A stretch of 64,000 bases of DNA from positions 1,312,814 through 1,376,813 of the forward strand of contig NZ_QVFV01000001.1 in NCBI RefSeq assembly GCF_004212215.1, given 5' to 3'. The notes beneath the pieces are model-generated. The model did not search any database. It saw only the letters and a list, made by a program, of their open reading frames with translations, and was not told the origin of the DNA. Source of the DNA: Leptolyngbya iicbica LK. GTDB lineage: Bacteria; Cyanobacteriota; Cyanobacteriia; Phormidesmidales; Phormidesmidaceae. Position numbers and translations under genes: made by a program. Below are positions 1 to 64,000 of this stretch, piece after piece. Positions within the stretch are counted from its first letter, which is position 1, and each line of letters opens with the position of its first letter.

Positions 1-315
1 GCGGCATGGTTATTCAAATCATGGGCTAAGGCGTGAGCCATAGCGTCGGATCGTCGTGTGGGTGTGCTGAGCACAGACAAGGCGGATGGCAGACGCTATG
101 GTGATTAATCAAAAGAGAATGATCTTGAGATTATCTTCCGGCGATCGCCGCCTGGTGTTGAGGGCAGTAAGGGCTTAGCCCTTAAATCATCTCCCCAAGA
201 CCACAAGTTTGGTATCAGCGTTTGGCAGTGCCACACCCCAACCATCGAGGAGGCTATTTTCAAGCACTGACCTAAATGGGCGATCGCGCCCTCTTGTAAA
301 ACCTTGTCCACTCAG
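1..315. other. Intergenic region upstream of pepP
   Basis: I see no convincing gene in this stretch. Its right part, about 181-275, contains a degenerate dispersed repeat, listed separately, that recurs near 36.4 kb. Short reading frames on both strands here are incidental. Confidence 0.6.
183..275. repeat. Dispersed intergenic repeat, copy 1
   Basis: About 90 bases here align without large gaps to 36352-36445, at roughly 70% identity by eye. The best-conserved core reads TTTGGCAGTGCCACACCCCA here and GTTGGGCAATGCCAAGCCCC in the other copy. Both are followed by GGCTATTTTCA or TGCTATTTTCA. On the minus strand both copies encode a similar meaningless peptide (CLKIAS..VG.WHC), which shows the similarity is at the DNA level. 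Both copies lie between genes. Confidence 0.55.
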
Positions 316-1632
316 ATGTTCACTATGCAGTCGGTTTATCAGCAGCGTCGTCAAACCCTTATGTCGCGGATTGGTAGCGGCACCGCCATTTTTGCCAGTG
401 CGCCGCTGGCAGTGATGCACAACGATGTTGAGCACAACTTTCGACAAGACAGCGATTTTTACTATCTCACGGGGTTTAATGAGCCCGGTGCCGTGGCCGT
501 GTTTGCCCCACATCATGAAGAACATCGCTTTGTGCTGTTTGTGCGGCCCAAGGACAAAGACAAGGAAATTTGGTCAGGCCGCCGATTAGGTGTTGACGCC
601 GCGAAGGAAGCGTTGGGGGCCGATGCGGTTTTTCCACTGAGCGAACTGGATGAGAAACTGCCCGAGTATTTGAAAGGGGGCGATCGCCTTTATTACCACT
701 TCGGTCATGACGAAACCCTGAACACCAAAATTCTCCGGCATTGGCGGCGACTGCTGGCCAGCTACGTGAAGCGAGGCACCGGGCCAGTCGCCATTGAAGA
801 CGCCAAACTCCTGCTGCAAAACCAGCGCCGGGTCAAAGGCCCAGAAGAAATTGAGTTGATGCGGCAGGCGATCGCCGTTTCCGTCAAAGCCCACAACTAT
901 GCGCGCGAAATCGCCCAGCCCGGACGCTATGAATACGAAATTCAAGCGGAGATGGAGCACCTGTTCAAACTGGCGGGGGGCGATCCGGCCTATCCTTCCA
1001 TCGTGGCGTCGGGCGACAACGCCTGCATTTTGCACTATGTGGAAAACAACCGCCAGATGCAGGCGGGGGATCTGCTGCTGATTGATGCCGGGGGCTGCAT
1101 CGACTACTACAACGCCGACATTACGCGCACCTTTCCCGTCTCAGGCAAATTTAGCGACGAGCAGCGCATTCTCTATGAGTTGGTGCTGGAGGCTCAGTTA
1201 AAGGCGATCGCTGAAGTCAAACCCGGCAACCCATTCAACGCCTTCCACGATGCCGCCGTGCGCACCATTACCGAAGGCCTGGTGGAACTTGGCCTCCTCG
1301 TGGGCGACATCGACACCCTGATCGAAGAGAAAAAGCACAAAGCCTTTTTCATGCACGGCACGGGCCATTTCCTCGGGTTAGATGTCCACGATACGGGCGT
1401 TCTGCGGAATCCTGACAAAACCTGGAAACCCTTTGAAGTCGGCAATGTTGTCACGGTCGAACCCGGCATTTACGTCACCCCTGATTACGAGCCCGAGGAA
1501 GGGCAGCCCCAGGTAGACGATCGCTGGCGGGGCATCGGCATCCGCATCGAAGACGATGTGCTAGTGACGGACACGGGTTGCGAAGTCCTCACTGCCGGGG
1601 TGCCCAAATCTGTGGCCGACATGGAAAGCTGA
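316..1632 (+). CDS. pepP: Xaa-Pro aminopeptidase (aminopeptidase P, M24B family)
   Basis: This is a cytosolic metallo-aminopeptidase that removes an N-terminal residue preceding proline. The N-terminal AMP_N-type domain shows the characteristic VMHNDVEHNFRQDSDFYYLTG stretch in its first 60 residues. The pita-bread domain follows, with the dinuclear metal ligands visible: Asp in LLIDAGG, Asp in NADITRTF, His in HGTGHFLGLDVHD, Glu in TVEPGIYV and Glu in IRIEDDV. The length of about 438 residues is normal. The start is uncertain: TTG at 304, ATG at 316 and ATG at 325 are in frame with no clear Shine-Dalgarno. Family N-termini begin near MQSVYQQRR, which favours 316 or 325. The gene stands alone and is convergent with menD. 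Confidence 0.93.
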   Translation: MFTMQSVYQQRRQTLMSRIGSGTAIFASAPLAVMHNDVEHNFRQDSDFYYLTGFNEPGAVAVFAPHHEEHRFVLFVRPKDKDKEIWSGRRLGVDAAKEALGADAVFPLSELDEKLPEYLKGGDRLYYHFGHDETLNTKILRHWRRLLASYVKRGTGPVAIEDAKLLLQNQRRVKGPEEIELMRQAIAVSVKAHNYAREIAQPGRYEYEIQAEMEHLFKLAGGDPAYPSIVASGDNACILHYVENNRQMQAGDLLLIDAGGCIDYYNADITRTFPVSGKFSDEQRILYELVLEAQLKAIAEVKPGNPFNAFHDAAVRTITEGLVELGLLVGDIDTLIEEKKHKAFFMHGTGHFLGLDVHDTGVLRNPDKTWKPFEVGNVVTVEPGIYVTPDYEPEEGQPQVDDRWRGIGIRIEDDVLVTDTGCEVLTAGVPKSVADMES

Positions 1633-1667
1633 GATCAGAACATCACCGCTGGGCGACAGGCACAACT

Positions 1668-3437
1668 TCAATCCGGCAGGGTGAAATCGCCCACTGATCG
1701 CAGCAGCTCGGCGCGGAACGCAGCATCCAATTTGCGATCGCACTTCAACTCTAGTAGCCGAACCCTAGCGGTGGGTAACTCGTGAAGGCGATCGGCGAGC
1801 ACTGACCAATTAGCGACCAACTCATAATCGATCTGATGCGCAGCGGCCAGCGTGGCGAAATCCACCGCTTGCGGCGTCGCAAAAAACTTCTCGAACGGCG
1901 GCTCAAACTGAGCGATCGGTAAGCTCTCAAAAATGCCGCCGCCCTGATTATTCACTAACAAAATCGTCAAGTGTCCCGAGCGAGTGCTAGCGTTCAAAAA
2001 GCCATTACTGTCATGTAACAGGGCCAAATCGCCCGTCAGCAAAACGGCTTGTCCGTGATGATGGGCAATTCCCAGAGCAGTAGAAAGCGTGCCATCAATA
2101 CCGTTAGCACCCCGACTAAAGTAGGGGCGAATGCCGCGATCGCTCAACGGCCAAAACCACTCCACATCGCGCACGGGCATACTGTTGGCAATCATCAACG
2201 GTGTTCCAGACGGCAACAACGACGGCAGCAGCCAACTCAGCTTGCCTTCAAACAGGGCGTCCACCGTCTCGAATTTTTCTCGCAGGCGCTGACGAACCCG
2301 TTCATTGCGCCGCAACCATTGCTGACAGTACGGTGAAGTTACCTGCACAGACGAGTTGGGGACGGGATATTGAGCGATCAAGGTATCTAGCGTGATGGGC
2401 AACACGACCGATCGCCCATGCAGAGGATCGCGATTGCGACCACTGCTATCAATGATCCACCGGTGAGGATTGATCTCCGTGAGCCACTGTCGCAGCACTT
2501 TACTCGTGGGTAATGCCCCCAGTTGAATCACTTGCTCCGGGACCAGCGCCTGTGCGTGAGCTTCATGACGCAATAACAGGTCGTAGGTCGTGATCAGATG
2601 GGGATTAAGCGAGGCATGGTTTCTCAACGGCGACAATCCATCGGCAAGGACGGGCCAGCCTAGTTTGTGAGCGAGGGTGGCGATCGCTTTGCAATAGGCC
2701 CCATCCGCTGCCGAACTGGGAGTAGACTGTGGCCCAGCAATAATCAGGCCCCGTTCGGTGTGTTGCCAAGCGGAGGTGAGGTGAGGAGGCCCGCTAGTGA
2801 TTGGGGCGATCGCGCCATCCTCCTTCAGATGGGCGAAAAAGTCGGCGTTGAGAGGGTCTGCCAATGTCTGGGCTAAATCCGTCCCCGTTGAAATGGGCGC
2901 GAGCGGATCGCGAAAGGGACAATTGACGTGTACTGGTCCGGGTACTGGAAACTGGCTCTGTTGGTAAAGCTGGGCGATCGTCTGGCGCAAATAGCGTAGT
3001 TGTGACATCGTCGCCTCGGGCAAGGCGAGTTCCCGATAGCCGCGCACGTAGTCGCCAAAGAGCTTCTGTTGATCAATGGTTTGGCCCGAGGCACAGTCCC
3101 GGAGTTCTGGCGGGCGATCGGCGGTCAGCACCATTAACGGAATACCGCTCTCATACGCCTCAATAATGGCAGGGAAATAGTTGGCCCCTGCCGTCCCCGA
3201 AGTACACACTAACGCTGTGGGCTGACCACTGGCCTTGGCCACGCCTAACGCAAAAAAGCTCGCCGATCGCTCATCCAACATGGGGATCGCCTGAATGTGC
3301 GGATGGTTAGCAAACGCGATCGTTAAGGGAGTGGAGCGCGAGCCGGGTGAAATGACGACCGTTTGCAAACCCAGATGCGCCAGGGTCTCAGCGAGCACCG
3401 ACGCCCACACCGTGTTGGTATTCCTAAAATCCAGCAT
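1668..3437 (-). CDS. menD: 2-succinyl-5-enolpyruvyl-6-hydroxy-3-cyclohexene-1-carboxylate synthase
   Basis: This is a ThDP-dependent enzyme joining isochorismate and 2-oxoglutarate. In cyanobacteria this pathway makes phylloquinone, the PSI secondary acceptor. The N-terminal pyrimidine-binding domain shows VISPGSRSTPL and the LDERSA glutamate. CTSGTAGANYFPAIIEA and the DRPPELRDCASGQTIDQQ stretch are typical MenD. The C-terminal ThDP/Mg domain shows LTGDLALLHDSNG and NNQGGGIFE. The length of 589 residues fits the family. It is read from ATG and lies just downstream of the rpmA terminator, so it must have its own promoter in the roughly 100 bases before 3437. Confidence 0.95.
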   Translation of the reverse strand: MLDFRNTNTVWASVLAETLAHLGLQTVVISPGSRSTPLTIAFANHPHIQAIPMLDERSASFFALGVAKASGQPTALVCTSGTAGANYFPAIIEAYESGIPLMVLTADRPPELRDCASGQTIDQQKLFGDYVRGYRELALPEATMSQLRYLRQTIAQLYQQSQFPVPGPVHVNCPFRDPLAPISTGTDLAQTLADPLNADFFAHLKEDGAIAPITSGPPHLTSAWQHTERGLIIAGPQSTPSSAADGAYCKAIATLAHKLGWPVLADGLSPLRNHASLNPHLITTYDLLLRHEAHAQALVPEQVIQLGALPTSKVLRQWLTEINPHRWIIDSSGRNRDPLHGRSVVLPITLDTLIAQYPVPNSSVQVTSPYCQQWLRRNERVRQRLREKFETVDALFEGKLSWLLPSLLPSGTPLMIANSMPVRDVEWFWPLSDRGIRPYFSRGANGIDGTLSTALGIAHHHGQAVLLTGDLALLHDSNGFLNASTRSGHLTILLVNNQGGGIFESLPIAQFEPPFEKFFATPQAVDFATLAAAHQIDYELVANWSVLADRLHELPTARVRLLELKCDRKLDAAFRAELLRSVGDFTLPD

Positions 3438-3533
3438 CCATCACCCAAATTGGCCTTTGCTACTAAATGTGACCGATTTCCGCCTTCGGAGAAAACGCCG
3501 GAAAGGAGCGCCACACACTCATCACACAACAAA

Positions 3534-3559
3534 AAGGGTGGCTGATATCAGCCACCCTT
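3534..3559 (-). terminator. Rho-independent terminator of the rplU-rpmA operon
   Basis: A perfect 26-base palindrome with 13-base arms (AAGGGTGGCTGAT and its complement) lies 27 bases after the rpmA stop. Read on the minus strand it is followed by TTTTTGTTG, giving a classic stem plus U-tract. It separates the ribosomal-protein operon from menD. Confidence 0.85.
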
Positions 3560-3586
3560 CGGTAAGACATTAACTGTATCGGCAGT

Positions 3587-3853
3587 TTATACCGATGCAG
3601 CCGCCGGATAAACGCTGACTTTTTTGCGGTTTTTGCCTTTGCGCTCAAACGTGACGATGCCGTCAACTAACGCAAATAGGGTATCGTCACCACCGCGGCC
3701 AACATTGTTGCCGGGATGGAACTTGGTGCCCCGCTGACGAATCAAGATGCTGCCTGCAGTGACAGCCTGACCGCCGTAGCGCTTGACGCCCAAGCGTTTG
3801 GCGTTTGAGTCGCGACCGTTACGAGTACTACCTGTACCTTTCTTATGAGCCAT
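3587..3853 (-). CDS. rpmA: 50S ribosomal protein bL27
   Basis: bL27 lies at the peptidyl-transferase centre of the large subunit. The 88-residue protein begins [17 protein letters not shown] and contains the family blocks [12 protein letters not shown] and [15 protein letters not shown]. It starts directly with the mature sequence, with no N-terminal cleavage extension as in Firmicutes. It follows rplU by 33 bases on the same strand and ends at a strong terminator, so the two form an operon. Confidence 0.98.
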
Positions 3854-3886
3854 GATGTGTCTCCGTTCTACTCAATGAATGCAAAC

Positions 3887-4285
3887 CTATTCTTCTTCAG
3901 CCGCTGCGGCAGTGATCGCCGGAGTGGCCGCTGCCGAGCTAGTACCCGCTTCACCGGCCAAAACTTTACCGTTGACGCTGATGGAATCAATCATCAAGCG
4001 AGTCAGCTCTTGACGATGCCCGCGCTTTTTGCGGGTCTTTTTCTTGGGCTTCATCTTGTAAACGATGAGTTTGGGGCCGCGTAGATGACGCATGACCGTG
4101 CCGGAGATGGAAGCACCTTCGACATGGGGTTGGCCGACCATCGTTTCGCCATCATGGGAGACCAGCAGCACTTGGTCAATCTCGACCGTGCCGTCTTCGT
4201 CTACAGCCATGCGGTCAAAGTCGTAATACCGACCAGGCTCGACCCGAAACTGCTTGCCACTGGCTTCAATAATTGCGTAAGTCAT
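3887..4285 (-). CDS. rplU: 50S ribosomal protein bL21
   Basis: The product is a large-subunit protein of about 132 residues. The sequence from [18 protein letters not shown] carries the bL21 signature (I.ASGKQ) and the basic segment [16 protein letters not shown]. The reading frame extends upstream to 4381, but family alignment puts the start at the ATG at 4285. The C-terminus has an Ala-rich, Glu-ending tail ([16 protein letters not shown] type) beyond the conserved fold, as often seen in cyanobacteria. It is the first gene of the rplU-rpmA operon. Confidence 0.96.
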
Positions 4286-4623
4286 TGATTGTCCTTGCGA
4301 TCGCCGTACAGGTAACAGCTGGGCTGTTTTGCCTAAACCTGATCCGAGCGGGTTTACACACGAACCTTCATTATTCTGCACACATCAGGCCAGTGTCAAC
4401 TTCAGTTTTGTCTTACCAATAGCTCTCGCCGGAGATGGTGGCCCAAAGGGCTAGCAAGCATCGTTCTCCGGGAACCGTCTACTGCCACAGGCGACACGCG
4501 CCTGGCTCTTCCCCGCACTGCATCTGTGCGCGATCGCTCAGAACTTTACCGTTCTTGAGCAAAACTGTCCTGAATTTGGGTACACCGGCTTGTCAAAACA
4601 GACATGCTGCAAAGGTGTAGATT

Positions 4624-5757
4624 ATGGCTGCTGAAGTTTGTTTATTGCTGATGCAATCGCTGATGGGGGACTGTGACGCTCAGGCTACCGAAGCCATTGA
4701 CAGTCCCCCCTCGGTGGTGACGCCCGCCGCGCGGGAAGTGACGACCACCAGAATCGCTCATCGCGCCAACGACACCATTACGCCCACCACCGCAAGGGCC
4801 TTGCCCCAGTTTGGAGAATTGTGTCAGGGCGAAGCTGCTCAACAGCCCGCCATTTGTGTCTTACCCAAGATTGCTCGCAACCAAGCACCGTCATCGACTG
4901 CTGCATCGGCAGCGATCGCCGAACCCATGCCCTTGAACTTGCCGACGACGCCACGTCCGATCGCCACGCCGACCGTCCAGCCCCCTCGTTTTAGCGCCCC
5001 GTCAACCGTAGCCACCCGACCGACCGCAGCCCCCCGACCGGCCAACTATCCGGCCCGGCCGAGCAACGGTTCCGAACTCTTTCGCCAGCGGCAAATTGCC
5101 CTACAGTCGGGACAGTCTTACACGCGCCTGGCGCCCAGTGCCTATGCCAACCAGTGGCAGGTCGTGGGGCGACAACCCACCTACGAAGACTGGAAACAAC
5201 TCTTGGCACAAGAGGCCCGCGCCATGGCCAGAGGACAAGGGCAAAATCGTCTGGAAGTGATTGTGGGGGACTCGTTTGGCCTGTGGCTACCGCCGGAACT
5301 GTTGCCCCGCGATCGCCTCTGGCTCAATCAGAGCATTTCTGGCGATACCACAGGCGGGATTTTGCAGCGCGTCAGCACCTTTGCGGACACTCGCGCCACC
5401 ACCATTCACCTCATGGCGGGGGCCAATGATTTGAAGAATGGCGTGCCGGAAGCCCAAATCTTGAGCAATTTGCAGCGCACGGTACGGGTGCTGCAGTGGC
5501 AACACCCCCAGGCGAAGATTGTGGTCTATTCGGTGTTGCCGACCCGCCGCGCCGAAATTAGCAATGATCGGGTGCGATCGCTCAATGCCAAAATCGCCCA
5601 GATGACCCAGCAGCGGCAGGTAGAATTTCGCGATTTACAGCCTACCTTCCGGGATGAGTGGGGCCACTTGCGCCCCGACCTGACAACGGATGGTCTGCAT
5701 CTGAATCCGCAAGGATATGCGTTGTGGCGACAGGCGATCGTGGCAAGCGCGATTTAG
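4624..5757 (+). CDS. SGNH/GDSL-type hydrolase with Pro/Ala/Thr-rich N-terminus
   Basis: The C-terminal half is an SGNH hydrolase fold, an esterase or acyl-hydrolase class. Block I is VGDSFGLWLP with nucleophile Ser217, block III is GANDLKNG with Asn268, and block V is DGLHLNPQG with Asp356 and His359. The first roughly 150 residues are low-complexity Pro/Ala/Thr and probably a flexible linker. The extreme N-terminus is mildly hydrophobic, but I see no clean signal peptide. Substrate cannot be told; relatives act on lipids, glycans or acylated polysaccharides. The ATG at 4624 is the only plausible start. The gene is divergent from rplU. Confidence 0.8.
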   Translation: MAAEVCLLLMQSLMGDCDAQATEAIDSPPSVVTPAAREVTTTRIAHRANDTITPTTARALPQFGELCQGEAAQQPAICVLPKIARNQAPSSTAASAAIAEPMPLNLPTTPRPIATPTVQPPRFSAPSTVATRPTAAPRPANYPARPSNGSELFRQRQIALQSGQSYTRLAPSAYANQWQVVGRQPTYEDWKQLLAQEARAMARGQGQNRLEVIVGDSFGLWLPPELLPRDRLWLNQSISGDTTGGILQRVSTFADTRATTIHLMAGANDLKNGVPEAQILSNLQRTVRVLQWQHPQAKIVVYSVLPTRRAEISNDRVRSLNAKIAQMTQQRQVEFRDLQPTFRDEWGHLRPDLTTDGLHLNPQGYALWRQAIVASAI

Positions 5758-5792
5758 TGAGTGGAGTGGGTGTGAGGAGTGTGAGGGTAGTT

Positions 5793-5984
5793 GGGTGGCA
5801 GGGTGTAAGGGTGGCAGGGTGAATGGAGTGTGAGTGTGAGTGAGGAGGGTGAGGTAAAACCCACCGACTTTGGATGCTTGGATATCAGAGAAGTCCCGTT
5901 GGATAGGCGTCCTCGCCTGTCCAATCGAACCTGAAACTGAATCAACTGTGCAAATTACAGGGCTAACACCTTATCCTGCCACCC
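5793..5984. repeat. Degenerate inverted-repeat element, copy 1
   Basis: The left arm GGGTGGCAGGGTGTAAGGGTGG at 5793-5814 has a partial inverted counterpart ending CCTGCCACCC at 5975-5984. The same 22-base left arm, with one base different, occurs at 17734-17755, also just beyond the end of a gene and with a complementary right arm. Confidence 0.5.
5899..5924. terminator. Intergenic hairpin downstream of the SGNH hydrolase gene
   Basis: An 11-base stem, TTGGATAGGCG with CGCCTGTCCAA (one G-U pair), encloses a TCCT loop. No T-tract follows. It may be a terminator or part of the surrounding repeat element. Confidence 0.35.
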
Positions 5985-6121
5985 AATGACCCAGCTACCC
6001 AATCACCCAACCACCCAGCTACCGACCCCAGCGGCTTTCGCCTAAAATCGAGCCAGTCCCCGGCAGGTGTTACCAGTTCATCAGGCCAGGACAGACGCAA
6101 TGCTGATGAGGATTGGCCAAT

Positions 6122-8443
6122 ATGGCGGAGGCGATCGCGGCTGACAGGGCGACAACGTTGACCGAGATTCGGGAGAGTTTGCGGGCGGGGCAGCGATCGC
6201 TAGCGGACTGGCAAGGGGGGCCGTTGGCCGTGTCGGCGGTGCCAGGAGCAGGCAAGTCCACAGGCATGGCAGCAGGGGCAGCGATCGCGATCGTGCGTCA
6301 TGAGCTCAATGCCAAACGGCAGTTGGTGTTGGTGACCTTTACCCGGTCAGCGGCGGCGAATTTGAAAGCGAAGGTGCAGCGACATCTGCGATCGCTGCAA
6401 TACCCCCTCAACAGCTTTGTGGTCTACACGCTGCATGGGCTGGCGCTGACGATCGCCACTCGCAATCCCGATTTGTCGGGCATTAGTTTAGACACGCTGA
6501 CGCTCCTGACACCCACGCAAAATAACCGTCTCATTCGCACCTGTGTCGAGCGCTGGCTGGCGGAAAACCCCGACCGATATCAGCGGCTCATCGAGGGACG
6601 ACAATTTGATGGTGAAGAAACGGAGCGATTGCGGCGGCAGTCCACCTTGCGGACGGAAATCTTGCCCAGCCTTGCCACCACGGTCATTCACGAAGCCAAA
6701 AGCTCGGGTATGCCCCCGGCCGAGTTGGCTCAGTTGGCAGCATCTGTGACCCGCACCCTGACCGACGACGTGGAAGATTATGACGTGTTGACGGTGGCGG
6801 CGGGGCTCTACGAGCAATATCAAACCCTGTTGTCGCAACGCCATCTAATTGACTATGACGACATGATTTTATCGGCGCTGCGGGTGCTGGCCGACGACGA
6901 AGCGCGGCGCTTTTGGCAAAATCGCGTGTTTGCGGTGTTTGAAGACGAGGCCCAAGACTCTTCGCCGCTGCAAACCCAATTATTGGAAACCCTGGCACGG
7001 GATGCCGAGGACGCGACGGCTCCCCTGAATTTAGTCCGGGTGGGTGATCCCAACCAAGCAATCAACTCCACATTTACCCCTGCGGATCCGGTCTTTTTTA
7101 ATCAATTTTGCGATCGCGCTCAGCACCAAAACCGGCTCGTCGTCATGGATCAAGCTGGGCGCAGTAGCGGAGTCATTATGGCCGCGGCCAACACCATGCT
7201 GACTTGGGTGAATCAGTCAGGCTTGGCGGGCACGGTGGCCCCGTTCCGGTCGCAGGCGATTCAGCCCGTGCCGGTGGATGATCCCCAGCCGGATGCGAAT
7301 CCGGCCCCCATCGGCGGCGGGGTGGAATTTTACCGTCCCCCCACGGTGATGGAAACGGTCAGACTGTTGGCCCAGCGATCGCTCGCCCTGCACACCGAAA
7401 ATCCAACTTTGAGTCAGGCGATTTTGGTGCGCGAACATCGGCAGGGGCGTTTCATCAACCAACTGCTGCATGATCCCGAGACGTTGGGGGTCGATTTGCT
7501 GAGCACGGGTTTGCAAATTTACGACGTGGGCGAACAAGAGCGCCAAACCCACGTGCCGTCAGAAATGCTGACCATTTTGCAGTTCATCGAGCGGCCCCAT
7601 TCGCCCGATCGCCTCAAGTCACTCCTCCGCGTGTTTGTTGATCGCCAACGCATCGCCTCGCAAGACTTGAACCTACTCGCCAAACAACCCGAGCAGTTTA
7701 TGTATCCGGGGCCGTTGGACTCCCCCCCTACAACCGAAGCGGCCCAACAAGCGCGACGGTTGTGTACGGGCTTACTGCGATCGCGCTTCGAGCTGCCGCC
7801 GTATCACCTGATCCCCTTTGCGGGATTGACTCTCGGCTACAACCAGAGTGAACTCGCCACCGCCGACAAATTAGCCGCTCGCTTGTCCCAGCAAAACCGC
7901 GAAGACAATACCCTCCGCGCCATGATTCAGACTCTGCAAGAAATCGTCGGCTCCGAGCGCTTTGAAGCGGTAGACACCGAAGACCGCGACGATCGCTACA
8001 CGCGGCGCGGCCAACTCACGATTCTCACCATGCACAAAGCCAAAGGGTTGGACTGGGATGTGGTATTCCTGCCCTTTCTCCATGAGCGGACGATCCCCGG
8101 CAATCTGTGGGTACCTCAGCAACAGACTTTTCTGGGAGATTTCAGCTTGCCCGAAGTCGCCCGCGCCCAAATTCGCGCCCACACCCATGCCGAATCCACG
8201 CCCGCCCCGATCCCCGATTTGCTCACCGCCTGGCAGCAGGCCAAAAACCTGAAAACCGCCGAAGAGTTTCGCCTGCTCTACGTCGCCATGACCCGCGCCA
8301 AGCGCCTACTGTGGATGTCGGCCGCCCACTCGGCTCCCTTTACCTGGAGCAATCCCGACAATCTGAGCGATCTGCCCCCCTGTCCCGCATTACCCACAGT
8401 CATGAGCTATTTAGCCGAAACCCGCTCTCGGCAACCACGCTAA
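6122..8443 (+). CDS. UvrD/Rep-family ATP-dependent DNA helicase
   Basis: This is a superfamily 1A 3'-5' helicase of about 773 residues. Visible motifs are motif I (Walker A) VPGAGKS near residue 44, LVTFTRSAAANLKAK (Ia), VYTLHGLA, motif II VFEDEAQDSS, motif III VRVGDPNQAIN, motif V LTILTMHKAKGLDWD, and motif VI LLYVAMTRAKRLLWM. All ATPase motifs look intact. It acts on branched or damaged DNA. No nuclease domain is visible, so it is UvrD/PcrA-like rather than AddA-like. A TTG at 6113 in the same frame is an alternative start. It is monocistronic as far as the flanks show. Confidence 0.9.
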   Translation: MAEAIAADRATTLTEIRESLRAGQRSLADWQGGPLAVSAVPGAGKSTGMAAGAAIAIVRHELNAKRQLVLVTFTRSAAANLKAKVQRHLRSLQYPLNSFVVYTLHGLALTIATRNPDLSGISLDTLTLLTPTQNNRLIRTCVERWLAENPDRYQRLIEGRQFDGEETERLRRQSTLRTEILPSLATTVIHEAKSSGMPPAELAQLAASVTRTLTDDVEDYDVLTVAAGLYEQYQTLLSQRHLIDYDDMILSALRVLADDEARRFWQNRVFAVFEDEAQDSSPLQTQLLETLARDAEDATAPLNLVRVGDPNQAINSTFTPADPVFFNQFCDRAQHQNRLVVMDQAGRSSGVIMAAANTMLTWVNQSGLAGTVAPFRSQAIQPVPVDDPQPDANPAPIGGGVEFYRPPTVMETVRLLAQRSLALHTENPTLSQAILVREHRQGRFINQLLHDPETLGVDLLSTGLQIYDVGEQERQTHVPSEMLTILQFIERPHSPDRLKSLLRVFVDRQRIASQDLNLLAKQPEQFMYPGPLDSPPTTEAAQQARRLCTGLLRSRFELPPYHLIPFAGLTLGYNQSELATADKLAARLSQQNREDNTLRAMIQTLQEIVGSERFEAVDTEDRDDRYTRRGQLTILTMHKAKGLDWDVVFLPFLHERTIPGNLWVPQQQTFLGDFSLPEVARAQIRAHTHAESTPAPIPDLLTAWQQAKNLKTAEEFRLLYVAMTRAKRLLWMSAAHSAPFTWSNPDNLSDLPPCPALPTVMSYLAETRSRQPR

Positions 8444-8809
8444 GCGACGCTTGGCATCCCACGGTGGTTCAGGGCTCAGAGACATCCGGTCACGGCTCCC
8501 AGACAACTCATCGCAATCCGCAGTCAGGTGCCAAGAGCCCAGAAGCTTAAAGAATGGGAATTGAATATAAGTGTGAACAGCCGTCTCGGCTGTTTCGGGG
8601 CAAGCAAGATGCCTGCCCAAAACTTGGATTGCATCAAATCTTGTTTCCTAATCTCATCCCCTCGCTTTTCTGCCAAAGCGATAAACGGAGCTATCTGCGC
8701 AGCGCTGTAGTTCTGGCTGTGGCTGGCTCATCCTCGTTTGAGAACGCCAGTGCCCCCTCGCTCAGTCGTTTAGTGCCATGCTAAGAAGACCTGTTCTTGC
8801 CCCCCTGCC
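8444..8809. other. Intergenic region with two small hairpins
   Basis: There is no supportable gene. It holds a perfect 8-base stem AACAGCCG/CGGCTGTT (8576-8594, loop TCT) and a second stem GGGCAAGCA/TGCCTGCCC with one mismatch (8598-8618). Short frames here have no coding character. Confidence 0.55.
8576..8618. repeat. Paired intergenic hairpins
   Basis: Two adjacent stem-loops lie 3 bases apart. The first is AACAGCCG-TCT-CGGCTGTT, perfect. The second is GGGCAAGCA-AGA-TGCCTGCCC with one A/C mismatch. No T-tract follows. The form resembles small palindromic repeats common between cyanobacterial genes, but I see no second full copy in this window. Confidence 0.4.
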
Positions 8810-9853
8810 ATGCCGAATACCGAGCTTTACGAGCACCTTTACAACGAAATCGCTCAACTGGTGATGTGTCACTCACCCAGTGGGGCCGAGCGCGAAATCA
8901 ATGAGTGTCTGTTAGATCGACTGGCAGCGCTGGGCATTGACCACTGGCAAGACGATGCCGACAACATCGTGGCGCGGATACCGGGGACGGGCGAGGGCGC
9001 GATCGCCATTACGGCCCACAAAGACGAAATCGGCGGCATTGTGAAGGACATCGAACCCGATGGCCGGATTTTAGTGCGGCGGCTCGGCGGCTCCTATCCC
9101 TGGATTTATGGCGAAGGGGTAGTGGATTTCCTCGGGGATCACGAAACCCTTTCTGGCATTTTGTCTTTTGGCTCCCGCCACGTCTCCCACGAGTCGGCCC
9201 AAAAGGTGCAGCAAGAAGGGAAAGCGGTGACTTGGGAAACGGCCTGGGTTGAAACCAAGCGATCGCTGTCTGCTCTCGAACAAGCAGGTATTCGCCCTGG
9301 CACGCGCATGGTGGTGGGCAAACATCGCAAGCAGCCCTACCGCCTTGGGGATTACATCGCTAGCTACACCCTCGACAACAAGGCGTCTGTAGCCATTTTG
9401 CTGGCCCTCGCTGAGGGAATTAACACCCCCGCCAAAACCATTTATCTCGTCTTTTCCGCTAAAGAAGAGGTGGGGGCGATCGGAGCGCTGTACTTCAGCC
9501 ATCGCAATCGGCTGGATGCCCTGATTGCGTTAGAAATTTGTCCCCTATCGGCGGAATATCCCATCCAAGCCAATGACGCTCCCGTGCTGCTGTCGCAAGA
9601 CAAATATGGCCTGTATGACGAAGACTTAAACCAGCAACTGCTCCAAGCCGCCCAGGCTCGTGCCTGTCCGATTCAACAGGCCATCATCAGCGGGTTTGGC
9701 AGCGACGCCTCCATTGCCATGACCTTTGGCCATGTCCCCAAGGCCGCGTGTCTCAGCTTTCCGACCCACAACACCCACGGCTACGAAATCGCCCATTTGG
9801 GGGCGATCGCCCACTGTATCGACATTCTGACCCAATACTGTAACGACCTATAA
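8810..9853 (+). CDS. M42-family metallopeptidase (glutamyl aminopeptidase/FrvX type)
   Basis: This is a co-catalytic zinc aminopeptidase of 347 residues that probably assembles as a large cytosolic tetrahedral complex. Metal ligands expected for M42 are visible: His in ITAHKDEIGG, Asp in TLDNKASVAIL, the catalytic and bridging Glu pair in SAKEEVGAIG, Glu/Asp in ALEICPL, and the late His in FPTHNTHGYE. M42 proteins are often mis-annotated as endoglucanases; the peptidase reading fits the ligands. It probably trims peptides left by larger proteases. The ATG at 8810 is the clear start. Confidence 0.9.
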   Translation: MPNTELYEHLYNEIAQLVMCHSPSGAEREINECLLDRLAALGIDHWQDDADNIVARIPGTGEGAIAITAHKDEIGGIVKDIEPDGRILVRRLGGSYPWIYGEGVVDFLGDHETLSGILSFGSRHVSHESAQKVQQEGKAVTWETAWVETKRSLSALEQAGIRPGTRMVVGKHRKQPYRLGDYIASYTLDNKASVAILLALAEGINTPAKTIYLVFSAKEEVGAIGALYFSHRNRLDALIALEICPLSAEYPIQANDAPVLLSQDKYGLYDEDLNQQLLQAAQARACPIQQAIISGFGSDASIAMTFGHVPKAACLSFPTHNTHGYEIAHLGAIAHCIDILTQYCNDL

Positions 9854-10037
9854 CGGTCAGCCAGTTCACCGAAGGCGCTTCCTTAAAATGAAAGTAATCC
9901 ATTGGCAGTGCGATCGCCGCTATCGGGATCGTCCATTACAGGACGCTTATCCTGGCTCTCGCAGTGCTCAACGGGGCTGGCTAAACCGGCTCCAGCGAGC
10001 CACCCTGCCATGACTGACTTTACCTGGGAGAACTCAG

Positions 10038-10529
10038 ATGACCAAAACGGTCGCCGACGTGATGACCCGTGACCTCTTTACCGTCACCCCCGAAACCCCA
10101 CTACCAGAGGCGATTCAACTGCTGGCCAACAACCGCATCAGTGGCTTGCCAGTGGTCACCACCGAAGGGGAACTCAAAGGCGTTTTGTCGGAAGCTGACC
10201 TGATGTGGCAGGTGACTGGCGCCCCGCTGCCCGCCTATATCATGCTGCTCGACAGCGTGATTTATTTAGAAAATCCGGCCCGGTACAATGAAGAAGTGCA
10301 CAAGGCGCTCGGCCAAACGGTAGCCGAAGTCATGGGTCACGACAAAGTCACGACGACCACCCCCGGCGCGTCCTTAAAAGCAGCCGCCCAAGTGATGCAT
10401 CACAAAAAAGTCACCCGCTTGCCAGTGGTCGATGATCAAGGCACCCTGGTCGGCATCTTGACCCAAGGGGATATTGTGCGGGCTTTGGCCGAAAGCTATC
10501 AAGATGCAGCGGCTGACGTGGCAGGATAA
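10038..10529 (+). CDS. Two-CBS-domain protein
   Basis: This 163-residue soluble protein consists of one Bateman module. CBS1 spans about residues 5-60 (VADVMTRDLFTV ... ISGLPVV) and CBS2 about 95-155 (VAEVMGHDKVTT ... VTRLPVVDD..LVGILTQGDIVRAL). CBS pairs bind adenosine nucleotides or AdoMet and regulate partner proteins. Here no catalytic domain is attached, so it would act in trans. The SD is GGGAG about 8 bases before the ATG. The next gene, the NblB-like HEAT protein, follows 59 bases later on the same strand, and the two may be co-transcribed. Confidence 0.88.
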   Translation: MTKTVADVMTRDLFTVTPETPLPEAIQLLANNRISGLPVVTTEGELKGVLSEADLMWQVTGAPLPAYIMLLDSVIYLENPARYNEEVHKALGQTVAEVMGHDKVTTTTPGASLKAAAQVMHHKKVTRLPVVDDQGTLVGILTQGDIVRALAESYQDAAADVAG

Positions 10530-10588
10530 AACAGGCGATCGCGATCCCCTCGCGATTGATGCTTGCCGACCCTGACTGAGGAACCGCT

Positions 10589-11251
10589 ATGAGCCCCACC
10601 CCCGACAGCATTAAACAACTCATCGAATCGTCTGATCTGGGCGATCGCCTGCGCGGCGTCAACCAGGCGCGGGAGCTTGATCCCGCCGATGGCTACCGAC
10701 TGATCATGCAGGCCAGCCACGACGAAAATGCCCGGGTACGCTACGCCGCCGTGAGCCAACTCGACACCCTGGGCGATCAAAATCGCCAGGAAACCGCCAA
10801 ACTCTTACGTCACTTGCTGCTGAATGATCCGGAAACTGACGTGCAGTCAGCAGCAGCCGATGCCCTGGGCGGCCTCAAACTGACCGAAGCGTTTGAAGAA
10901 CTCCAGTCGGTTTACCACGCGACGGATGAATGGCTGCTGAAATTTAGCATTGTGGCCGCCCTGGGAGAACTCGGCGATCCCCGCTCATTTGACCTGTTGG
11001 CCGAAGCGCTGGCATCGGACATTACTCTGGTGTCCACCGCGGCGATCGGCTCACTGGGCGAACTGGGCGACCCACGAGCCGTGCCCCTTTTATTGCCCTA
11101 TGTGCAAGCCGATGATTGGCAAATAAGGCATCGCGTGACCCAAGCCCTCGGCCAATTTGACTCCCCAGAAGTCAAAGCCGCCCTAGACCAACTGAGTCAA
11201 GATACATCAGCGACGGTGGCAGATGCCGCCAAACGCCATATCCCTCAGTGA
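10589..11251 (+). CDS. nblB: HEAT-repeat protein, NblB-like (phycobilisome degradation/bilin lyase family)
   Basis: This 220-residue all-helical protein is built from HEAT/PBS-lyase repeats. Tandem units read ARVRYAAVSQLDTLGD, DVQSAAADALGGLK, WLLKFSIVAALGELGDPRS, TLVSTAAIGSLGELGDPRA and WQIRHRVTQALGQFDSPE. Length and N-terminus (LIESSDLGDRLRGVNQARELDP) resemble cyanobacterial NblB, related to CpcE lyases and needed for phycobilisome breakdown under nutrient stress. Similar small HEAT proteins such as IaiH, in Fe-S assembly, are the main alternative. No phycobilisome genes are adjacent, so the symbol rests on sequence resemblance. The SD is GAGGA before the ATG. Confidence 0.7.
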   Translation: MSPTPDSIKQLIESSDLGDRLRGVNQARELDPADGYRLIMQASHDENARVRYAAVSQLDTLGDQNRQETAKLLRHLLLNDPETDVQSAAADALGGLKLTEAFEELQSVYHATDEWLLKFSIVAALGELGDPRSFDLLAEALASDITLVSTAAIGSLGELGDPRAVPLLLPYVQADDWQIRHRVTQALGQFDSPEVKAALDQLSQDTSATVADAAKRHIPQ

Positions 11252-11787
11252 TCAACGCCCCAGTGATGGCCTTGGTTATCGGCCTCAGCCCCTCAGGGTC
11301 AAGGCATCGACCTTTACCATGGCGTTCAGCAGAGGTGACTTCATGCTCTCTGGCTTGGTCGGGGCTCAACGCCCTTACCGAGCAGCACCGAGCAGCGAAT
11401 TTTCCACCCTCTAAAGCCCTTGACGATGCCCGGATAAACTTCGGCAGCAGGCGAAAAACGACCGTTAGCCATGAACAATAAAGCGTTCTTTTTTGTAATG
11501 TGGGCAACTGTATGAAGAGACTTTTCTCCGTATAAGAATACGTAAATTTCCTTAGGGAAAGTGATTCCATTCCCTTACCTGCTGGCCGTTGTCGGGGGTT
11601 CTCTTGATATAATGTGAGAAGAATTTAATTATTTTCTGAATCACCTTTGAATCAACGTAAGTTCTACAGGCTTTTTAGGCATTTTGGATACCTATGTTTT
11701 GAGTTGTTCACTTGACGTCAACAGCGATTCTGACAACCTAAACTGTTTTTGTCTGTAAAGTTTTGTTATTTCTCTGGAGGATATCCA
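11252..11787. other. Long leader/promoter region of the RsbW-like gene
   Basis: There is no gene of convincing coding character. The right part is AT-rich compared with the flanks and holds an extended -10 promoter element at 11605-11613, so the downstream gene may have a 5' leader of about 170 bases. A small stem TTTCC/GGAAA sits near 11549-11562. Confidence 0.55.
11605..11613 (+). promoter_or_regulatory. Extended -10 promoter element
   Basis: TGATATAAT is an exact TGn-TATAAT extended -10. No good -35 box lies 17 bases upstream, which is usual for extended -10 promoters. Transcription would begin near 11620, about 170 bases before the GTG start of the ATP-binding protein. Confidence 0.55.
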
Positions 11788-12243
11788 GTGGTAGCTCTTT
11801 TTCAGCCCTCAGTTCAATCTCATTGGGGCAGTTTGAGCTTTGTTTCGACGCTTTATCTATGTCCGGTATTGGATCGACTCATGGATAAAGTGCCGCAAAA
11901 GTGGCAACCAGAGATTCGTCTGGGTTTGCAAGAAGCTTTGGTCAATGCGGTTAAGCATGGCAACCATCTTGACCCGCTCAAGGTTATCTCAGTGCGCTAC
12001 AAAACCTCTGGGGGCCAGTATTGCTGGATTATTGAAGACCAGGGCGGGGGCTTTGATTTTGAACATTGCTGCTGCGATCGCACCACCGAAGTGAGCGCCG
12101 ATGCGATCGCGGTTGATGAGTGTGGTCGCGGCTTATACATCCTCAACCAAATTTTTGATGAGGTGAAGTGGAGTCAAGGCGGGCGAGAACTGCACCTTTC
12201 AAAGCGGATGCATCGCTGGTTTGGGATGCCACTAGTCTGTTGA
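11788..12243 (+). CDS. RsbW-like serine kinase/anti-sigma regulatory ATP-binding protein
   Basis: This 151-residue GHKL ATPase of the HATPase_c_2 type is used in partner-switching signalling. The N box is LQEALVNAVKHGNH, G1 is IEDQGGGFDF, and G2 is DECGRGLYILNQIFDEV. The frame is open back to 11749, but the start is best placed at GTG 11788, because GGAGG lies at 11776-11780, 7 bases away. Such kinases bind a sigma factor or an STAS antagonist. Neither is adjacent here, although a GAF-SpoIIE phosphatase lies 8 kb away (19725-21185). The Cys-Cys-Cys segment (EHCCCDRTT) before G2 is unusual. Confidence 0.85.
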   Translation: MVALFQPSVQSHWGSLSFVSTLYLCPVLDRLMDKVPQKWQPEIRLGLQEALVNAVKHGNHLDPLKVISVRYKTSGGQYCWIIEDQGGGFDFEHCCCDRTTEVSADAIAVDECGRGLYILNQIFDEVKWSQGGRELHLSKRMHRWFGMPLVC

Positions 12244-12516
12244 TTGACGCTTTTCGCCATGGGTGGGGCAGGGCGGTGCCGTCAAGCTTTGATCTAACCA
12301 GCCCACAGCCTGTTGCAATCGACTGAGGGCTTCGTCAGGCTGGTCTTTGAGCAAGTACACCAGGGCGGCCGCCGCTTGTTCTTGCGCTCTGACTTTGCGG
12401 TTGCGGTTGAGTCGATGCCAGTCGTTGGGCTTAATTGCCAGCTGGGTGGCTAGCTGTTGGGCGAGTTCTAGTTCGCTGGCGGCGGTTTGTGCGCCGGATG
12501 GCTTCGGAGAATTCAT
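12232..12516 (-). CDS. Small conserved cyanobacterial protein of unknown function
   Basis: This 94-residue soluble protein contains LAQQLATQLAIKPNDWHRLNRN followed by RAQEQAAAALVYLLKD and LSRLQQAVGWLDQSL, then ends in PPCPTHG plus a tail. The pattern is that of a small helical family I associate with cyanobacteria (possibly DUF6439), but I assign no function. The start is taken at ATG 12516, since the upstream extension to 12612 runs into the divergent gene's leader. Its 3' end overlaps the last 12 bases of the RsbW-like gene on the opposite strand. Confidence 0.7.
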   Translation of the reverse strand: MNSPKPSGAQTAASELELAQQLATQLAIKPNDWHRLNRNRKVRAQEQAAAALVYLLKDQPDEALSRLQQAVGWLDQSLTAPPCPTHGEKRQSTD

Positions 12517-12579
12517 AGTGGGCGACCAGTAAATGTTCGGTATGATGAGCGCTACGTTCTTCACCCTTCCATTGTGCAT

Positions 12580-12975
12580 ATGAATCGCCGATTGAGGCGT
12601 CTGCGTCACCACCGACGACGCGATCGCGGGTCCACCCGAGGCATGGTGTCGCTCCCCTCACCCGACCATGACTGGCAAGGCTTTGACGCCGCCCTGACCC
12701 AGCTCGAAACCTCCGTCGAGATGTTGCGACAGCGGTTTGAGCGGGTCCGAGAGCTGCAAGCCCAACAGGCGCAAGTCGAAGAACAGTTAAAAGTCCCCGG
12801 TCTCAGCGCCGAAGATCTCCGACAGTTGCAGGAGCGTTTGCAGGATTTAGAATTGCAACTCGAAAGTCATTTGTTTGATTGGCGATCGCTGCGTGAACCC
12901 TTTTGGCAAGCAGTGCGCTTTGGCGGCTTGGGGATCCTTCTGGGCTGGATTTTGCACGCGATCGCCAACCGCTAA
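12580..12975 (+). CDS. Coiled-coil protein with C-terminal membrane anchor
   Basis: No known family is recognised. From ATG 12580 the product is about 131 residues; a second ATG at 12643 would drop an Arg-rich N-terminus (NRRLRRLRHHRRRD). Residues from LTQLETSVEMLRQRFERVREL to LQERLQDLELQLESH form a predicted coiled coil. Then a Trp-rich turn and one hydrophobic helix, FGGLGILLGWILHAIA, reach the C-terminus, so it is probably tail-anchored with the coil in the cytoplasm. It is divergent from the gene ending at 12232, with 63 bases between the starts. Confidence 0.65.
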   Translation: MNRRLRRLRHHRRRDRGSTRGMVSLPSPDHDWQGFDAALTQLETSVEMLRQRFERVRELQAQQAQVEEQLKVPGLSAEDLRQLQERLQDLELQLESHLFDWRSLREPFWQAVRFGGLGILLGWILHAIANR

Positions 12976-13090
12976 ATCCTCCCTTGCTCCCCCCCTCCCC
13001 TTGCACCCTCGCCTTTCACCTCCAGCACGACACCGCCATCGCTCTAAACTGTTAACGTAACCTTCACACCTTCGTTCACCACCATCGACT

Positions 13091-14479
13091 ATGGCTGCCA
13101 CTCGCATTGCTGATTTACTCAAATCGGGACAACCGGGCGACTCCACCACCATCCAAGGCTGGGTGCGTACTAAACGTGCTCAAAAGACCCTGTGCTTCAT
13201 CAACGTCAACGATGGCTCCTGCATGAGTGGAGTGCAGATTGTGGCGGAGTCTGACATGGCAGGCTACGACAACGTGATCAGCCAAATTGCCACTGGGGCT
13301 TCCGTCGAGATTCAGGGCACAGTGGTGGAATCCCCCGCCAAAGGCCAGCGCATTGAGGTCAAGGCCGAGCAGATCAGAGTGTTTGGCGGCGCCGATGAAT
13401 CCTACCCGCTGCAAAAGAAGCGCCACAGCTTTGAATTTTTGCGGACTCTGGGACATCTGCGATCGCGCACCAATACTCTAGGGGCTGTCTTTCGGGTTCG
13501 CAACGCGGCGGCCCAGGCAGTACATGAGTTTTTCCGCGATCGCGGCTTCCTCTGGGTTCACACGCCGATCCTCACCGCCAGCGACTGCGAGGGTGCAGGG
13601 GAGATGTTCACTGTCACCAGCTTGAATCTGAACCAGCCACCGCTGACCAAAGGTAATGGAGTTGACGTAGAGCAAGACTTTTTTGGCAAATCAGCCTACC
13701 TCACCGTGAGTGGCCAGCTGGAAGCAGAAATCATGGCGATGGCCTTCACCAACGTCTACACCTTTGGCCCCACCTTCCGGGCGGAAAATTCCAACACTTC
13801 GCGACACCTGGCGGAATTTTGGATGATCGAACCGGAAATGGCCTTCTGCGATCTGATGGGCAACGCTGATCTCGCCGAAGATTTTCTCAAATACATCTTC
13901 AAAGCAGTGCTGGATGCCTGTGAAGATGACATGGCGTTCTTTAACCAGCGGATCGACGACTCGGTGCTGGCGACAGCGGACAATATCATCAACAACGAAT
14001 TTGCCCGCATCACTTACACTGAAGCGGTGGAACTGTTGCTCAAGACCGACAAAAAGTTTGAGTTTCCCGTCGAGTGGGGCATCGATCTCCAGTCTGAGCA
14101 CGAACGCTATTTGGCCGAAGACCTATTCAAAAAGCCGGTCATTGTGACGGACTACCCCGCCGCCATCAAAGCCTTTTACATGCGGCTTAACGACGACCAG
14201 AAAACGGTCGCAGCGATGGATGTACTCGCGCCCAAAGTCGGTGAGATCATCGGCGGCTCTCAGCGGGAAGAACGGCTGGATATTCTGGAAACTCGCATTG
14301 ATGAAGCCGGACTACCACGCGATGCCTATTGGTGGTATCTGGATTTGCGCCGCTATGGCACGGTGCCCCACGCGGGCTTTGGCCTTGGCTTTGAGCGCCT
14401 GGTGCAGTTCATGACGGGCATGGGCAATATTCGCGATGTCATCCCCTTCCCCCGCACGCCTGACAATATCGAGTTTTAG
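13091..14479 (+). CDS. asnS: Asparaginyl-tRNA synthetase
   Basis: This class IIb synthetase of 462 residues charges tRNA-Asn. The N-terminal OB anticodon-binding domain ([21 protein letters not shown]) is followed by the class II core. Motif 1 lies around [21 protein letters not shown]. Motif 2 is [22 protein letters not shown], where the Asn-specific reading fits FRAENS.T. Motif 3 is [16 protein letters not shown]. The conserved PFPRTP end is present. The 5' leader of about 115 bases has no T-box, as expected for a cyanobacterium. Confidence 0.97.
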
Positions 14480-14488
14480 CCAGCTTTG

Positions 14489-14500
14489 GACTTTTAAGTC
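14489..14500. terminator. Possible bidirectional terminator between asnS and the lipase-like gene
   Basis: GACTT-TT-AAGTC, flanked by CCAG and TGG, gives a compact stem between the two convergent genes, within 30 bases of both stops. The stem is short and the T-tract is internal, so the call is tentative. Confidence 0.35.
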
Positions 14501-14508
14501 TGGCACGT

Positions 14509-16182
14509 TTACACGATGGTGGCGGTCACACTGTTGATCGCCGTCACGGTGAGTACCAAATCGTTGAAATCGAAGTCCGTAGCGTCTTCAAACTGCCAGA
14601 CATTGCCGTCCCGTTGAATGCGATCGCTGCCCAAAAGGCCATCTTCCACAGTGACCAAATCGGCAGGATTACCTTTGACTAAAAGCGCTGGCGCATAATA
14701 GGTGCCCCCCGCTAAGACAATAGTTTCCTGGCCCACCGCGCCGTTTGCCACCGACAAGATGGGTTGTGCCAGCAGATTTTGCCGCACGGCGTCCTCGTAC
14801 CCTGCCTCGCCTGGCAAAATGCCCGCGACCGCACCGAGCGCATCCGTCGCATAGAACTGCAGCAAATTATCAAACGCGGCTTCCCGTTCCAGGGTGATAC
14901 CCACGGCCAATGCGCCATCCATGCCGGTCAAATCGAGCAGTTCATCCGCCACCGGGGACTGTGGTCCCGATTCACCATCCCCCGTCGGCTCGCCCGCTGT
15001 CGATACCTGCCCATCGGCGGGGGAAAGTCCATCGGACAAGTTTTCCACGCTGCCTGTGGCCTCGCCACTCAGCTGTAGCGGTTCGACAATGAGTAGAGGC
15101 TGGGGCTGATATTGGGTAATGGTGCCATCTAAGTTAGCGGTGATGATGCCCTCATGGCCCGACGAATTGCCCCCCGGCAACCACCGTCCAATCGTGGAAC
15201 CAAAGTTGTTGTACACATCATCCGTGTGGGGAGGGATGCCGAAATCGTCGCGATCCAGGTTGAAATAGTTGGCCGCGATCGCAGCATCAAACACCGAAAT
15301 CACCGCGTTGTGTTTTTCTGCGGGGCCAGCGAAGAAGGGGAAATCCACCAAAAAAGAATCATGGGCCGTCTGGGCAAAGTCATTGTCGCCAGCCAGGCCA
15401 CCCAGGGGATTCAATTCTTCCATCACAACGAGCGCCAGCGACTCTTGGGCAACCGTATTAAAGTCCTTGACCGTGCGCTTATCGTTCGGCGCAAAAGGAT
15501 TGCCAGGAAACGGGAAAAAACTGGAGGCAAATTGCCCTTTGCCCCGGCCATCCAGGTCGTAGTCTTTGGCAAACGCCGCCGGATCGAGAGCCACCAACTG
15601 CTCTAGGGGATCACTCACCTCCCCATACAGGCGGCCAATTTCTGACGCGACGAGAGAGCCCAAGCTGTGACCGATAACCGTCAGTTCGCTGCCCGTCACA
15701 TCAAATAGGGTCTGGAGTTGAGTCGTGATGGTTTCCGCGACGTACGAGATGGCTCTGGCGGTGTTGTCTGGTCTGGCCTGAAAGCCGCCAAACTCAAACG
15801 CATCGCCAGGTAAATCAGCCAGTGCTGACCAATCTAAACCCACAACCTGCCTGTCGGGATATTGGCTGCCGAGAGTGGTAAACAGGCTGTTGAAGGTTTC
15901 ATAACTGGACTGCCAACCGTGAATCAGCACAACCACATTCCCCTCCAAGGCGGTGGTGGCGGCATCGATCGCTGAACCATCGGGGGCGACCAATTGAGGT
16001 GGAGCGTACTGGCTGAGCAGTTGGTCAAATCCGATCGCATCTGCGAGTGGATCAAACAGGGACTCTGTCACCGCATCTTGGACATCTGCGATCGCCTCCT
16101 GTACGGGGTCAATGACCGTGTCCTGAATTGGCTCAATCACGTTGTCACGAAAAAAATCACCGACCGGATCAAAGTTCAACAT
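14509..16182 (-). CDS. Lipase-like alpha/beta-hydrolase with C-terminal DUF4114 domain
   Basis: The 557-residue product has two parts. Residues about 75-330 are an alpha/beta hydrolase: strand VVVLIHGWQSS gives the oxyanion region, VIGHSLGS holds the nucleophile serine, and an Asp (ALDPAAF) and a His (HNAVI or HDSF) are candidates for the triad. A Pro/Ser/Gly linker follows. The last roughly 120 residues end in QFEDATDFDFNDLVLTV, the hallmark of DUF4114, found in exported cyanobacterial proteins. There is no N-terminal signal peptide, so export by a C-terminal type I signal or a cytoplasmic role are both possible. The SD AGGAG precedes ATG 16182. Confidence 0.8.
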   Translation of the reverse strand: MLNFDPVGDFFRDNVIEPIQDTVIDPVQEAIADVQDAVTESLFDPLADAIGFDQLLSQYAPPQLVAPDGSAIDAATTALEGNVVVLIHGWQSSYETFNSLFTTLGSQYPDRQVVGLDWSALADLPGDAFEFGGFQARPDNTARAISYVAETITTQLQTLFDVTGSELTVIGHSLGSLVASEIGRLYGEVSDPLEQLVALDPAAFAKDYDLDGRGKGQFASSFFPFPGNPFAPNDKRTVKDFNTVAQESLALVVMEELNPLGGLAGDNDFAQTAHDSFLVDFPFFAGPAEKHNAVISVFDAAIAANYFNLDRDDFGIPPHTDDVYNNFGSTIGRWLPGGNSSGHEGIITANLDGTITQYQPQPLLIVEPLQLSGEATGSVENLSDGLSPADGQVSTAGEPTGDGESGPQSPVADELLDLTGMDGALAVGITLEREAAFDNLLQFYATDALGAVAGILPGEAGYEDAVRQNLLAQPILSVANGAVGQETIVLAGGTYYAPALLVKGNPADLVTVEDGLLGSDRIQRDGNVWQFEDATDFDFNDLVLTVTAINSVTATIV

Positions 16183-16474
16183 GGCAGATTCTCCTGATTA
16201 GGGGGCTTTTCAAGTGAGAAATCGGCGAGATGCCTCGCACTATCTGTCGTGCTATTGAAATAAACAATTTGTCGGGAGAAAAATCGGATGCCGATGCGTG
16301 GTGATCATCAACCCACGTCGTTGTTTGTATCACGACTGGCGGGTGATCTGCCTCATCGATTTCATGCGCGAGTGGCTCCGTGGAAAAGGTTGCCAACGAA
16401 TGACGGCGCTAACAAATTAACCCTTAAGTTAGCAATTCAGCCAGTAACGCGATGAAGAGCGCGGCTAGGCAGGA

Positions 16475-17689
16475 CTAAACTTTGATCCCAAGAGCGCTGA
16501 TCTTGTTTAGCAAGCGCTCGGCTTGAGCGGGGTCAGATTGGCGATAGAGCGCGATCGCCCGCTGCAACGCTTCAATGCTTTCGGGCACTTTGCCTAACTT
16601 AAACAGGGCAACTCCTAAATTTTGATAAGCCGCAGCATAGTTTGGTTCTCGCTCAATCGCTTGCTCGTAAGCCGCGATCGCTCCCGGCAGATCCCCCATA
16701 GCACGCTTGGCAATGCCGAGGTTGAAATAGGGCAGAGCAAAGTCGGGCGTGGCGGCGATCGCTTCCTCGTAAACGGCGATCGCGCTTTTGGAGTTCTGGG
16801 CTGCTTGATACAAACTGCCCAAGTTAATCCAAGCGCCGACTTTGAGCGCAGCGGGCACGTCCTGGGCAACGGCTTTTTGATAATGGTCAATGGCGATCGC
16901 GTTGAGTCGGGCGTCGCGATAGGCCAACCCCAGGTGATAGTGCAACTCGTACAGGGTAGCGGCGTCGGTGGGTTGAGTCGCCAACCCGCGTTCTAATAAA
17001 ATGCGACCCCGCTCGGTGTGCCCCACGCTGACAAACAACGCCCCCAACTTATTGCAGATGTAGGCATCATCGGGATGCTCGGCCAAATAAGCCGCCATAA
17101 TCTTGGCAGCGCGGGCAAATTTGTCGCGCTGGGCAATGACATCCGCCCCGTAGCCGATGTGGGCGATCGCGGGTTGGGGCCACAAAATGACCTGCCAATG
17201 GGGCTCTGTCTGCATCAAGCGCATCACGCTGTCGTCAATCGTTTCGTGGTAAGGGCGCTCAAATTGCAGCCCCACACGATTGCGAAAGAGGCGAGACACT
17301 TCCGAATAGGGCGACTGATCGGCGTTGATTTCGTAGCGCATGAGGTTGATCGCCAAGATGTTATCCACAGGGCAATCAGCGATCGCTTCTCCAGAGCGCA
17401 GCTGTTGCAGCAACTCCCGCCCAGCCGCAGTCAACGTCTCGTCCGCATCCAACACCAAAATCCAATCGCTGGTCACATCAGTGATGGACTGGTTACGGGC
17501 CGTCGCGAAGTCATTGCCCCACTCAGCGGTGTCCACCATTGCGCCATAAGATTGGGCGATCGCGATCGTGTCATCCTGCGACCCCGTATCCAACACCAAG
17601 ATCTCGTCGACGCAGTCTTTCACGCTGTTGAGACAACGCGGCAGGTTCTCAGCCTCGTCTTTGACAATCATGCACAGCGAAATAGTCAT
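16475..17689 (-). CDS. Family 2 glycosyltransferase fused to TPR repeats
   Basis: This protein has 404 residues. The N-terminal GT-A domain begins TISLCMIVKDEAENLPRCL and has LDTGSQDDT and the DXD-like VLDADETL, the pattern of the SunS/GT2 subfamily. The rest is a solenoid of at least five TPRs: AYICNKLGALFVSVGH, YELHYHLGLAYRDA, VGAWINLGSLYQAAQN, ALPYFNLGIAKRAMGD and AAAYQNLGVALFKLGK. GT2-TPR fusions in bacteria glycosylate proteins or build surface glycans, with the TPRs holding the acceptor. The acceptor is unknown here and there is no transmembrane segment. Confidence 0.88.
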   Translation of the reverse strand: MTISLCMIVKDEAENLPRCLNSVKDCVDEILVLDTGSQDDTIAIAQSYGAMVDTAEWGNDFATARNQSITDVTSDWILVLDADETLTAAGRELLQQLRSGEAIADCPVDNILAINLMRYEINADQSPYSEVSRLFRNRVGLQFERPYHETIDDSVMRLMQTEPHWQVILWPQPAIAHIGYGADVIAQRDKFARAAKIMAAYLAEHPDDAYICNKLGALFVSVGHTERGRILLERGLATQPTDAATLYELHYHLGLAYRDARLNAIAIDHYQKAVAQDVPAALKVGAWINLGSLYQAAQNSKSAIAVYEEAIAATPDFALPYFNLGIAKRAMGDLPGAIAAYEQAIEREPNYAAAYQNLGVALFKLGKVPESIEALQRAIALYRQSDPAQAERLLNKISALGIKV

Positions 17690-17733
17690 GGCGAAGAAGG
17701 TGTCAGGATTAGGACAGGGAAGGAAGGGTGCGG

Positions 17734-17865
17734 GGGTGGCAGGGTGTGAGGGTGGTTGGGTGTGGGGATTGTCCCTGACGCTGTCAGGCGTCGGTACTTT
17801 TATTACAGCTATAGCCTAAAGGTGACGACACTCAACGGCTGAGCTGTTCACCCTCATACCCTGCC
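17734..17865. repeat. Inverted-repeat element, copy 2
   Basis: The left arm GGCAGGGTGTGAGGGTG at 17738-17754 pairs with CACCCTCATACCCTGCC at 17849-17865, with one mismatch in 17, enclosing about 94 bases. The 22-base left arm at 17734-17755 differs by one base from 5793-5814. It lies between the GT2-TPR gene start and the argH 3' end. Confidence 0.6.
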
Positions 17866-17879
17866 CCCCAGTGACTCAG

Positions 17880-19280
17880 CTACTCCGCCACGAGCAACCG
17901 CTTTTTGGCCTCACTCAGTGCCATCCGCACTTGCTCAAAGCCGGTGCCGCCATAGCTGTTACGGGCGGCGACGACCTGTTGGGGCGCGATCGCCTCATAA
18001 ATATCCGACTCAAAAGCGGGATGCAGCGCCTGCCATTCTTCCAGGCTGAGGTCTTTGAGCAGCTTTTGACTGGCGAGGCATTGGCGCACCACTTTGCCCA
18101 CCAGGTTGTACGCCTCGCGGAAGGGGACGCCCTTGGCCGCCAGATAATCCGCCACATCCGTCGCGTTCGAAAAGTCGGTGGTGACGGTTTGGGCCAAGCG
18201 ATCAGTTTGAAACTCCAGCCCCTCTTGCAGCAAAATCGTCATCGCTTGCAGACACCCCTGCACAGTTTTCACCGTGTCAAACAGCGGTTCCTTATCCTCT
18301 TGCAAGTCTTTGTTGTAGGCCATGGGCAAGCCCTTCATCATCACCAGCAGGCTCTGAAGATGGCCGAATACCCGCCCCGTTTTGCCCCGCACCAGTTCCG
18401 GCACATCGGGATTTTTTTTCTGCGGCATGATGCTCGACCCGGTGGAGCAAGTATCCGTCAGCGTGACGAACCCAAACTCCGCTGAGGCCCAGAGAATCAC
18501 CTCTTCTGCCAGCCGCGAGAGGTGCACATTAATCAGACTGGCCGCAGCGGTGAATTCGATCGCAAAATCGCGATCGCTCACGCCATCTAAACTGTTGCGA
18601 TACACCCCTTCAAACCGCAGCAACTCAGCCGAGTAAGCCCGATCAATGGGAAAGGGAGTCCCCGCCAACGCACCACACCCCAACGGCGAAACGTTGACCC
18701 GATGGCGAATATCACCTAAACGCTCCCAGTCACGTTGAGCCATTTCCACATAGGCCAACAGATGATGGGCCAAACTCAGTGGTTGAGCGCGTTGTAGATG
18801 GGTATAGCCCGGAATGACGGTGTCCACATGACGTTCGGCTTGATCTAACAGGGCTTGTTGAAAAACCCGCAACTGCTCACGAATCGTATCGATTTGAGCT
18901 CGCAAATATAGCCGAATATCCGTGCCGACTTGGTCGTTGCGCGATCGCGCTGTGTGGAGTTTTTTGCCCACATCGCCCACTAGTTCAATCAGGCGATGCT
19001 CAACCGCAAAGTGGACGTCTTCATCATCAATCGTGGGGAGAAATTGACCTTCCCGATATTCCTGCCGAATTTGCGCCAACCCCTGAGTCAACTGCTCCGC
19101 TTCGGCAGTCGTAATAATCCCCGTTTTGGCCAACATCTTGGCATGAGCTTCTGACCCCAACAAATCATATTCCAGCAGCTCAATGTCAAACGAAATACTG
19201 GCATTAAACGCGGCGATCGCTGGATGCAGAGCCGACTCGAACCTCTGGCTCCAGGTTTTCTTAGGGGTAGCGGAACTCAC
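17880..19280 (-). CDS. argH: Argininosuccinate lyase
   Basis: This enzyme, active as a homotetramer, cleaves argininosuccinate to arginine and fumarate, the last step of arginine synthesis. The 466 residues contain the superfamily signature [12 protein letters not shown], with the flexible catalytic loop serine, the region [15 protein letters not shown], and the catalytic His segment [14 protein letters not shown]. Start GTG at 19280 gives [14 protein letters not shown], matching the usual WGGRF-like beginning. The gene stands alone, preceded by the small membrane protein gene on the same strand. Confidence 0.97.
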
Positions 19281-19332
19281 AACAATACACCTTGTTTCTC
19301 AATTGGCATCTCAACAGCATGCCACTAATTAG

Positions 19333-19590
19333 CTATTTATAGGTTGTCACACTCCGCAGCATGTATCCCAGCACAAACCCAATTAGCAGTGCCCAAATCT
19401 GCCCCGATTGGACAAAGTTATTGAGCAAATTGCCAGCATCGCCCAAAACATCTTGATCAAACTGCTGGGCGACGATAGATTGAGAGCCTTGAACTGAACT
19501 CGCCGTCGCTACAAAATGTTCACTAGCCTGAACTTCCGGCTGCCGCCAACCACTTTGACTAACGGCTTGCCATAACGATTCCGAATGCAT
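19333..19590 (-). CDS. Small C-terminally anchored membrane protein
   Basis: This 85-residue product of unknown function starts MHSESLWQAVSQSGWRQPEV. It is placed at ATG 19590 because GAGAGG lies 7 bases upstream; ATGs at 19596 and 19605 are alternatives. A polar region of about 55 residues is followed by one hydrophobic helix, IWALLIGFVLGYMLRSV, and a short basic tail. That suggests a tail-anchored inner or thylakoid membrane protein with the N-terminus in the cytoplasm. It lies between argH and the SpoIIE phosphatase on the same strand. Confidence 0.55.
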   Translation of the reverse strand: MHSESLWQAVSQSGWRQPEVQASEHFVATASSVQGSQSIVAQQFDQDVLGDAGNLLNNFVQSGQIWALLIGFVLGYMLRSVTTYK

Positions 19591-19724
19591 TGTCATACCT
19601 CTCATCACTAATGCTAAGCATTGAACCACACCCCATCCGCAATAGCGCATTTTGTCATCTGAGTTGTGATGAAGCCACATCAAACGCAGCTAGCAGCATT
19701 GAGCAATCAGACACTGCTAGCGAG

Positions 19725-21185
19725 CTAAGACGTCGGTGGCGCTTCTTGGCTAAAGATATTGAGCTGCAGCTCTGGCTTGAGCCGCATCACCACCAGAGTG
19801 ACGTCGTCTTCCGTATGGCGACCGTGCCCCACAAAGCGCTGCAGCATTTCAAAGAGATACGCCAAGATATCTTGCGCAGAATGCTGGTTACGACAGGCCC
19901 ACTTCAGAGCATTGATCAAGTTATCTTCATCCATGCGCTCGCCTTTAGAGTTGGCGGCATCGGTGAACCCGTCTGTGTAATACAAAATCGTATCGCCCGG
20001 CTGTAGTTCGACCTGTTCTTCGTAGTAGTGAGTGTCGATATCAAGCCCCAGTAGCATCCCCACTGTGTCTAGGCGCGTCACGGTATTGGTGGCAGCCCGC
20101 CACAGTAATGGGGGATTGTGAGCCGCATTGCTATAAGACAGGGTGCGCGTCTTCGGATCATATTCGCCGTAAAACAACGTCACAAACCGGCTGGAATTTT
20201 CCAGATCGGTATGCATGACGTGGTTTAGATGATGCAGGATCTTAGCGGGTGAAAAACTATGGAGCACTTCAGCTCGCAACATGCCGCGCAACATCGTCAT
20301 GATGAGTCCGGCGGGCACCCCTTTGCCCATGACATCACCGATCGCAAAACTCCAGGGCGCTAACGCTGACGATTGCACATCGGGATGACGAATTTGATCG
20401 TAGGTTGTCGGAATAAAGTCGTAATAGTCACCCCCCACTTTGTTTGCAGTGCGACATTGCGCTGCTAGGTCAATCCCGTCAATGGTGGGGAAGGTCCGGG
20501 GCAGCAACTGTAGCTGGATCTCGGCACCAATTTCCAGCTCGCGGCCCATGCGCTCTTTTTTGCGCAGCGCGACGGTGAGTTCTTCATTTTCGATCGCCAC
20601 CGCTGTCTGATCCGCCACTAGCCGCACCAGCTTTTGCCGCGTCTCCGACCAGGCGTAGTCCACCTCGCGACTAAAGACATACAGCCGCCCCCGCTCCACA
20701 TTTTTCACAATGATGGCGGTACCAAAGATTTGAAAATCACTGCCTAAGTAGCGGTGAACGTGGCGATCGAGAGACAGCATCGCTGTACGTGCAATTTCGA
20801 TCGCACTCCCCGCTGGGGAAAAGGAGGCCGTTACCTGGCGAGTCGCCGCTTCGAGCGCCATCTTGACGTCTTGGCAATGGTCGTCGCTTTGGCAATGCAA
20901 GCGCTCTAGCCGCACCTGACCATCAGGGCGAAACAGCACCAGCGCGCCGCCACTCGCATCGGTCACGCGGCTGGCAATCATCGGAATCAGTTCTAAAAAC
21001 TGATTGAGATTGTTCAAACTCCGCAGCGCAAACCCCAGGGAACTGAGGAGATCCTGAATTTTGAACTGTTCCCGTTGAAGACGAGTGACCAGCTCTTTCA
21101 TGGCAAATGCAGGCGTTGCTTCTGGGGATGCATTCGACCCAGAGGCGTCTGAAGATGAACCGGATGGCATAGGCAGAGCGGTCAT
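19725..21185 (-). CDS. GAF-domain PP2C-type (SpoIIE/RsbU) phosphatase
   Basis: The protein has 486 residues: a short Ser-rich N-terminus, a GAF domain (about residues 45-215), a short helical linker (LRKKERMGRELEIGAEIQ), and a SpoIIE PPM phosphatase domain. Metal-ligand motifs are visible: KVGGDYYDF, FAIGDVMGKGVPAGL, LSYSNAAHNPPLL, DTILYYTDGFTDA and EDDVTLVVMR. It would dephosphorylate an STAS anti-anti-sigma protein in response to a ligand or redox cue read by GAF. No STAS gene is adjacent. The RsbW-like kinase at 11788-12243 is a possible partner, by inference only. Confidence 0.9.
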   Translation of the reverse strand: MTALPMPSGSSSDASGSNASPEATPAFAMKELVTRLQREQFKIQDLLSSLGFALRSLNNLNQFLELIPMIASRVTDASGGALVLFRPDGQVRLERLHCQSDDHCQDVKMALEAATRQVTASFSPAGSAIEIARTAMLSLDRHVHRYLGSDFQIFGTAIIVKNVERGRLYVFSREVDYAWSETRQKLVRLVADQTAVAIENEELTVALRKKERMGRELEIGAEIQLQLLPRTFPTIDGIDLAAQCRTANKVGGDYYDFIPTTYDQIRHPDVQSSALAPWSFAIGDVMGKGVPAGLIMTMLRGMLRAEVLHSFSPAKILHHLNHVMHTDLENSSRFVTLFYGEYDPKTRTLSYSNAAHNPPLLWRAATNTVTRLDTVGMLLGLDIDTHYYEEQVELQPGDTILYYTDGFTDAANSKGERMDEDNLINALKWACRNQHSAQDILAYLFEMLQRFVGHGRHTEDDVTLVVMRLKPELQLNIFSQEAPPTS

Positions 21186-21454
21186 AAAAACTCCGGAAGT
21201 GCGGCGACTTCACACCCACTATTTCTCTACGTGAGCTTGTTGGGGATTAAGCATAACACTACTCGTCAAAAGCGATCGCCCGAATCTCTAACCACTTTTC
21301 CACGGCACTTCAAGCCGTTTTTTCGCGTTGATATCAGACGGCAAAATCGATGTTTTCGGGCGGGACTGACACACCCCGATTTCGCAAGTTTTAACAATCT
21401 GTATGAAGCAATCTCTCAACAAGGGGCTGCAGTGGGTCACCACCCCTCACACCA

Positions 21455-22267
21455 CTAGTTACAGTAACGCAAAGCAAACTGGAGTGCCGTATCAAGGTCA
21501 TCAGTTTGAGCCGGATAGGCGATCGCTGGCCGTTGAATTTGCAGCAGCCGCACCCCGAGACGGGCAGCCAGTATTTGTTTTTGGTCTTGTCCACCCGGTT
21601 GTCCCGACGCCTTGGTCACAATTTGTGTGATCTGCCAGTGCTGCCACAAGGCGGTTTCCAGTTCGGCGCTGATGGGTGGCCGCAAAGCAATCAGGCGCTC
21701 GGGCGTAAAGCCCGCGTCAAGCGCAGTCTTGAGGGCAACGGGTGACGGCAAAATGCGGGCGAATAAGGTAGCTTGCGATTGCCACGGCACAAAGGCTGCT
21801 AGCTGACGATAGCCCAAGGTGAGTAGCGTGCGATCGCCGCTCAGATATTCCGAGGTAAGCAAAGCTTGCAGGTGAGGTACCCGCACCATACCCAGTCGTT
21901 GTTGGCGATCGCGCCAACTGCTCGGAGGGTCATCGACCAAGGTCCGTTCATAACGGAGATAGGGCAATTGGTATCGCTGGGCAAAGGCGATCGCCAATTG
22001 AGAAATCGACGTCGCAAACGGATGAGAGAGATCGAGAATGGCCGCAATGTCATGCGTTCGCCAAAAGTCTTCTGCCTCGTCCGGGGTAAGCTGCCCCACT
22101 TGAATCTGTAGCTGCGAAGATACCGGATAGAGCGATCGCGCTGGCTCCGTCGTCACAGTGATCACACAGGCAGGCCCCGACGACAGCCCACTCGGCAGTT
22201 GCAACACTAATCGCTGCACCAACTGGCGGCTCTCTTGGGTGCCCCCAATCAGCCACAGCCGAGACAT
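21455..22267 (-). CDS. cobK: Precorrin-6A/cobalt-precorrin-6A reductase
   Basis: This NADPH-dependent reductase of corrin biosynthesis, the pathway for pseudocobalamin in cyanobacteria, has 270 residues. It begins with the Rossmann-like SRLWLIGGTQESRQLVQRL and contains AAILDLSHPFATSISQLA, LPYLRYERTLVDDP, LLTLGYRQLAAF, and a late TKASGQPGGQDQKQILAARL, all typical of CobK/CbiJ. Its ATG overlaps the TAA of the upstream methyltransferase gene (TAATG), so the two are translationally coupled. No other cob genes are present in the window. Confidence 0.88.
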   Translation of the reverse strand: MSRLWLIGGTQESRQLVQRLVLQLPSGLSSGPACVITVTTEPARSLYPVSSQLQIQVGQLTPDEAEDFWRTHDIAAILDLSHPFATSISQLAIAFAQRYQLPYLRYERTLVDDPPSSWRDRQQRLGMVRVPHLQALLTSEYLSGDRTLLTLGYRQLAAFVPWQSQATLFARILPSPVALKTALDAGFTPERLIALRPPISAELETALWQHWQITQIVTKASGQPGGQDQKQILAARLGVRLLQIQRPAIAYPAQTDDLDTALQFALRYCN

Positions 22268-22953
22268 TAACTCAGCACCACCTTAAATAAGTGGAATAAC
22301 TCACCCGGCTGTTCTTTTTTAATCGTGACGCCCACCGCTTTCAGTTGGCGTTTCCAGTCGGCCACAGGCATCAGCTCCACCTCGGCCCCGAGATACATCT
22401 CCAAGATGGCCCAATCTTCCGCCAGGGGCTGCTCCGGATCGATGACATCAAAAATAAAGGGACAGCCTGGTTTCAGCACCTTTTTCACCGCTGACAACAC
22501 ATTGTCCCAATAATCCCACTCGTAGTAGCAGCTCACCCCCGTCGCGATCGCCACATCAAACTGATTCGGCTCGTATACATCTAATTGGTGGGCCGCCGCC
22601 TGGCGCATTCCTTTAAATAGCTTGGAGTTGAGCTGCGAACCGCGCGCATTCACCAAGTCGCAAATAGCACCGCTAATATCCTGACCGTAAAACCGGGCAT
22701 CCCATTCGCGCCAGCAAGGATAAAACAGAAAACTGCCCCCGGCTCCGAGGTCAAGACAGTTTTGCAGTTTCTTCGGTTTCACCATTTCCCAAAAGGGTGA
22801 CGCTAGTCGCGCCGAGAGTTTGCCGGCCACCCAATCCTTAAATATTGGGAGGGCTTCCACCGCCTCGGGCACCTCGACGGACTCACCGCGAAACTCGCGA
22901 TTGTACCGCTTGGCTACCGCATCTAAACGTTCAGACAAACCAGTTGTCACCAT
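22267..22953 (-). CDS. Class I SAM-dependent methyltransferase
   Basis: The 228-residue protein has a Rossmann methyltransferase core. Motif I is CLDLGAGGSFLFYP, an acidic strand end is YGQDISG, and motif IV is FDVAIATGVSCYYEWDYWDNV. Post-core strands follow (GCPFIFDVIDPE). I do not recognise the substrate. It does not look like ChlM, whose N-terminus and motif I differ. It is coupled by a TAATG overlap to cobK, which hints at, but does not prove, a tetrapyrrole-related substrate. The start ATG at 22953 is clear. Confidence 0.8.
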   Translation of the reverse strand: MVTTGLSERLDAVAKRYNREFRGESVEVPEAVEALPIFKDWVAGKLSARLASPFWEMVKPKKLQNCLDLGAGGSFLFYPCWREWDARFYGQDISGAICDLVNARGSQLNSKLFKGMRQAAAHQLDVYEPNQFDVAIATGVSCYYEWDYWDNVLSAVKKVLKPGCPFIFDVIDPEQPLAEDWAILEMYLGAEVELMPVADWKRQLKAVGVTIKKEQPGELFHLFKVVLS

Positions 22954-22988
22954 ACACCGGGAAACCTTACAGGCTGAGCTCCCACATC

Positions 22989-23171
22989 CTAGCCTTTGAG
23001 GGCCTTATTAAAATTTTCTCGGTAAGACTTATTGGCAATGAAATAAATCGGCCAAAGTAGCGTGAGGTTAACTTTATTTTGACTGAAATTTGTTTTCTGA
23101 AAACCGCTCCAAAAGCGCCAAGCGCCAGTGCCATAAGCGATCGCTAGAGCCAGCACAAATAACGTTTCCAT
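22989..23171 (-). CDS. Small conserved membrane protein
   Basis: This 60-residue protein has one N-terminal hydrophobic helix (TLFVLALAIAYGTGAWRFW) and a second, shorter hydrophobic stretch (LTLLWPIYFIA), ending in a basic, Asn-rich tail. No family is recognised. The coding pattern and position, 35 bases upstream of the methyltransferase on the same strand, suggest a real small gene that may be co-transcribed with it. Thylakoid or plasma membrane location is inferred only. Confidence 0.6.
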   Translation of the reverse strand: METLFVLALAIAYGTGAWRFWSGFQKTNFSQNKVNLTLLWPIYFIANKSYRENFNKALKG

Positions 23172-23374
23172 GACCTTAATCCAACCTCAATCAGGGGATA
23201 TGTGACATCACCCTTTAAAATAGCAGCGACACGTCAGTCGTGGCTGAGATGTGATTTTGTGATGGGCCAATGACCTCAAGAGTCTGCGGCCTAGCTATGG
23301 GTTAGGCCCAGTCAACAGATGACTTAGTAGGGCTTATGGCAAGCAAAACTTTACTCAATGCCTGTTTATGCTAT

Positions 23375-23406
23375 TCGGTAGATGTGGATATCCCCATCTC
23401 GGTAGA
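23375..23406. promoter_or_regulatory. Candidate operator: near-palindrome within direct repeats
   Basis: GATGTGGATATCCCCATC at 23381-23398 is an 18-base dyad with one mismatched pair. TCGGTAGA occurs exactly at 23375-23382 and 23399-23406, a 24-base period. The arrangement looks like a binding site for a dimeric regulator. It lies about 135 bases upstream of the start codon. Confidence 0.4.
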
Positions 23407-23416
23407 CGATAACGAG

Positions 23417-23478
23417 AAAGGATGCGTGAAAGTTGCAATCTGGTACCAATCAACTAGGTTCTTAAACTTTCATCCTTT
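23417..23478 (+). promoter_or_regulatory. Leader hairpin upstream of the nucleotidyltransferase gene
   Basis: AAAGGA-tgcg-TGAAAGTT at 23417-23434 pairs with AACTTTCATCCTTT at 23465-23478, giving 14 base pairs with a 4-base bulge and a 30-base loop. It may be an RNA element or a terminator-like structure in the 5' leader. There is no T-tract. Confidence 0.4.
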
Positions 23479-23540
23479 GCTAGTGAAGTGACACTTTTTA
23501 GTTGTCGAAGACAATTCCTTTTAAACATGAGGAGGATCTA

Positions 23541-26084
23541 ATGCGTGCAGTATTAATGGCCGGCGGTTCGGGAACGCGTTTGCGACCGCTTACCTGTGAT
23601 CTGCCAAAGCCGATGGTGCCAGTGATGAATCGCCCGATCGCTGAGCACATCATCAATCTCCTCAAGCGCAATGGCGTGGATGAGGTCATCGCGACGCTTT
23701 ATTACCTGCCCGACGTCATGCGGGACTACTTTCAAGACGGCAGTGAGTTTGGCGTGCGCATGACCTACGCGGTGGAAGAAGATCAGCCGCTAGGCACCGC
23801 TGGCTGCGTCAAAAACATTGAAGAGCTGTTGGACGACACCTTCATTGTGATTAGTGGCGACGGCATCACCGATTTTGATCTGCAAGAGGCGCTGCGGTTC
23901 CACAAAGCTAAAGGCTCCAAAGCCACTTTGGTACTGGCCCACGTGCCCAACCCAGTTGAGTTTGGGGTGGTCATCACGGACGATGAAAATCGTATTAAGC
24001 GCTTCCTCGAAAAACCGTCAACGAGTGAAATTTTCTCCGACACGGTCAACACGGGCACCTATATTTTGGAGCCAGAAGTTCTTGATTATCTGCCTGCCAA
24101 CCAAGAAACTGACTTTTCCAAAGATCTCTTTCCCTTGTTGCTAGACAAGGGCGAGCCAATGTTTGGCTATGTCGCCGAGGGCTATTGGTGTGATGTCGGC
24201 CACCTCGATGCTTATCGGGAGGCACAGTACGACGCCCTCTACAACAAGGTAGAAGTTGATCTCGATTACTATCCTGAAACGTCTCCCGGCATTCGCATTG
24301 GCAAGGACACTGAAATTGACCCGACGGCTGAGCTACACCCGCCGCTGATCATTGGCGACAACTGCCGCATCGGTGCGCGGGCCAAGCTCAAGCCAGGCAC
24401 TATCATCGGTGACAACGTCACTATCGGTAATGACGCCCATCTCGAGCGAGCTGTGGTCTGGAATGGAGCCATTGTGGGCGAAGAGGCTTTCTTGCAGGCT
24501 TGTGTCATTTCGCGCGGTACGCGGGTTGATCGCCGGGCTCAGGTGCTCGAGGCGGCCGTCATTGGCGCCTTGACCAACGTGGGCGAAGAGGCACAAATCA
24601 GTCCTAAGGTGAGGGTTTGGCCAAACAAGCAAATCGAATCTGGAGCAACTTTAAATATCAATCTGATTTGGGGCAATATGGCGCAACGTAATCTCTTTGG
24701 TCAACGCGGGGTATCTGGGTTAGCCAATATCGACATCACTCCTGAATTTGCCGTCAAGCTGGGAGCGGCGTACGGCTCGACCCTGCCATCTGGCTCTCAT
24801 GTCACGGTGTCACGTGACCAGCGCAGCATTTCTCGCATGGTGTCGCGATCGCTGATTTCAGGGCTCATGTCAGTCGGTATCAACATTCAGAACTTGGAAG
24901 CGACAGCCATTCCGCTAGCCCGAGCTGTGATGCCAACCTTGGGAGTTATTGGGGGCATTCACGTTCGCATCCATCCGGATCGGCCGGATCATATCCTCAT
25001 TGAATTCTTCGACGAAAACGGCATCGATATTCCCAAGAGCAAGGAAAAGAAAATCGAGGGCGCTTATTTCAAAGAAGATTTGCGGCGATCGCCCATCCAA
25101 GAAATTGGGACAGTCACCTACCCCAGCCGTGTCATCGAAGCTTACAGCACCGCCTTTGAAGAAAAGCTGAACGTCGAGGCCGTGCGCAACAGCAATTCTA
25201 AAGTCGTGATTGACTACGCCTATGCGGTCTCGGGGGCAGTGCTACCGCGTCTGCTAGCCAAGTTTGACTGTGACGCAGTTGTCTTAAACGCCAGCTTGAG
25301 CCAAGTCGCCCCTGGCTCAGTCGAGCGGGAAGCCATGCTGGGCCAGCTGGGTCAAGTCGTACAAGCCTTGCAAGCGACCTTTGGCGTACAGGTATCAGCT
25401 CACGGCGAACAGTTTGTCCTGGTAGACGAGGTTGGCACCCCCATTCGTGGCGAAGCGCTGACCGCCTTGGTCACTCATATGGTGTTAACGGCTAACCCTC
25501 GCGGGACGGTAGTGGTGCCAGTGCACGCCACCGGAGCGATCGAGCATATTGCCCGCCGTCATGACGGCAAAGTCATCCGTACTAAGGTCAATCCCACGGC
25601 ACTGATGGAAGCTTGCCAGGAAAATGAGAACGTCGTGCTGGGCGGCAGCAGCGACATGGGCTTTATCTTCCCGCAGATGCATCCGGGTTTTGACGCCATG
25701 TTCTGCATTGCCAAAATCATCGAGATGTTGACCATTCAAGAGCATACTCTGGGCCAAATCTGGGCCGAATTGCCGCGCATTTCTCACCGCACTCAGACCC
25801 TGCGTTGTCCGTGGACATCGAAGGGGGCATTGATGCGTTACATGGTAGAGACGCACCCTGCTGACCAACTCGAGTTGGTCGATGGCGTTAAAGTTTTGGA
25901 TCCAGACAGTGACGGTTGGATTTTGGTGCTGCCCGATGCCGGGGAACCCCTGGTACACATTTACGCCAACAGCGAAGATCGGGAATGGGTTGATGAAAAG
26001 CTCAATGAATACCGCCAGAAGGTGTTAGCGTTTATCGACCAAGAACAAGGGATTCACCAAATTCCTCAGGAGACGGCATCATGA
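23541..26084 (+). CDS. NDP-sugar (mannose-1-phosphate guanylyl-type) nucleotidyltransferase fused to a degenerate phosphomannomutase domain
   Basis: This 847-residue protein starts at ATG 23541 after GGAGG. Residues 1-230 are a nucleotidyltransferase with LMAGGSGTRLRPLT, PKPMVPV, SGDGITD and FLEKP, which looks active. Residues about 250-370 are a left-handed beta-helix of hexapeptides (IIGDNCRIG.., TIIGDNVTIG). Residues about 385-835 have the alpha-D-phosphohexomutase fold, but the phosphoserine loop (TASHNP) is replaced by HVRIHPDRPD (474-483), the metal loop DGDADR by SAHGEQ (619-624), and the sugar loop GEESGH by GGSSDMGF. The mutase half therefore looks non-catalytic. The likely role is nucleotide-sugar supply for surface polysaccharide. 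It is coupled to the SSB gene by ATGA. Confidence 0.9.
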   Translation: MRAVLMAGGSGTRLRPLTCDLPKPMVPVMNRPIAEHIINLLKRNGVDEVIATLYYLPDVMRDYFQDGSEFGVRMTYAVEEDQPLGTAGCVKNIEELLDDTFIVISGDGITDFDLQEALRFHKAKGSKATLVLAHVPNPVEFGVVITDDENRIKRFLEKPSTSEIFSDTVNTGTYILEPEVLDYLPANQETDFSKDLFPLLLDKGEPMFGYVAEGYWCDVGHLDAYREAQYDALYNKVEVDLDYYPETSPGIRIGKDTEIDPTAELHPPLIIGDNCRIGARAKLKPGTIIGDNVTIGNDAHLERAVVWNGAIVGEEAFLQACVISRGTRVDRRAQVLEAAVIGALTNVGEEAQISPKVRVWPNKQIESGATLNINLIWGNMAQRNLFGQRGVSGLANIDITPEFAVKLGAAYGSTLPSGSHVTVSRDQRSISRMVSRSLISGLMSVGINIQNLEATAIPLARAVMPTLGVIGGIHVRIHPDRPDHILIEFFDENGIDIPKSKEKKIEGAYFKEDLRRSPIQEIGTVTYPSRVIEAYSTAFEEKLNVEAVRNSNSKVVIDYAYAVSGAVLPRLLAKFDCDAVVLNASLSQVAPGSVEREAMLGQLGQVVQALQATFGVQVSAHGEQFVLVDEVGTPIRGEALTALVTHMVLTANPRGTVVVPVHATGAIEHIARRHDGKVIRTKVNPTALMEACQENENVVLGGSSDMGFIFPQMHPGFDAMFCIAKIIEMLTIQEHTLGQIWAELPRISHRTQTLRCPWTSKGALMRYMVETHPADQLELVDGVKVLDPDSDGWILVLPDAGEPLVHIYANSEDREWVDEKLNEYRQKVLAFIDQEQGIHQIPQETAS

Positions 26085-26542
26085 ACCAATGTTTACTGAT
26101 GGCTGAGATTATTGAGGCCCCTCAGTTGCGCTATACCCAGGATAATCAAACCGCGATCGCCGAAATGACGGTGGCTTTTCCCGGCTTACGTGATGATGAT
26201 CCGGCGCAGCAGCTCAAAGTCATTGGGTGGGGCAATCTCGCTCAAGAAATGCAAGAGCGCTATCAGATGGGCGATCGCGTTCTGCTGGAAGGTCGCTTAT
26301 CGATGAACACCGTTGATCGTCCTGAAGGCTTTAAGGAAAAACGAGCGGAGATGACGGCGCAGCGAGTATATCGTTTAACCGACTTGGGCAGCACCGCGAT
26401 TGGTCAGCCCGCGCCGATGCCCAACCTGGGCACGGCGACACCAGCCGCCACCGCAAACCCCACGCCGGTCACCCCAGCCGCGGCCCCAGCCGTGACCCAA
26501 GACGCAGCGGCAGATGTTGATTACGACGACATTCCATTCTAG
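26081..26542 (+). CDS. ssb: Single-stranded DNA-binding protein (SSB)
   Basis: This 153-residue OB-fold protein begins MNQCLLMAEIIEAPQLRYT and contains AEMTVAFPGL, WGNLAQEMQERYQMGDRVLLEGRLSM and the TAQRVY strand. A Pro/Ala/Thr-rich linker leads to the acidic tip DVDYDDIPF, the canonical SSB C-terminus that recruits repair and replication partners. The ATG overlaps the stop of the preceding nucleotidyltransferase gene, so its translation is coupled to a sugar-metabolism gene. A terminator follows at 26552-26578. It may be a second SSB paralogue; the rest of the genome is not visible. Confidence 0.85.
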   Translation: MNQCLLMAEIIEAPQLRYTQDNQTAIAEMTVAFPGLRDDDPAQQLKVIGWGNLAQEMQERYQMGDRVLLEGRLSMNTVDRPEGFKEKRAEMTAQRVYRLTDLGSTAIGQPAPMPNLGTATPAATANPTPVTPAAAPAVTQDAAADVDYDDIPF

Positions 26543-26551
26543 GAATGCCAG

Positions 26552-26578
26552 ACGGGTGAGGCGAATTGCCTCACCCGT
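26552..26578 (+). terminator. Terminator after ssb
   Basis: A perfect 11-base stem ACGGGTGAGGC/GCCTCACCCGT encloses a GAATT loop and starts 10 bases after the ssb stop. The following sequence is only weakly T-rich. Confidence 0.7.
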
Positions 26579-26828
26579 GATTCTCAGCTAGCAGCAGTTT
26601 GCTGAGCGAGCTCATCCCCCTTAGCGACAAACCGGCTTGGCGAGACTGGACGCGATCGCGATTTTTAGGGCAGTCCAAGCTGTTTGATGATCTCGGCAGG
26701 ATTCCCCCCCGTTGACACGACTTAGATTTTCACGGGGTCGGCATAAATTAAGAAATTCCCCCCAATCTCTTTGCGCTGAGACGAACAGCGGTTAGATTTG
26801 GAGCAGCAGTGTAGAGACAACATTGACA

Positions 26829-27302
26829 ATGACAGCGACACCGCTTGGCCTGGAAACTTTGACGACCTTGCCGGAGGATGACGAATCCCCCGCCACCGCC
26901 AACCATGTAGAAGTCATCGAGACCGTGATTAGCAGTCTTGAGCAATATGACAGCGCCATGGTTAGCCACAGCGACCAAGGCATTCTGTGGAAATTTCAGT
27001 ACGGCAGTGTTGAGGTTTTCGTTCAGCTCACAGGCAATAGTGACGAAGATATCTTGACTGTGTGGTCCCCCGTGCTTGCCCTGCCCGCCAAAGATGAGCC
27101 CGGTCTTATGCGCCACATTCTAGAGATGAATTGTGGTGAGACCTTTGAATCTTGCTTTGGCATTCTCGGTTCCCAAGTTGTGGTTCTGGCCAGTCGCCCA
27201 CTAGCAGACATTTCACCGGGCGAAATTTCTCGCTTGATGACGATTGTGGCGACCATTGCCGACGATAACGATGAAGCACTACAGGCCGAATATGGCGCTT
27301 AA
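26829..27302 (+). CDS. YbjN-domain protein
   Basis: This 157-residue soluble acidic protein has a fold related to type III secretion chaperones. The YbjN pattern is visible in ILWKFQYGSVEVFVQLTG, ILTVWSPVLALPAKDE, LMRHILEMNCGETFESCFGIL and VVVLASRPLADISPGEISRLM. YbjN proteins are widespread in cyanobacteria and plants and are linked to stress responses and protein complex stability, without a defined reaction. The start is taken at ATG 26829 rather than TTG 26823. The lipoate-ligase-like gene follows 48 bases later on the same strand. Confidence 0.82.
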   Translation: MTATPLGLETLTTLPEDDESPATANHVEVIETVISSLEQYDSAMVSHSDQGILWKFQYGSVEVFVQLTGNSDEDILTVWSPVLALPAKDEPGLMRHILEMNCGETFESCFGILGSQVVVLASRPLADISPGEISRLMTIVATIADDNDEALQAEYGA

Positions 27303-27350
27303 GATGGCGATGCTGCAACGGTTAGTACCAGTTGTGATCATCCTCAACTC

Positions 27351-28163
27351 ATGAGGCTAACAGGCCGCTATATCCCCACGCAGTTGAATACTGGCGCCGC
27401 TCAAATGGCCCTTGATAGCTGGATGCTCGATCAGATTGTGACCGAGGACCGAGCTCCTATACTGCGATTTTATCGCTGGTCTGCGATCACAATTTCTCTC
27501 GGCTATCATCAGCGGCAATGGCCAGAGCATTGGAGCAATTTAACCTGGCAAAAACAGCCGATAGAACTGGTGCGGCGTCCCACCGGGGGGCGAGCCGTAT
27601 TACATCAGGGCGATTTGACCTACGCGATCGCAATGCCGCTGGTTGGAAGCCGCCAAACCGCCTATCAACTCATTTGCGACGCCTTGATTGCCGCGTGGCG
27701 ACAGTTTGGCGTAACTCTGCATTACGGTACTGCCGGTAGCGGCTATCGCCACCAAGCGAACTGCTTTGCACTGGCGACCCAGGCAGACTTAGTCACCTCT
27801 GAGGGATACAAACTCATTGGCAGCGCTCAGTTACGCCGCGATCGCTATGTTTTGCAGCATGGCTCCATGCGCCTGTGGCCCCAGTTCGACCTAGCCAAAC
27901 AGGTCTTTGGTTGCCTCTCAGCAGCTGAGCCTGAACCGCCCACAGCAATTCCAAGCAAGCCTGACGATGAGTTCGTTAAGCAGTTACAAGGGGCTATTCA
28001 ACAAGAATTGACTCAACGGCTGCAAGTCGACTTCAGCTCAAAACCATTGAGTGATCAGGAACTGGCCACCATTGCTGAGCGATCGCCCAAATTTGCTATT
28101 CCTGCAAACTCTTCGCCAGCGCTGGCAGCTTCAACCCCGGCGGATATTCCCCCTCGTCTTTGA
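27351..28163 (+). CDS. Lipoate-protein ligase/octanoyltransferase family protein
   Basis: This 270-residue protein has the biotin/lipoate A/B ligase fold. Visible blocks are FYRWSAITISLGYHQ, the substrate-binding RRPTGGRAVLHQGDLTYA, and the lysine loop EGYKLIGSAQLRRD, in which Lys matches the catalytic position, followed by HGSM. It would attach lipoyl or octanoyl groups to 2-oxoacid dehydrogenase or glycine cleavage H protein. Ligase versus transferase activity cannot be settled by eye. Its last 68 bases overlap the 3' end of the convergent M50 protease gene. Confidence 0.85.
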   Translation: MRLTGRYIPTQLNTGAAQMALDSWMLDQIVTEDRAPILRFYRWSAITISLGYHQRQWPEHWSNLTWQKQPIELVRRPTGGRAVLHQGDLTYAIAMPLVGSRQTAYQLICDALIAAWRQFGVTLHYGTAGSGYRHQANCFALATQADLVTSEGYKLIGSAQLRRDRYVLQHGSMRLWPQFDLAKQVFGCLSAAEPEPPTAIPSKPDDEFVKQLQGAIQQELTQRLQVDFSSKPLSDQELATIAERSPKFAIPANSSPALAASTPADIPPRL

Positions 28164-29295
28164 TGCGCTGGATCACGGTGTCCGAGATGGTGAGATTCAT
28201 TTTTTTGCCTAAAGCCCGCACAATCTCGCCCCGATCAATGACTCCTGCCACTGCATCCGCCGGCGTCAACACTAACAGCCGCGATAGGCCTTGCTGCTCT
28301 AACAGCATGATGACTTCTGCCAGAGAGGTCGTTTCGCGAACATTGGTCACGGTCGTCAGCGGTCGGGCGATGTCCATCAACGTTTGCTGTTCCCACTGGC
28401 TACGCTCGACATCGCGCACATCCTCAATTTTGACGAGCCCTCGGTACCGCCCATCTGACGCCGCTAAATAGACCGGCGCCTGCGTTGACTGCAAAAGGTA
28501 TTCATCCGCAAATTCTCGCAGCGACAAATTGGCATCCAGCACACGAAAATCGCGGGCCATCGCATCAGCTGCCGTCAACTCTGATAACGTCTCTTGCAAA
28601 TCAGCGACCCGTCCATAGTTCGACGCATTGCGGATCGCAAATCCCCCAATCAGCACAATCCAAATCAGGTCGAGACTAGGCTGAGCTAAATAGGCCAGCA
28701 AGCCACCGCCAACCGCCGTCCATCCCAAGACCTGACCAGTTCTGGCAGCCCACCGCACCCCTTTGATGCGGCTATTGGTGGCTTTCCAAACTGCTGCTTT
28801 GAGCACTTGACCACCATCCAACGGCAGCCCAGGAATCAGATTAAAAACCGTCAAAACCAGATTAATTTGCGCCACATTGGCAAAGAGCACCGCGACAGGG
28901 GTCGGCAACGCCAAGAGATTAACGCTGAGCGTCAGCAACATGTATAATCCCAAGCTCACCGCCGGTCCTGCGATCGCTACTTGAAAAGCTTGCCCTGGCG
29001 TTTTTGATTCTTGGTCAATCGCCGCAATGCCGCCAAATAGAAACAGCGTAATGGAGTTGACTTTGATGCCTTGAGATTTTGCCACTAGGCTGTGGCCCAA
29101 CTCGTGAAGTAAGACGGAGCCAAAGAGCAACAGCGCCATGCTGAGGCCCACAATCCAGGCGACATCACCCCAGCTTTGCTGCCAAGTCGGATTGCTGCCG
29201 TACACAAACGTGACCAGCAACACGATGATGAACCACGAAGTATCGAGGTAAAGAGGAATTCCTAAAATGGAGCCGACGCGCCATCCAGATTGCAT
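28096..29295 (-). CDS. Site-2-type membrane protease (M50) with CBS domains
   Basis: This 399-residue intramembrane metalloprotease begins with a transmembrane helix (LDTSWFIIVLLVTFVYG). It has the zinc motif HELGH in LLHELGHSLVAK and the third ligand region NLIPGLPLDGGQVLKA, plus about six hydrophobic segments in the first 230 residues. The C-terminal 150 residues hold a CBS pair (AADAMARDFRVLDANL..., DIARPLTTVTNVRETT... LSRLLVL). This SpoIVFB-like group with regulatory CBS domains is common in cyanobacteria and releases membrane-held regulators. It ends inside the 3' end of the lipoate-ligase-like gene (68-base overlap). Confidence 0.92.
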   Translation of the reverse strand: MQSGWRVGSILGIPLYLDTSWFIIVLLVTFVYGSNPTWQQSWGDVAWIVGLSMALLLFGSVLLHELGHSLVAKSQGIKVNSITLFLFGGIAAIDQESKTPGQAFQVAIAGPAVSLGLYMLLTLSVNLLALPTPVAVLFANVAQINLVLTVFNLIPGLPLDGGQVLKAAVWKATNSRIKGVRWAARTGQVLGWTAVGGGLLAYLAQPSLDLIWIVLIGGFAIRNASNYGRVADLQETLSELTAADAMARDFRVLDANLSLREFADEYLLQSTQAPVYLAASDGRYRGLVKIEDVRDVERSQWEQQTLMDIARPLTTVTNVRETTSLAEVIMLLEQQGLSRLLVLTPADAVAGVIDRGEIVRALGKKMNLTISDTVIQRIKDEGEYPPGLKLPALAKSLQE

Positions 29296-29409
29296 AGTAT
29301 TAGCCGAGCGTGAACAATAAAGAGAACAAACCTGCCAAGCTCAAAGTCTTTCGGGAAGTTCTTGCTTATGTATTTTAACGGGAGGCTGACCGCAGACTGG
29401 TGACGACGA

Positions 29410-29459
29410 CCCGGCTGTCTCGGCGAGATATCCGCCAATGGCGCATCACGACAACCGGG
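29410..29459 (-). terminator. Structured 3' region of psaK
   Basis: CCCGGCTGTC (29410-29419) pairs with GACAACCGGG (29450-29459), 10 base pairs with one wobble, and an inner GGCG/CGCC stem lies between. It begins 16 bases after the psaK stop on the minus strand. There is no T-run, so it may act as a 3'-stabilising or terminating structure. Confidence 0.45.
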
Positions 29460-29474
29460 CCACACCTTAGGCAG

Positions 29475-29750
29475 TTACAAGAGTCCAGCGTTGCCTAAGC
29501 CCAAAATCATGCCCGCCCCCAAAATATGACCAAAACTGGCCGTCGCTAGCAGTTCGGGCACACCAAACCCTTCAAATAATCCTGGCAAGCTAAAAGGCAG
29601 CGCCGGACCAGCCCCCGGTTTTTGAATCGCGTAGCGGCCGATCGCGATCACAAATAAATTGCACGTAATCATGATGATGGCAGTCTGAAAAGACCAAGCG
29701 GGGGTAGTGGGTGCAGCTTGTGCCAACAGCGAAAAAGTAGCAGGAATCAA
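29475..29750 (-). CDS. psaK: Photosystem I reaction centre subunit PsaK
   Basis: PsaK is a small two-helix subunit at the edge of the PSI complex in the thylakoid. The mature-like sequence AAPTTPAWSFQTAIIMITCNL is followed by helix 1 and FVIAIGRYAIQKPGAGPALPFS. The second helix region is ELLATASFGHILGAGMILGL. There is no ATG upstream in frame; the best start is TTG at 29750, since GGAGG lies 8 bases before it. That gives 91 residues with a short cleavable presequence. An in-frame TTG at 29765 overlaps that SD and is less likely. It is divergent from trpF. Confidence 0.92.
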   Translation of the reverse strand: MIPATFSLLAQAAPTTPAWSFQTAIIMITCNLFVIAIGRYAIQKPGAGPALPFSLPGLFEGFGVPELLATASFGHILGAGMILGLGNAGLL

Positions 29751-29846
29751 GGATTCAGCCTCCAACAGACAGGATGATTGGTCTTTTGGATCATAAAGAC
29801 CCGTAGAATCGAGATCAGCAGAATGTTTAACAGAGTTAACAGGAGA

Positions 29847-30530
29847 ATGATGGCCTGTGTAGATTCTTCTCTTTGGGTAAAGATTTGTGGCTTAACGGTG
29901 CCAGGCCAAGCGGTGGAGATCGCCCGCCAAGGGGCCAGTGCAATCGGTTTCATCAGTGCCCCCAAGTCACCGCGCTATGTGACGCCACTGCAAATACAAG
30001 CCATCAGTGAGGCCCTGTTAGCCGCTGGCTATGACCAGGTCGAGCGAGTTGGGGTATTTGTGGATGCCTCGTTAGATGACCTGCAAATAGTGGCAATGAC
30101 CGGACAACTCACCACCTTGCAACTCCACGGTCAAGAATCGCCCACCTACTGCCAGCAGCTCCGCCAATGCTTGCCGCACGTGAAATTGATCAAGGCCTTT
30201 CGCATTCGTAATGACACAGATTTAGCCGCCATCCGCCCTTACGAGGATGTTGTCGATGCCTTGCTGCTGGATGCCTATCATCCCCATCTGCAAGGGGGGA
30301 CGGGAGAAACGCTAGATTGGCGATCGCTCCAAACCTTTCGTCCGGCACAACCCTGGATTTTGGCCGGGGGCATCAATCCCGACAACATTGCCGAAGCGCT
30401 GCAACTCACACATCCCGATGGCATCGATCTGTCCAGCGGGGTAGAGCTGAATCCTGGCAATAAATGTCTGCAAAAAACCCAGCAGCTATTTACCCGGCTC
30501 CAACAGTTGCCAGCGCTGCCAGCACCGTAA
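29847..30530 (+). CDS. trpF: N-(5'-phosphoribosyl)anthranilate isomerase
   Basis: TrpF is a single-domain TIM-barrel enzyme of tryptophan synthesis with about 227 residues. It has VKICGLTVPGQA (catalytic Cys), AIGFISAPKSPRYV, VERVGVFVDA, LQLHGQESP, LLLDAYHPHLQGGTGETLDW (catalytic Asp), WILAGGINPDNI (phosphate site) and GIDLSSGVELNPG. Two adjacent ATGs at 29847 and 29850 follow AGGAG with short spacing; the frame continues upstream to 29778 but without family similarity. It is a stand-alone gene, as is usual for scattered trp genes in cyanobacteria. Confidence 0.93.
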   Translation: MMACVDSSLWVKICGLTVPGQAVEIARQGASAIGFISAPKSPRYVTPLQIQAISEALLAAGYDQVERVGVFVDASLDDLQIVAMTGQLTTLQLHGQESPTYCQQLRQCLPHVKLIKAFRIRNDTDLAAIRPYEDVVDALLLDAYHPHLQGGTGETLDWRSLQTFRPAQPWILAGGINPDNIAEALQLTHPDGIDLSSGVELNPGNKCLQKTQQLFTRLQQLPALPAP

Positions 30531-30550
30531 CGAACTCCAAGTACTCAAAA

Positions 30551-30578
30551 ACCGGAATGCCATTGAGGCAATTCCGGT
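30551..30578 (-). terminator. Terminator of folE (convergent with trpF)
   Basis: ACCGGAATGCC and GGCAATTCCGGT form an 11-base-pair stem with one bulged base and an ATTGA loop. On the minus strand it is followed by TTTTTGAG, so it best serves folE, ending about 80 bases after the stop. It could also stop trpF transcripts. Confidence 0.75.
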
Positions 30579-30658
30579 ACAGATGAGACATACTCGTTGA
30601 ACTGTAAGGCGATCGCTCTCATTGAAAGAAGTTATCGCGACCGCCCCAAGACTGCCGC

Positions 30659-31381
30659 TTAGAACAACGACGGCTGATGACGGACTAAACTCAAAAACTC
30701 TTCACGAGTTTTGGAATCTTCCTGGAAGCAACCAATCATCGCGCTAGTCACCGTCCAAGAGCCGGGCTTTTGCACACCCCGCATCGACATACACATGTGG
30801 CTGGCTTCAACCACCACAGCCACACCTTGCGGATCGAGCACTTCTTGAATAGCTTCAGCCACCTGGCGAGTTAAGCGCTCTTGTACCTGCAGACGACGAG
30901 AATACATCTCAACGATGCGAGCCAGCTTGCTGAGACCCACCACACGCTGCTTAGGAATGTAAGCTACGTGGGCACGCCCCATAAAGGGCAACATATGGTG
31001 CTCACACAGGCTGAATAAGTTGATATCGCGCACCAACACCATTTCGTTATGACCTTCGTCAAAAATGGCGTTATTCACCAAGTCATCCAGCGACTGGCTG
31101 TAGCCACTAGTTAAAAAGCGCATGGCTTCGGCAACACGCTTCGGAGTTTTCAGTAAACCTTCACGCTCAGGATCTTCGCCCAGCGACAATAGCATGGTAC
31201 GCACGGCATCCATCATCGCCAGTTGGCTTTCGTCAGAAACAGGCTTGGCTGTGGTGCTTTCACCATAAGCTGTGTTGCGGTCAGGCCGAATAGCTGTCAT
31301 GCCGTTTTGACGCAGGTCGAGGTCTGCGGTGGAACTCGACAAATTGGCACCATTGTTGGTGTTAGAAGACACGGTAGTCAT
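30659..31381 (-). CDS. folE: GTP cyclohydrolase I
   Basis: This enzyme makes dihydroneopterin triphosphate, the first step of folate and pterin synthesis, in a toroidal decamer. Of 240 residues, the first roughly 45 are polar and unconserved. The core has [19 protein letters not shown], the zinc site [46 protein letters not shown], and [21 protein letters not shown] with the third zinc cysteine. Intact FolE-IA type. It lies at the end of the hydrocarbon/fatty-acid neighbourhood, a conserved adjacency in cyanobacteria rather than evidence for a metabolic link. Confidence 0.97.
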
Positions 31382-31447
31382 AGTGGATTGGTAATTAATT
31401 CTCCAAGCAGTTGAAATTTTGCCGATTGACCGTGAACAACTGACCGA

Positions 31448-32173
31448 TCAAAGGGCACCTCCGCTGGGCATCAACGTAATTTCGTCGATTACCGCGGAAT
31501 GAGGCAATTGGACAGCGTGAAGGATACTCTGAGCCACAATCGCTGGAGTCAGCATTTGTGAACGCTCAAAATCAGACTGCACTGTCTCGGTGTCCCAAAG
31601 CGGGGTGTTAACCGCTCCGGGCGATACTGTCATGACGCGAATGCCATGTTCGCTTTCCTCAGCTCCCAAAACGCGGCCAAGTGTAATTAACCCAGCTTTG
31701 CTGGCGCTGTAAGCCCCCCAAGTGGGAAACGCATTATGGGCGGCAATGGAAGCCACATTCATAATGGTTCCCTGACGCTGGGCTCTCATGACGGGCACGA
31801 CCGCCTGCATGGTGAGCAAAACGCTCGTCAGGTTGAGGTTGAACAAGGTTTGCCAGTCAGTCAGAGGCATGTCAGCCAGACCGCCGGTATAGCCCATGCC
31901 CGCGTTGTTAACAAGGATGTTGACGTCGCCAAAATCTTTTAGCAAGTCAGCTAATTTGGCTGCCAAAGTGTCGATCTGGCTGAGGTCGATGCTGTAAGAT
32001 TTGACTTCAACCGGTAGGTCAGCCAACTCTTGCTGCAAAACATGTAGCTTGTCGGGCTTGCGCGCGACTAGGGCGAGATCAATGCCAGCTTTGGCAAAAG
32101 CGATCGCAGTTGCGCGACCAATTCCACTGCTTGCACCGGTAATCAGCGCCCGCTGTTGGCTTTCAGAAGTCAT
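31448..32173 (-). CDS. Short-chain dehydrogenase/reductase (SDR)
   Basis: This NAD(P)-dependent oxidoreductase has 241 residues from ATG 32173; the upstream extension to 32272 is not family-like. Classical SDR motifs are visible: cofactor TGASSGIGRA, NNAGMG, NVASIAA with the catalytic Ser, YSASKAG (Tyr/Lys), and VSPGAVNTPLW. The substrate is unknown. An SDR gene in this position, between folE and accA, is a recurring part of the cyanobacterial aar/ado region. It may act on a fatty-acid-derived substrate, but that is inference from location. Confidence 0.9.
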   Translation of the reverse strand: MTSESQQRALITGASSGIGRATAIAFAKAGIDLALVARKPDKLHVLQQELADLPVEVKSYSIDLSQIDTLAAKLADLLKDFGDVNILVNNAGMGYTGGLADMPLTDWQTLFNLNLTSVLLTMQAVVPVMRAQRQGTIMNVASIAAHNAFPTWGAYSASKAGLITLGRVLGAEESEHGIRVMTVSPGAVNTPLWDTETVQSDFERSQMLTPAIVAQSILHAVQLPHSAVIDEITLMPSGGAL

Positions 32174-32492
32174 AAACCTGATGTCAAAAATACTTACGAT
32201 GAGGCTGACCAAATGCTCAACATTCGAGCTTTGCCGCCAGCTAAGATTCACGTCGAGCAGCAGCAGTCCCAATGCCAGAACTGGCCGTAAAACAATATTA
32301 ACAAATGTAAACCCAGTTTGTGTTGATTCTCATCTGGCCATCGCTGATCATATCAGGACATCGGCGCGAAACCGAAAGTCTTTTGTCTCACCCGCTAGAC
32401 CACTCTCGTAGAGCTCCAGCCATGAGCCACGCGCTTGTTGAAGCCGTTCCCCATGGTTAGTTGACACCTTCAAGCGCAGTTTAGCCAAGACG

Positions 32493-33488
32493 TTAAACGA
32501 CATTTGCGTGAGCAGTTTCGGCAAAGACGCCCACTTGCCGGAATTTTTGGTAGCGCAGTTCCCGGCGTTCTGCTGGAGATAATACCAACAACGATTCCAG
32601 GTTATCTCGGAGCGCTTCACGCAAGATTTCTGTAGCTTTCACTGGGTCAGCGTGGGCTCCGCCCAATGGCTCTGGCAGCAGCACATCGAGAATACCGAGA
32701 TTCATCAAATCCAACGCAGTGATTTTGAGGGCTTCGGCAGCTTCGGCGGCGCGGCCCGCATCTTTCCACAAAATAGCCGCACAAGCTTCTGGACTCGCTA
32801 CGGTGTAGACCGAGTGTTCCAACATCATGAGGCGATCGCCAACGCCGATGCCTAACGCTCCACCCGAGCCCCCTTCACCAATGACAGTGCAGATAATGGG
32901 GACATCGAGCGCAAACATTTCACGCAGGTTATAAGCGATCGCCTCGCCTTGCCCCAACTCTTCAGCTTCGTAACCAGGAAAAGCCCCGGGAGTGTCAATG
33001 AACGTAAAAATTGGCATGTTAAAGCGATTGGCATGTTGCATCAACCGCATGGCTTTGCGATAGCCACCTGGCGAGGCCATGCCAAAATTCCGCGCCACAT
33101 TATCCTTGGTGTCGCGACCCTTTTGATTGCCCAACATAACGACCGGACGCCCCTCGAACCGGGCAATGCCTCCCACCAAAGCAGGGTCATCTTTGCCGGA
33201 ACCGCGATCGCCATGCAGCTCAATCCACTCGTCGCTAATCGCTTGAATATAATCCAACGTGCTCGGACGGCGAGGATGGCGAGCGACCTGCAGCCGTTGC
33301 GCTGGGGTCAAACTCGCGAAAATTTCTTGCCGCAGTTGGTCCGCACGGGTCTCTAACTGCCGCAGTTGTGCGGAAACATCGACTTCATTGTCTTCTGCCA
33401 AATTACGAATCTGGTCAATGCGCTCTTCCAGCTCCACCAGCGGCTTTTCAAAATCTAACAGAATGGTTTTGCGTTGGGTCGTCGGCAT
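32493..33488 (-). CDS. accA: Acetyl-CoA carboxylase carboxyltransferase subunit alpha
   Basis: AccA, with AccD, transfers carboxyl from biotin to acetyl-CoA to make malonyl-CoA for fatty acids. The 331 residues show an N-terminal coiled helix pair ([20 protein letters not shown]), [25 protein letters not shown]-type [50 protein letters not shown] and [15 protein letters not shown]. All core blocks are intact. Its place between the SDR gene and aar supplies the precursor for the hydrocarbon genes next to it. Confidence 0.97.
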
Positions 33489-33766
33489 AATTTCAACTAA
33501 ATCGGTTTCAGAGTCACGGCAAGCTAATGGCAGCTAAATGCAATTCAGGCTGATCAAATCAGGAAACCTCTTTCAGTAAGCATAGCGGCTCCTGTTTTTC
33601 TCTCTTGAGGGATTCACAGACTGCGATCGCCCAGTTCGTCGTCTATCCGCCACACGACTAGACAAACACTCCCATAACTCAAGCACTGATGAGCCATCAG
33701 CAAGCTATGACAGCGAAAGCTTGCACAGGGCTGTCAGGGCATATCATGGGTTTTCCCTAGCCGTAG

Positions 33767-34822
33767 TCAAGACCCTCCCGAAACAAGAGACGGAGAATTG
33801 AGCTGAAGCAACGGGCGGAAGCCGTGACGTACCGAAGATTGACCAATCATGTCCATTTTTTCCAGGGTGATTTGGTTGCGGCCCCATGAAAAGTTCGTGT
33901 ACCACTTTTCAAACTCCAGCAACATGGACTCGGCAAAACACGCAAATAACTGCCGCGCTGGCACATCCATATTCACAATGGTCATAATGCGCCAGTCAAT
34001 ATCCAGGGAATGTTCGACAATGCCCCCTTTCAAGACATAGACACCTTCGGCGTTAAAGTGAGTATCCAAATTTTTGGGATAACCGCCATCAATCATGAGG
34101 CAAGGTCGTTTGAGAATAGACGGGTCAATATTGACCCCCTTAGGCATACTCGCGACCCAAACCACAATGTCGGCCTGGGCCACAGCCTGCTCCAGGCTAT
34201 CGGCAACCGTGCCTCGACCCAGCTCTGTTTGCAGGTTTTGCAAACGCTCTCGGTTCCGCGCCACTAACAACAACTCTTGAATGTCCGTGCGAGCGGTAAG
34301 CCAACGACAAACGGCACTGCCGATATCACCCGTAGCCCCACACACCGCAACAGTGGCGGTGGAAAGATTGATATCCAACTTTGCGGCAGCGGCCTCAACT
34401 TGCCGACAAATGATGTAAGCCGTGTGAGTGTTGCCCGTCGTAAAACGCTCAAATTCCAACGAGACATTGCGCACCTGCCGCATCTGACTCAAATTAAAAT
34501 TTTCAAAGATAATCGATGAAAATCCTCCTAAAGCCGTGATGTCAATGCCGTTTTTCTGAGCATGAGCCATCGCATTGACCACTTTACGAGCCGCTGTTTT
34601 GATGCGGCGAGCGGCCAGCATCTCAGGGAGAAAACAGGATTCGACGTAACGCCCTTCAATTACCTGCCCTGTAGCGCTAGTGACTTTGATGTCGTCAACA
34701 ATCTGTGGCGGTGCGCTACACCAAAAATCGAGCCCTTGATCAGCATATTCGGGATAACCCAGGTCCCGTGCGACTGCTTGAGCGTGATCGAGACTAGTTA
34801 AGTGTCCAATAAGACCAAACAT
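33767..34822 (-). CDS. aar: Long-chain acyl-[acyl-carrier-protein] reductase
   Basis: AAR reduces acyl-ACP to fatty aldehyde with NADPH, the first step of cyanobacterial alkane synthesis. The 351-residue protein opens [34 protein letters not shown], shown here only to 20 in any citation: [20 protein letters not shown]. The central Rossmann motif is [18 protein letters not shown], and [18 protein letters not shown] contains the cysteine at the position of the acyl-enzyme nucleophile. The length is typical (about 340). It lies downstream of ado but is separated from it by a strong terminator, so it needs its own promoter in 34823-35081. Confidence 0.96.
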
Positions 34823-35191
34823 CGGTAATCCTGCGTGCCACCTGTGAGGGAATAAAGAATGAGGCGATAGCCAAAGATTTTCTCACCATACAGCATTTTT
34901 TACTTACCAAAGTCCATCATGCGATCGGAAAGTGCGGACTTTACTCAGCGCCCATTAGAACGACTGCATCAGCAACTTCACCGCCATTCAGCATATGAGT
35001 CTCGGGGCGTAGCCAAGCTCAAGCGCATGTTCACCGGGAGAAAACCGCTCCACCTGCGATGTTGAAGAATATTTGTAAAAAATGCGATCGCGACCTTGAG
35101 ATTAAGGCGCGATCGCATCTTTACCCGTGAAAGCCAACTCATGACGGTGGCTTTCATACGATTATCACTTTCGTCTAGGCATAAACGAAAC
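34823..35191. other. Region between ado and aar
   Basis: There is no gene. It contains the ado terminator (35082-35118), a second hairpin TGAAAGCCA/TGGCTTTCA (35128-35156), and, nearer to aar, AT-rich sequence that must hold the aar promoter. Confidence 0.65.
35082..35118 (-). terminator. Rho-independent terminator of ado
   Basis: ATGCGATCGCG (35082-35092) and CGCGATCGCAT (35108-35118) form a perfect 11-base stem, extended by CCTT/AAGG inside. On the minus strand the stem is followed by TTTTTTACA. HIP1 sequences form both arms. It sits about 75 bases after the ado stop and about 260 before aar, so the two genes are separate transcription units. Confidence 0.82.
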
Positions 35192-35887
35192 TTAAACAGT
35201 TGCCAGCCCTTGCGCCGACAACTTCATGACTTCACGGCTCGAAAAGCCAATGTTACCAAGCGCTTCACCGTAGGTAATCATGAAATCCTCAACGAGGGCT
35301 TCTTTTTCCATCCCTAAGACATTCGCATCATCCGCAACTTGATTAAGCATGGCCCAAACAATCGGCAGATTTTGGCGATTGGCTTCTTCTAGCTCAGCTT
35401 TGGAAGCTTCGAAGTTAGCTTTGAGCCACTCCTCTCCAAAATTGAGGTGCATATACTCGTCCTTAACGACGCCCTCAGTAATTTTGCGGGCAAAATCATC
35501 GGCAACGGGAATATAGATGTTGTAAGCCGAAATTGCAAAAGTTTCGATGATCAGTGACTGAATTAATAAACAAGTCACGATCTTGCCTTCGTCCCAGGCT
35601 TGCTTAAAATTCGTGTGCAGTTGCTCAAAAAAAGCTTGCGCGAACGCCATATCGGCAGTCACGGACAAATTCCTGCCGCATGCCTGAAAGCCTTTCATGT
35701 GGCGCTTTTCCATCTTAGCCAAACGCAAGAGATCATCCTTAGCGTCGGGGATGAGTTCTGCCAACTTACAGTAGTTGTCGAATGCCTCTTGCTCACCCTC
35801 AATTACGATCGCATTGATCCGGCTGTAAGCGTCTTTGTAGCTCTCAGACTGGTAATCGAGTGCAGGAGTGATATCCAACTGTTGCAT
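35192..35887 (-). CDS. ado: Aldehyde deformylating oxygenase
   Basis: ADO converts Cn fatty aldehydes to Cn-1 alkanes plus formate, using a ferritin-like di-iron centre and electrons from ferredoxin. The 231-residue protein has metal-ligand helices visible as [11 protein letters not shown] (Glu), [14 protein letters not shown] (Glu, His), [13 protein letters not shown] (Glu) and [16 protein letters not shown] (Glu, His). The start is the ATG at 35887 ([15 protein letters not shown]); the upstream frame to 35971 is not conserved-looking. With aar, accA, the SDR gene and folE downstream it forms the well-known cyanobacterial synteny. Confidence 0.97.
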
Positions 35888-36235
35888 AGCTATATAGTCC
35901 TTGCGTCTAGCATATGATACTGTCAATCCTGCTCCCAATAATACACCTCTAAAGTCAAGACCCCGCAACATAAAATATTACTGGGAAGCGGACCGAACTC
36001 ATTTCAGTCTAGCTTTAGAAAAGCGGGGTCGAGGCAGTAAGTCTGATTTAGTCAACGCTGTGCCTGACTCGAGCAAATTTGATGGGTTGAGCTAGGGTGT
36101 CGATTGATAGAGACTGACCTATCAGTGCTCAAAAGAATCGATCTAAGCAGTCCAGAAGTTACATCTAACTGTATTTTTATCATCGGCACTGCTGGTAAAA
36201 CGCTGACGTGCTCTGCTGAACGGTACCCCAAACGA

Positions 36236-36270
36236 CTTACCGCCGAGGAAATTATCCCCTCGGCAGTAAG
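36236..36270. terminator. Strong stem-loop between ado and desB
   Basis: CTTACCGCCGAGG (36236-36248) and CCTCGGCAGTAAG (36258-36270) form a 13-base stem with one mismatch and a 9-base loop. No T-run follows on either strand. It could act as a terminator for desB transcripts, although it is about 290 bases past the stop. Confidence 0.45.
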
Positions 36271-36351
36271 CTTGATGATGTGCATGGCCTAGTTCGAAAC
36301 CGTTCCCAAATAAGACCCATCACTCTTCACTCAATCAAGGGGCCATGCACT

Positions 36352-36445
36352 GAAATAACCTTCCCAGACCAGCGCAGGACCTGAAAGGGTTGGGCAATGC
36401 CAAGCCCCAACGATTGTGGATGCTATTTTCAGGCAACTTCCTAAC
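36352..36445. repeat. Dispersed intergenic repeat, copy 2
   Basis: This aligns to 183-275 in the same orientation, with shared blocks such as CCCAGACCA/CCAAGACCA, TTGGGCAATGCCAAGCCCCA, and GCTATTTTCA. It lies about 110 bases past the desB stop, in a stretch without genes. Confidence 0.55.
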
Positions 36446-36558
36446 CAGAATTGATCGCTATCCTGGCGACAGCCGCCTGAATAAACTCGACATAAGTGCT
36501 CGGATCCATCACTCTGGCGAATTACATCCTCTTCTTCTGCAGGCACTTACACGCTGCA

Positions 36559-37683
36559 CTATTTTTGTCGAGCGCGCTGATAGTACACCGGCGAGCCCTG
36601 ATCAGCCACAAAATGGCAGGTGCGATAAGAACGCCAAAAGCTTTTCCAGATAGGCGTAGTCGATTTGCGATAATAGCTGCCCAAGACTGGCTTAATTGCT
36701 TCAGTCGCCGTTTGCAGATGATAGTGAGGAATGCTCAAAAAGATGTGGTGAGCTACATGGGTGCCAATGTCGTGATGAATTGGATTTAAAATCCCATAGT
36801 CACGGTCAATGGTGGACAAAGCCCCCTTTAGGAAAAACCAGTCTTCGTCGGGATACCAAGGAATATCAGCTTCGGTATGGTGCAGGTAAGTGACTAAATC
36901 GAGCCACATTACGAAAATCACATAAGGCACTCCGTAATAGGCCCCTAACGCCAGCCAACCAATTTGGCTGCCAATTGCAACTAGCAACGCCAGCATTCCC
37001 AACAACCAAATCGTGCTGGTCAGAACGTCCCACTTTTCGCTGGGCTTAAACAGGGGACTGTCAGGCAGGAAATGAGAACCACCGGGGCGACTGGGCGATC
37101 GCCGAAATAAGTAGACCGGATATGCAATCAACGGTGCGTAAAAGCGAACCAGTTTTTCGGGCCAGGTCATCTCGTTGTACTTCGTTTCACTGACGGGATA
37201 CCAGCTTTCATCGGTGTCCAGGTTTCCTGTGTTGGCGTGGTGGGTACGATGGCTGATCCGCCAACCATGAAAGGGGACCAAAATAGGCGTATGGCTGAGG
37301 TGACCGACTAGATTATTGACCCACTTGTATTTAGAAAAAGAGCCGTGACCGCAATCGTGACCAACGACAAATAACGCCCAGAACATAGTGCCTTGGGCGA
37401 ACCAATAAATGGGCCACAGCCACCACGCTTGGATGGCAGTGGCGGCAAAGAATAAGCCAGCAATAATGCCAATATCCAAAAAGAAATAAGCCAGCGATCG
37501 CGGTAGAGAAGGCGCAAAACAATAATCCGGAATCGCTGCACGCAGATCTTTCAGCGTAAACGGCAGCTCACTAGGGGTCGCTGCAAGACGACTCACTGAC
37601 GAGGGTGGTTCGGAAGAAGGAGGAGATTGTAATTGCACAGATGAAGGCCAATCGAAGGATAAGGTGTGAACCGCTAAACCCAT
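36559..37683 (-). CDS. desB: Acyl-lipid omega-3 (delta-15) fatty acid desaturase
   Basis: This integral membrane di-iron desaturase has 374 residues. The three histidine boxes are present: HDCGHGSFS, HRTHHANTGN, and HVAHHIFLSIPHYHL. Supporting motifs are LVTYLHHTEADIPWY and the GILNPIHHDIGTH context typical of DesB and plant FAD3/7/8. It introduces the omega-3 double bond into glycerolipid acyl chains, usually induced by cold. Hydrophobic segments before box 1 and between boxes 2 and 3 are visible. desA lies 87 bases upstream on the same strand, so the two may be co-transcribed as a lipid unsaturation unit. Confidence 0.9.
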   Translation of the reverse strand: MGLAVHTLSFDWPSSVQLQSPPSSEPPSSVSRLAATPSELPFTLKDLRAAIPDYCFAPSLPRSLAYFFLDIGIIAGLFFAATAIQAWWLWPIYWFAQGTMFWALFVVGHDCGHGSFSKYKWVNNLVGHLSHTPILVPFHGWRISHRTHHANTGNLDTDESWYPVSETKYNEMTWPEKLVRFYAPLIAYPVYLFRRSPSRPGGSHFLPDSPLFKPSEKWDVLTSTIWLLGMLALLVAIGSQIGWLALGAYYGVPYVIFVMWLDLVTYLHHTEADIPWYPDEDWFFLKGALSTIDRDYGILNPIHHDIGTHVAHHIFLSIPHYHLQTATEAIKPVLGSYYRKSTTPIWKSFWRSYRTCHFVADQGSPVYYQRARQK

Positions 37684-37770
37684 AGGCTTAGCAAGACAAG
37701 ATCAACCAACTAGTGTTGAGCTAGCGATTCATGCTCTCAACACTATCGGCATGGAAAATACTGGGTGAGC

Positions 37771-38820
37771 CTATCGCAAGCTCTGAAAGGAGCGATAAGC
37801 ATTCACTTCGTCATATAAGTGACATTGGCGCGTAATCTGAGCCATGAGTTGCCAAGAAAACTGACGAATGTGGATGTGCTCACCCCAGTTGCTCATCAGG
37901 CTCTGATGAGCGCGGCGCAAATTGTAAGAGGGAATACCCACGGATAAGTGGTGAGGAACATGCACATTGATGTCGTGACAGAGCACCTCAACCCACTTGG
38001 GATACGTGCAATGGACAGTGCCAGCGAGTTGAGCAGGAACTGCGGACCATTGAGCAACTGGACGAAACTGAATCTCAGGAATCGTGTGATGCACAATCGT
38101 AAAAGTGCTCATCCAAAAGTGATACCCCAGCCAGGGCATGAGCCAGAATTTCACAATGCCCCACAGCCCGAGTGTGAAGTACATCGTAGGAAAAAAGACT
38201 GCGGCAAAGGCTAGCACGACTGCGATTGAAGTTTTTACCGCTCGGCGATCGCGCTCGGCAAAGTTGCTGACCCTAAAGTGCAGAACGGCCCAATGTGCAA
38301 TTGAGCCCACCCACCAAAAACTGCCTCTGAGGAGGCGATATCCCTTTTGCAACCACTGAGGTGCCGCTTGAAAGGCTTCCACCGTCCAAGGCTCCCAGGC
38401 GTTATCGACATGCAGCTTATTCGTATGAACGTGGTGATGATCATGCAGAATCCGCCAGCAATGAAACGGATAGATGAGCGGCATCATCATAATGTGGCCG
38501 ACCCAATTATTCACCCAGCGGCGCTTCGCAAAGGAGCGATGACCACAATCATGACCGACTACAAATAGTCCAGTCGCCGCAGTGCCGGCAAAGAACCAGG
38601 CAAAAGGAAGTAAATACCAAGGTACGATTGCAATTGCACCGATGCCTGCAGCAACACTCAGGAGTGTGACAAGGACTGAAAACCAGGCTTTACGCCAGTC
38701 CTTTTCGAAACAAGATTTGGGAATTGTCTGAATAACGTCGCTTAGCTTCAGCTCATGTAGCTGAGAAGCGTTAGCTGCCGGGGAGAAGGCTCCGGCAGAA
38801 GACGGTAAGGTAGCAGTCAT
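37771..38820 (-). CDS. desA: Acyl-lipid delta-12 fatty acid desaturase
   Basis: This membrane desaturase of 349 residues acts before DesB, making linoleoyl from oleoyl lipids. The histidine boxes are [20 protein letters not shown], and [16 protein letters not shown], with [21 protein letters not shown] between boxes 2 and 3. The order and spacing match cyanobacterial DesA. Four hydrophobic stretches suggest the usual two hairpins. The gene starts at ATG 38820, and the 340-base region upstream must hold the promoter shared with desB. Confidence 0.93.
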
Positions 38821-39160
38821 TCATAGCCTCGCATAAATATCAGACTGCGTTAGAGCGCTGATCCAAACCACCCCTTCCCTATGTTGTTGACGCCGCAAGA
38901 CAGCAACGATGTGTTGCACATTCCGACGTTGCACTGATGAAATCGATGGGCAGCTCAAAATCTTTATTAAGAGTCTGATATACAAACCTTAACAGTCTAC
39001 CCTAAGGTGACCGGACTTTTACTCCGGATTCTCACTCAAATCAAGCTTTTCAGACTTAGGCACAACCTGGTTTAAGCCCCATTCTCGAAGGGGTACACCG
39101 TAGGGGGTGATGCGCTGATGTGATATGTGGCGATCTCTGATGGTCTGTGCTCAGTCGCGG
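38821..39160. other. Intergenic region between the HerA-like gene and desA
   Basis: There is no gene. A short stem CCGGA-cttttac-TCCGG (39011-39027) may end HerA-like transcripts. The AT-rich part around 38950-39000 is the likely desA promoter region. Confidence 0.5.
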
Positions 39161-40885
39161 TTAAAAACCGAGATCTGCCTTGGCCGCTTCTGAGGCTCGG
39201 AAAAGAGATTCATCCGGCATATCTTCCCAGGCGGTGGCACCAACTTCCTGATAAAACTGAGCGTCATAGGCGCGGGTGCGCACGACTACCGGCATCGGCG
39301 TTGCGTGGCCCAGGATTAATGCCTGTTGTTTGGAATCCAGCTTTGCCAGGACCGATCGCAGGCTTTGGGCTCCGGAAACGCCCGTAAAAATCGCGTCGAT
39401 ATCTTTCTCATCATTCAGCAAGGCCGTGATGCGGGTACCGATTTGCGACATCACTTCGTTATCAATACCAGAGGGGCGCTGATCGACCACCAATAACGTG
39501 ACGAAGTATTTGCGCATCTCGCGGGCAATGGTACCAAAAATCGTTTGGCGCGCCGTCGCTGGGTCGAGAAAGCGATGTGCTTCTTCAATGGTAATCATCA
39601 GCTGTTGGGGGCGATCGCTAGGATTTTTGGTTTGCAAAAACCGTTCCGCCTTTTGGACATAGATGGCGTGAATGCGGCGAGCAATCACGTTAGTTGCCAA
39701 CATATAAGACAGCAAATTCGACTGGGAGCCAAATTCCACAATGACGTGCTTACCCCCATCGATCGCCGTCAAAATTTGGCCCACATAATTATGCGGACAG
39801 GCGGCGCGGATGTATTTCAGATCAGCTAACCGATTCAACTTCCGCTGGAGCGCCATGATCGAAGACTTATTGCCCATCTTGGTTTCACAAAAGTCTTGAA
39901 TCTCTTCGTTCGTCATTGCCAGCAGCCGATTAATCCAGCTTTTGCCAAACTCATTGCGCAGAATAATGGCATTTTCTAAGCTGGCTTCCGATAGATTCAG
40001 CTCACCGCGTACCAGCATCAGATCTTCCACATCAATCTGATCAAAGCTGATGTAAAGTTCCTGAGCATCTCGTACGCCCCGGCGTTTGGTCGCTTCAGGA
40101 TCAAGGGTAAAGATCTGCACCTGACCCGGAAATAGTTGCCGCAAGCCCTTAACGGTGCTGAAGTGCTTGCCCTCGCTCACGGCTTCCCAGCCATACTCGG
40201 AGTGCATGTCAAAAATCAGATTGACCGCCGCTTGTCGCTGAATCGTGCCCGATAGCAACACCCGGGTGAGGAAAGATTTGCCGGTGCCTGACTTGCCAAA
40301 AATGCCGTTGCTACGCTCGACAAATCGATCCAGATCCAGACAAATTGGCACGCTCATATCAATGGGCTGGCCAATAACGAAATTACGCCGATGGGGGTCA
40401 TCTTCCCACCCAAACACGACACGAAAGTCACGCTCAGCGGCGTCATACACCTGGCTGAAATGGCTGGGAATCGTTTTGACGGGCAACAGTTCTACATTGG
40501 CGCTGCTTTGCACTTCATAAGACGCCGCACCTTTAGGACGCTGCTTTGGCGATCGCGCCGATTGACCATTGGCGATCGCATCTTCAGATTGGGGGGTAAA
40601 CATCAACATGGGACTAAGGCTGGCAGTACCATAAGTCCCAGTGCCAGAGAGCACTTCTTGCAAAAACAAATTGCTGGGTTCAGGCGGATTAGCCAAAATG
40701 CGCGCACTGGCAGTGCCCAGCGCAACATCGGTGAGCATACAAAAAAAGCGCGATCGCCGACCTTGCACCACCAAAAACTTGCCCACTCGCAAATCTTCGA
40801 CCGAGACATCGGGATGCAGACGCACTTCTAGGCCCCGAATGAGTGAGCCCTCGATGACAGACCCCAGCGGCTTGCCAAACTCCAT
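39161..40885 (-). CDS. HerA-like/DUF87 ATPase
   Basis: This 574-residue P-loop ATPase belongs to the HerA-FtsK group. An N-terminal HAS-barrel-like beta region (residues about 1-60) precedes Walker A GIFGKSGTGKSFLTRV (about residue 195) and Walker B LMITIEEAHRFLD. Then come DQRPSGIDNEVMSQIGTRI, with the sensor and arginine-finger region. Archaeal HerA works with the NurA nuclease in end resection, and bacterial relatives occur in defence systems. No NurA, Sir2 or nuclease gene is adjacent here, so this is probably the housekeeping cyanobacterial type. It stands alone. Confidence 0.85.
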   Translation of the reverse strand: MEFGKPLGSVIEGSLIRGLEVRLHPDVSVEDLRVGKFLVVQGRRSRFFCMLTDVALGTASARILANPPEPSNLFLQEVLSGTGTYGTASLSPMLMFTPQSEDAIANGQSARSPKQRPKGAASYEVQSSANVELLPVKTIPSHFSQVYDAAERDFRVVFGWEDDPHRRNFVIGQPIDMSVPICLDLDRFVERSNGIFGKSGTGKSFLTRVLLSGTIQRQAAVNLIFDMHSEYGWEAVSEGKHFSTVKGLRQLFPGQVQIFTLDPEATKRRGVRDAQELYISFDQIDVEDLMLVRGELNLSEASLENAIILRNEFGKSWINRLLAMTNEEIQDFCETKMGNKSSIMALQRKLNRLADLKYIRAACPHNYVGQILTAIDGGKHVIVEFGSQSNLLSYMLATNVIARRIHAIYVQKAERFLQTKNPSDRPQQLMITIEEAHRFLDPATARQTIFGTIAREMRKYFVTLLVVDQRPSGIDNEVMSQIGTRITALLNDEKDIDAIFTGVSGAQSLRSVLAKLDSKQQALILGHATPMPVVVRTRAYDAQFYQEVGATAWEDMPDESLFRASEAAKADLGF

Positions 40886-41530
40886 AGGGTATCCCCCGCA
40901 GTATTGCTCCTAATAGTAGATCGATCCATCCACTTTTAGTACAAAAGTTAGTACGTCACTCAATATCGGAGGGCGTTTTGCAGACTGTTCAGCAATAGCT
41001 AGAGAGGCTGACGGCCCACAACGCTGACCGACACTCCCAAACATGGAGAGGAGATCGCGATCGCAACACCATGCAGACGATTCGCTCTCAATTTCCAGAT
41101 CGGTTCTTCCGGAACGGGAACTTTTACGCAGAATGCATACACAGGACAGGGGCCTACCAGCTGATCAGAGTCGTTGCCGCGTGCCTTGACCGTGATTCTG
41201 GCTACAGGTCAAACTCACCGTCATAAACACCAGACTCTAGCACTTGGTTGTAATGGTCTCCAGGGGCCTCTCTCAGAGCAGATCAGAGCACTGGCAGCAT
41301 GCTCCCAAGCAGCAAATTGGCCGCAGATTTTGACGACTTACAGATTTTTGAAGACTTCAGTATTAGAGCAGCTACTGCCAGTGACCAGGGAGAACAACCC
41401 GACCGATTGTTGTTCTTGTTTAGAGTTATCCCAGTCACTCTTGCGTAAAGCCAAATGATACCGAGAGTTTGCCAGTGCTAGGCATTCACTTTGGGGTGCA
41501 ATTGCCATGCTCAGCTCAAGGAATATAGTG
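40886..41530. other. Intergenic region upstream of the acidic repeat protein
   Basis: No supportable gene lies in about 645 bases. A 94-codon frame at 41174-41458 and a roughly 52-codon frame from about 41070 lack an SD and recognisable features. The region presumably carries the promoters of the HerA-like gene and of the downstream secreted protein. Confidence 0.45.
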
Positions 41531-43960
41531 ATGACGCATTACACGAATACCCCCACATCGCAGTCCACAACCAGCTCTTCTTTGCCAACTCCTAACCGGC
41601 AACTGGGGAGGCAAGTCGCCCCCAGCTTACAGAAGTTGTTAACCCTATCGACCGGGAGTCTTTTACTCTCAACCGTCGCTAAGGCACAGGCCCAAAGTGC
41701 CGTCTTTTGCCCGCTAACCGAGGGCCAGTTACCCCTTGAATGCGCCGATCGCTCGCTGACTCCTGACGAAGCTCAAGTTACAGCAACCGCAATTAATCAG
41801 CCCGATCTCGATCGCCCTCTCAACCGTGCAGTCGTGCCAACGTTTTCCGCAATCGCGGCGGCACCTCCCGATCAGGCGAGCCATGCAGAGAGCGTTCCCC
41901 AGGTTGAGGCCCAGGTTGCGATCGCGGCATCAGCTTCCCCCACCCCAACTTCCGTCATCGCCAGCCAACCTGAGCCAATGCCAGCAGCGATCGAAGCGGC
42001 ATCAGTCGATTTAGCGGTGGAAAATCTCCAAAAATCGCTCAATCGTGCCGGATTTGCAGTGGAAGTCAACGGCGTCTTTGATCAACCCACGCAAACCGCA
42101 CTGCAACAGTTCAAAGCGCAACGGGGTCTCAACGTTGTCGGTATTGCCGCGACTCCTGAACAAACCAATCTGGTTTCAGCCATGCCAGCGGGCTACAGTG
42201 GCGGTCAAAGTCTGCTGCTCGTGCAAAACTCTGATGACGAGTCGTCTGAGTCCGCCCCGGAGAACAGTACGGAAGCAGCCGACACGGATAGCGACAGTGA
42301 CGCAGACGCAACCGATACGCCGCCTGCAGCGGAGACAGAAGCCGAAAATAGCACCGAGACAGAAACAGAAACAGAAACTCCAGCAGCCGAGGACAGCACC
42401 GACCCAGAGCCAGAAGCAGAAGCTCCAGCAGCCGAGGACAGCACCGACCCAGAGCCAGAGGCAGAGGCAGAAACAGCCCCGAATGTCCCCGAAGGTAGCG
42501 AAGACGTCGAGGACACCGATACAACCCCACCAGACACCTCCGCCGACAGCCCCACCGAAGACGATACAACCACCACGACGACAGATGAAGGCGACGATAC
42601 GACAGCTGATGAGGAGCCGTCGGGTGAGCTGGACACGGACCCATCAGAGGGAGAAAGCACTGGCGCAACGGATGACCGTACTGATGCCGAAGCAGCTGAC
42701 GATGCCCCGGAAACGAATGCCAACGAGCCCACTGGCGCAGATACGCCAGCAGAAGACACCCCAGCAGCGACGCCAGACCGTGTTCACGCCCCAACCCCCG
42801 AGGCATCTGTGGATAAGTCAGGAAGTCCAGCCATGACGCCGCGATCGACGCCTCCGGCAGATGCCGCGAAAAAACCGGATGAGCCCGGCGGCAACATCAG
42901 CAATACCGCCACCGGCACCAGCCGCGAAACTCCGCCCCAAGGAGCCAGCGCCGATGTACCGGTCACCAGCCAGCCGGTCTTTGGCTTTAATAAAACAGTT
43001 ACGGAGGTGATTAACCCCGATGGTTCGATCGCGGCTGACAACCTTGTCGATGAGGCGGGTGACACGATTAAGTACACCATGCGGGTCAGCAATTTTGGGA
43101 ATGTGACGCTCACTGGAGTCGCGATCGCCGATCCCTTGTTAAAGGCCGCTCCAGCGGAAAATGTCACCTTGAGGGTGGGCGAAGAGCTCTTTTTCCAAGG
43201 GGAATACACAGCCACGCAAGCCGATATCGATGGTGAGAACGCATACATTCACAATGAGGCGAGCTTTAGCAGTCATCAAACCTCACCCAAAACCGATGGC
43301 GAAGCCGTACCGATTCGCAAAACCCCAGCCCTAACCGTCGACAAGCAAGCGACGAATATCGATCGCAAAAACGATGGTCAACTCAATGCCGTCGGCGACA
43401 TCATTGACTATTCAATTGTGGTGACCAATACGGGCAATCAAACGTTGACCAACGTCCAAGTCAACGATGGTTTGATCGGCAATCAGACCATCGATCAGTT
43501 AGCTCCCAGTGAGAGCAAAACCTTTTTAGGCCAGTATAAGTTGACGCAGCAAGATATCGACTCCAATGGCGGCGGCGACGGTGATATTGATAACTCAGTG
43601 ATTGCCAAAGCCGATCAAGTTCCCCCTGCCGAAGCTTTTGCCGAAGTTGAATTACAGCAAAAACCAGCCTTAGCGATTGAGAAGCGAGTCTTGGAGGTGG
43701 ATGAAACGGGAGATGGCGTGCTCAATAATGCTGGTGAAAAGATTCACTATGAGGTGATCGTGACGAATACTGGCAATCAAACGTTGAACAACGTGATTGT
43801 GACCGATCCGTTACTGGGCGGCACAGTGGACGAAGGATTCTCATTATCGCCAGGGGCCAGCAAGTCTTATAAGTTGACTTACACCATCACCCAGGCCGAT
43901 TTAGACAATGGCGGTGCGCCTTTGAATGCACCAGAATTCCTCAACCCGAGCCAACCATAA
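41531..43960 (+). CDS. Secreted peptidoglycan-binding, acidic, DUF11/DUF7507-type repeat protein
   Basis: This protein has about 809 residues. AAGGA lies 8 bases before ATG 41531; ATG 41507 is the alternative. A long signal peptide ends near LLLSTVAKAQA. Residues about 155-210 are a peptidoglycan-binding domain (LQKSLNRAGFAVEVNGVFDQPTQTALQQF in outline). Residues about 230-430 are extremely acidic Glu/Asp/Thr/Pro sequence with short tandem repeats. The C-terminal third has three Ig-like DUF11-type repeats marked by DTIKYTMRVSNFGN, DIIDYSIVVTNTGN and EKIHYEVIVTNTGN. The third stops early after TITQADLDNGG. It is probably a cell-wall-attached surface or matrix protein. Partners are unknown. Confidence 0.85.
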   Translation: MTHYTNTPTSQSTTSSSLPTPNRQLGRQVAPSLQKLLTLSTGSLLLSTVAKAQAQSAVFCPLTEGQLPLECADRSLTPDEAQVTATAINQPDLDRPLNRAVVPTFSAIAAAPPDQASHAESVPQVEAQVAIAASASPTPTSVIASQPEPMPAAIEAASVDLAVENLQKSLNRAGFAVEVNGVFDQPTQTALQQFKAQRGLNVVGIAATPEQTNLVSAMPAGYSGGQSLLLVQNSDDESSESAPENSTEAADTDSDSDADATDTPPAAETEAENSTETETETETPAAEDSTDPEPEAEAPAAEDSTDPEPEAEAETAPNVPEGSEDVEDTDTTPPDTSADSPTEDDTTTTTTDEGDDTTADEEPSGELDTDPSEGESTGATDDRTDAEAADDAPETNANEPTGADTPAEDTPAATPDRVHAPTPEASVDKSGSPAMTPRSTPPADAAKKPDEPGGNISNTATGTSRETPPQGASADVPVTSQPVFGFNKTVTEVINPDGSIAADNLVDEAGDTIKYTMRVSNFGNVTLTGVAIADPLLKAAPAENVTLRVGEELFFQGEYTATQADIDGENAYIHNEASFSSHQTSPKTDGEAVPIRKTPALTVDKQATNIDRKNDGQLNAVGDIIDYSIVVTNTGNQTLTNVQVNDGLIGNQTIDQLAPSESKTFLGQYKLTQQDIDSNGGGDGDIDNSVIAKADQVPPAEAFAEVELQQKPALAIEKRVLEVDETGDGVLNNAGEKIHYEVIVTNTGNQTLNNVIVTDPLLGGTVDEGFSLSPGASKSYKLTYTITQADLDNGGAPLNAPEFLNPSQP
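42380..42469 (+). repeat. Two 45-base tandem repeats in the acidic region
   Basis: The unit starting CCAGCAGCCGAGGACAGCAC occurs at 42380-42424 and again at 42425-42469 with two base changes near the end. It encodes PAAEDSTDPEPEAEA-like repeats. ACAGAA hexamer reiterations lie just before it. Slippage or recombination could change the length of the acidic linker. Confidence 0.85.
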
Positions 43961-44431
43961 TCAACCAATACCTTCACAGCACCGACAGCGGGCCGCATCC
44001 CTGGTCTACGGCCCGCTGTCCGATCTGGAAGTGAGTGAAACGTGGATATATGTAGACACTCATCGGCAAGGGACACTGATGTCGTCGCTTTGCTGGCTGT
44101 ATTTAACGTTGGGGACACCCGTCATGGCAGCTGGCCAGAGCGACTAACCGCGTTCCATCACAGCGCCGACGCGCACTCATCCGACCCATTTCATACGGTT
44201 TTAGTTTTGAAACGTCCCACATTGCCAATAAGGCTTGGTTATAGCAGAAGAAAAATCCTGGTCATTAGTGAGCCGATAAATCGAACTGCCCCATTTATGA
44301 GGCTTGGTAGTGCCTCTGCCACAGAGCTGAAATAACGTAAATTCATTGGTTATGTTTTCGACTGTCCCAGTAAAGGTTAAAACTGGTATCAGTAGTCGTC
44401 AAATGTACCCAGCCTCGCGGCTCTAACCGCC
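43961..44431. other. Intergenic region after the acidic repeat protein
   Basis: There is no gene in 471 bases, and I see no remnant of further DUF11-type repeats in any frame. The left end has a strong terminator-like hairpin (43984-44020). HIP1 sites are absent and the sequence is more AT-rich to the right. Confidence 0.5.
43984..44020 (+). terminator. Hairpin after the acidic repeat gene
   Basis: GACAGCGGGCCG (43984-43995) and CGGCCCGCTGTC (44009-44020) form a perfect 12-base GC-rich stem with a 13-base loop, 24 bases after the stop. No T-tract follows, which is common in cyanobacteria. Confidence 0.7.
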
Positions 44432-44872
44432 ATGAGTCCCACTTTTGTCTCAACTATCCTGACTGCCATGATTGTGATCGGCGGCTGGGTTCTCGATCAA
44501 AACACTTTGGGCTGCAGGACCCCCGTTCGGGCAATACTCGGTCTAATCACACTTGCGATTGGATCTTGGATTTGTCTAACGATTGTGTTTGCATTTGCGT
44601 TTAAAGTTCCAGGAGCTTATGGCCCTGTGCAATATTGGGTGGGAGACTCGGAAGCTCACCGTTTCATCTCTGGACCTCGAACCATCGCACTATTTGCCAT
44701 CTTGGGAGGTCTTATCTTTTCTAGTCTATCGATCCTCGCGACCTTGCTCTCTTTAGCATTCGGCCCGAAAGGAATCCGATTCAAGAGAACTGTTCTTCCG
44801 ACAGCAGCACTCGCCATCTATGGATTAGCCTGGTGGTTATTCATTCGTTGCGGGTTTTACCCCAGTGCTTGA
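44432..44872 (+). CDS. Predicted four-helix membrane protein, unknown
   Basis: This 146-residue hydrophobic protein belongs to no family I recognise. Four membrane segments can be drawn: VSTILTAMIVIGGWVL, ILGLITLAIGSWICLTIVFA, IALFAILGGLIFSSLSILA and TAALAIYGLAWWLF. A polar loop between helices 2 and 3 contains YWVGDSEAHRFISGPR. There is no SD of note and no neighbours on the same strand. The surrounding 1 kb lacks HIP1 sites, unlike the rest of the window, so this may be an acquired or fast-evolving gene. Confidence 0.5.
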   Translation: MSPTFVSTILTAMIVIGGWVLDQNTLGCRTPVRAILGLITLAIGSWICLTIVFAFAFKVPGAYGPVQYWVGDSEAHRFISGPRTIALFAILGGLIFSSLSILATLLSLAFGPKGIRFKRTVLPTAALAIYGLAWWLFIRCGFYPSA

Positions 44873-44955
44873 GCTGATACTCGAAATTTACAGTTGAGAA
44901 TGTCTCGAGGGTATGCGGGACATTTCAACACTAAATCCGTATCACACCCGAGTCC

Positions 44956-45831
44956 TTACCGATATTTTTTAAGCAATAAGTCCAACTTTTCCAGCGTCGC
45001 TGCGGGAGCCTTGTCTAGAGGAGTGATCACCGCATACTTCAGCGCATCATGGGCTTCCGAAGCGGGGGGTTGAGTAGCTAGACTGCGCACCGCAGCCCGA
45101 ATGACCGCTTGGGCATTTTTGGCATTCTTTTGCAAATTGCCAATGACCATTTCGACGGTGACGCTATCGTGATCGGGGTGCCAACAATCGTAATCGGTGA
45201 CCAGTGCGAGCGTAGCGTAGGCAATTTCGGCTTCGCGCGCCAGCTTCGCTTCCGGCAGATTGGTCATGCCAATGATGGTCGCGCCCCAACTGCGATACAA
45301 ATTTGATTCCGCCTTGGTCGAAAAGGCCGGTCCTTCCATACAGACGTAGGTGCCGCCGCGATGCAGGGTGACGTCGGGCAAATTGAGACTGGTGGCGGCA
45401 TCGGCGACGACTTTGGCTAAGGCATGGCAAATTGGGTCGCCAAAGGCAATATGGGCAACAATGCCTTCGCCAAAAAAGGTGGAAATGCGGTTTTTGGTGC
45501 GATCAATAAACTGGTCGGGCACCACCATGTCTAACGGCTTAGCGGACTCTCGCAACGACCCCACGGCGGAGGCAGAAATCAAATACTGGACGCCGAGTTG
45601 CTTCATGGCATAGATATTGGCCCGAAACGGCAACTCGGAAGGCATAAGAGTGTGGTTGCGGCCATGACGGGCGAGAAATGCGACCCGAGTCCCTTCTAAA
45701 GTGCCGACAATCAAAGCGTCGGAGGGCTCGCCAAAGGGAGTGTTGACTCGCACTTCTTCGATATCGGTGAGGGCATCCATTTTGTAAAGTCCGCTGCCGC
45801 CGATAATGCCAATGGTCGCCTGTGATGTCAT
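44956..45831 (-). CDS. mtnP: S-methyl-5'-thioadenosine phosphorylase
   Basis: This is a purine nucleoside phosphorylase of the methionine salvage pathway. The 291 residues have [14 protein letters not shown], phosphate-site [44 protein letters not shown], the substrate-specific [14 protein letters not shown] and VTDYDCWH. These match MTAP rather than general PNP, because of [10 protein letters not shown] and DYDCW. The length is typical. The gene stands alone in this window, with no other methionine-salvage genes nearby. Confidence 0.95.
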
Positions 45832-45991
45832 AGAAACGCTTTGCTCAACGCCGTTGATTGTAGCGAGTCCAGCCCGGTTTTTGCGATCGCGCGCTCATCA
45901 GAGACGTCATTGATACCGCTATGCCCTACTTTGAGCGATGACTCAAATCGCTTATAAATCCAAGAATTCAGAGCCTGAACCGCGCTACCCG

Positions 45992-46864
45992 TTATTGCGA
46001 TCGCACCCAGTCCAGACATGTTTGCATCTGCTGCTGCATGACATCAGGAGCCGCGTGATAGCGACGACCATGCCCCGGCAACACCCACTCAAACTGGTAT
46101 GTCGCTAACTTTTCCATTGATCGCACCAGTTCCGCCCAGGAATACCAGCAGTAATTGCGAAAGGCGTAGAGTTGTTGCAATCGTACAGACCACGCGAGGT
46201 GATCGCCTGTGAACAGGAAGCGATCGCGATATAGCAAGACCGTATGTCCTTGGGTATGACCCGGCACAGGAATAATCGTAATATCGGGCGCAAACACAAT
46301 CGGCTCAGTCCCCTGCAAAGGCAACTCAATGTCGGCAGTACTGGGGGTGATGTCAGCGGCGTGTAAGAGGCGATCGCACCCAAACCGCTCATGCCATTGT
46401 CGATGATCCGCGACATCATCCCGATGGGTCAGATACAAATATTGCACCCCACCTAACGCCTCTAACTGTTTAACCAGGGGCGCGGCAAATCTTGGGGAAT
46501 CGGTCAAGATGTTGCCTTCGGGCCGCTGAATGAAATAGCTCGCCGCGCCATAGGATTTTTCAGAATGGTAGCCGCAGTGGTAGACATTCTCCGCAATGGG
46601 AATCGGCAAACTTGCTTGCGCTGCTTTCATATCTGGCGGAGGAGCCACAGTGCCAATTGAAGCCGTAGGACAGGAAAGCACCGCCTGCAAAGCGGCCAAC
46701 CGTTCAGCCTCAGTCGTGGGCTGATGAAACACGGCTGACATACCAGCCTCTCGGGTAAACACACTGGGCACCATCCATCGACAAGTGTCACAGTCGATGC
46801 AAGAGGTGTCTACATAAATGTCGCCATCAACATTTTGGGGGCGACGATCTTTGAGATGGGCCAT
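45992..46864 (-). CDS. Ferredoxin-domain/metallo-beta-lactamase fusion
   Basis: This 290-residue protein starts at ATG 46864 (TTG 46876 is possible). The N-terminal 65 residues form a single-cluster ferredoxin: CIDCDTCRW (CxxCxxC) and, 45 residues later, SCPTASIG. The remainder is an MBL-fold hydrolase with a variant zinc motif, THRDDVADH, in place of HxHxDH; then IPVPGHTQGHTVLLY, LFTGDHLAW and LPGHGRRYHA. The same fusion is known in cyanobacteria and plants without a settled reaction. An Fe-S cluster tied to an MBL site suggests redox control or a flavodiiron-like or persulfide-type reaction. Confidence 0.85.
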   Translation of the reverse strand: MAHLKDRRPQNVDGDIYVDTSCIDCDTCRWMVPSVFTREAGMSAVFHQPTTEAERLAALQAVLSCPTASIGTVAPPPDMKAAQASLPIPIAENVYHCGYHSEKSYGAASYFIQRPEGNILTDSPRFAAPLVKQLEALGGVQYLYLTHRDDVADHRQWHERFGCDRLLHAADITPSTADIELPLQGTEPIVFAPDITIIPVPGHTQGHTVLLYRDRFLFTGDHLAWSVRLQQLYAFRNYCWYSWAELVRSMEKLATYQFEWVLPGHGRRYHAAPDVMQQQMQTCLDWVRSQ

Positions 46865-46941
46865 AGTCTTGGTCAACGCTCCAAGCGCAGCTAGTTTAGG
46901 TATAGCACTGCCGCTAGGAAGCGTTGGATGGGGTGATCAGG

Positions 46942-47325
46942 TCATGCCACTGCGGGCACATCGGAAGGATCGGGACGTTGAGCGATCGCTTTAGCAGATT
47001 TGGCCGCTTTGCCGGAGAGGATGCGATCACCAGATTCTGCCACCTTGAGCACATCGCACCCTGGCGGCGCAGGAAAGGCACAGGCCAACTTAGCTGCGAC
47101 ACTGGGTGGTGCTTCAAACAGTAAATTTGTGAATCCTTCAGCCTCGTGACGATTAATCAACTTAGCCTGCAACTCAAATAATCGTAGCGCCACCAACGGA
47201 TACACCTGCTGAGGAATGCCCAGCAAAGCCCATCCCTTCTTTTCCTTCGCCCGCCGAAAGCGCACAGTCTCCCAAACTGGCGAGGCAAAAGAGACATCAG
47301 CCGTGGTTGTGGCAAGACCAGTCAT
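46942..47325 (-). CDS. Conserved cyanobacterial protein, unknown
   Basis: This 127-residue protein has a clear codon pattern but no recognised family. The N-terminal half is alternating hydrophobic/charged (VWETVRFRRAKEKKGWALLGIPQQVYPLVALRLFEL in outline), the middle is NRHEAEGFTNLLFEAPP, and the tail is Lys/Ala-rich and disordered-looking (SGKAAKSAKAIAQRP). There is no signal peptide or membrane segment. It lies upstream of the ferredoxin-MBL gene on the same strand, 77 bases apart, so joint transcription is possible. Confidence 0.6.
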   Translation of the reverse strand: MTGLATTTADVSFASPVWETVRFRRAKEKKGWALLGIPQQVYPLVALRLFELQAKLINRHEAEGFTNLLFEAPPSVAAKLACAFPAPPGCDVLKVAESGDRILSGKAAKSAKAIAQRPDPSDVPAVA

Positions 47326-47600
47326 AACAGTTTTTGCATGAACATCTGTTCTAACTCAATATTAGTTCGTCTGTACTTTATTCGCAAGTTGGCCTGTGAT
47401 CAATGCCGTTCATTTTGAGCCCTGGGCCAGAGCGATCGCCTGGGCTCGTCGTCCCCAACCCAAGGGGTGCTTGTGGGTTTACACATGGGCAAATGAGTAG
47501 TTTCTGTTACAACCTGTGCAAAGATGGAAAAGCTGTCAAAAATGTCGTTGCTTTCCCCTAAGAGCAAACGGCGAGCAATTGAGAGGAGGCATAGTTAGCC

Positions 47601-47840
47601 ATGCAGGTTGGCGATCGCGTACGAATCAAAGATTCGGTTATCTTTTATCATCATCCCCTGCACCGCAACGCTGCCTATGATGCGCAGGGCATGGAAGGGG
47701 AAGTGACCAAGATCCTTAAAGATTGGCAAGGTCGTCCCATCAGCGCTAATTTTCCTGTGGTTGTCCAGTTCGCTGTAGAAGGGGCCAAGCGGCCTTTTCA
47801 AGCACATTTACGTAGTGACGAACTGGAAACTGTCGCTTAA
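47601..47840 (+). CDS. ftrV: Ferredoxin-thioredoxin reductase variable (alpha) chain
   Basis: FtrV wraps the catalytic Fe-S subunit FtrC in the light-dependent ferredoxin-thioredoxin reductase. The 79-residue SH3-like beta-barrel starts MQVGDRVRIKDSVIFYHHP and contains GMEGEVTKILKDWQGRPISANFPV and FQAHLRSDELE. It has the short cyanobacterial length, without the plant N-terminal extension. ftrC is not in the window. The SD is GAGAGGAGG upstream of the ATG. A convergent terminator follows. Confidence 0.95.
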   Translation: MQVGDRVRIKDSVIFYHHPLHRNAAYDAQGMEGEVTKILKDWQGRPISANFPVVVQFAVEGAKRPFQAHLRSDELETVA

Positions 47841-47898
47841 TCGCCGTCCCTTATTTTTCTCCATCCGTACTGGCTGACAACAGACCAGACAGACGTTA

Positions 47899-47936
47899 AA
47901 ACCCTCGTTGTTGTTGATGTTAAGCAACGAGGGTTT
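47899..47936. terminator. Bidirectional terminator between ftrV and ycf37
   Basis: AAACCCTCGTTG (47899-47910) and CAACGAGGGTTT (47925-47936) form a perfect 12-base stem. It is followed by CTTGTTGTT on the plus strand, and TTAA precedes it for the minus strand. It lies between the two convergent genes. Confidence 0.85.
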
Positions 47937-47962
47937 CTTGTTGTTGGGGTATTTTGGATCGA

Positions 47963-48502
47963 TTATTCCTGGCCAGCAGGCGCTAAGCGTTTACGCAGCG
48001 ACTCGGCGCGACGTTTAGCAGTCTTGTTGTCAGGGTCGTACTGCAGAGAGAGCTCATACGATTCCAGCGCTTGAGCCGTCAGTTGCTTGCGCTCGTAACT
48101 ATGACCCAAATTATTCAAAGCGGTGACATAGGTCGGGGCAATGTCTAGGGCTTCTTTATACTGGCGGATGGCCAGGTCATATTGCTCTTGAGCAAAATAG
48201 GCATAGCCCAGAGCATTGCTAATCAAAGCCGCTTGTTCTGACTCTTCCTCAGTTAGCAGCTTAAGCGCTTGCTTAAGTTGAATCACCGCCTGGGAATAGA
48301 GTTTTTTATCCAGCAAGAGGCTACCCAGTTCGTAGTACTCTTGAGCGCTGCCCTTTTCTTTGCTCAACTTGCTTTGCAGACGGTTGAGGGTACCCTCGAC
48401 CCGTCGCGTCTTAAATACTTGGCGAATGACCAAAACCGCCGCCACACTTAATAAACCGAGCAGCGTTACCAGATAGGTCAACAGCAGATTGGTATCTTCC
48501 AT
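47963..48502 (-). CDS. ycf37: Ycf37-like TPR protein (photosystem I assembly)
   Basis: This 179-residue protein starts at ATG 48502. One N-terminal membrane helix (LLLTYLVTLLGLLSVAAVLVI) is followed by a basic stretch and three TPRs (AQEYYELGSLLLDKKLYSQA, ISNALGYAYFAQEQYDLA and VTALNNLGHSYERKQLTAQ). This architecture and sequence match Ycf37, a thylakoid-anchored PSI assembly and stability factor. A different TPR paralogue is the main alternative. It lies downstream of rpmI-rplT and the solute-binding gene on the same strand. Confidence 0.8.
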   Translation of the reverse strand: MEDTNLLLTYLVTLLGLLSVAAVLVIRQVFKTRRVEGTLNRLQSKLSKEKGSAQEYYELGSLLLDKKLYSQAVIQLKQALKLLTEEESEQAALISNALGYAYFAQEQYDLAIRQYKEALDIAPTYVTALNNLGHSYERKQLTAQALESYELSLQYDPDNKTAKRRAESLRKRLAPAGQE

Positions 48503-48734
48503 ATCTCCGCTTGTGAAAATCAATTCAGAACTAGCATCTTATACCGATCATCTTGACATGCTAAATGCTCTCCTTGAGGAGTTCTCTCTGAAGGTTGGAA
48601 ATTCTTGACAGAAGGCGAGATGTCACGGGAGATCAGCCGTCTCAGCCCTGGTCGCAATAAGGGGGCAAGGGAGCAGCGGAGCCAGGGGGAGAGCGTGCTG
48701 GAGTCGTCCCTCAGGTTGATTGCGGGACGATCGC

Positions 48735-49505
48735 TCAGGGCAAGCCCCAGTAAGTGGCGCGTTCTTCGAGCCAGCCGTCGGCGTGCCACTGGCCGATCGC
48801 ACCATTTACAAACCGCTGCAAGTCCATGTACTGATTGCCTTTGGGGAAGGCGATCGCCAACGGTTCCGCCGTCAGCACGCTAGGCAACAACCGATAACTG
48901 GGATACTCCTGTACCCAACCGGATAAAACAGTGAGGTCGGCCGCGATCGCATCCACCTGACCTGCCTCCGCCATCATGTAGCCCTGTTGATAGGAATCGA
49001 TCCCCACCAAGGTTGCGGTCGGCAGCGTGTAGTTCACATGGGTCACAGCTTCTGATCCGGCAATCAAAGCGATCGTGCCGAGCTCTAAATCCTGCAGGGT
49101 ACGAATGGCCGGGTCGCGAGTCAAGAAGGCCGTCCCATCCAGATAGTAGGGGGTGCTGAAATTTACGACTCGTTGCCGCATGGGAGTGATGGCGAGACCG
49201 GCGATCGCCAGATCAACCTCGTCATTCAGCACTGCCGAAAGCCGATCCAAGTTCGACACAGGGACAAACTGGATCGCCGTTGCATCATCAAAGAGTTCAA
49301 CAGCAAGCCGGGTAGCAATGTCAATTTCCAGGCCTGCCAGCTCTCCGGTATCATCCACAAACCCGAGAGGACGCCAGTTGTCCTTAACGGCGACCACCAG
49401 ATAGCCGCGTTCTTCGATCGCAGCTAAATCGGCTGAAAACGCAACTGGGGCTGCAAGAACTTGCACCCCCAGTACCATGCCAAAAATAGAAATCGGTAAG
49501 CGCAT
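48735..49505 (-). CDS. Periplasmic amino-acid-type solute-binding protein (SBP family 3)
   Basis: This 256-residue protein has a signal peptide (LPISIFGMVLGVQVLAAPVAFS, cleaved near SADLAA), with the start at ATG 49505. The mature part is a bilobal solute-binding fold: YLVVAVKDNWRPLGFVDD, LAGLEIDIATRLAVELF, VDLAIAGLAITPMRQRVVNFSTPYY (in outline) and RTLQDLELGTIALIAGSEAV. The motif set fits polar amino acid or cystine receptors. No ABC permease or ATPase is adjacent, so it may be an orphan receptor for a distant transporter. It has no lipobox. Confidence 0.88.
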   Translation of the reverse strand: MRLPISIFGMVLGVQVLAAPVAFSADLAAIEERGYLVVAVKDNWRPLGFVDDTGELAGLEIDIATRLAVELFDDATAIQFVPVSNLDRLSAVLNDEVDLAIAGLAITPMRQRVVNFSTPYYLDGTAFLTRDPAIRTLQDLELGTIALIAGSEAVTHVNYTLPTATLVGIDSYQQGYMMAEAGQVDAIAADLTVLSGWVQEYPSYRLLPSVLTAEPLAIAFPKGNQYMDLQRFVNGAIGQWHADGWLEERATYWGLP

Positions 49506-49535
49506 GTCGTGAGCTGACAAGACTACCTCAAAAGT

Positions 49536-49886
49536 TTAGGCTTTGCTGGCAATTTCGACGACCTTGCCAAATCCTTCGGGATCTAGAATCGCCATCTGCG
49601 CCAACATCTTACGGTTAATTTCAATATCAGCTTTTTTCAGCTGTCCAATCAGTCGGCTGTAGCTCATGCCGTGTAGGCGAGCTGCTGCGTTGATGCGCGT
49701 AATCCACAACCGACGAAAATCCCGCTTCCGACGACGGCGATCGCGATAGGCATACCGCAAGGCCTTCATGACCTGCTGATTTGCCGTGCGAAAGAGCTTG
49801 GAATGCGATCCACGAAAACCTTTTGCCAACTTGAGCACCTTTTTGCGGCGCTTGCGGGCGACATTACCGCGTTTGACCCGTGCCAT
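49536..49886 (-). CDS. rplT: 50S ribosomal protein bL20
   Basis: bL20 is an early assembly protein binding 23S rRNA. The 116-residue basic sequence starts [20 protein letters not shown] and contains [41 protein letters not shown] and [16 protein letters not shown] in outline. It follows rpmI, 93 bases apart, as in most bacteria. infC is not present upstream, also usual for cyanobacteria. Confidence 0.98.
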
Positions 49887-49979
49887 TCTGTCTTAGTCCT
49901 TGGTATTTACAACTATCAACTCTGAAAAAGTTGATCGATTCAGATTCAAAGCCTGATGCCTTTCACTCCCAGCTCACGG

Positions 49980-50177
49980 CTAGGAATAGGGCAGCATCAG
50001 CTCAACATTGGGCGCATCGGCATCAACGACCACAGCTTTCTGAGATAGACGGGCTTTACGCTTGGTCTTTTTCTTATCCAGCAGGTGATTGCGGAATGCT
50101 TTGCGACGTACGAACTTGCCACTGCCTGTGCGCTTAAAGCGCTTAGCAGCCGCTCTGCGAGTTTTTAGCTTCGGCAT
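49980..50177 (-). CDS. rpmI: 50S ribosomal protein bL35
   Basis: This 65-residue basic protein contains [36 protein letters not shown] and [13 protein letters not shown], which is the complete bL35 pattern. It is the first gene of the rpmI-rplT pair. Its start is divergent from the umuD'-like gene, with 187 bases between the starts. Confidence 0.97.
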
Positions 50178-50332
50178 GACGACGTTTTCCTATTTTCGAC
50201 GCAGTCTTCCATGATATACCCAGCTTCTAGATCTACACAAGGGCTCTGCAACTCTGGCAGTTTTGCCATCCAAGGATGCTGGCGGCTTTTCTCAAAAAAT
50301 GTGCGGATGTTGGGCGAGCCTTCCTGAATTGA

Positions 50333-50345
50333 AGTATAAATGAAC
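50333..50345 (+). promoter_or_regulatory. Possible promoter and LexA-type site of umuD'C
   Basis: TATAAA at 50335-50340 could be a -10 with TTGGGC (50310-50315) 19 bases upstream. The overlapping AGTATAAATGAAC resembles the cyanobacterial LexA pattern RGTAC-N3-DGTWC with two mismatches. It lies 19 bases before the start codon. The match is weak and is offered as a candidate only. Confidence 0.3.
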
Positions 50346-50364
50346 TACTCAGGCGAGGAAGGCC

Positions 50365-50694
50365 ATGGGTTTTCCAGTGCCCGGCGATGTCATTGAACAG
50401 AGCCTCGACCTCAATCGTTATCTCATCCGCAACCCCGCAGCGACTTTTTTGATGCGGGTCACGGGCGACATGGTGGTTGACACGGAGGTGCAACCAGGCG
50501 ATTTGCTGGTTGTGGATCGTTCGCGCTCGGTACAGGGAGGCGGGTTGGTGGTGAGCGTCATGGAGGGACAACTGCTGGTGTTGCGGGTTGAACTCGTAGG
50601 TCCGCGCCTGGTACCGGCGATCGCTCCTGAACCTGCAGATTTAACCAGTCTGGAAATTTGGGGTGCGGTGACCAACATTATTCGCGCGGTTTAG
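50365..50694 (+). CDS. umuD: UmuD'-like DNA polymerase V subunit lacking the cleavage site and protease dyad
   Basis: This 109-residue homologue of UmuD begins at MGFPVPGDVIEQSLDLNRYL, so Met1 takes the place of Cys24 of the E. coli Cys24-Gly25 cleavage site. The N-terminal arm is absent, and an in-frame TGA at 50341 excludes a longer product. The catalytic Ser60 (GDSM) is Met36 (TGDMVVD), and Lys97 (TVKKL) is Leu73 (LVLRV). The fold-defining PGDLLVVDRS and the C-terminal strands are kept. It therefore looks like UmuD' made directly, with no RecA-dependent cleavage. SD GAGGAAGG precedes ATG. umuC starts 7 bases after the stop codon. Confidence 0.85.
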   Translation: MGFPVPGDVIEQSLDLNRYLIRNPAATFLMRVTGDMVVDTEVQPGDLLVVDRSRSVQGGGLVVSVMEGQLLVLRVELVGPRLVPAIAPEPADLTSLEIWGAVTNIIRAV

Positions 50695-50700
50695 ATCACC

Positions 50701-51990
50701 ATGTTTGCGCTGGTCGATTGCAATTCATTTTTTGCCTCCTGCGAAAAGGTCTTTCGTCCCGACTTGGCCAACCAGCCAGTTGCCGTACTGTCGAACAATG
50801 ATGGATGTGTAGTGGCGCGATCGCCGGAAGCAAAACCGTTGGTGCCCATGCAGGCGACCCTGTTCTCGATTCGACATTTGGTCCAACGCGGCAAACTCCA
50901 CGTTTTCTCTTCGAATCCGGTGCTGTACAAAGACATGTCGCGGCGTGTGATTGAGACGCTGCAACATTTCAGCCCCGAAGTGGAACAGTATTCCATTGAC
51001 GAAGCCTTTTTGGGGCTGCATGGCTTTGCTCACCGAGACTTGACGGACTACGGTCAACAAATTAGAGCCACGGTGCAACAGTGGACGGGGATTCCCGTAT
51101 CGGTGGGCATCGCGTCGACCAAAACCCTGGCAAAGCTCGCCGCCCACGTGGCGAAACGGCATCTCGGCTGCAAGGGCGTGCTGAACTTCAACGCGTTGGA
51201 GGAGGTGGATCAAGTCTTGGCGGCGATCGCGGTCAGCGAAGTTTGGGGCATTGGCCGCCATCTCACGGCCAAACTCCAGGCCCAGGGCATTCTCACCGTG
51301 CTGCAACTCAAACAGGCAGACGCAAAGCGCCTCAAAAAACAGTTTGGCATTCTCGTCATGCGAACCGTGATGGAGTTGCGAGGAATCGCGTGTTTTCCGA
51401 TGGAGCCAGTGGCCGCGCCGAAAACGATGCGGATCGTGTCTCGCTCTTTTGGCCATGTCGTGACTGAACTCTCTGAGATCAAGGAAGCCGTGGCGACCTA
51501 TGCCGCTCGCTGTGCCGAAAAGCTGCGGGATGATGGTCTGCTGGCCCATCAATTTGCAGTGGCCATTCGCACCAGTTATTACCGACCAGACAATCAATAC
51601 GCTGCCGTTCGGTCCGTCTCCCTAGAGCCACCGACCAATGACACCGCAACGCTCATTCATGCCGCCATGGGCCTGACCACAGCGGCCTTTAAGCCAGGGT
51701 ATGACTATCTCAAAGCGAAGGTCATCGCGACTGAACTCACCCCAGCGGACGCTGTGCAGGGTGAGTTGTTTGCCGCGCCGACCAATACCGAGAAGCGCGA
51801 TCGCCTCATGACCACTATTGATGCCCTCAACCGCCAACTCCATCCCGATGCCGTCAAGTTTGGGGCAATGGGGCTGAACCCGACTTGGGGACTGCGATCG
51901 AACTATTTTTCTCAACGCTACACTACGCACTGGGATGAGATTCCGACCGTCCAGGTGTGGCCACTGTCGCAGCATTGCGGATGCAATTAA
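50701..51990 (+). CDS. umuC: UmuC, Y-family DNA polymerase V catalytic subunit
   Basis: This translesion polymerase has 429 residues. Catalytic carboxylates are present: Asp in FALVDCNSFFASCE and Asp-Glu in YSIDEAFLGL. NNDGCVVARSPEAK gives the conserved UmuC palm region. GIPVSVGIASTKTLAKLAAHVAK and VWGIGRHLTAKLQAQGI (thumb HhH) follow. A little-finger domain and C-terminal tail complete the protein. All key residues look intact, in contrast to its UmuD partner. The 6-base intergenic gap implies one operon. Confidence 0.95.
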   Translation: MFALVDCNSFFASCEKVFRPDLANQPVAVLSNNDGCVVARSPEAKPLVPMQATLFSIRHLVQRGKLHVFSSNPVLYKDMSRRVIETLQHFSPEVEQYSIDEAFLGLHGFAHRDLTDYGQQIRATVQQWTGIPVSVGIASTKTLAKLAAHVAKRHLGCKGVLNFNALEEVDQVLAAIAVSEVWGIGRHLTAKLQAQGILTVLQLKQADAKRLKKQFGILVMRTVMELRGIACFPMEPVAAPKTMRIVSRSFGHVVTELSEIKEAVATYAARCAEKLRDDGLLAHQFAVAIRTSYYRPDNQYAAVRSVSLEPPTNDTATLIHAAMGLTTAAFKPGYDYLKAKVIATELTPADAVQGELFAAPTNTEKRDRLMTTIDALNRQLHPDAVKFGAMGLNPTWGLRSNYFSQRYTTHWDEIPTVQVWPLSQHCGCN

Positions 51991-52228
51991 CGTCAAGATT
52001 GATGGTTGAGGTTGTAGCGTGGGGTCGAAATCACAAGACCCAAGGGCTCAAGGGCTGATTTAACTGGTCCCGTGGTTGACCCGCGCGACGAGACACCCCA
52101 ACTTTCTTACGGTTGGCAGAGCACTGCGCACTCTCGACTGGTCGTCTCCCCCTTTGAGCCAGCCGCCAATTCAACCGCCAGAAATCGCTCGAAAATGGTA
52201 CAAAGTTATTGGACTCTGGGGACATCGC

Positions 52229-53695
52229 ATGGCTAAGTCGCGCTCAATTTATGTGTGCAACAGTTGCGGGGCCGAGTCGTCGCAGTATTTTGGCAAATGC
52301 ACCGTCTGCGGCAACTGGAACACCATGGTCGAGCAGGTGACCCAGGCAGCAGAACCCGCCAAGATCGGCGCCGTGCGGGGGCGATCGCGTTCCACCAGTC
52401 CGGCCAAAGCGGCCAAGAAGGAGCCCCGCCTGGCCCGCACCCTCAACCAGATTGAAGACCGCCCCCAGCAACGCCAACCCTCCGGCTACGACGAACTCGA
52501 TCGCGTCCTCGGCGGCGGCATTGTGCCCGGTTCCCTGGTGCTGGTGGGGGGTGATCCGGGGATTGGTAAATCCACCTTATTGCTGCAAGTCGCGAATTAT
52601 TTGGCCCAACAGATGGGCGTGCTGTATGTCTGCGCGGAGGAATCGGGACAACAGGTCAAGCTGCGATCGCAGCGCCTGGGCATTGGCAGTGTGGAGGGGA
52701 ATGCCGACGCTGTCCCCCAGCCATCCGCCACGGACGCTGAGCCGACGGCAGCTAATCGGGGACTCTATCTACTGCCGGAAGTGGATCTGGAAACGATTTT
52801 GATGGAGTTGGAATCCCTGAAGCCAACGGTAGCGGTGATCGACAGTATCCAAGCGCTGTATTACGGTGCGCTCACTTCAGCGCCGGGGTCAGTGTCACAG
52901 GTGCGGGAATGTACGTCTGGCTTGATGCAGGTCGCCAAGCGCGATGACATTGCCCTCTTCATTGTCGGCCATGTGACAAAAGAGGGGGCGATCGCGGGGC
53001 CAAAAGTGCTGGAACATTTGGTCGATACAGTGCTGTATTTTGAGGGCGATCGCTTTGCCAGTCATCGCCTGCTGCGATCGGTCAAAAATCGGTTTGGGGC
53101 CACCCACGAGCTGGGCATTTTCGAAATGGTGGATCGGGGGCTGCAAGAAGTCCGCAATCCGTCGGAATTATTTTTGGGCAACCGCGATGAAGCCGTGCCG
53201 GGCATTGCCACCATCGTGGCCTGTGAAGGCACGCGGCCTCTGGTGGTGGAGTTGCAGTCTCTCGTCAGTCCCACCAGCTACAGTTCGCCGCGCCGATCTA
53301 CCACGGGCATTGAGTTCAACCGCCTGCTGCAAATTCTGGCGGTGTTGGAAAAGCGGGTTGGCATTCCCCTTTCCAAACTCGATGCTTACGTCGCCTCATC
53401 CGGGGGATTGAATGTGGGCGAACCCGCTGCCGATTTGGGCATCGCGTTGGCCGTCGCCGCCAGCTTTCGCGATCGCATCATCGATCCTTACACCGTCATT
53501 TTGGGCGAAGTGGGGCTGGGCGGACAGGTGCGGCCCGTTTCGCAATTAGAACTGCGGCTGAAAGAAGCCACCAAACTCGGGTTCAAGCGGGCGATCGTCC
53601 CCAAAGGGCAGGGCGGTGTAGACACGCCGCTGGAAGTGCTCCCCGTGGCCCGGGTGATGGATGCGATCGCGATCGGGCTGGGCAGCACCGCTTAA
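52229..53695 (+). CDS. radA: DNA repair protein RadA (Sms)
   Basis: RadA is a RecA-like hexameric ATPase that drives branch migration in recombination. The 488-residue protein starts at ATG 52229 with the zinc finger CNSCGAESSQYFGKCTVCGNW in outline (CxxC...CxxC). Walker A is GGDPGIGKSTLLLQVA, the RadA-specific KNRFG motif is in VKNRFGATHELGIF, and the C-terminal Lon-like domain is GGLNVGEPAADLGIALAVA with GEVGLGGQVRPV. The frame extends upstream to 52076 without similarity. It lies 238 bases after umuC, giving a small cluster of DNA-repair genes. Confidence 0.97.
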   Translation: MAKSRSIYVCNSCGAESSQYFGKCTVCGNWNTMVEQVTQAAEPAKIGAVRGRSRSTSPAKAAKKEPRLARTLNQIEDRPQQRQPSGYDELDRVLGGGIVPGSLVLVGGDPGIGKSTLLLQVANYLAQQMGVLYVCAEESGQQVKLRSQRLGIGSVEGNADAVPQPSATDAEPTAANRGLYLLPEVDLETILMELESLKPTVAVIDSIQALYYGALTSAPGSVSQVRECTSGLMQVAKRDDIALFIVGHVTKEGAIAGPKVLEHLVDTVLYFEGDRFASHRLLRSVKNRFGATHELGIFEMVDRGLQEVRNPSELFLGNRDEAVPGIATIVACEGTRPLVVELQSLVSPTSYSSPRRSTTGIEFNRLLQILAVLEKRVGIPLSKLDAYVASSGGLNVGEPAADLGIALAVAASFRDRIIDPYTVILGEVGLGGQVRPVSQLELRLKEATKLGFKRAIVPKGQGGVDTPLEVLPVARVMDAIAIGLGSTA

Positions 53696-53735
53696 ACCCA
53701 GGTGAGCCTCCACTGCAGCCCAAAGTAGGTACTTG

Positions 53736-53909
53736 CTACTGGGTATCCGTTTGCTCGGTCTTTAACAAGTTTTGAATGTTTTGCAGGTTGGGATCATTAC
53801 CCCAAATTTTGGCGGCCTGAAATAGTAAGACAGCCAAGACCGCGAGACCCAAAAACAGCTTGGCGTAGCTAACGGCGGTGCGCAGAGCAGGGCTAGTGTA
53901 AACACGCAT
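53736..53909 (-). CDS. Small single-helix membrane protein, unknown
   Basis: This 57-residue protein starts at ATG 53909; an upstream alternative is at 53927. A short basic N-terminus is followed by one hydrophobic helix, LFLGLAVLAVLLFQAA, and a polar Asn/Gln/Thr tail. No family is recognised. The codon pattern is plausible, but the length makes the call uncertain. It is convergent with radA. Confidence 0.45.
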   Translation of the reverse strand: MRVYTSPALRTAVSYAKLFLGLAVLAVLLFQAAKIWGNDPNLQNIQNLLKTEQTDTQ

Positions 53910-54307
53910 TGCAGAATTCCTCCACAAACATTAATGCAATGGACCAAAAAATATTGGGAACAACTGGGTGACCTTGATAGGCGCTAGGCGCTATCGGGTA
54001 GATGTCGATAAGGGTCAAGCCCCAGCTCAAAGAGAGCACGGCAATTGAGTTAAGTGATTTTACCGCTGCTTTCTATTATGAAAACTGATGAGTTAAGTGC
54101 GATCGCTACGTTTCAGCTTTTACACAAAATTAATACAGAGCCGAACTCCGACTAAGCTTTGATGTCGGCCATGAGATGATCGGTGCGATCGCTCAATGTC
54201 CGTCAGCGCCTACACACAAGCCCGTCTATCGGTATCGCCTCAGCGGCTTTAGGCTCTTGAGCCGCCCACTATAAAATTGAAGCAATGATCTGACTTGAAG
54301 CAAGTTT
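53910..54307. other. Intergenic region between two divergent genes
   Basis: There is no gene in 398 bases. It contains a tandem AGGCGCTAGGCGCT and the 21-base motif at 53990-54010 that resembles one in the promoter region near 23.4 kb. The promoters of both flanking genes should be here. Confidence 0.5.
53990..54010. promoter_or_regulatory. Motif shared with the 23.4-kb promoter region
   Basis: GCTATCGGGTAGATGTCGAT plus one base matches 18 of 21 positions of 23370-23390 (GCTATTCGGTAGATGTGGAT plus A). Both copies are in intergenic regions in the same orientation. It may be a regulatory site or part of a dispersed repeat. Confidence 0.35.
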
Positions 54308-55234
54308 GTGAATGCCCCTATTGACCAGCGCAACCCACTCATTTTGATCGCAGATGACGATCGCGCCCTGAGAAAACTATTGGCGATGGCGCTCACCCAA
54401 GCTGGGTATCACAGTGTCCAGGTGAGCAGCGGCGAACAAGTGCGACAAGATTTTTTGCGTCTGCAACCCGATCTGGTCTTACTAGATGCGGTGATGCCCG
54501 ATGGCAATGGGTTTGAATGCTGCCAGCAACTACGCACCGAGTTTCAGACCGAGATTCCCATCCTGATGGTGACGGTGCTGGACGATCAAGACTCGATTGA
54601 TCGGGCATTTGCGGCGGGAGCCACTGACTACATTACCAAGCCCATTCATTGGGCAGTGTTGCGACAGCGAGTCAAGCGGCTCTTGCTCAGTTATCAAGCT
54701 GCCCAACAAGCGCAAGACATTCAGCAACAGCTCCACTTAGCCCACAGTTGGGAAAGTCTACAGCAGGCAATGGTGCAAGGGTTGCATCAACACCTCGCGA
54801 TCCACTCGTTATTGGCAAATCACACAGAGCTCTATCAAGACTGCTTTCAGGCGCAACAGATCATTGTCTTGAACGTTGATCACACCATCCGGTGGCAATG
54901 GCCTAACGCGGCTAGTGAACCACCATCGGCGTTGCATCACGAGCTGGGGAAACTCCTGGCGTCGCTGGCGCAGTCAGCATCAATCGTCCCCCATGCGCCG
55001 GCACAGCTCCCGGCCTCTGGCCCCCAATCTGCGGCAGTAACCGCCGCCTTGCAAGACTTGGCAACATACCTCAACTTGACGGCAGTCATCGTGTGGCCAC
55101 TCGTTTGGGAAGGGGCTGTTTTAGGCTGGCTGCTGCTGGGTAGTCATGCCGAAACCATCGGATCTGCAAACACCCTGGCTCGTGGCCGCCAATTCGCCAG
55201 CCTGCTAGCGATCGCTTTAGGAATAACTCAATAA
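54308..55234 (+). CDS. Response regulator with divergent GAF-like output region
   Basis: This 308-residue protein has a GTG start. Residues 10-125 are a receiver domain: LILIADDDRALRKLL (acidic pair), LVLLDAVMPDGNG (phospho-acceptor Asp), LMVTVLDD (Thr) and DYITKPIHW (Lys). It is a complete receiver. The remaining 180 residues are less clear: a helical segment, then alternating strands and helices ending in VIVWPLVWEGAVLGWLLLGS, which resembles the last part of a GAF domain. No DNA-binding or enzymatic output is seen. The histidine kinase partner is not adjacent. Its 3' end overlaps the next, convergent gene by 18 bases. Confidence 0.8.
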   Translation: MNAPIDQRNPLILIADDDRALRKLLAMALTQAGYHSVQVSSGEQVRQDFLRLQPDLVLLDAVMPDGNGFECCQQLRTEFQTEIPILMVTVLDDQDSIDRAFAAGATDYITKPIHWAVLRQRVKRLLLSYQAAQQAQDIQQQLHLAHSWESLQQAMVQGLHQHLAIHSLLANHTELYQDCFQAQQIIVLNVDHTIRWQWPNAASEPPSALHHELGKLLASLAQSASIVPHAPAQLPASGPQSAAVTAALQDLATYLNLTAVIVWPLVWEGAVLGWLLLGSHAETIGSANTLARGRQFASLLAIALGITQ

Positions 55235-55750
55235 AGCTGAGGGCCGTTCAATCCAGGTATTTTCCCCATGCGGCTCGTGAGTAGGTAACCACGGCCAACG
55301 TGACGCGATGGCCAAGACTGGTTGAATTTCTTCAGTACAGGGAACGATTTGCCAAGCGCTCGGAGACCACGACTCAGTCAGCCATTGCTGCGTGATGGCA
55401 TTGTAAATCGAGACTTCTGCCGTTCGGTAGTTCACGCCAAATAACGCCCCGGTCGCTGAGTGAGTCCCCGTAATTAAGGGGCGCACAGGCATCAGCTCAA
55501 TCTGCCCAAATCCAGCATCAAAGGTTAATAACGGACGACCCTCTGGCTGACAATAGGTCACCTGCCAATCATGTAAATGAAGCATGACATGGGGTTGTTC
55601 TGGACGGCACTCTCCCTTGAAGGTACCAGTGAGGAGATGGCCATTTTGCAATCGATACGTAAAGCGAAACCGCTTGGTTGGGCCGTTAGAGGACTGCTGC
55701 GGTCTGAGCCGAGTGTCCGGTAAATGGGGTAAGGCTGACAGGAAAATCAT
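55217..55750 (-). CDS. Hypothetical beta-rich protein
   Basis: This 177-residue protein belongs to no recognised family. The middle reads as successive beta strands (FRFTYRLQNGHLLTGTFKG, HVMLHLHDWQVTYC, IELMPVRPLI, TGALFGVNYRTAEVSIYNA), and it has many Trp and His. It has no signal peptide beyond a mildly hydrophobic start (MIFLSALPHLP). The strand pattern XGXLLTGTFXG is reminiscent of domains in exported cyanobacterial proteins, but this is only an impression. The stop overlaps the response-regulator gene on the other strand by 18 bases. Confidence 0.55.
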   Translation of the reverse strand: MIFLSALPHLPDTRLRPQQSSNGPTKRFRFTYRLQNGHLLTGTFKGECRPEQPHVMLHLHDWQVTYCQPEGRPLLTFDAGFGQIELMPVRPLITGTHSATGALFGVNYRTAEVSIYNAITQQWLTESWSPSAWQIVPCTEEIQPVLAIASRWPWLPTHEPHGENTWIERPSALLSYS

Positions 55751-56056
55751 ACTGGCTATGGTGTGGAGGAATAAGTGAATAGGTTCATCGGGTTAGGCGT
55801 AAGCCACCTGATGGGCTGCCCGTGGCTGCGAAGCACGCGAGCAGGGCGACGTTACGGTGCCGAAAATCCAACGCTGACGGTGAACGTCCCAGAGCGAGAG
55901 GTCATATCAATCGTCACCATGCCAATAAACGGACAAACGACTGGCAGAATGGCGATGGAACAGCTTGACCAGTTCTGGGGCCGCAGGCGCAGCCAATTTT
56001 GCCATCTGACGGGGCGATCGCTCACGAACGTAAGAACGTCTCGAAAGAGCGACCCC
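55751..56056. other. Intergenic region downstream of the PEP-CTERM-like gene
   Basis: There is no supportable gene in 306 bases. A 170-codon frame crossing it on the plus strand continues as the antisense of the next gene and looks random (Arg/His-rich). An imperfect stem GGGGCGATCGCTC/GAGCGACCCC (about 56014-56056) may act as terminator for the minus-strand gene. Confidence 0.45.
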
Positions 56057-56701
56057 CTAGACAGACTTGGTTTTCGTCATGGCCATCGCCAGGGGAGCAC
56101 CCGCCAACAGCATCAAGACCCCGGTGATAGACAAAGACGGCTCATCCAGTTCCACCACTTCTTGACTGACACTCGCAGGCACAAAAATCGAAGCATGGGA
56201 GAGCGCTTGAGGCTTACCTTTAGCATTGGTGGAAACGCCCAAAGTGCTGAAGGTGCCGTCAGTGACGGTGGTGGCATCGGTAAATAAATAAGCACTGAAC
56301 GCATTACTCGATTTGAGACTGAGAACAAACGGGCCAGTCAAACTATCCATGTTGAGCAAACTCCAAGTTCCCGCCACCTCGCCTTGATCAGCGGTAAAGT
56401 CGCCTTCATCAGACTTGCCCCACAAACTCCAGTCGCTCGCCTCGGTAAAGTCAGCAAACAAGCCATCATTCAGAGCCGTTAAGAAGGCACTTTGAGCACC
56501 CGTATCGTTGCCGGTAAAAGCGCCCTGGCAAGTCGCAAAGTTAGCGCCGCCAGCGGTGACCAATGCACTGCTGCAGTCTAATCCGGTGACCTGCAAACCG
56601 CCCAAATCTGCGGCTTGACTCGGCAAAGTCGTGACCGCGAGGGTGCCAACGGTTGAGAGGGTTAAAGCCAAAGCTTGCAGAGCGATCGAAGTTTTCATCA
56701 T
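56057..56701 (-). CDS. Exported PEP-CTERM-like protein
   Basis: This 214-residue protein has a signal peptide (IALQALALTLSTVGTLAVTT, cleavage near SQAADL). The mature part is beta-rich, with two cysteines (LDCSSAL, ATCQGAF) that could form a disulfide and a WSLWGKSDEGDF segment typical of cyanobacterial PEP-CTERM proteins. The C-terminus EPSLSITGVLMLLAGAPLAM resembles the sorting signal (EP plus hydrophobic helix), but the usual final Arg-rich stretch is only TKTKSV. It is probably cell-surface or exopolysaccharide associated. The exosortase is not in the window. Confidence 0.75.
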   Translation of the reverse strand: MMKTSIALQALALTLSTVGTLAVTTLPSQAADLGGLQVTGLDCSSALVTAGGANFATCQGAFTGNDTGAQSAFLTALNDGLFADFTEASDWSLWGKSDEGDFTADQGEVAGTWSLLNMDSLTGPFVLSLKSSNAFSAYLFTDATTVTDGTFSTLGVSTNAKGKPQALSHASIFVPASVSQEVVELDEPSLSITGVLMLLAGAPLAMAMTKTKSV

Positions 56702-56720
56702 GACCTCAGTGATTTATATT

Positions 56721-56743
56721 TTGTCGGCAATTTTTGTCGGCAA
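56721..56743. promoter_or_regulatory. 13-base direct repeats upstream of the PEP-CTERM-like gene
   Basis: TTGTCGGCAA is repeated exactly with a 13-base period, 20-42 bases upstream of the minus-strand ATG at 56701. It overlaps the expected leader or promoter, so it could bind a regulator or be a simple duplication. Confidence 0.4.
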
Positions 56744-56821
56744 TCGAGGCGCGTCTGCCTTGATTGCGTTTTCCATAATCAAAGTCTGGCAAGGTCGTGT
56801 TGGTGTTCTTGTTTGGGCTTT

Positions 56822-56841
56822 GTATAAGTTCCGTATAAGTT
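56822..56841. promoter_or_regulatory. 11-base direct repeats in the divergent promoter region
   Basis: GTATAAGTT occurs twice with an 11-base period, about one helical turn, as in binding sites of OmpR/PhoB-type response regulators. It lies 120 bases from the PEP-CTERM-like start and 190 from the NACHT start. Confidence 0.4.
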
Positions 56842-57031
56842 TCTTTGGTTAAACCCTCGCGCGGCGAAAAGTTCCCGCTGAGGACCCTCAAATCACCTCT
56901 CAATACATCTCCCATCGATCGCTGTAAATGCCCATGCTGTCAGGGAGCTTGGCGTTTGACACACAAGTTGTCCGGAAATCTGTAGGTAGGGCAGCAAGAT
57001 GAAGCAGAGTCATTGAAGGGCGGCTTGGGTT

Positions 57032-59410
57032 ATGGGTCGGCGATCGCTAAAAGCTTCTTCACAGGGCCAACAAAAAGCCCGACAAGCGTTTGAGCGCACA
57101 CAATGGACGCAAGAACAGCTAGCCTACGAAGTCGGGTTGAATACGCGGCAGTCGGTCTGGAAGTTTTTGACCGGACGTCCGGTAGAGCGCTACATCTTCG
57201 TTGATCTTTGCTTTCGGCTCAATTTAGATTGGCAAGAAATCGCTGATTTACCCACCCCTGTCAGCTCTTTGTCAAAGGGTACTGAGCGGCAGGCTAAGTC
57301 GCCCAGCCATGATCCGTTTACCTCGCCAACGGCGATCTCCACCGCCAGCGAAACCGACGATTTGGCCCAGCAATGGCGTGAACACGTGCAGCCGACCATT
57401 GCAAACCAATGCGGGGTTTTGCAATCGTCATTAGATCTGGGTCGCCCCCTCTCACTGGAATCGTTGTACACGCCGATTCGCATCGTGCCGCATCTGCGAC
57501 ATCAGCAATGGCTGGATTTAGATGAACTGCAACCCGCGACTCATTTACAACGGTTGCAATTGGCCCAAGCCCATCCTGACGCGGTGGATGCCATGACGGT
57601 CATTGAGCAAACCAGTCGCATCTTGCTCTTGGGCAAACCGGGCTCAGGTAAAACCACCTTTTTGCAACATGTGGCTAATCAATGCATCGCGGGACACTAC
57701 CGACCCGATTGTGTGCCGTTGTTTCTGCAATTGCGGCACACCCTACTAACGCCGCACCTCACCGCAACCGAAGCGGGGCGATCGCCACTCCTCGGCACCC
57801 TCACCACCCTCGCGACCACAGCCGGACTCACCACCGCGCAACTACAAACGCTTCTACAGCAAGGGCGGTTGTTGTTGCTGCTGGACGGTTTAGACGAAGT
57901 GCCCACCGCGCAACTGAGTGAGCTGCTGCAAGACATTCAAAATTTGGCCCAAACCTATCCCGATAATCCCTGTTTAATTACCGGTCGCCTATCCAATCAA
58001 CTCCCCTATTTACCAGGCTTTTCGGATGCCGAGGTCGATGATTTTAACCGGCTTCAAGTCCAGACGTTTGTCGAGCGCTGGTTTCAGGCTAATTTGCCAG
58101 ACCGAGCACTGGCCCAACGTAAAACCCAAGATTTTTTAGATGCGTTGGATAGTGAAGCGCACCAACCTTTAAAGGAACTAGTAGCCACACCAATTTTGCT
58201 GAGCTTACTTTGCTCCGTCTTTTTAGGTCGATCAGACTTTCCCAAACAACGCGCCAAACTCTATCAAGCGGGGTTAGATATTCTCTTAGAACGGTGGGAC
58301 CTGGCGCGGGGCATCCAACGTGATGATCGTTATCGGCAATTGCGAGTGGCTGACAAACTGCAACTGCTGGGGAAAATCGCCGCAACCACCTTTGAGCAGG
58401 GACAGTACTTTTTTGAGAAAACCACCCTCTTAGCCCTCATCACTGACTATTGCCAAAGTGTGAGCGAGCAGCCCGCCGCCATCGACTTAGAAACTCAGTA
58501 TCGGGAAAGTGAGGCCATTCTCGAGGCGATCCAAATCCAGCATGGTCTGATTGTGGAACGGGCGAAAGATATCTATTCGTTCTCACACCTCACCTTCCAA
58601 GAGTATTTGACCGCTCGCAAAATCTTGTATCAAGCCACACCCGCCGACTTAGCCGCGACCGTTGCCGACTTTGCCGCCCATACCTTAGACCCCAACTGGC
58701 AAGAAGTGCTCCGCCTGAGCGCCAACATGATGACCGTAGCGGATCCTTTGTTAGCTCGTATGCATCAGGAAATTACCGGCCTGATCGCCCAGTCCCCAGA
58801 CTGTCAGGCGGTGTTAACGGCGATCGCAGACAAGGCCGCAGCTATCGAAAGTGATTATCAACCCGCCGCCATTCGGGCATTTTATTTAACCCTCTTTAGC
58901 GATCGCGACCTGCGGTTAGCCACGGCTCTAGATCCCGCCATTGCCCAAGCACTGGCCCCAGATGTCGCCCTTGACTTAGCGCTCGCCCGCAGCTTCGAGT
59001 TAGCGCTATCGGTACGGCAAACGCCCGCCGTCGACGCCATGTTAAATCTCATATTTGCGCTGCAACTCGACCAAAAATTTGCGCTGACACCCGCTTTCCA
59101 AGCAGCCTTTACAGACTTAAGATCACAGCTACCCGACTGGGAGAATGACTGTGAGTCTTGCTATGCTTGGTGGCGCGATAAGGGTGATCATTGGCTCACC
59201 CAATTCCACACGTTACTCATGCAACACCGACACATCGGTCACCTGCGACTCTTGCCTGCGACTCAGCGCGCCTTGCTCCAGCAGTATTACCAACTGCATC
59301 TCTTTTGGCTCGATTGCTGGGGCGAAAGTCATACCACACCCGAGTTTGCCGCCACCTACTTACCAACCCTCTTGCAACCCTCGCCACTGGCCCCCTCACC
59401 GCAGTTATGA
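57032..59410 (+). CDS. HTH-NACHT NTPase (STAND family)
   Basis: This 792-residue protein has three parts. Residues 1-75 form a helix-turn-helix-like module (QKARQAFERTQWTQEQLAYE, then VGLNTRQSVWKFLTGRPVER). Residues about 190-400 are the NACHT ATPase: Walker A GKPGSGKTTF (201-209), Walker B LLLLLDGLDEVP with Asp285 and Asp288, LITGRLSNQLP as sensor, and PLKELVATPILLSLLC as winged-helix region. The rest, past YSFSHLTFQEYLTARKI, is helical with no recognised sensor repeats. NACHT/STAND proteins form signal-induced oligomers, and some bacterial ones defend against phage. No toxic effector domain is visible. The stop overlaps the next ATG (ATGA). Confidence 0.88.
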   Translation: MGRRSLKASSQGQQKARQAFERTQWTQEQLAYEVGLNTRQSVWKFLTGRPVERYIFVDLCFRLNLDWQEIADLPTPVSSLSKGTERQAKSPSHDPFTSPTAISTASETDDLAQQWREHVQPTIANQCGVLQSSLDLGRPLSLESLYTPIRIVPHLRHQQWLDLDELQPATHLQRLQLAQAHPDAVDAMTVIEQTSRILLLGKPGSGKTTFLQHVANQCIAGHYRPDCVPLFLQLRHTLLTPHLTATEAGRSPLLGTLTTLATTAGLTTAQLQTLLQQGRLLLLLDGLDEVPTAQLSELLQDIQNLAQTYPDNPCLITGRLSNQLPYLPGFSDAEVDDFNRLQVQTFVERWFQANLPDRALAQRKTQDFLDALDSEAHQPLKELVATPILLSLLCSVFLGRSDFPKQRAKLYQAGLDILLERWDLARGIQRDDRYRQLRVADKLQLLGKIAATTFEQGQYFFEKTTLLALITDYCQSVSEQPAAIDLETQYRESEAILEAIQIQHGLIVERAKDIYSFSHLTFQEYLTARKILYQATPADLAATVADFAAHTLDPNWQEVLRLSANMMTVADPLLARMHQEITGLIAQSPDCQAVLTAIADKAAAIESDYQPAAIRAFYLTLFSDRDLRLATALDPAIAQALAPDVALDLALARSFELALSVRQTPAVDAMLNLIFALQLDQKFALTPAFQAAFTDLRSQLPDWENDCESCYAWWRDKGDHWLTQFHTLLMQHRHIGHLRLLPATQRALLQQYYQLHLFWLDCWGESHTTPEFAATYLPTLLQPSPLAPSPQL

Positions 59411-60222
59411 CTTCCCCTCTCCCCCGTTCCCCATCGGCGATGTCCTCCTTAAAAATTCTGCTGGCAGAAGATCATCCGGTCAATCAGAAAGTGGCTCTGC
59501 TCTTGCTCAAAAAATGTGGCTACCAGGCAGACGTCGCCGCCAATGGCTACGCCGTTCTCGAGGCCATGGCTCAGACTCCTTATCAAGTGGTCTTGATGGA
59601 TGTGCAAATGCCAGAAATGGATGGCATTCAAGCAACTCAGGAGATTTATCAGCAATATGCACCCGACCAGCGGCCTTATATCATTGCCCTCACTGCCTCG
59701 GTGACCCAGGGCGATCGCGAAGAGTGCCTGGCCGCTGGCATGCAGGCTTTTTTAACTAAACCGATTGATGAGGCATCGCTGCGGGTAGCCTTGACCACCG
59801 CTGAGGCGCACCTCAATCAGCTGGCATCCCCAACACCCACCCTCCCAACAACAGCACTCCCCAACGACGAGAAACTGCTGGAGCCGCAGGTCCTCGCCGG
59901 TCTGCGCCAACTAGCTGGAGAGGCCGCCCCCACGGTGCTGGCTGAATTGCTAGAAGATTTCCTGGCCGACACATTGAGCAACATTGCCAGCATCCACACC
60001 GCGATCGCTGAACGTGACGCCGCAGCGTTGCATCAATTAGGGCATCGCTTGCGATCGAGCAGTGCGAATTTAGGCGCTGTGGCCTTATCCCAGCTGGGGC
60101 AACAGCTCGAAGACCAAGGGAAAGCCGGTACCTACCCAGATGCGGCACAAGTCGAAACCCAGATGCAACGCACCTACACCGACACCGAAACGGCCTTACG
60201 GGCATGGGTACAGTCCCTTTAG
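59407..60222 (+). CDS. Receiver-Hpt phosphorelay protein
   Basis: This 271-residue protein starts at ATG 59407, inside the NACHT stop; a second ATG at 59440 is also possible. Residues about 15-135 are a receiver: KILLAEDHPVNQKVALLLLK, VVLMDVQMPEMDG (phospho-Asp), IIALTAS and FLTKPID (Lys). A Pro/Thr linker leads to an Hpt domain (about 165-265) with the phosphorylatable His in ALHQLGHRLRSSSANLGA. It has no DNA-binding output. It would relay phosphate from a hybrid kinase, such as the one beginning at 62244, to another receiver. Translational coupling to the NACHT gene is unusual. Confidence 0.9.
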   Translation: MTSPLPRSPSAMSSLKILLAEDHPVNQKVALLLLKKCGYQADVAANGYAVLEAMAQTPYQVVLMDVQMPEMDGIQATQEIYQQYAPDQRPYIIALTASVTQGDREECLAAGMQAFLTKPIDEASLRVALTTAEAHLNQLASPTPTLPTTALPNDEKLLEPQVLAGLRQLAGEAAPTVLAELLEDFLADTLSNIASIHTAIAERDAAALHQLGHRLRSSSANLGAVALSQLGQQLEDQGKAGTYPDAAQVETQMQRTYTDTETALRAWVQSL

Positions 60223-60372
60223 ACCCATGAGGCTAAGCCCCTGGTCACCGCAGCGATGCCCCTGATGGTCAAGCATGGGGCGATCGCTTCATAACCGATA
60301 TCCGGAACCAGTCATTTCAGTCAGACCACTGTCTTTTGTGAGCTGGACCTGCTACCGACAGAGACCGTTAAA

Positions 60373-60855
60373 TCAAAACCACACAATGCCAGACGCTGAC
60401 ATAAGCTCAATGGATTCTTCAAAATTCCAGTCGATGGGCAAGGTTGACCAGGACTTGGGCTGAGTCGCAGCAGCGGACTCTGATACAGCCGCCGCCGGGA
60501 CAGCTGTCGGCTCATCTTTAGGCGCTACCGGGTTATCAGCCAAACTCAAGTTAAGCCAGGGAATCTGGCACGCTGAACTGCTCACCGATGCCGCGATGGG
60601 CGCTGTCGGTGTCGCGTGAGTATGCCACACCGAGACCGATGTTAAATGAGCGACCAGAGCAGGAGCCTCTGCTTGGACAGCGGTTTGGAAATCTTGCAAC
60701 ACACCGTCAAAATATGGCACCTGGGCAGGATGGTGCTCCAGACTGGCGCCCCAAGCCGTTTCAGCCGCGATCAAGGTAGCAACAATGGACAGACCAAAGC
60801 CACTGGCAAAAATTGCAATGCTCGACATCCGCGATCGCCGTAATGTTGCTCTCAT
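60373..60855 (-). CDS. Hypothetical exported protein
   Basis: This 160-residue protein starts at ATG 60855 after GGAGG; the upstream frame to 60966 lacks an SD. A twin-Arg-containing basic N-terminus (MRATLRRSRMSS) and hydrophobic core (IAIFASGFGLSIVATLIAA) form a signal peptide, cut near AWGASL. The mature part is low-complexity Ala/Pro/Ser/Val with two regions of modest order (FDGVLQDFQTAVQAEAPALV; SWSTLPIDWNFEESIELM). No family is recognised. It lies convergent to the receiver-Hpt gene. Confidence 0.5.
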   Translation of the reverse strand: MRATLRRSRMSSIAIFASGFGLSIVATLIAAETAWGASLEHHPAQVPYFDGVLQDFQTAVQAEAPALVAHLTSVSVWHTHATPTAPIAASVSSSACQIPWLNLSLADNPVAPKDEPTAVPAAAVSESAAATQPKSWSTLPIDWNFEESIELMSASGIVWF

Positions 60856-61191
60856 CGGGAAACCTCCACTCGTTTTCAGGATGTTTCCACTATGACCACC
60901 CCCTGTTCGCGTTCGAGTTTGCGTTGTGCTTGACTTCTCGCGATCGCGTATAACTTCACCGGGCATCCATCCATCTCTGGAGGTTCAACCGACCTATAAC
61001 CACGGTTGCAAACCACACCATCCGGTTATTGACAGCCCTAAAGATGACCTGACCAACCCGTGTTACACAAGCATGCACGGGGTGACCAAAACCGGACTAG
61101 AGAAGATAGCACTTCACAGGGGCATACTAAGGACGCGCATCATACCCTTTTTATTCCTAAAAAGTTTTGATTCTGCTAACTCTTCGTCATT
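60856..61191. other. Intergenic region upstream of the PhnD-like lipoprotein
   Basis: There is no supportable gene in 336 bases. A plus-strand frame at 60926-61231 has no SD or family-like content. The AT-rich stretch 61140-61190 is the likely promoter of the PhnD-like gene. Confidence 0.45.
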
Positions 61192-62178
61192 ATGCAAAGT
61201 TTCTGTAATTGGCATGGCTTCTCAGCCCTGATTGGGGGAGTCAGCCTGGTGCTTGGGCTCACCGCCTGTAGCGAACCAACTGATAAAATCACCGTCTTAG
61301 AACCGACCAATCAAACTTCAGCAGAGCTGGTAACGGCGTCGGAATCACCGACCGAGACTGTCAAATTTGGGGTCTTAGCAATTGACAGCGCGGTCTCTGT
61401 CAACGAACGATACACTCCGTTGTTAGATTACCTAACGGCAGCTACTGGGCAAACATTTGAGCTAGTGCCCCTGACGCAAGCCAGCCAATTTCAAGCAGTG
61501 GAAGCTAAAACGCTGGATTTTACAACCAATAATCCTCTGGCATCTGTACAAATTCAACGACTATATAACACCCAGTTTTTAGTCACTCACTCGCGCCCTC
61601 AAACGGGACCAAAATTCAGCGCTTTGATTATTGTTCACCGAGATAGTGACATCCAAACATTAGAGGATTTAAGGGGCAAGCATGTCGCTTGCGTAAACTT
61701 TCAAACAGCCGCAGCTGGATGTGTCTTTCAAATTCAACACTTGCTAGAAAATGGCATTGATCCATTTAGCGAGTTTGGCAAATTCGAGGAAAACAAATCT
61801 CAGGACAATATTGTTTTCTCGGTTTTAAATGGCTCTCTCGATGCGGGCTTTATCCGCAGTGGTCAGTTAGAAAAGATGCTCACTCGCGGTTTGCTAGACA
61901 GTGTCGATGAGGTGCGAGTGCTTGAACCCAGGGATGATGATTTTTTATACGAACACACAACTGCTTTGTACCCAGAATGGCCGATCGCCGCTTTGCCTGA
62001 TACAGATCCAGCGCTCATTGCCGACGTTAAGGCAGCGTTGATGGCCATGCCGCCAGGGCACCCGGCATTAGCAGCGGCGAAGCTCGATGGCTTTGTTGAG
62101 CCAGAAGACTATAGCGCGATCGAAACCTTAATTGAAAACCTACAACTCAAAAGCTGGGATGCCCCTACCACAGACTAA
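61192..62178 (+). CDS. PhnD-like phosphate/phosphonate-type solute-binding lipoprotein
   Basis: This 328-residue protein has a lipoprotein signal (GGVSLVLGLTAC, Cys26 in lipobox LTAC). The mature domain is the PhnD/phosphate-phosphite-phosphonate binding fold: VKFGVLAIDSAVSVNERYTPLLDYL (in outline), TLDFTTNNPLASVQIQRLY, FSALIIVHRDSDIQTLEDLRGKHVA (in outline) and FQIQHLLENGIDP. No ABC transporter genes follow. Instead, a hybrid histidine kinase begins 66 bases downstream, so this protein probably senses a ligand for that kinase rather than feeding a permease. Confidence 0.87.
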   Translation: MQSFCNWHGFSALIGGVSLVLGLTACSEPTDKITVLEPTNQTSAELVTASESPTETVKFGVLAIDSAVSVNERYTPLLDYLTAATGQTFELVPLTQASQFQAVEAKTLDFTTNNPLASVQIQRLYNTQFLVTHSRPQTGPKFSALIIVHRDSDIQTLEDLRGKHVACVNFQTAAAGCVFQIQHLLENGIDPFSEFGKFEENKSQDNIVFSVLNGSLDAGFIRSGQLEKMLTRGLLDSVDEVRVLEPRDDDFLYEHTTALYPEWPIAALPDTDPALIADVKAALMAMPPGHPALAAAKLDGFVEPEDYSAIETLIENLQLKSWDAPTTD

Positions 62179-62243
62179 TGCACGTCAGCATCAACTTTCT
62201 TCTATACACTCCACTACGATTTACCGCGTCGTTCGCCTAGACC

Positions 62244-64000
62244 ATGAAGGCTACTGTCAATAAGGTTCTCAATCAATTACATTGTTGGCCGCTGCGTCGT
62301 CAGAGCTTGACCTTTCAGTATCTAGCCGTGGCGAGTGTCTTCCTGCTAGCCATTCAGCTTGTCTTTGGCCTGATTCAGATTGAATGGCGATATGTGCGCC
62401 AGCTGCACTTGCTAGAGCAAAAGGTTGAGAAAAATGCCCGTTTTATTAGTGGCGTCGTGCCAGAAGCCATTCTGACGCTTGATTTCTTATCTGTAGAAAC
62501 GTTGATCAGGCAGGCAAGTGAGGATGAAGATATCCTGTACATTCTGGTCTTAGATAACGAAGCACAACCGCTAACGCGATCGCTCCCACGCGATCATCCA
62601 GCCTTACTGCGTGCCCAGCCCGCCGAGCTGCCGCCACTGCCCCCCCTCGACTTAGTCGAACAGGCACGCACTCAAAATCATGTGCGCGAAATTCGCGCGC
62701 CCATTATGTCTGATGGTCGACAATTAGGCGAAGTTTGGCTCGGCTACTCTACCCAAAACCTACGGCAAGAGCTTTATCGGGCCAGTTTGATCATTTTGCT
62801 GGCATCGGTTGCGGTGAGCTTGCTGATGGCCAGCCTGACACTGATCCTGTTTAACCGCCAGGTCAATCGCCCCTTGCACGCCGTTATTGAATGGGCTCAA
62901 GCGCTCGCCGCAGGCAACTTAGAGCAGCGAGTACTCACCCAGCGCCAGGATGAAATTGGGCAGCTCAATGCCGCTCTCAACACCATGGCCCAACAATTGC
63001 AAACCACCTTAGCAGGACTACAACAGCGGATCACTGAGCGACAGGCCGCCGAGCAGCAACTGCAGCAAACCGCTAAGGAACTGGTGCAAGCGAGAGACGA
63101 GGCATTAGCAGCGACCCAAGCCAAGGGAGAGTTTCTGGCAAATATGAGTCATGAAATTCGTACCCCGATGAATGGGGTGATTGGCATGACCAGTCTGCTT
63201 CTAGAAACGCCTTTGACCCAGCAGCAACAAGACTATGCAGAAACGATTCGCAGTAGCGGCGAAAGCTTACTGACCATCATCAATGACATCTTAGATTTCT
63301 CCAAAATTGAGTCCGGCAAACTGGAGTTAGAAAACCAATCTTTTCATCTCCGGACTTGTCTGGAAGAGGTCTTGGAGTTGTTAGCGACTAAGGCCGCCGT
63401 CAAATCAGTCATGCTGACCTATGCCATGGATGCCGATGTGCCGCCGGTCATCAATGGTGATGTCACTCGTTTACGCCAGATTTTGGTCAACTTGGTCGGC
63501 AATGCGATCAAATTCACCCCAGCGGGAGATGTCGTCGTCAAGGTCACCACAACGGTGATTGCCGACACTGAGCCCCCACCTCAGTGTGAGGGGACCCCCT
63601 GTCAATCGCCAGCCTGTCAAACTCATCAAATTCAGTTTGCTGTGCAAGACAACGGTATTGGCATCCCGGTTGCTCGCCAAGAGCGACTGTTTAAGTCGTT
63701 TAGCCAGATCGACGCCTCTACCTCCCGGCAGTATGGTGGGACCGGCTTAGGATTAGCGATTTGCAAGCAACTGTGTCACCTCATGGGGGGTGATATTTGG
63801 GTCGATAGTGATGAAGGACAAGGCTCAACGTTTTCCTTCACGATTTTGGCAAACGCCTGCCCTGTGCCGGATGCGGAGACTGCTCCCCTGCCAGAGGAGG
63901 TCTTGAACAGCAAGCGCCTGCTCATTTTGGAAGAGCACGAACAGACTCGCGCAATCTTGGCTGATCAGTGCCAGCAGTGGGGTATGGTCGTTCAGACGAC
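62244..64000 (+). CDS. Hybrid sensor histidine kinase (cut by the window end)
   Basis: This gene starts at ATG 62244 and is still open at 64000 (585 codons visible). TM1 is LAVASVFLLAIQLVFGLI and a periplasmic domain of about 130 residues follows. TM2 is ASLIILLASVAVSLLMASL, then come HAMP and a coiled coil. HisKA is FLANMSHEIRTPMNGVIGMT with His303. HATPase has the N box LVNLVGNAIKFTP, DNGIGI, and GGTGLGLAICKQL. A receiver domain appears to begin at SKRLLILEEHEQT. An unusual Cys-rich insertion (PPQCEGTPCQSPACQTH) sits inside the ATPase domain before the G1 box. Likely partners are the PhnD-like lipoprotein upstream and the receiver-Hpt protein. Confidence 0.9.
   Translation, partial: MKATVNKVLNQLHCWPLRRQSLTFQYLAVASVFLLAIQLVFGLIQIEWRYVRQLHLLEQKVEKNARFISGVVPEAILTLDFLSVETLIRQASEDEDILYILVLDNEAQPLTRSLPRDHPALLRAQPAELPPLPPLDLVEQARTQNHVREIRAPIMSDGRQLGEVWLGYSTQNLRQELYRASLIILLASVAVSLLMASLTLILFNRQVNRPLHAVIEWAQALAAGNLEQRVLTQRQDEIGQLNAALNTMAQQLQTTLAGLQQRITERQAAEQQLQQTAKELVQARDEALAATQAKGEFLANMSHEIRTPMNGVIGMTSLLLETPLTQQQQDYAETIRSSGESLLTIINDILDFSKIESGKLELENQSFHLRTCLEEVLELLATKAAVKSVMLTYAMDADVPPVINGDVTRLRQILVNLVGNAIKFTPAGDVVVKVTTTVIADTEPPPQCEGTPCQSPACQTHQIQFAVQDNGIGIPVARQERLFKSFSQIDASTSRQYGGTGLGLAICKQLCHLMGGDIWVDSDEGQGSTFSFTILANACPVPDAETAPLPEEVLNSKRLLILEEHEQTRAILADQCQQWGMVVQT

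Follow-up and report, generated by a model that had tools for sequence, protein, structure and literature searches.

A cyanobacterial umuD homologue encoded in the UmuD' form directly upstream of umuC

Cleavage of UmuD is regarded as a timer that delays mutagenic synthesis. A gene in the genome of Leptolyngbya iicbica LK raises the question whether a cellular Pol V can do without this timer. It lies in a stretch of 64,000 nucleotides that was analyzed as a whole (hereafter the window), in which umuD' occupies positions 50365–50694 of the + strand. The gene starts with ATG and encodes a protein of 109 aa, whose N-terminal MGFP corresponds to the N-terminus of UmuD'. A putative ribosome-binding site (GAGGAAGG, 50355–50362, +), inferred from the sequence, is located just 5' of the gene. 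An in-frame stop located 8 codons before the start, reported in an earlier sequence-only reading, was confirmed as a TGA at 50341–50343 (+).

The same reading had described the protein as a UmuD homologue encoded already in its processed form, and this description held. In an alignment to PDB entries, residues 2–108 of the window protein align to solved E. coli UmuD'. In both this and a separate alignment, residue 2 coincides with Gly25 of E. coli UmuD; Met36 (codon 50470–50472, +) takes the place of the catalytic Ser60, and Leu73 (codon 50581–50583, +) that of the catalytic Lys97, a position occupied by Ala in the 8gmt chain and by Lys in 1umu. The Ser-Lys dyad of the UmuD family is thus absent from this protein. 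Homology to UmuD itself is clear (NF007621, E = 2e-22), with a score of 79.4 bits that lies below the curated cut-off of 110. The protein also matched Peptidase_S24 (Pfam) above the cut-off (E = 3.5e-8) and reached 50.4 bits on the HumD model NF051876, below its cut-off of 120. A structure model built from a 52-row alignment (pLDDT 78.2) aligned best to UmuD' 1ay9 (Z 11.5, rmsd 3.1, 99 residues), followed by 1umu (Z 11.3); LexA domains came next, with Z values of 10.1 and below, and signal peptidases ranked lower still. An earlier, poorer model (pLDDT 67.8), for which the top Foldseek match was a LexA domain and the second UmuD', was superseded by this deeper one. With its start at the Gly25 equivalent and the UmuD' fold of its model, the window protein has the UmuD' form.

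The partner gene, umuC (50701–51990, +; 429 aa), begins 6 bases past the umuD' stop and encodes IMS, IMS_C, and DUF4113 domains. Its frame is open, the SIDE motif is present, DUF4113 is kept over its whole length, and the catalytic residues Asp6, Asp101, and Glu102 are found in 16 of 16 rows of its UmuC clade (window gene twice), which bears out the claim that umuC is intact. On the UmuC subfamily model NF002955, the window protein scored 405.7 bits, below the cut-off of 431. In the short-form loci, umuC remains 3' of umuD', either directly or separated from it by an insert. Over the available stretch, it shares 72–89% identity with the window's umuC in all of the 16 other copies but L067, in which the value is 61%. 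In a tree of 70 UmuC rows, the partners of the short form made up one clade (16 rows, window gene twice) with a support of 100/100 and a long stem. Its sister group consisted of seven canonical UmuC rows from the same family, including the one encoded on contig C3 of the window's genome. As judged from the UmuC tree, the short form probably arose once, when a second copy of umuDC diverged.

The UmuC clade also carries a signature of its own. Its steric-gate residue is Phe11 (codon 50731–50733 in the window, +) instead of Tyr11 in 16 of 16 aligned rows, and Tyr is found in 51 of the 53 other UmuC rows. In the fingers, where the window protein has Gln51-Ala-Thr53 (50851–50859, +), all 16 clade rows have Gln for Gly52 and Thr for Pro54 (E. 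coli numbering), and both Gly and Pro are present in 53 of 53 others. The C-terminal DUF4113 (51802–51951, +; assigned by domain match and alignment) comprises a RecA-NT-like motif and a UmuD'-binding tail. The glycine that ends the RecA-NT-like helix is replaced in 16 of 16 clade rows (by His, Lys, Gln, Cys, or Ser); the other 53 rows have Gly (37) or Asn (16) at this position. These three clade counts again include the window gene twice. Phe11, the Gln/Thr fingers, and the replaced glycine are co-traits of the clade.

In the Nodosilinea group (L043, L015, L037, L042, L044, L153), umuD' and umuC are 582–1312 bases apart. The insert of L043 (3331–4071) contains a small antisense DUF4278 gene (E = 2.4e-13), a hairpin occurs 3' of umuD' in the group, and the palindrome AGTATAGGAATACT, perhaps a LexA box of umuC itself, precedes umuC in L015 and L044. 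No Rfam match was obtained in three loci with this insert.

Expression of the window umuD'C may be under SOS control. A LexA-box-like site, AGTATAAATGAACT (50333–50346, +), overlaps a TATAAAT motif, and its first base lies at −32 from the start codon. This site matches the published cyanobacterial LexA consensus AGTACWNWTGTACT (PMC3091678) at 12 of 14 positions. The best site was located at −32 or −33 in 11 of 18 short-type loci, with single-locus shuffle values ranging from 0.003 to 0.44, and a LexA-box-like site was missing at these positions in 7 of the 18. A relaxed LexA pattern was not enriched genome-wide (6 sites versus 6 for the control), and no sigma-70 consensus promoter was found within 50150–52150. 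Elsewhere in the window's genome, LexA-box-like AGAACGCTTGTACT (12 of 14 positions) lies upstream of a canonical umuD and GGTACAGTTGTTCT upstream of lexA. LexA itself has, as judged by eye, the Ala-Gly site, the Ser of GDSM, and the Lys. The canonical umuD genes of L028 and L029 are preceded by AGTTCACTTGTACT, which reads AGTACAAGTGAACT on the other strand and is one base off AGTATAAGTGAACT of L019. Taken together, control of the window umuD'C by LexA is plausible.

Based on these features, we propose with a probability of roughly 0.75 that the locus encodes a variant Pol V that does without cleavage of UmuD, in which the umuD' product works with the downstream UmuC, beside a normal UmuDC in this strain. 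UmuD' would be made directly from the gene. Removal of the initiator Met is expected before Gly, and the product would then begin at Gly25 like cleaved E. coli UmuD'. It most likely dimerizes and, together with the product of the umuC gene 6 bases further on, would function as a Pol V-type translesion polymerase. Derepression by LexA would yield active UmuD'2C at once, without RecA-stimulated UmuD cleavage or the delay that this entails. RecA would still be needed for the cleavage of LexA and, if the altered motif works, for the activation of UmuC. Since the LexA-box-like site, the Ala-Gly site, Ser, and Lys of LexA, and DUF4113 of UmuC all remain, UmuD cleavage is the only step whose loss is clear. 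Once the arm has disappeared, Ser and Lys would have no function to serve. The arm of E. coli UmuD also carries degradation signals, and these would be missing from the short form as well. According to a recent model, the N-terminal arm of UmuD' lies in the UmuC cleft, with the N-terminus near the active site (PMC12926913); the strong conservation of the first 17 residues among the short forms (15 aligned copies) fits such an entry. A point against the cleavage-skipping reading is that either UmuC of this cell might be bound by its canonical UmuD. Also counting against it are the patchy distribution and broken loci of the short form (see below), the LexA pattern with its lack of genome-wide enrichment and its absence from the expected place in 7 of 18 loci, and the scores of the two proteins below the curated UmuD, HumD, and UmuC cut-offs.

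A bolder extension of this proposal, which we regard as doubtful, is that the clade represents a Pol V lineage with both RecA gates loosened (no UmuD cleavage, and the RecA-helix glycine replaced) and a changed active site (Tyr11 to Phe, Gly52 to Gln, Pro54 to Thr). Such a polymerase might be RecA-independent or differently activated, might have its own lesion or error preference, and would be maintained alongside the normal polymerase or in its place. The helix-end glycine has been singled out within the RecA-NT-like motif (PMC6511836), and RecA itself retains NFGKG in the five genomes checked. However, the presence of Asn at this position in 16 of 53 other UmuC rows weakens the loss of glycine as proof of RecA independence. 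For the steric gate, the Y11F exchange in E. coli UmuC caused little change in sugar selectivity and raised mutagenesis (PMC3493448).

The sequence-only reading had further claimed that the checkpoint is removed, and had named a second cleavable UmuD that pairs with this UmuC as evidence that would count against its interpretation. In part, this is the case: a full-length canonical UmuD was found on contig C3 of the window's genome (99.99% complete), where it adjoins a second UmuC of its own and has the arm, a Pro-Ala-Gly site, GDSM, and TIKR. A third Y-family gene in this genome is DinB-like. The claim therefore stands for the window form, in which the UmuD-cleavage step is clearly gone, but it is not supported for the cell, because the same genome retains a cleavage-gated Pol V with full-length UmuD and a second UmuC. 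It holds more fully in four near-complete relatives (G002, G004, G058, and G062; 96–100% complete), in which no canonical UmuD was matched besides the pre-cut form. The UmuC matches in these four genomes are the partner genes and DinB-like rows, plus one unassigned fragment in G002. G036 resembles them, but its short copy is truncated. G014 was not counted because it encodes a further S24 protein in which Ser and Lys are present. An S24 protein of 202 aa in L062 (1486–2094, −), with an unassigned N-terminal part and with Ser and Lys, scored 87 bits on the UmuD model.

The coexistence of both forms allows for another explanation, according to which the short UmuD' serves as a modulator of canonical UmuD, with heterodimers altering how stable the normal Pol V is or when it acts, and with its own UmuC being secondary. 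UmuD/UmuD' heterodimers are known from E. coli, and a canonical UmuD co-occurs with the short form not only in the window's genome but is also clearly matched in G001, G021, G035, and G044 (in G026 only as pieces at contig edges). Nevertheless, the four genomes that carry the short form without a canonical UmuD match, and the persistence of umuC 3' of umuD', with or without an insert in between, make this explanation improbable.

To place the cleavage-skipping form in its wider context, copies were collected from a family-level search of 63 genomes and from further stretches, which resulted in 17 distinct copies that could be classified, drawn from 13 genomes. Excluded were the damaged copies of G019 (L025/L069, L176), the fragments L032–L035, further copies of G014 (L022; C3:184916), and duplicate fetches of the same gene. 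All 17 copies have a UmuD'-type start (MGFP in 13, MAFP in three, MSFP in one), and none has Ser at position 60 (Met in 13; Ala, Leu, Val, and Gln in one each) or Lys at position 97 (Leu in 13, Ser in two, Val and Thr in one each). Hence, the form is a trait of a clade and not that of an isolated pseudogene. Both dyad positions are nonpolar in 14 of 17 copies (Met/Leu in 11, and Ala/Leu, Leu/Leu, and Val/Val), which looks as if the pocket had been repacked. In the 15 aligned copies, F3, P4, P6, G7, D8, E11, L14, L16, and N17 are invariant. Named carriers (8 loci) are Leptolyngbya sp. SIOISBB, Nodosilinea spp., Phormidium tenue FACHB-1052, Oscillatoria sp. CS-180, and Filamentous cyanobacterium CCP5. 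Among the rows examined from 386 phylum-sampled genomes, no window-type copies were detected beyond the family; on the short-form profile, the window protein reached 168 bits, whereas the runner-up, a 192-codon frame, reached 105 bits.

An origin from mobile elements was considered and rejected. At least 5000 plasmid records matched, all with <60% identity, and 38 of the 40 listed were annotated as UmuD and two were unannotated. Among the best 80 of at least 504 viral-contig relatives, 80 of 80 had both Ser and Lys, with a potential start codon lying 15 or more codons upstream.

Several further observations concern the UmuD diversity in these datasets. One contig of G014 holds three umuD'C copies (L022, L040, and G014:C3:184916), with L022 and L040 being 95% identical over 1863 bases. 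In family f20 of the phylum sample (L139–L143, L147, L148), UmuD-like proteins with Ser and Lys, yet lacking a GFPSP site, are encoded beside umuC. Other cyanobacterial UmuD rows (L144–L146, L149, L150, L024, L057) lack Ser60, showing Gly, Ala, Leu, or an altered loop instead, and some of them also lack Lys97 as judged by eye. They are spread over several families and perhaps represent separate losses.

Within the family, the short form is distributed patchily (13 of 63 genomes, plus G019 with damaged copies only). Fragments occur in G022, G043, and G048, and others whose type is unclear in G024 and G032. Furthermore, umuD' of G036 ends after residue 91, and umuC is incomplete in G027 and in one of the two G002 loci. 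Loss of the short form is thus also common. Such broken copies and fragments would be expected if the gene were a decaying paralogue that lost its arm and catalytic dyad once it had stopped mattering, but this is very unlikely given the low dN/dS, the same start in 17 of 17 copies, the invariant N-terminal residues, and the intact UmuC in the window. For short umuD', dN/dS was 0.08–0.24 in 19 of the 20 lowest-dS pairs and 0.41 in one (20 of 136 pairs), compared to 0.05–0.45 for canonical umuD (20 of 45 pairs) and 0.06–0.13 for the partner umuC (20 of 105 pairs), with pairs being non-independent in each set. Short umuD' is therefore under purifying selection, with a dN/dS similar to that of canonical umuD.

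A concealed N-terminal arm was sought by reading the 150 bases that precede each of the 17 copies in three frames, against 30 shuffles each. In this search, 17 of 17 copies scored no better than the best shuffle (scores 21–32). The power was moderate, as 12 of 14 real arms reached at least 35 in a leave-one-out control and two only 29–31. Reading upstream, an in-frame stop is reached after 1–27 open codons in 17 of 17 copies. The N-terminal arm and cleavage site of the UmuD family were hence not found at the window gene, considering the upstream stop and this search of moderate power, and an arm encoded in another frame was rejected on the same three-frame result. That an arm is concealed by an artefact of sequencing or assembly, or by a start codon read wrongly, is scarcely credible, despite the moderate power and the in-frame ATG codons located 13 (G004) and 23 (G062) codons upstream, as the same form recurs in 13 genomes, every copy has the nearby in-frame stop and no arm-like peptide, and the upstream frame of G062 passes through the LexA-box-like site.

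A cellular lineage without the cleavage timer, whose pre-cut form apparently belongs to the sole Pol V in some genomes, would allow one to ask what the timer is for. Likewise, a natural UmuD' with a dead and seemingly repacked active site and a matching UmuC could help in studying how Pol V is assembled and how RecA activates it.

The closest comparisons are with E. coli, with phages, and with the second system of the same strain. The order of umuD and umuC in E. coli is the same as in the window, and the window proteins resemble UmuD/UmuD'-UmuC (Pol V) in fold, UmuC domains, and the N-terminus of the processed form. However, E. coli UmuD has the arm, the Cys-Gly site, Ser60, and Lys97, all four of which are lacking in the window gene. 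The canonical UmuDC on contig C3 is a homologous pair with the same gene order and a LexA-box-like site upstream. Its UmuD has the arm, Ala-Gly site, Ser, and Lys that the window UmuD' lacks, and its UmuC has Tyr11, the glycine of the RecA motif, Gly52, and Pro54, at all of which the window UmuC differs. Passages from a cyanobacterial survey give the presence and copy number of umuCD without a pre-cut form (PMC5101192). In titles and abstract openings listed from the open-licence literature, we found no pre-cut cyanobacterial UmuD, which does not imply its absence from print. The window form is not the first natural UmuD', as it is preceded by HumD of phage P1, an exception that encodes an already activated, shorter UmuD (PMC7092418). 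P1 HumD starts with MGFPSPAADYVE at the same residue as the window protein and without an arm, N15 gp26 is alike, and both phage proteins begin with MGFPSP. In the P1 record, humD is annotated with a LexA binding site, and HumD is stated to complement UmuD'. In contrast to the window umuD' with its umuC, humD and the N15 gp26 gene are phage genes, for each of which 1422 bases were read without encountering a umuC. Moreover, both phage proteins retain, as judged by eye, a Lys that corresponds to Lys97 (in IKR), where the window protein has Leu73. Compared to P1 HumD, what appears to be new is a UmuD' that is cellular, clade-wide, and catalytically dead, and that probably has a dedicated UmuC with a signature of its own.
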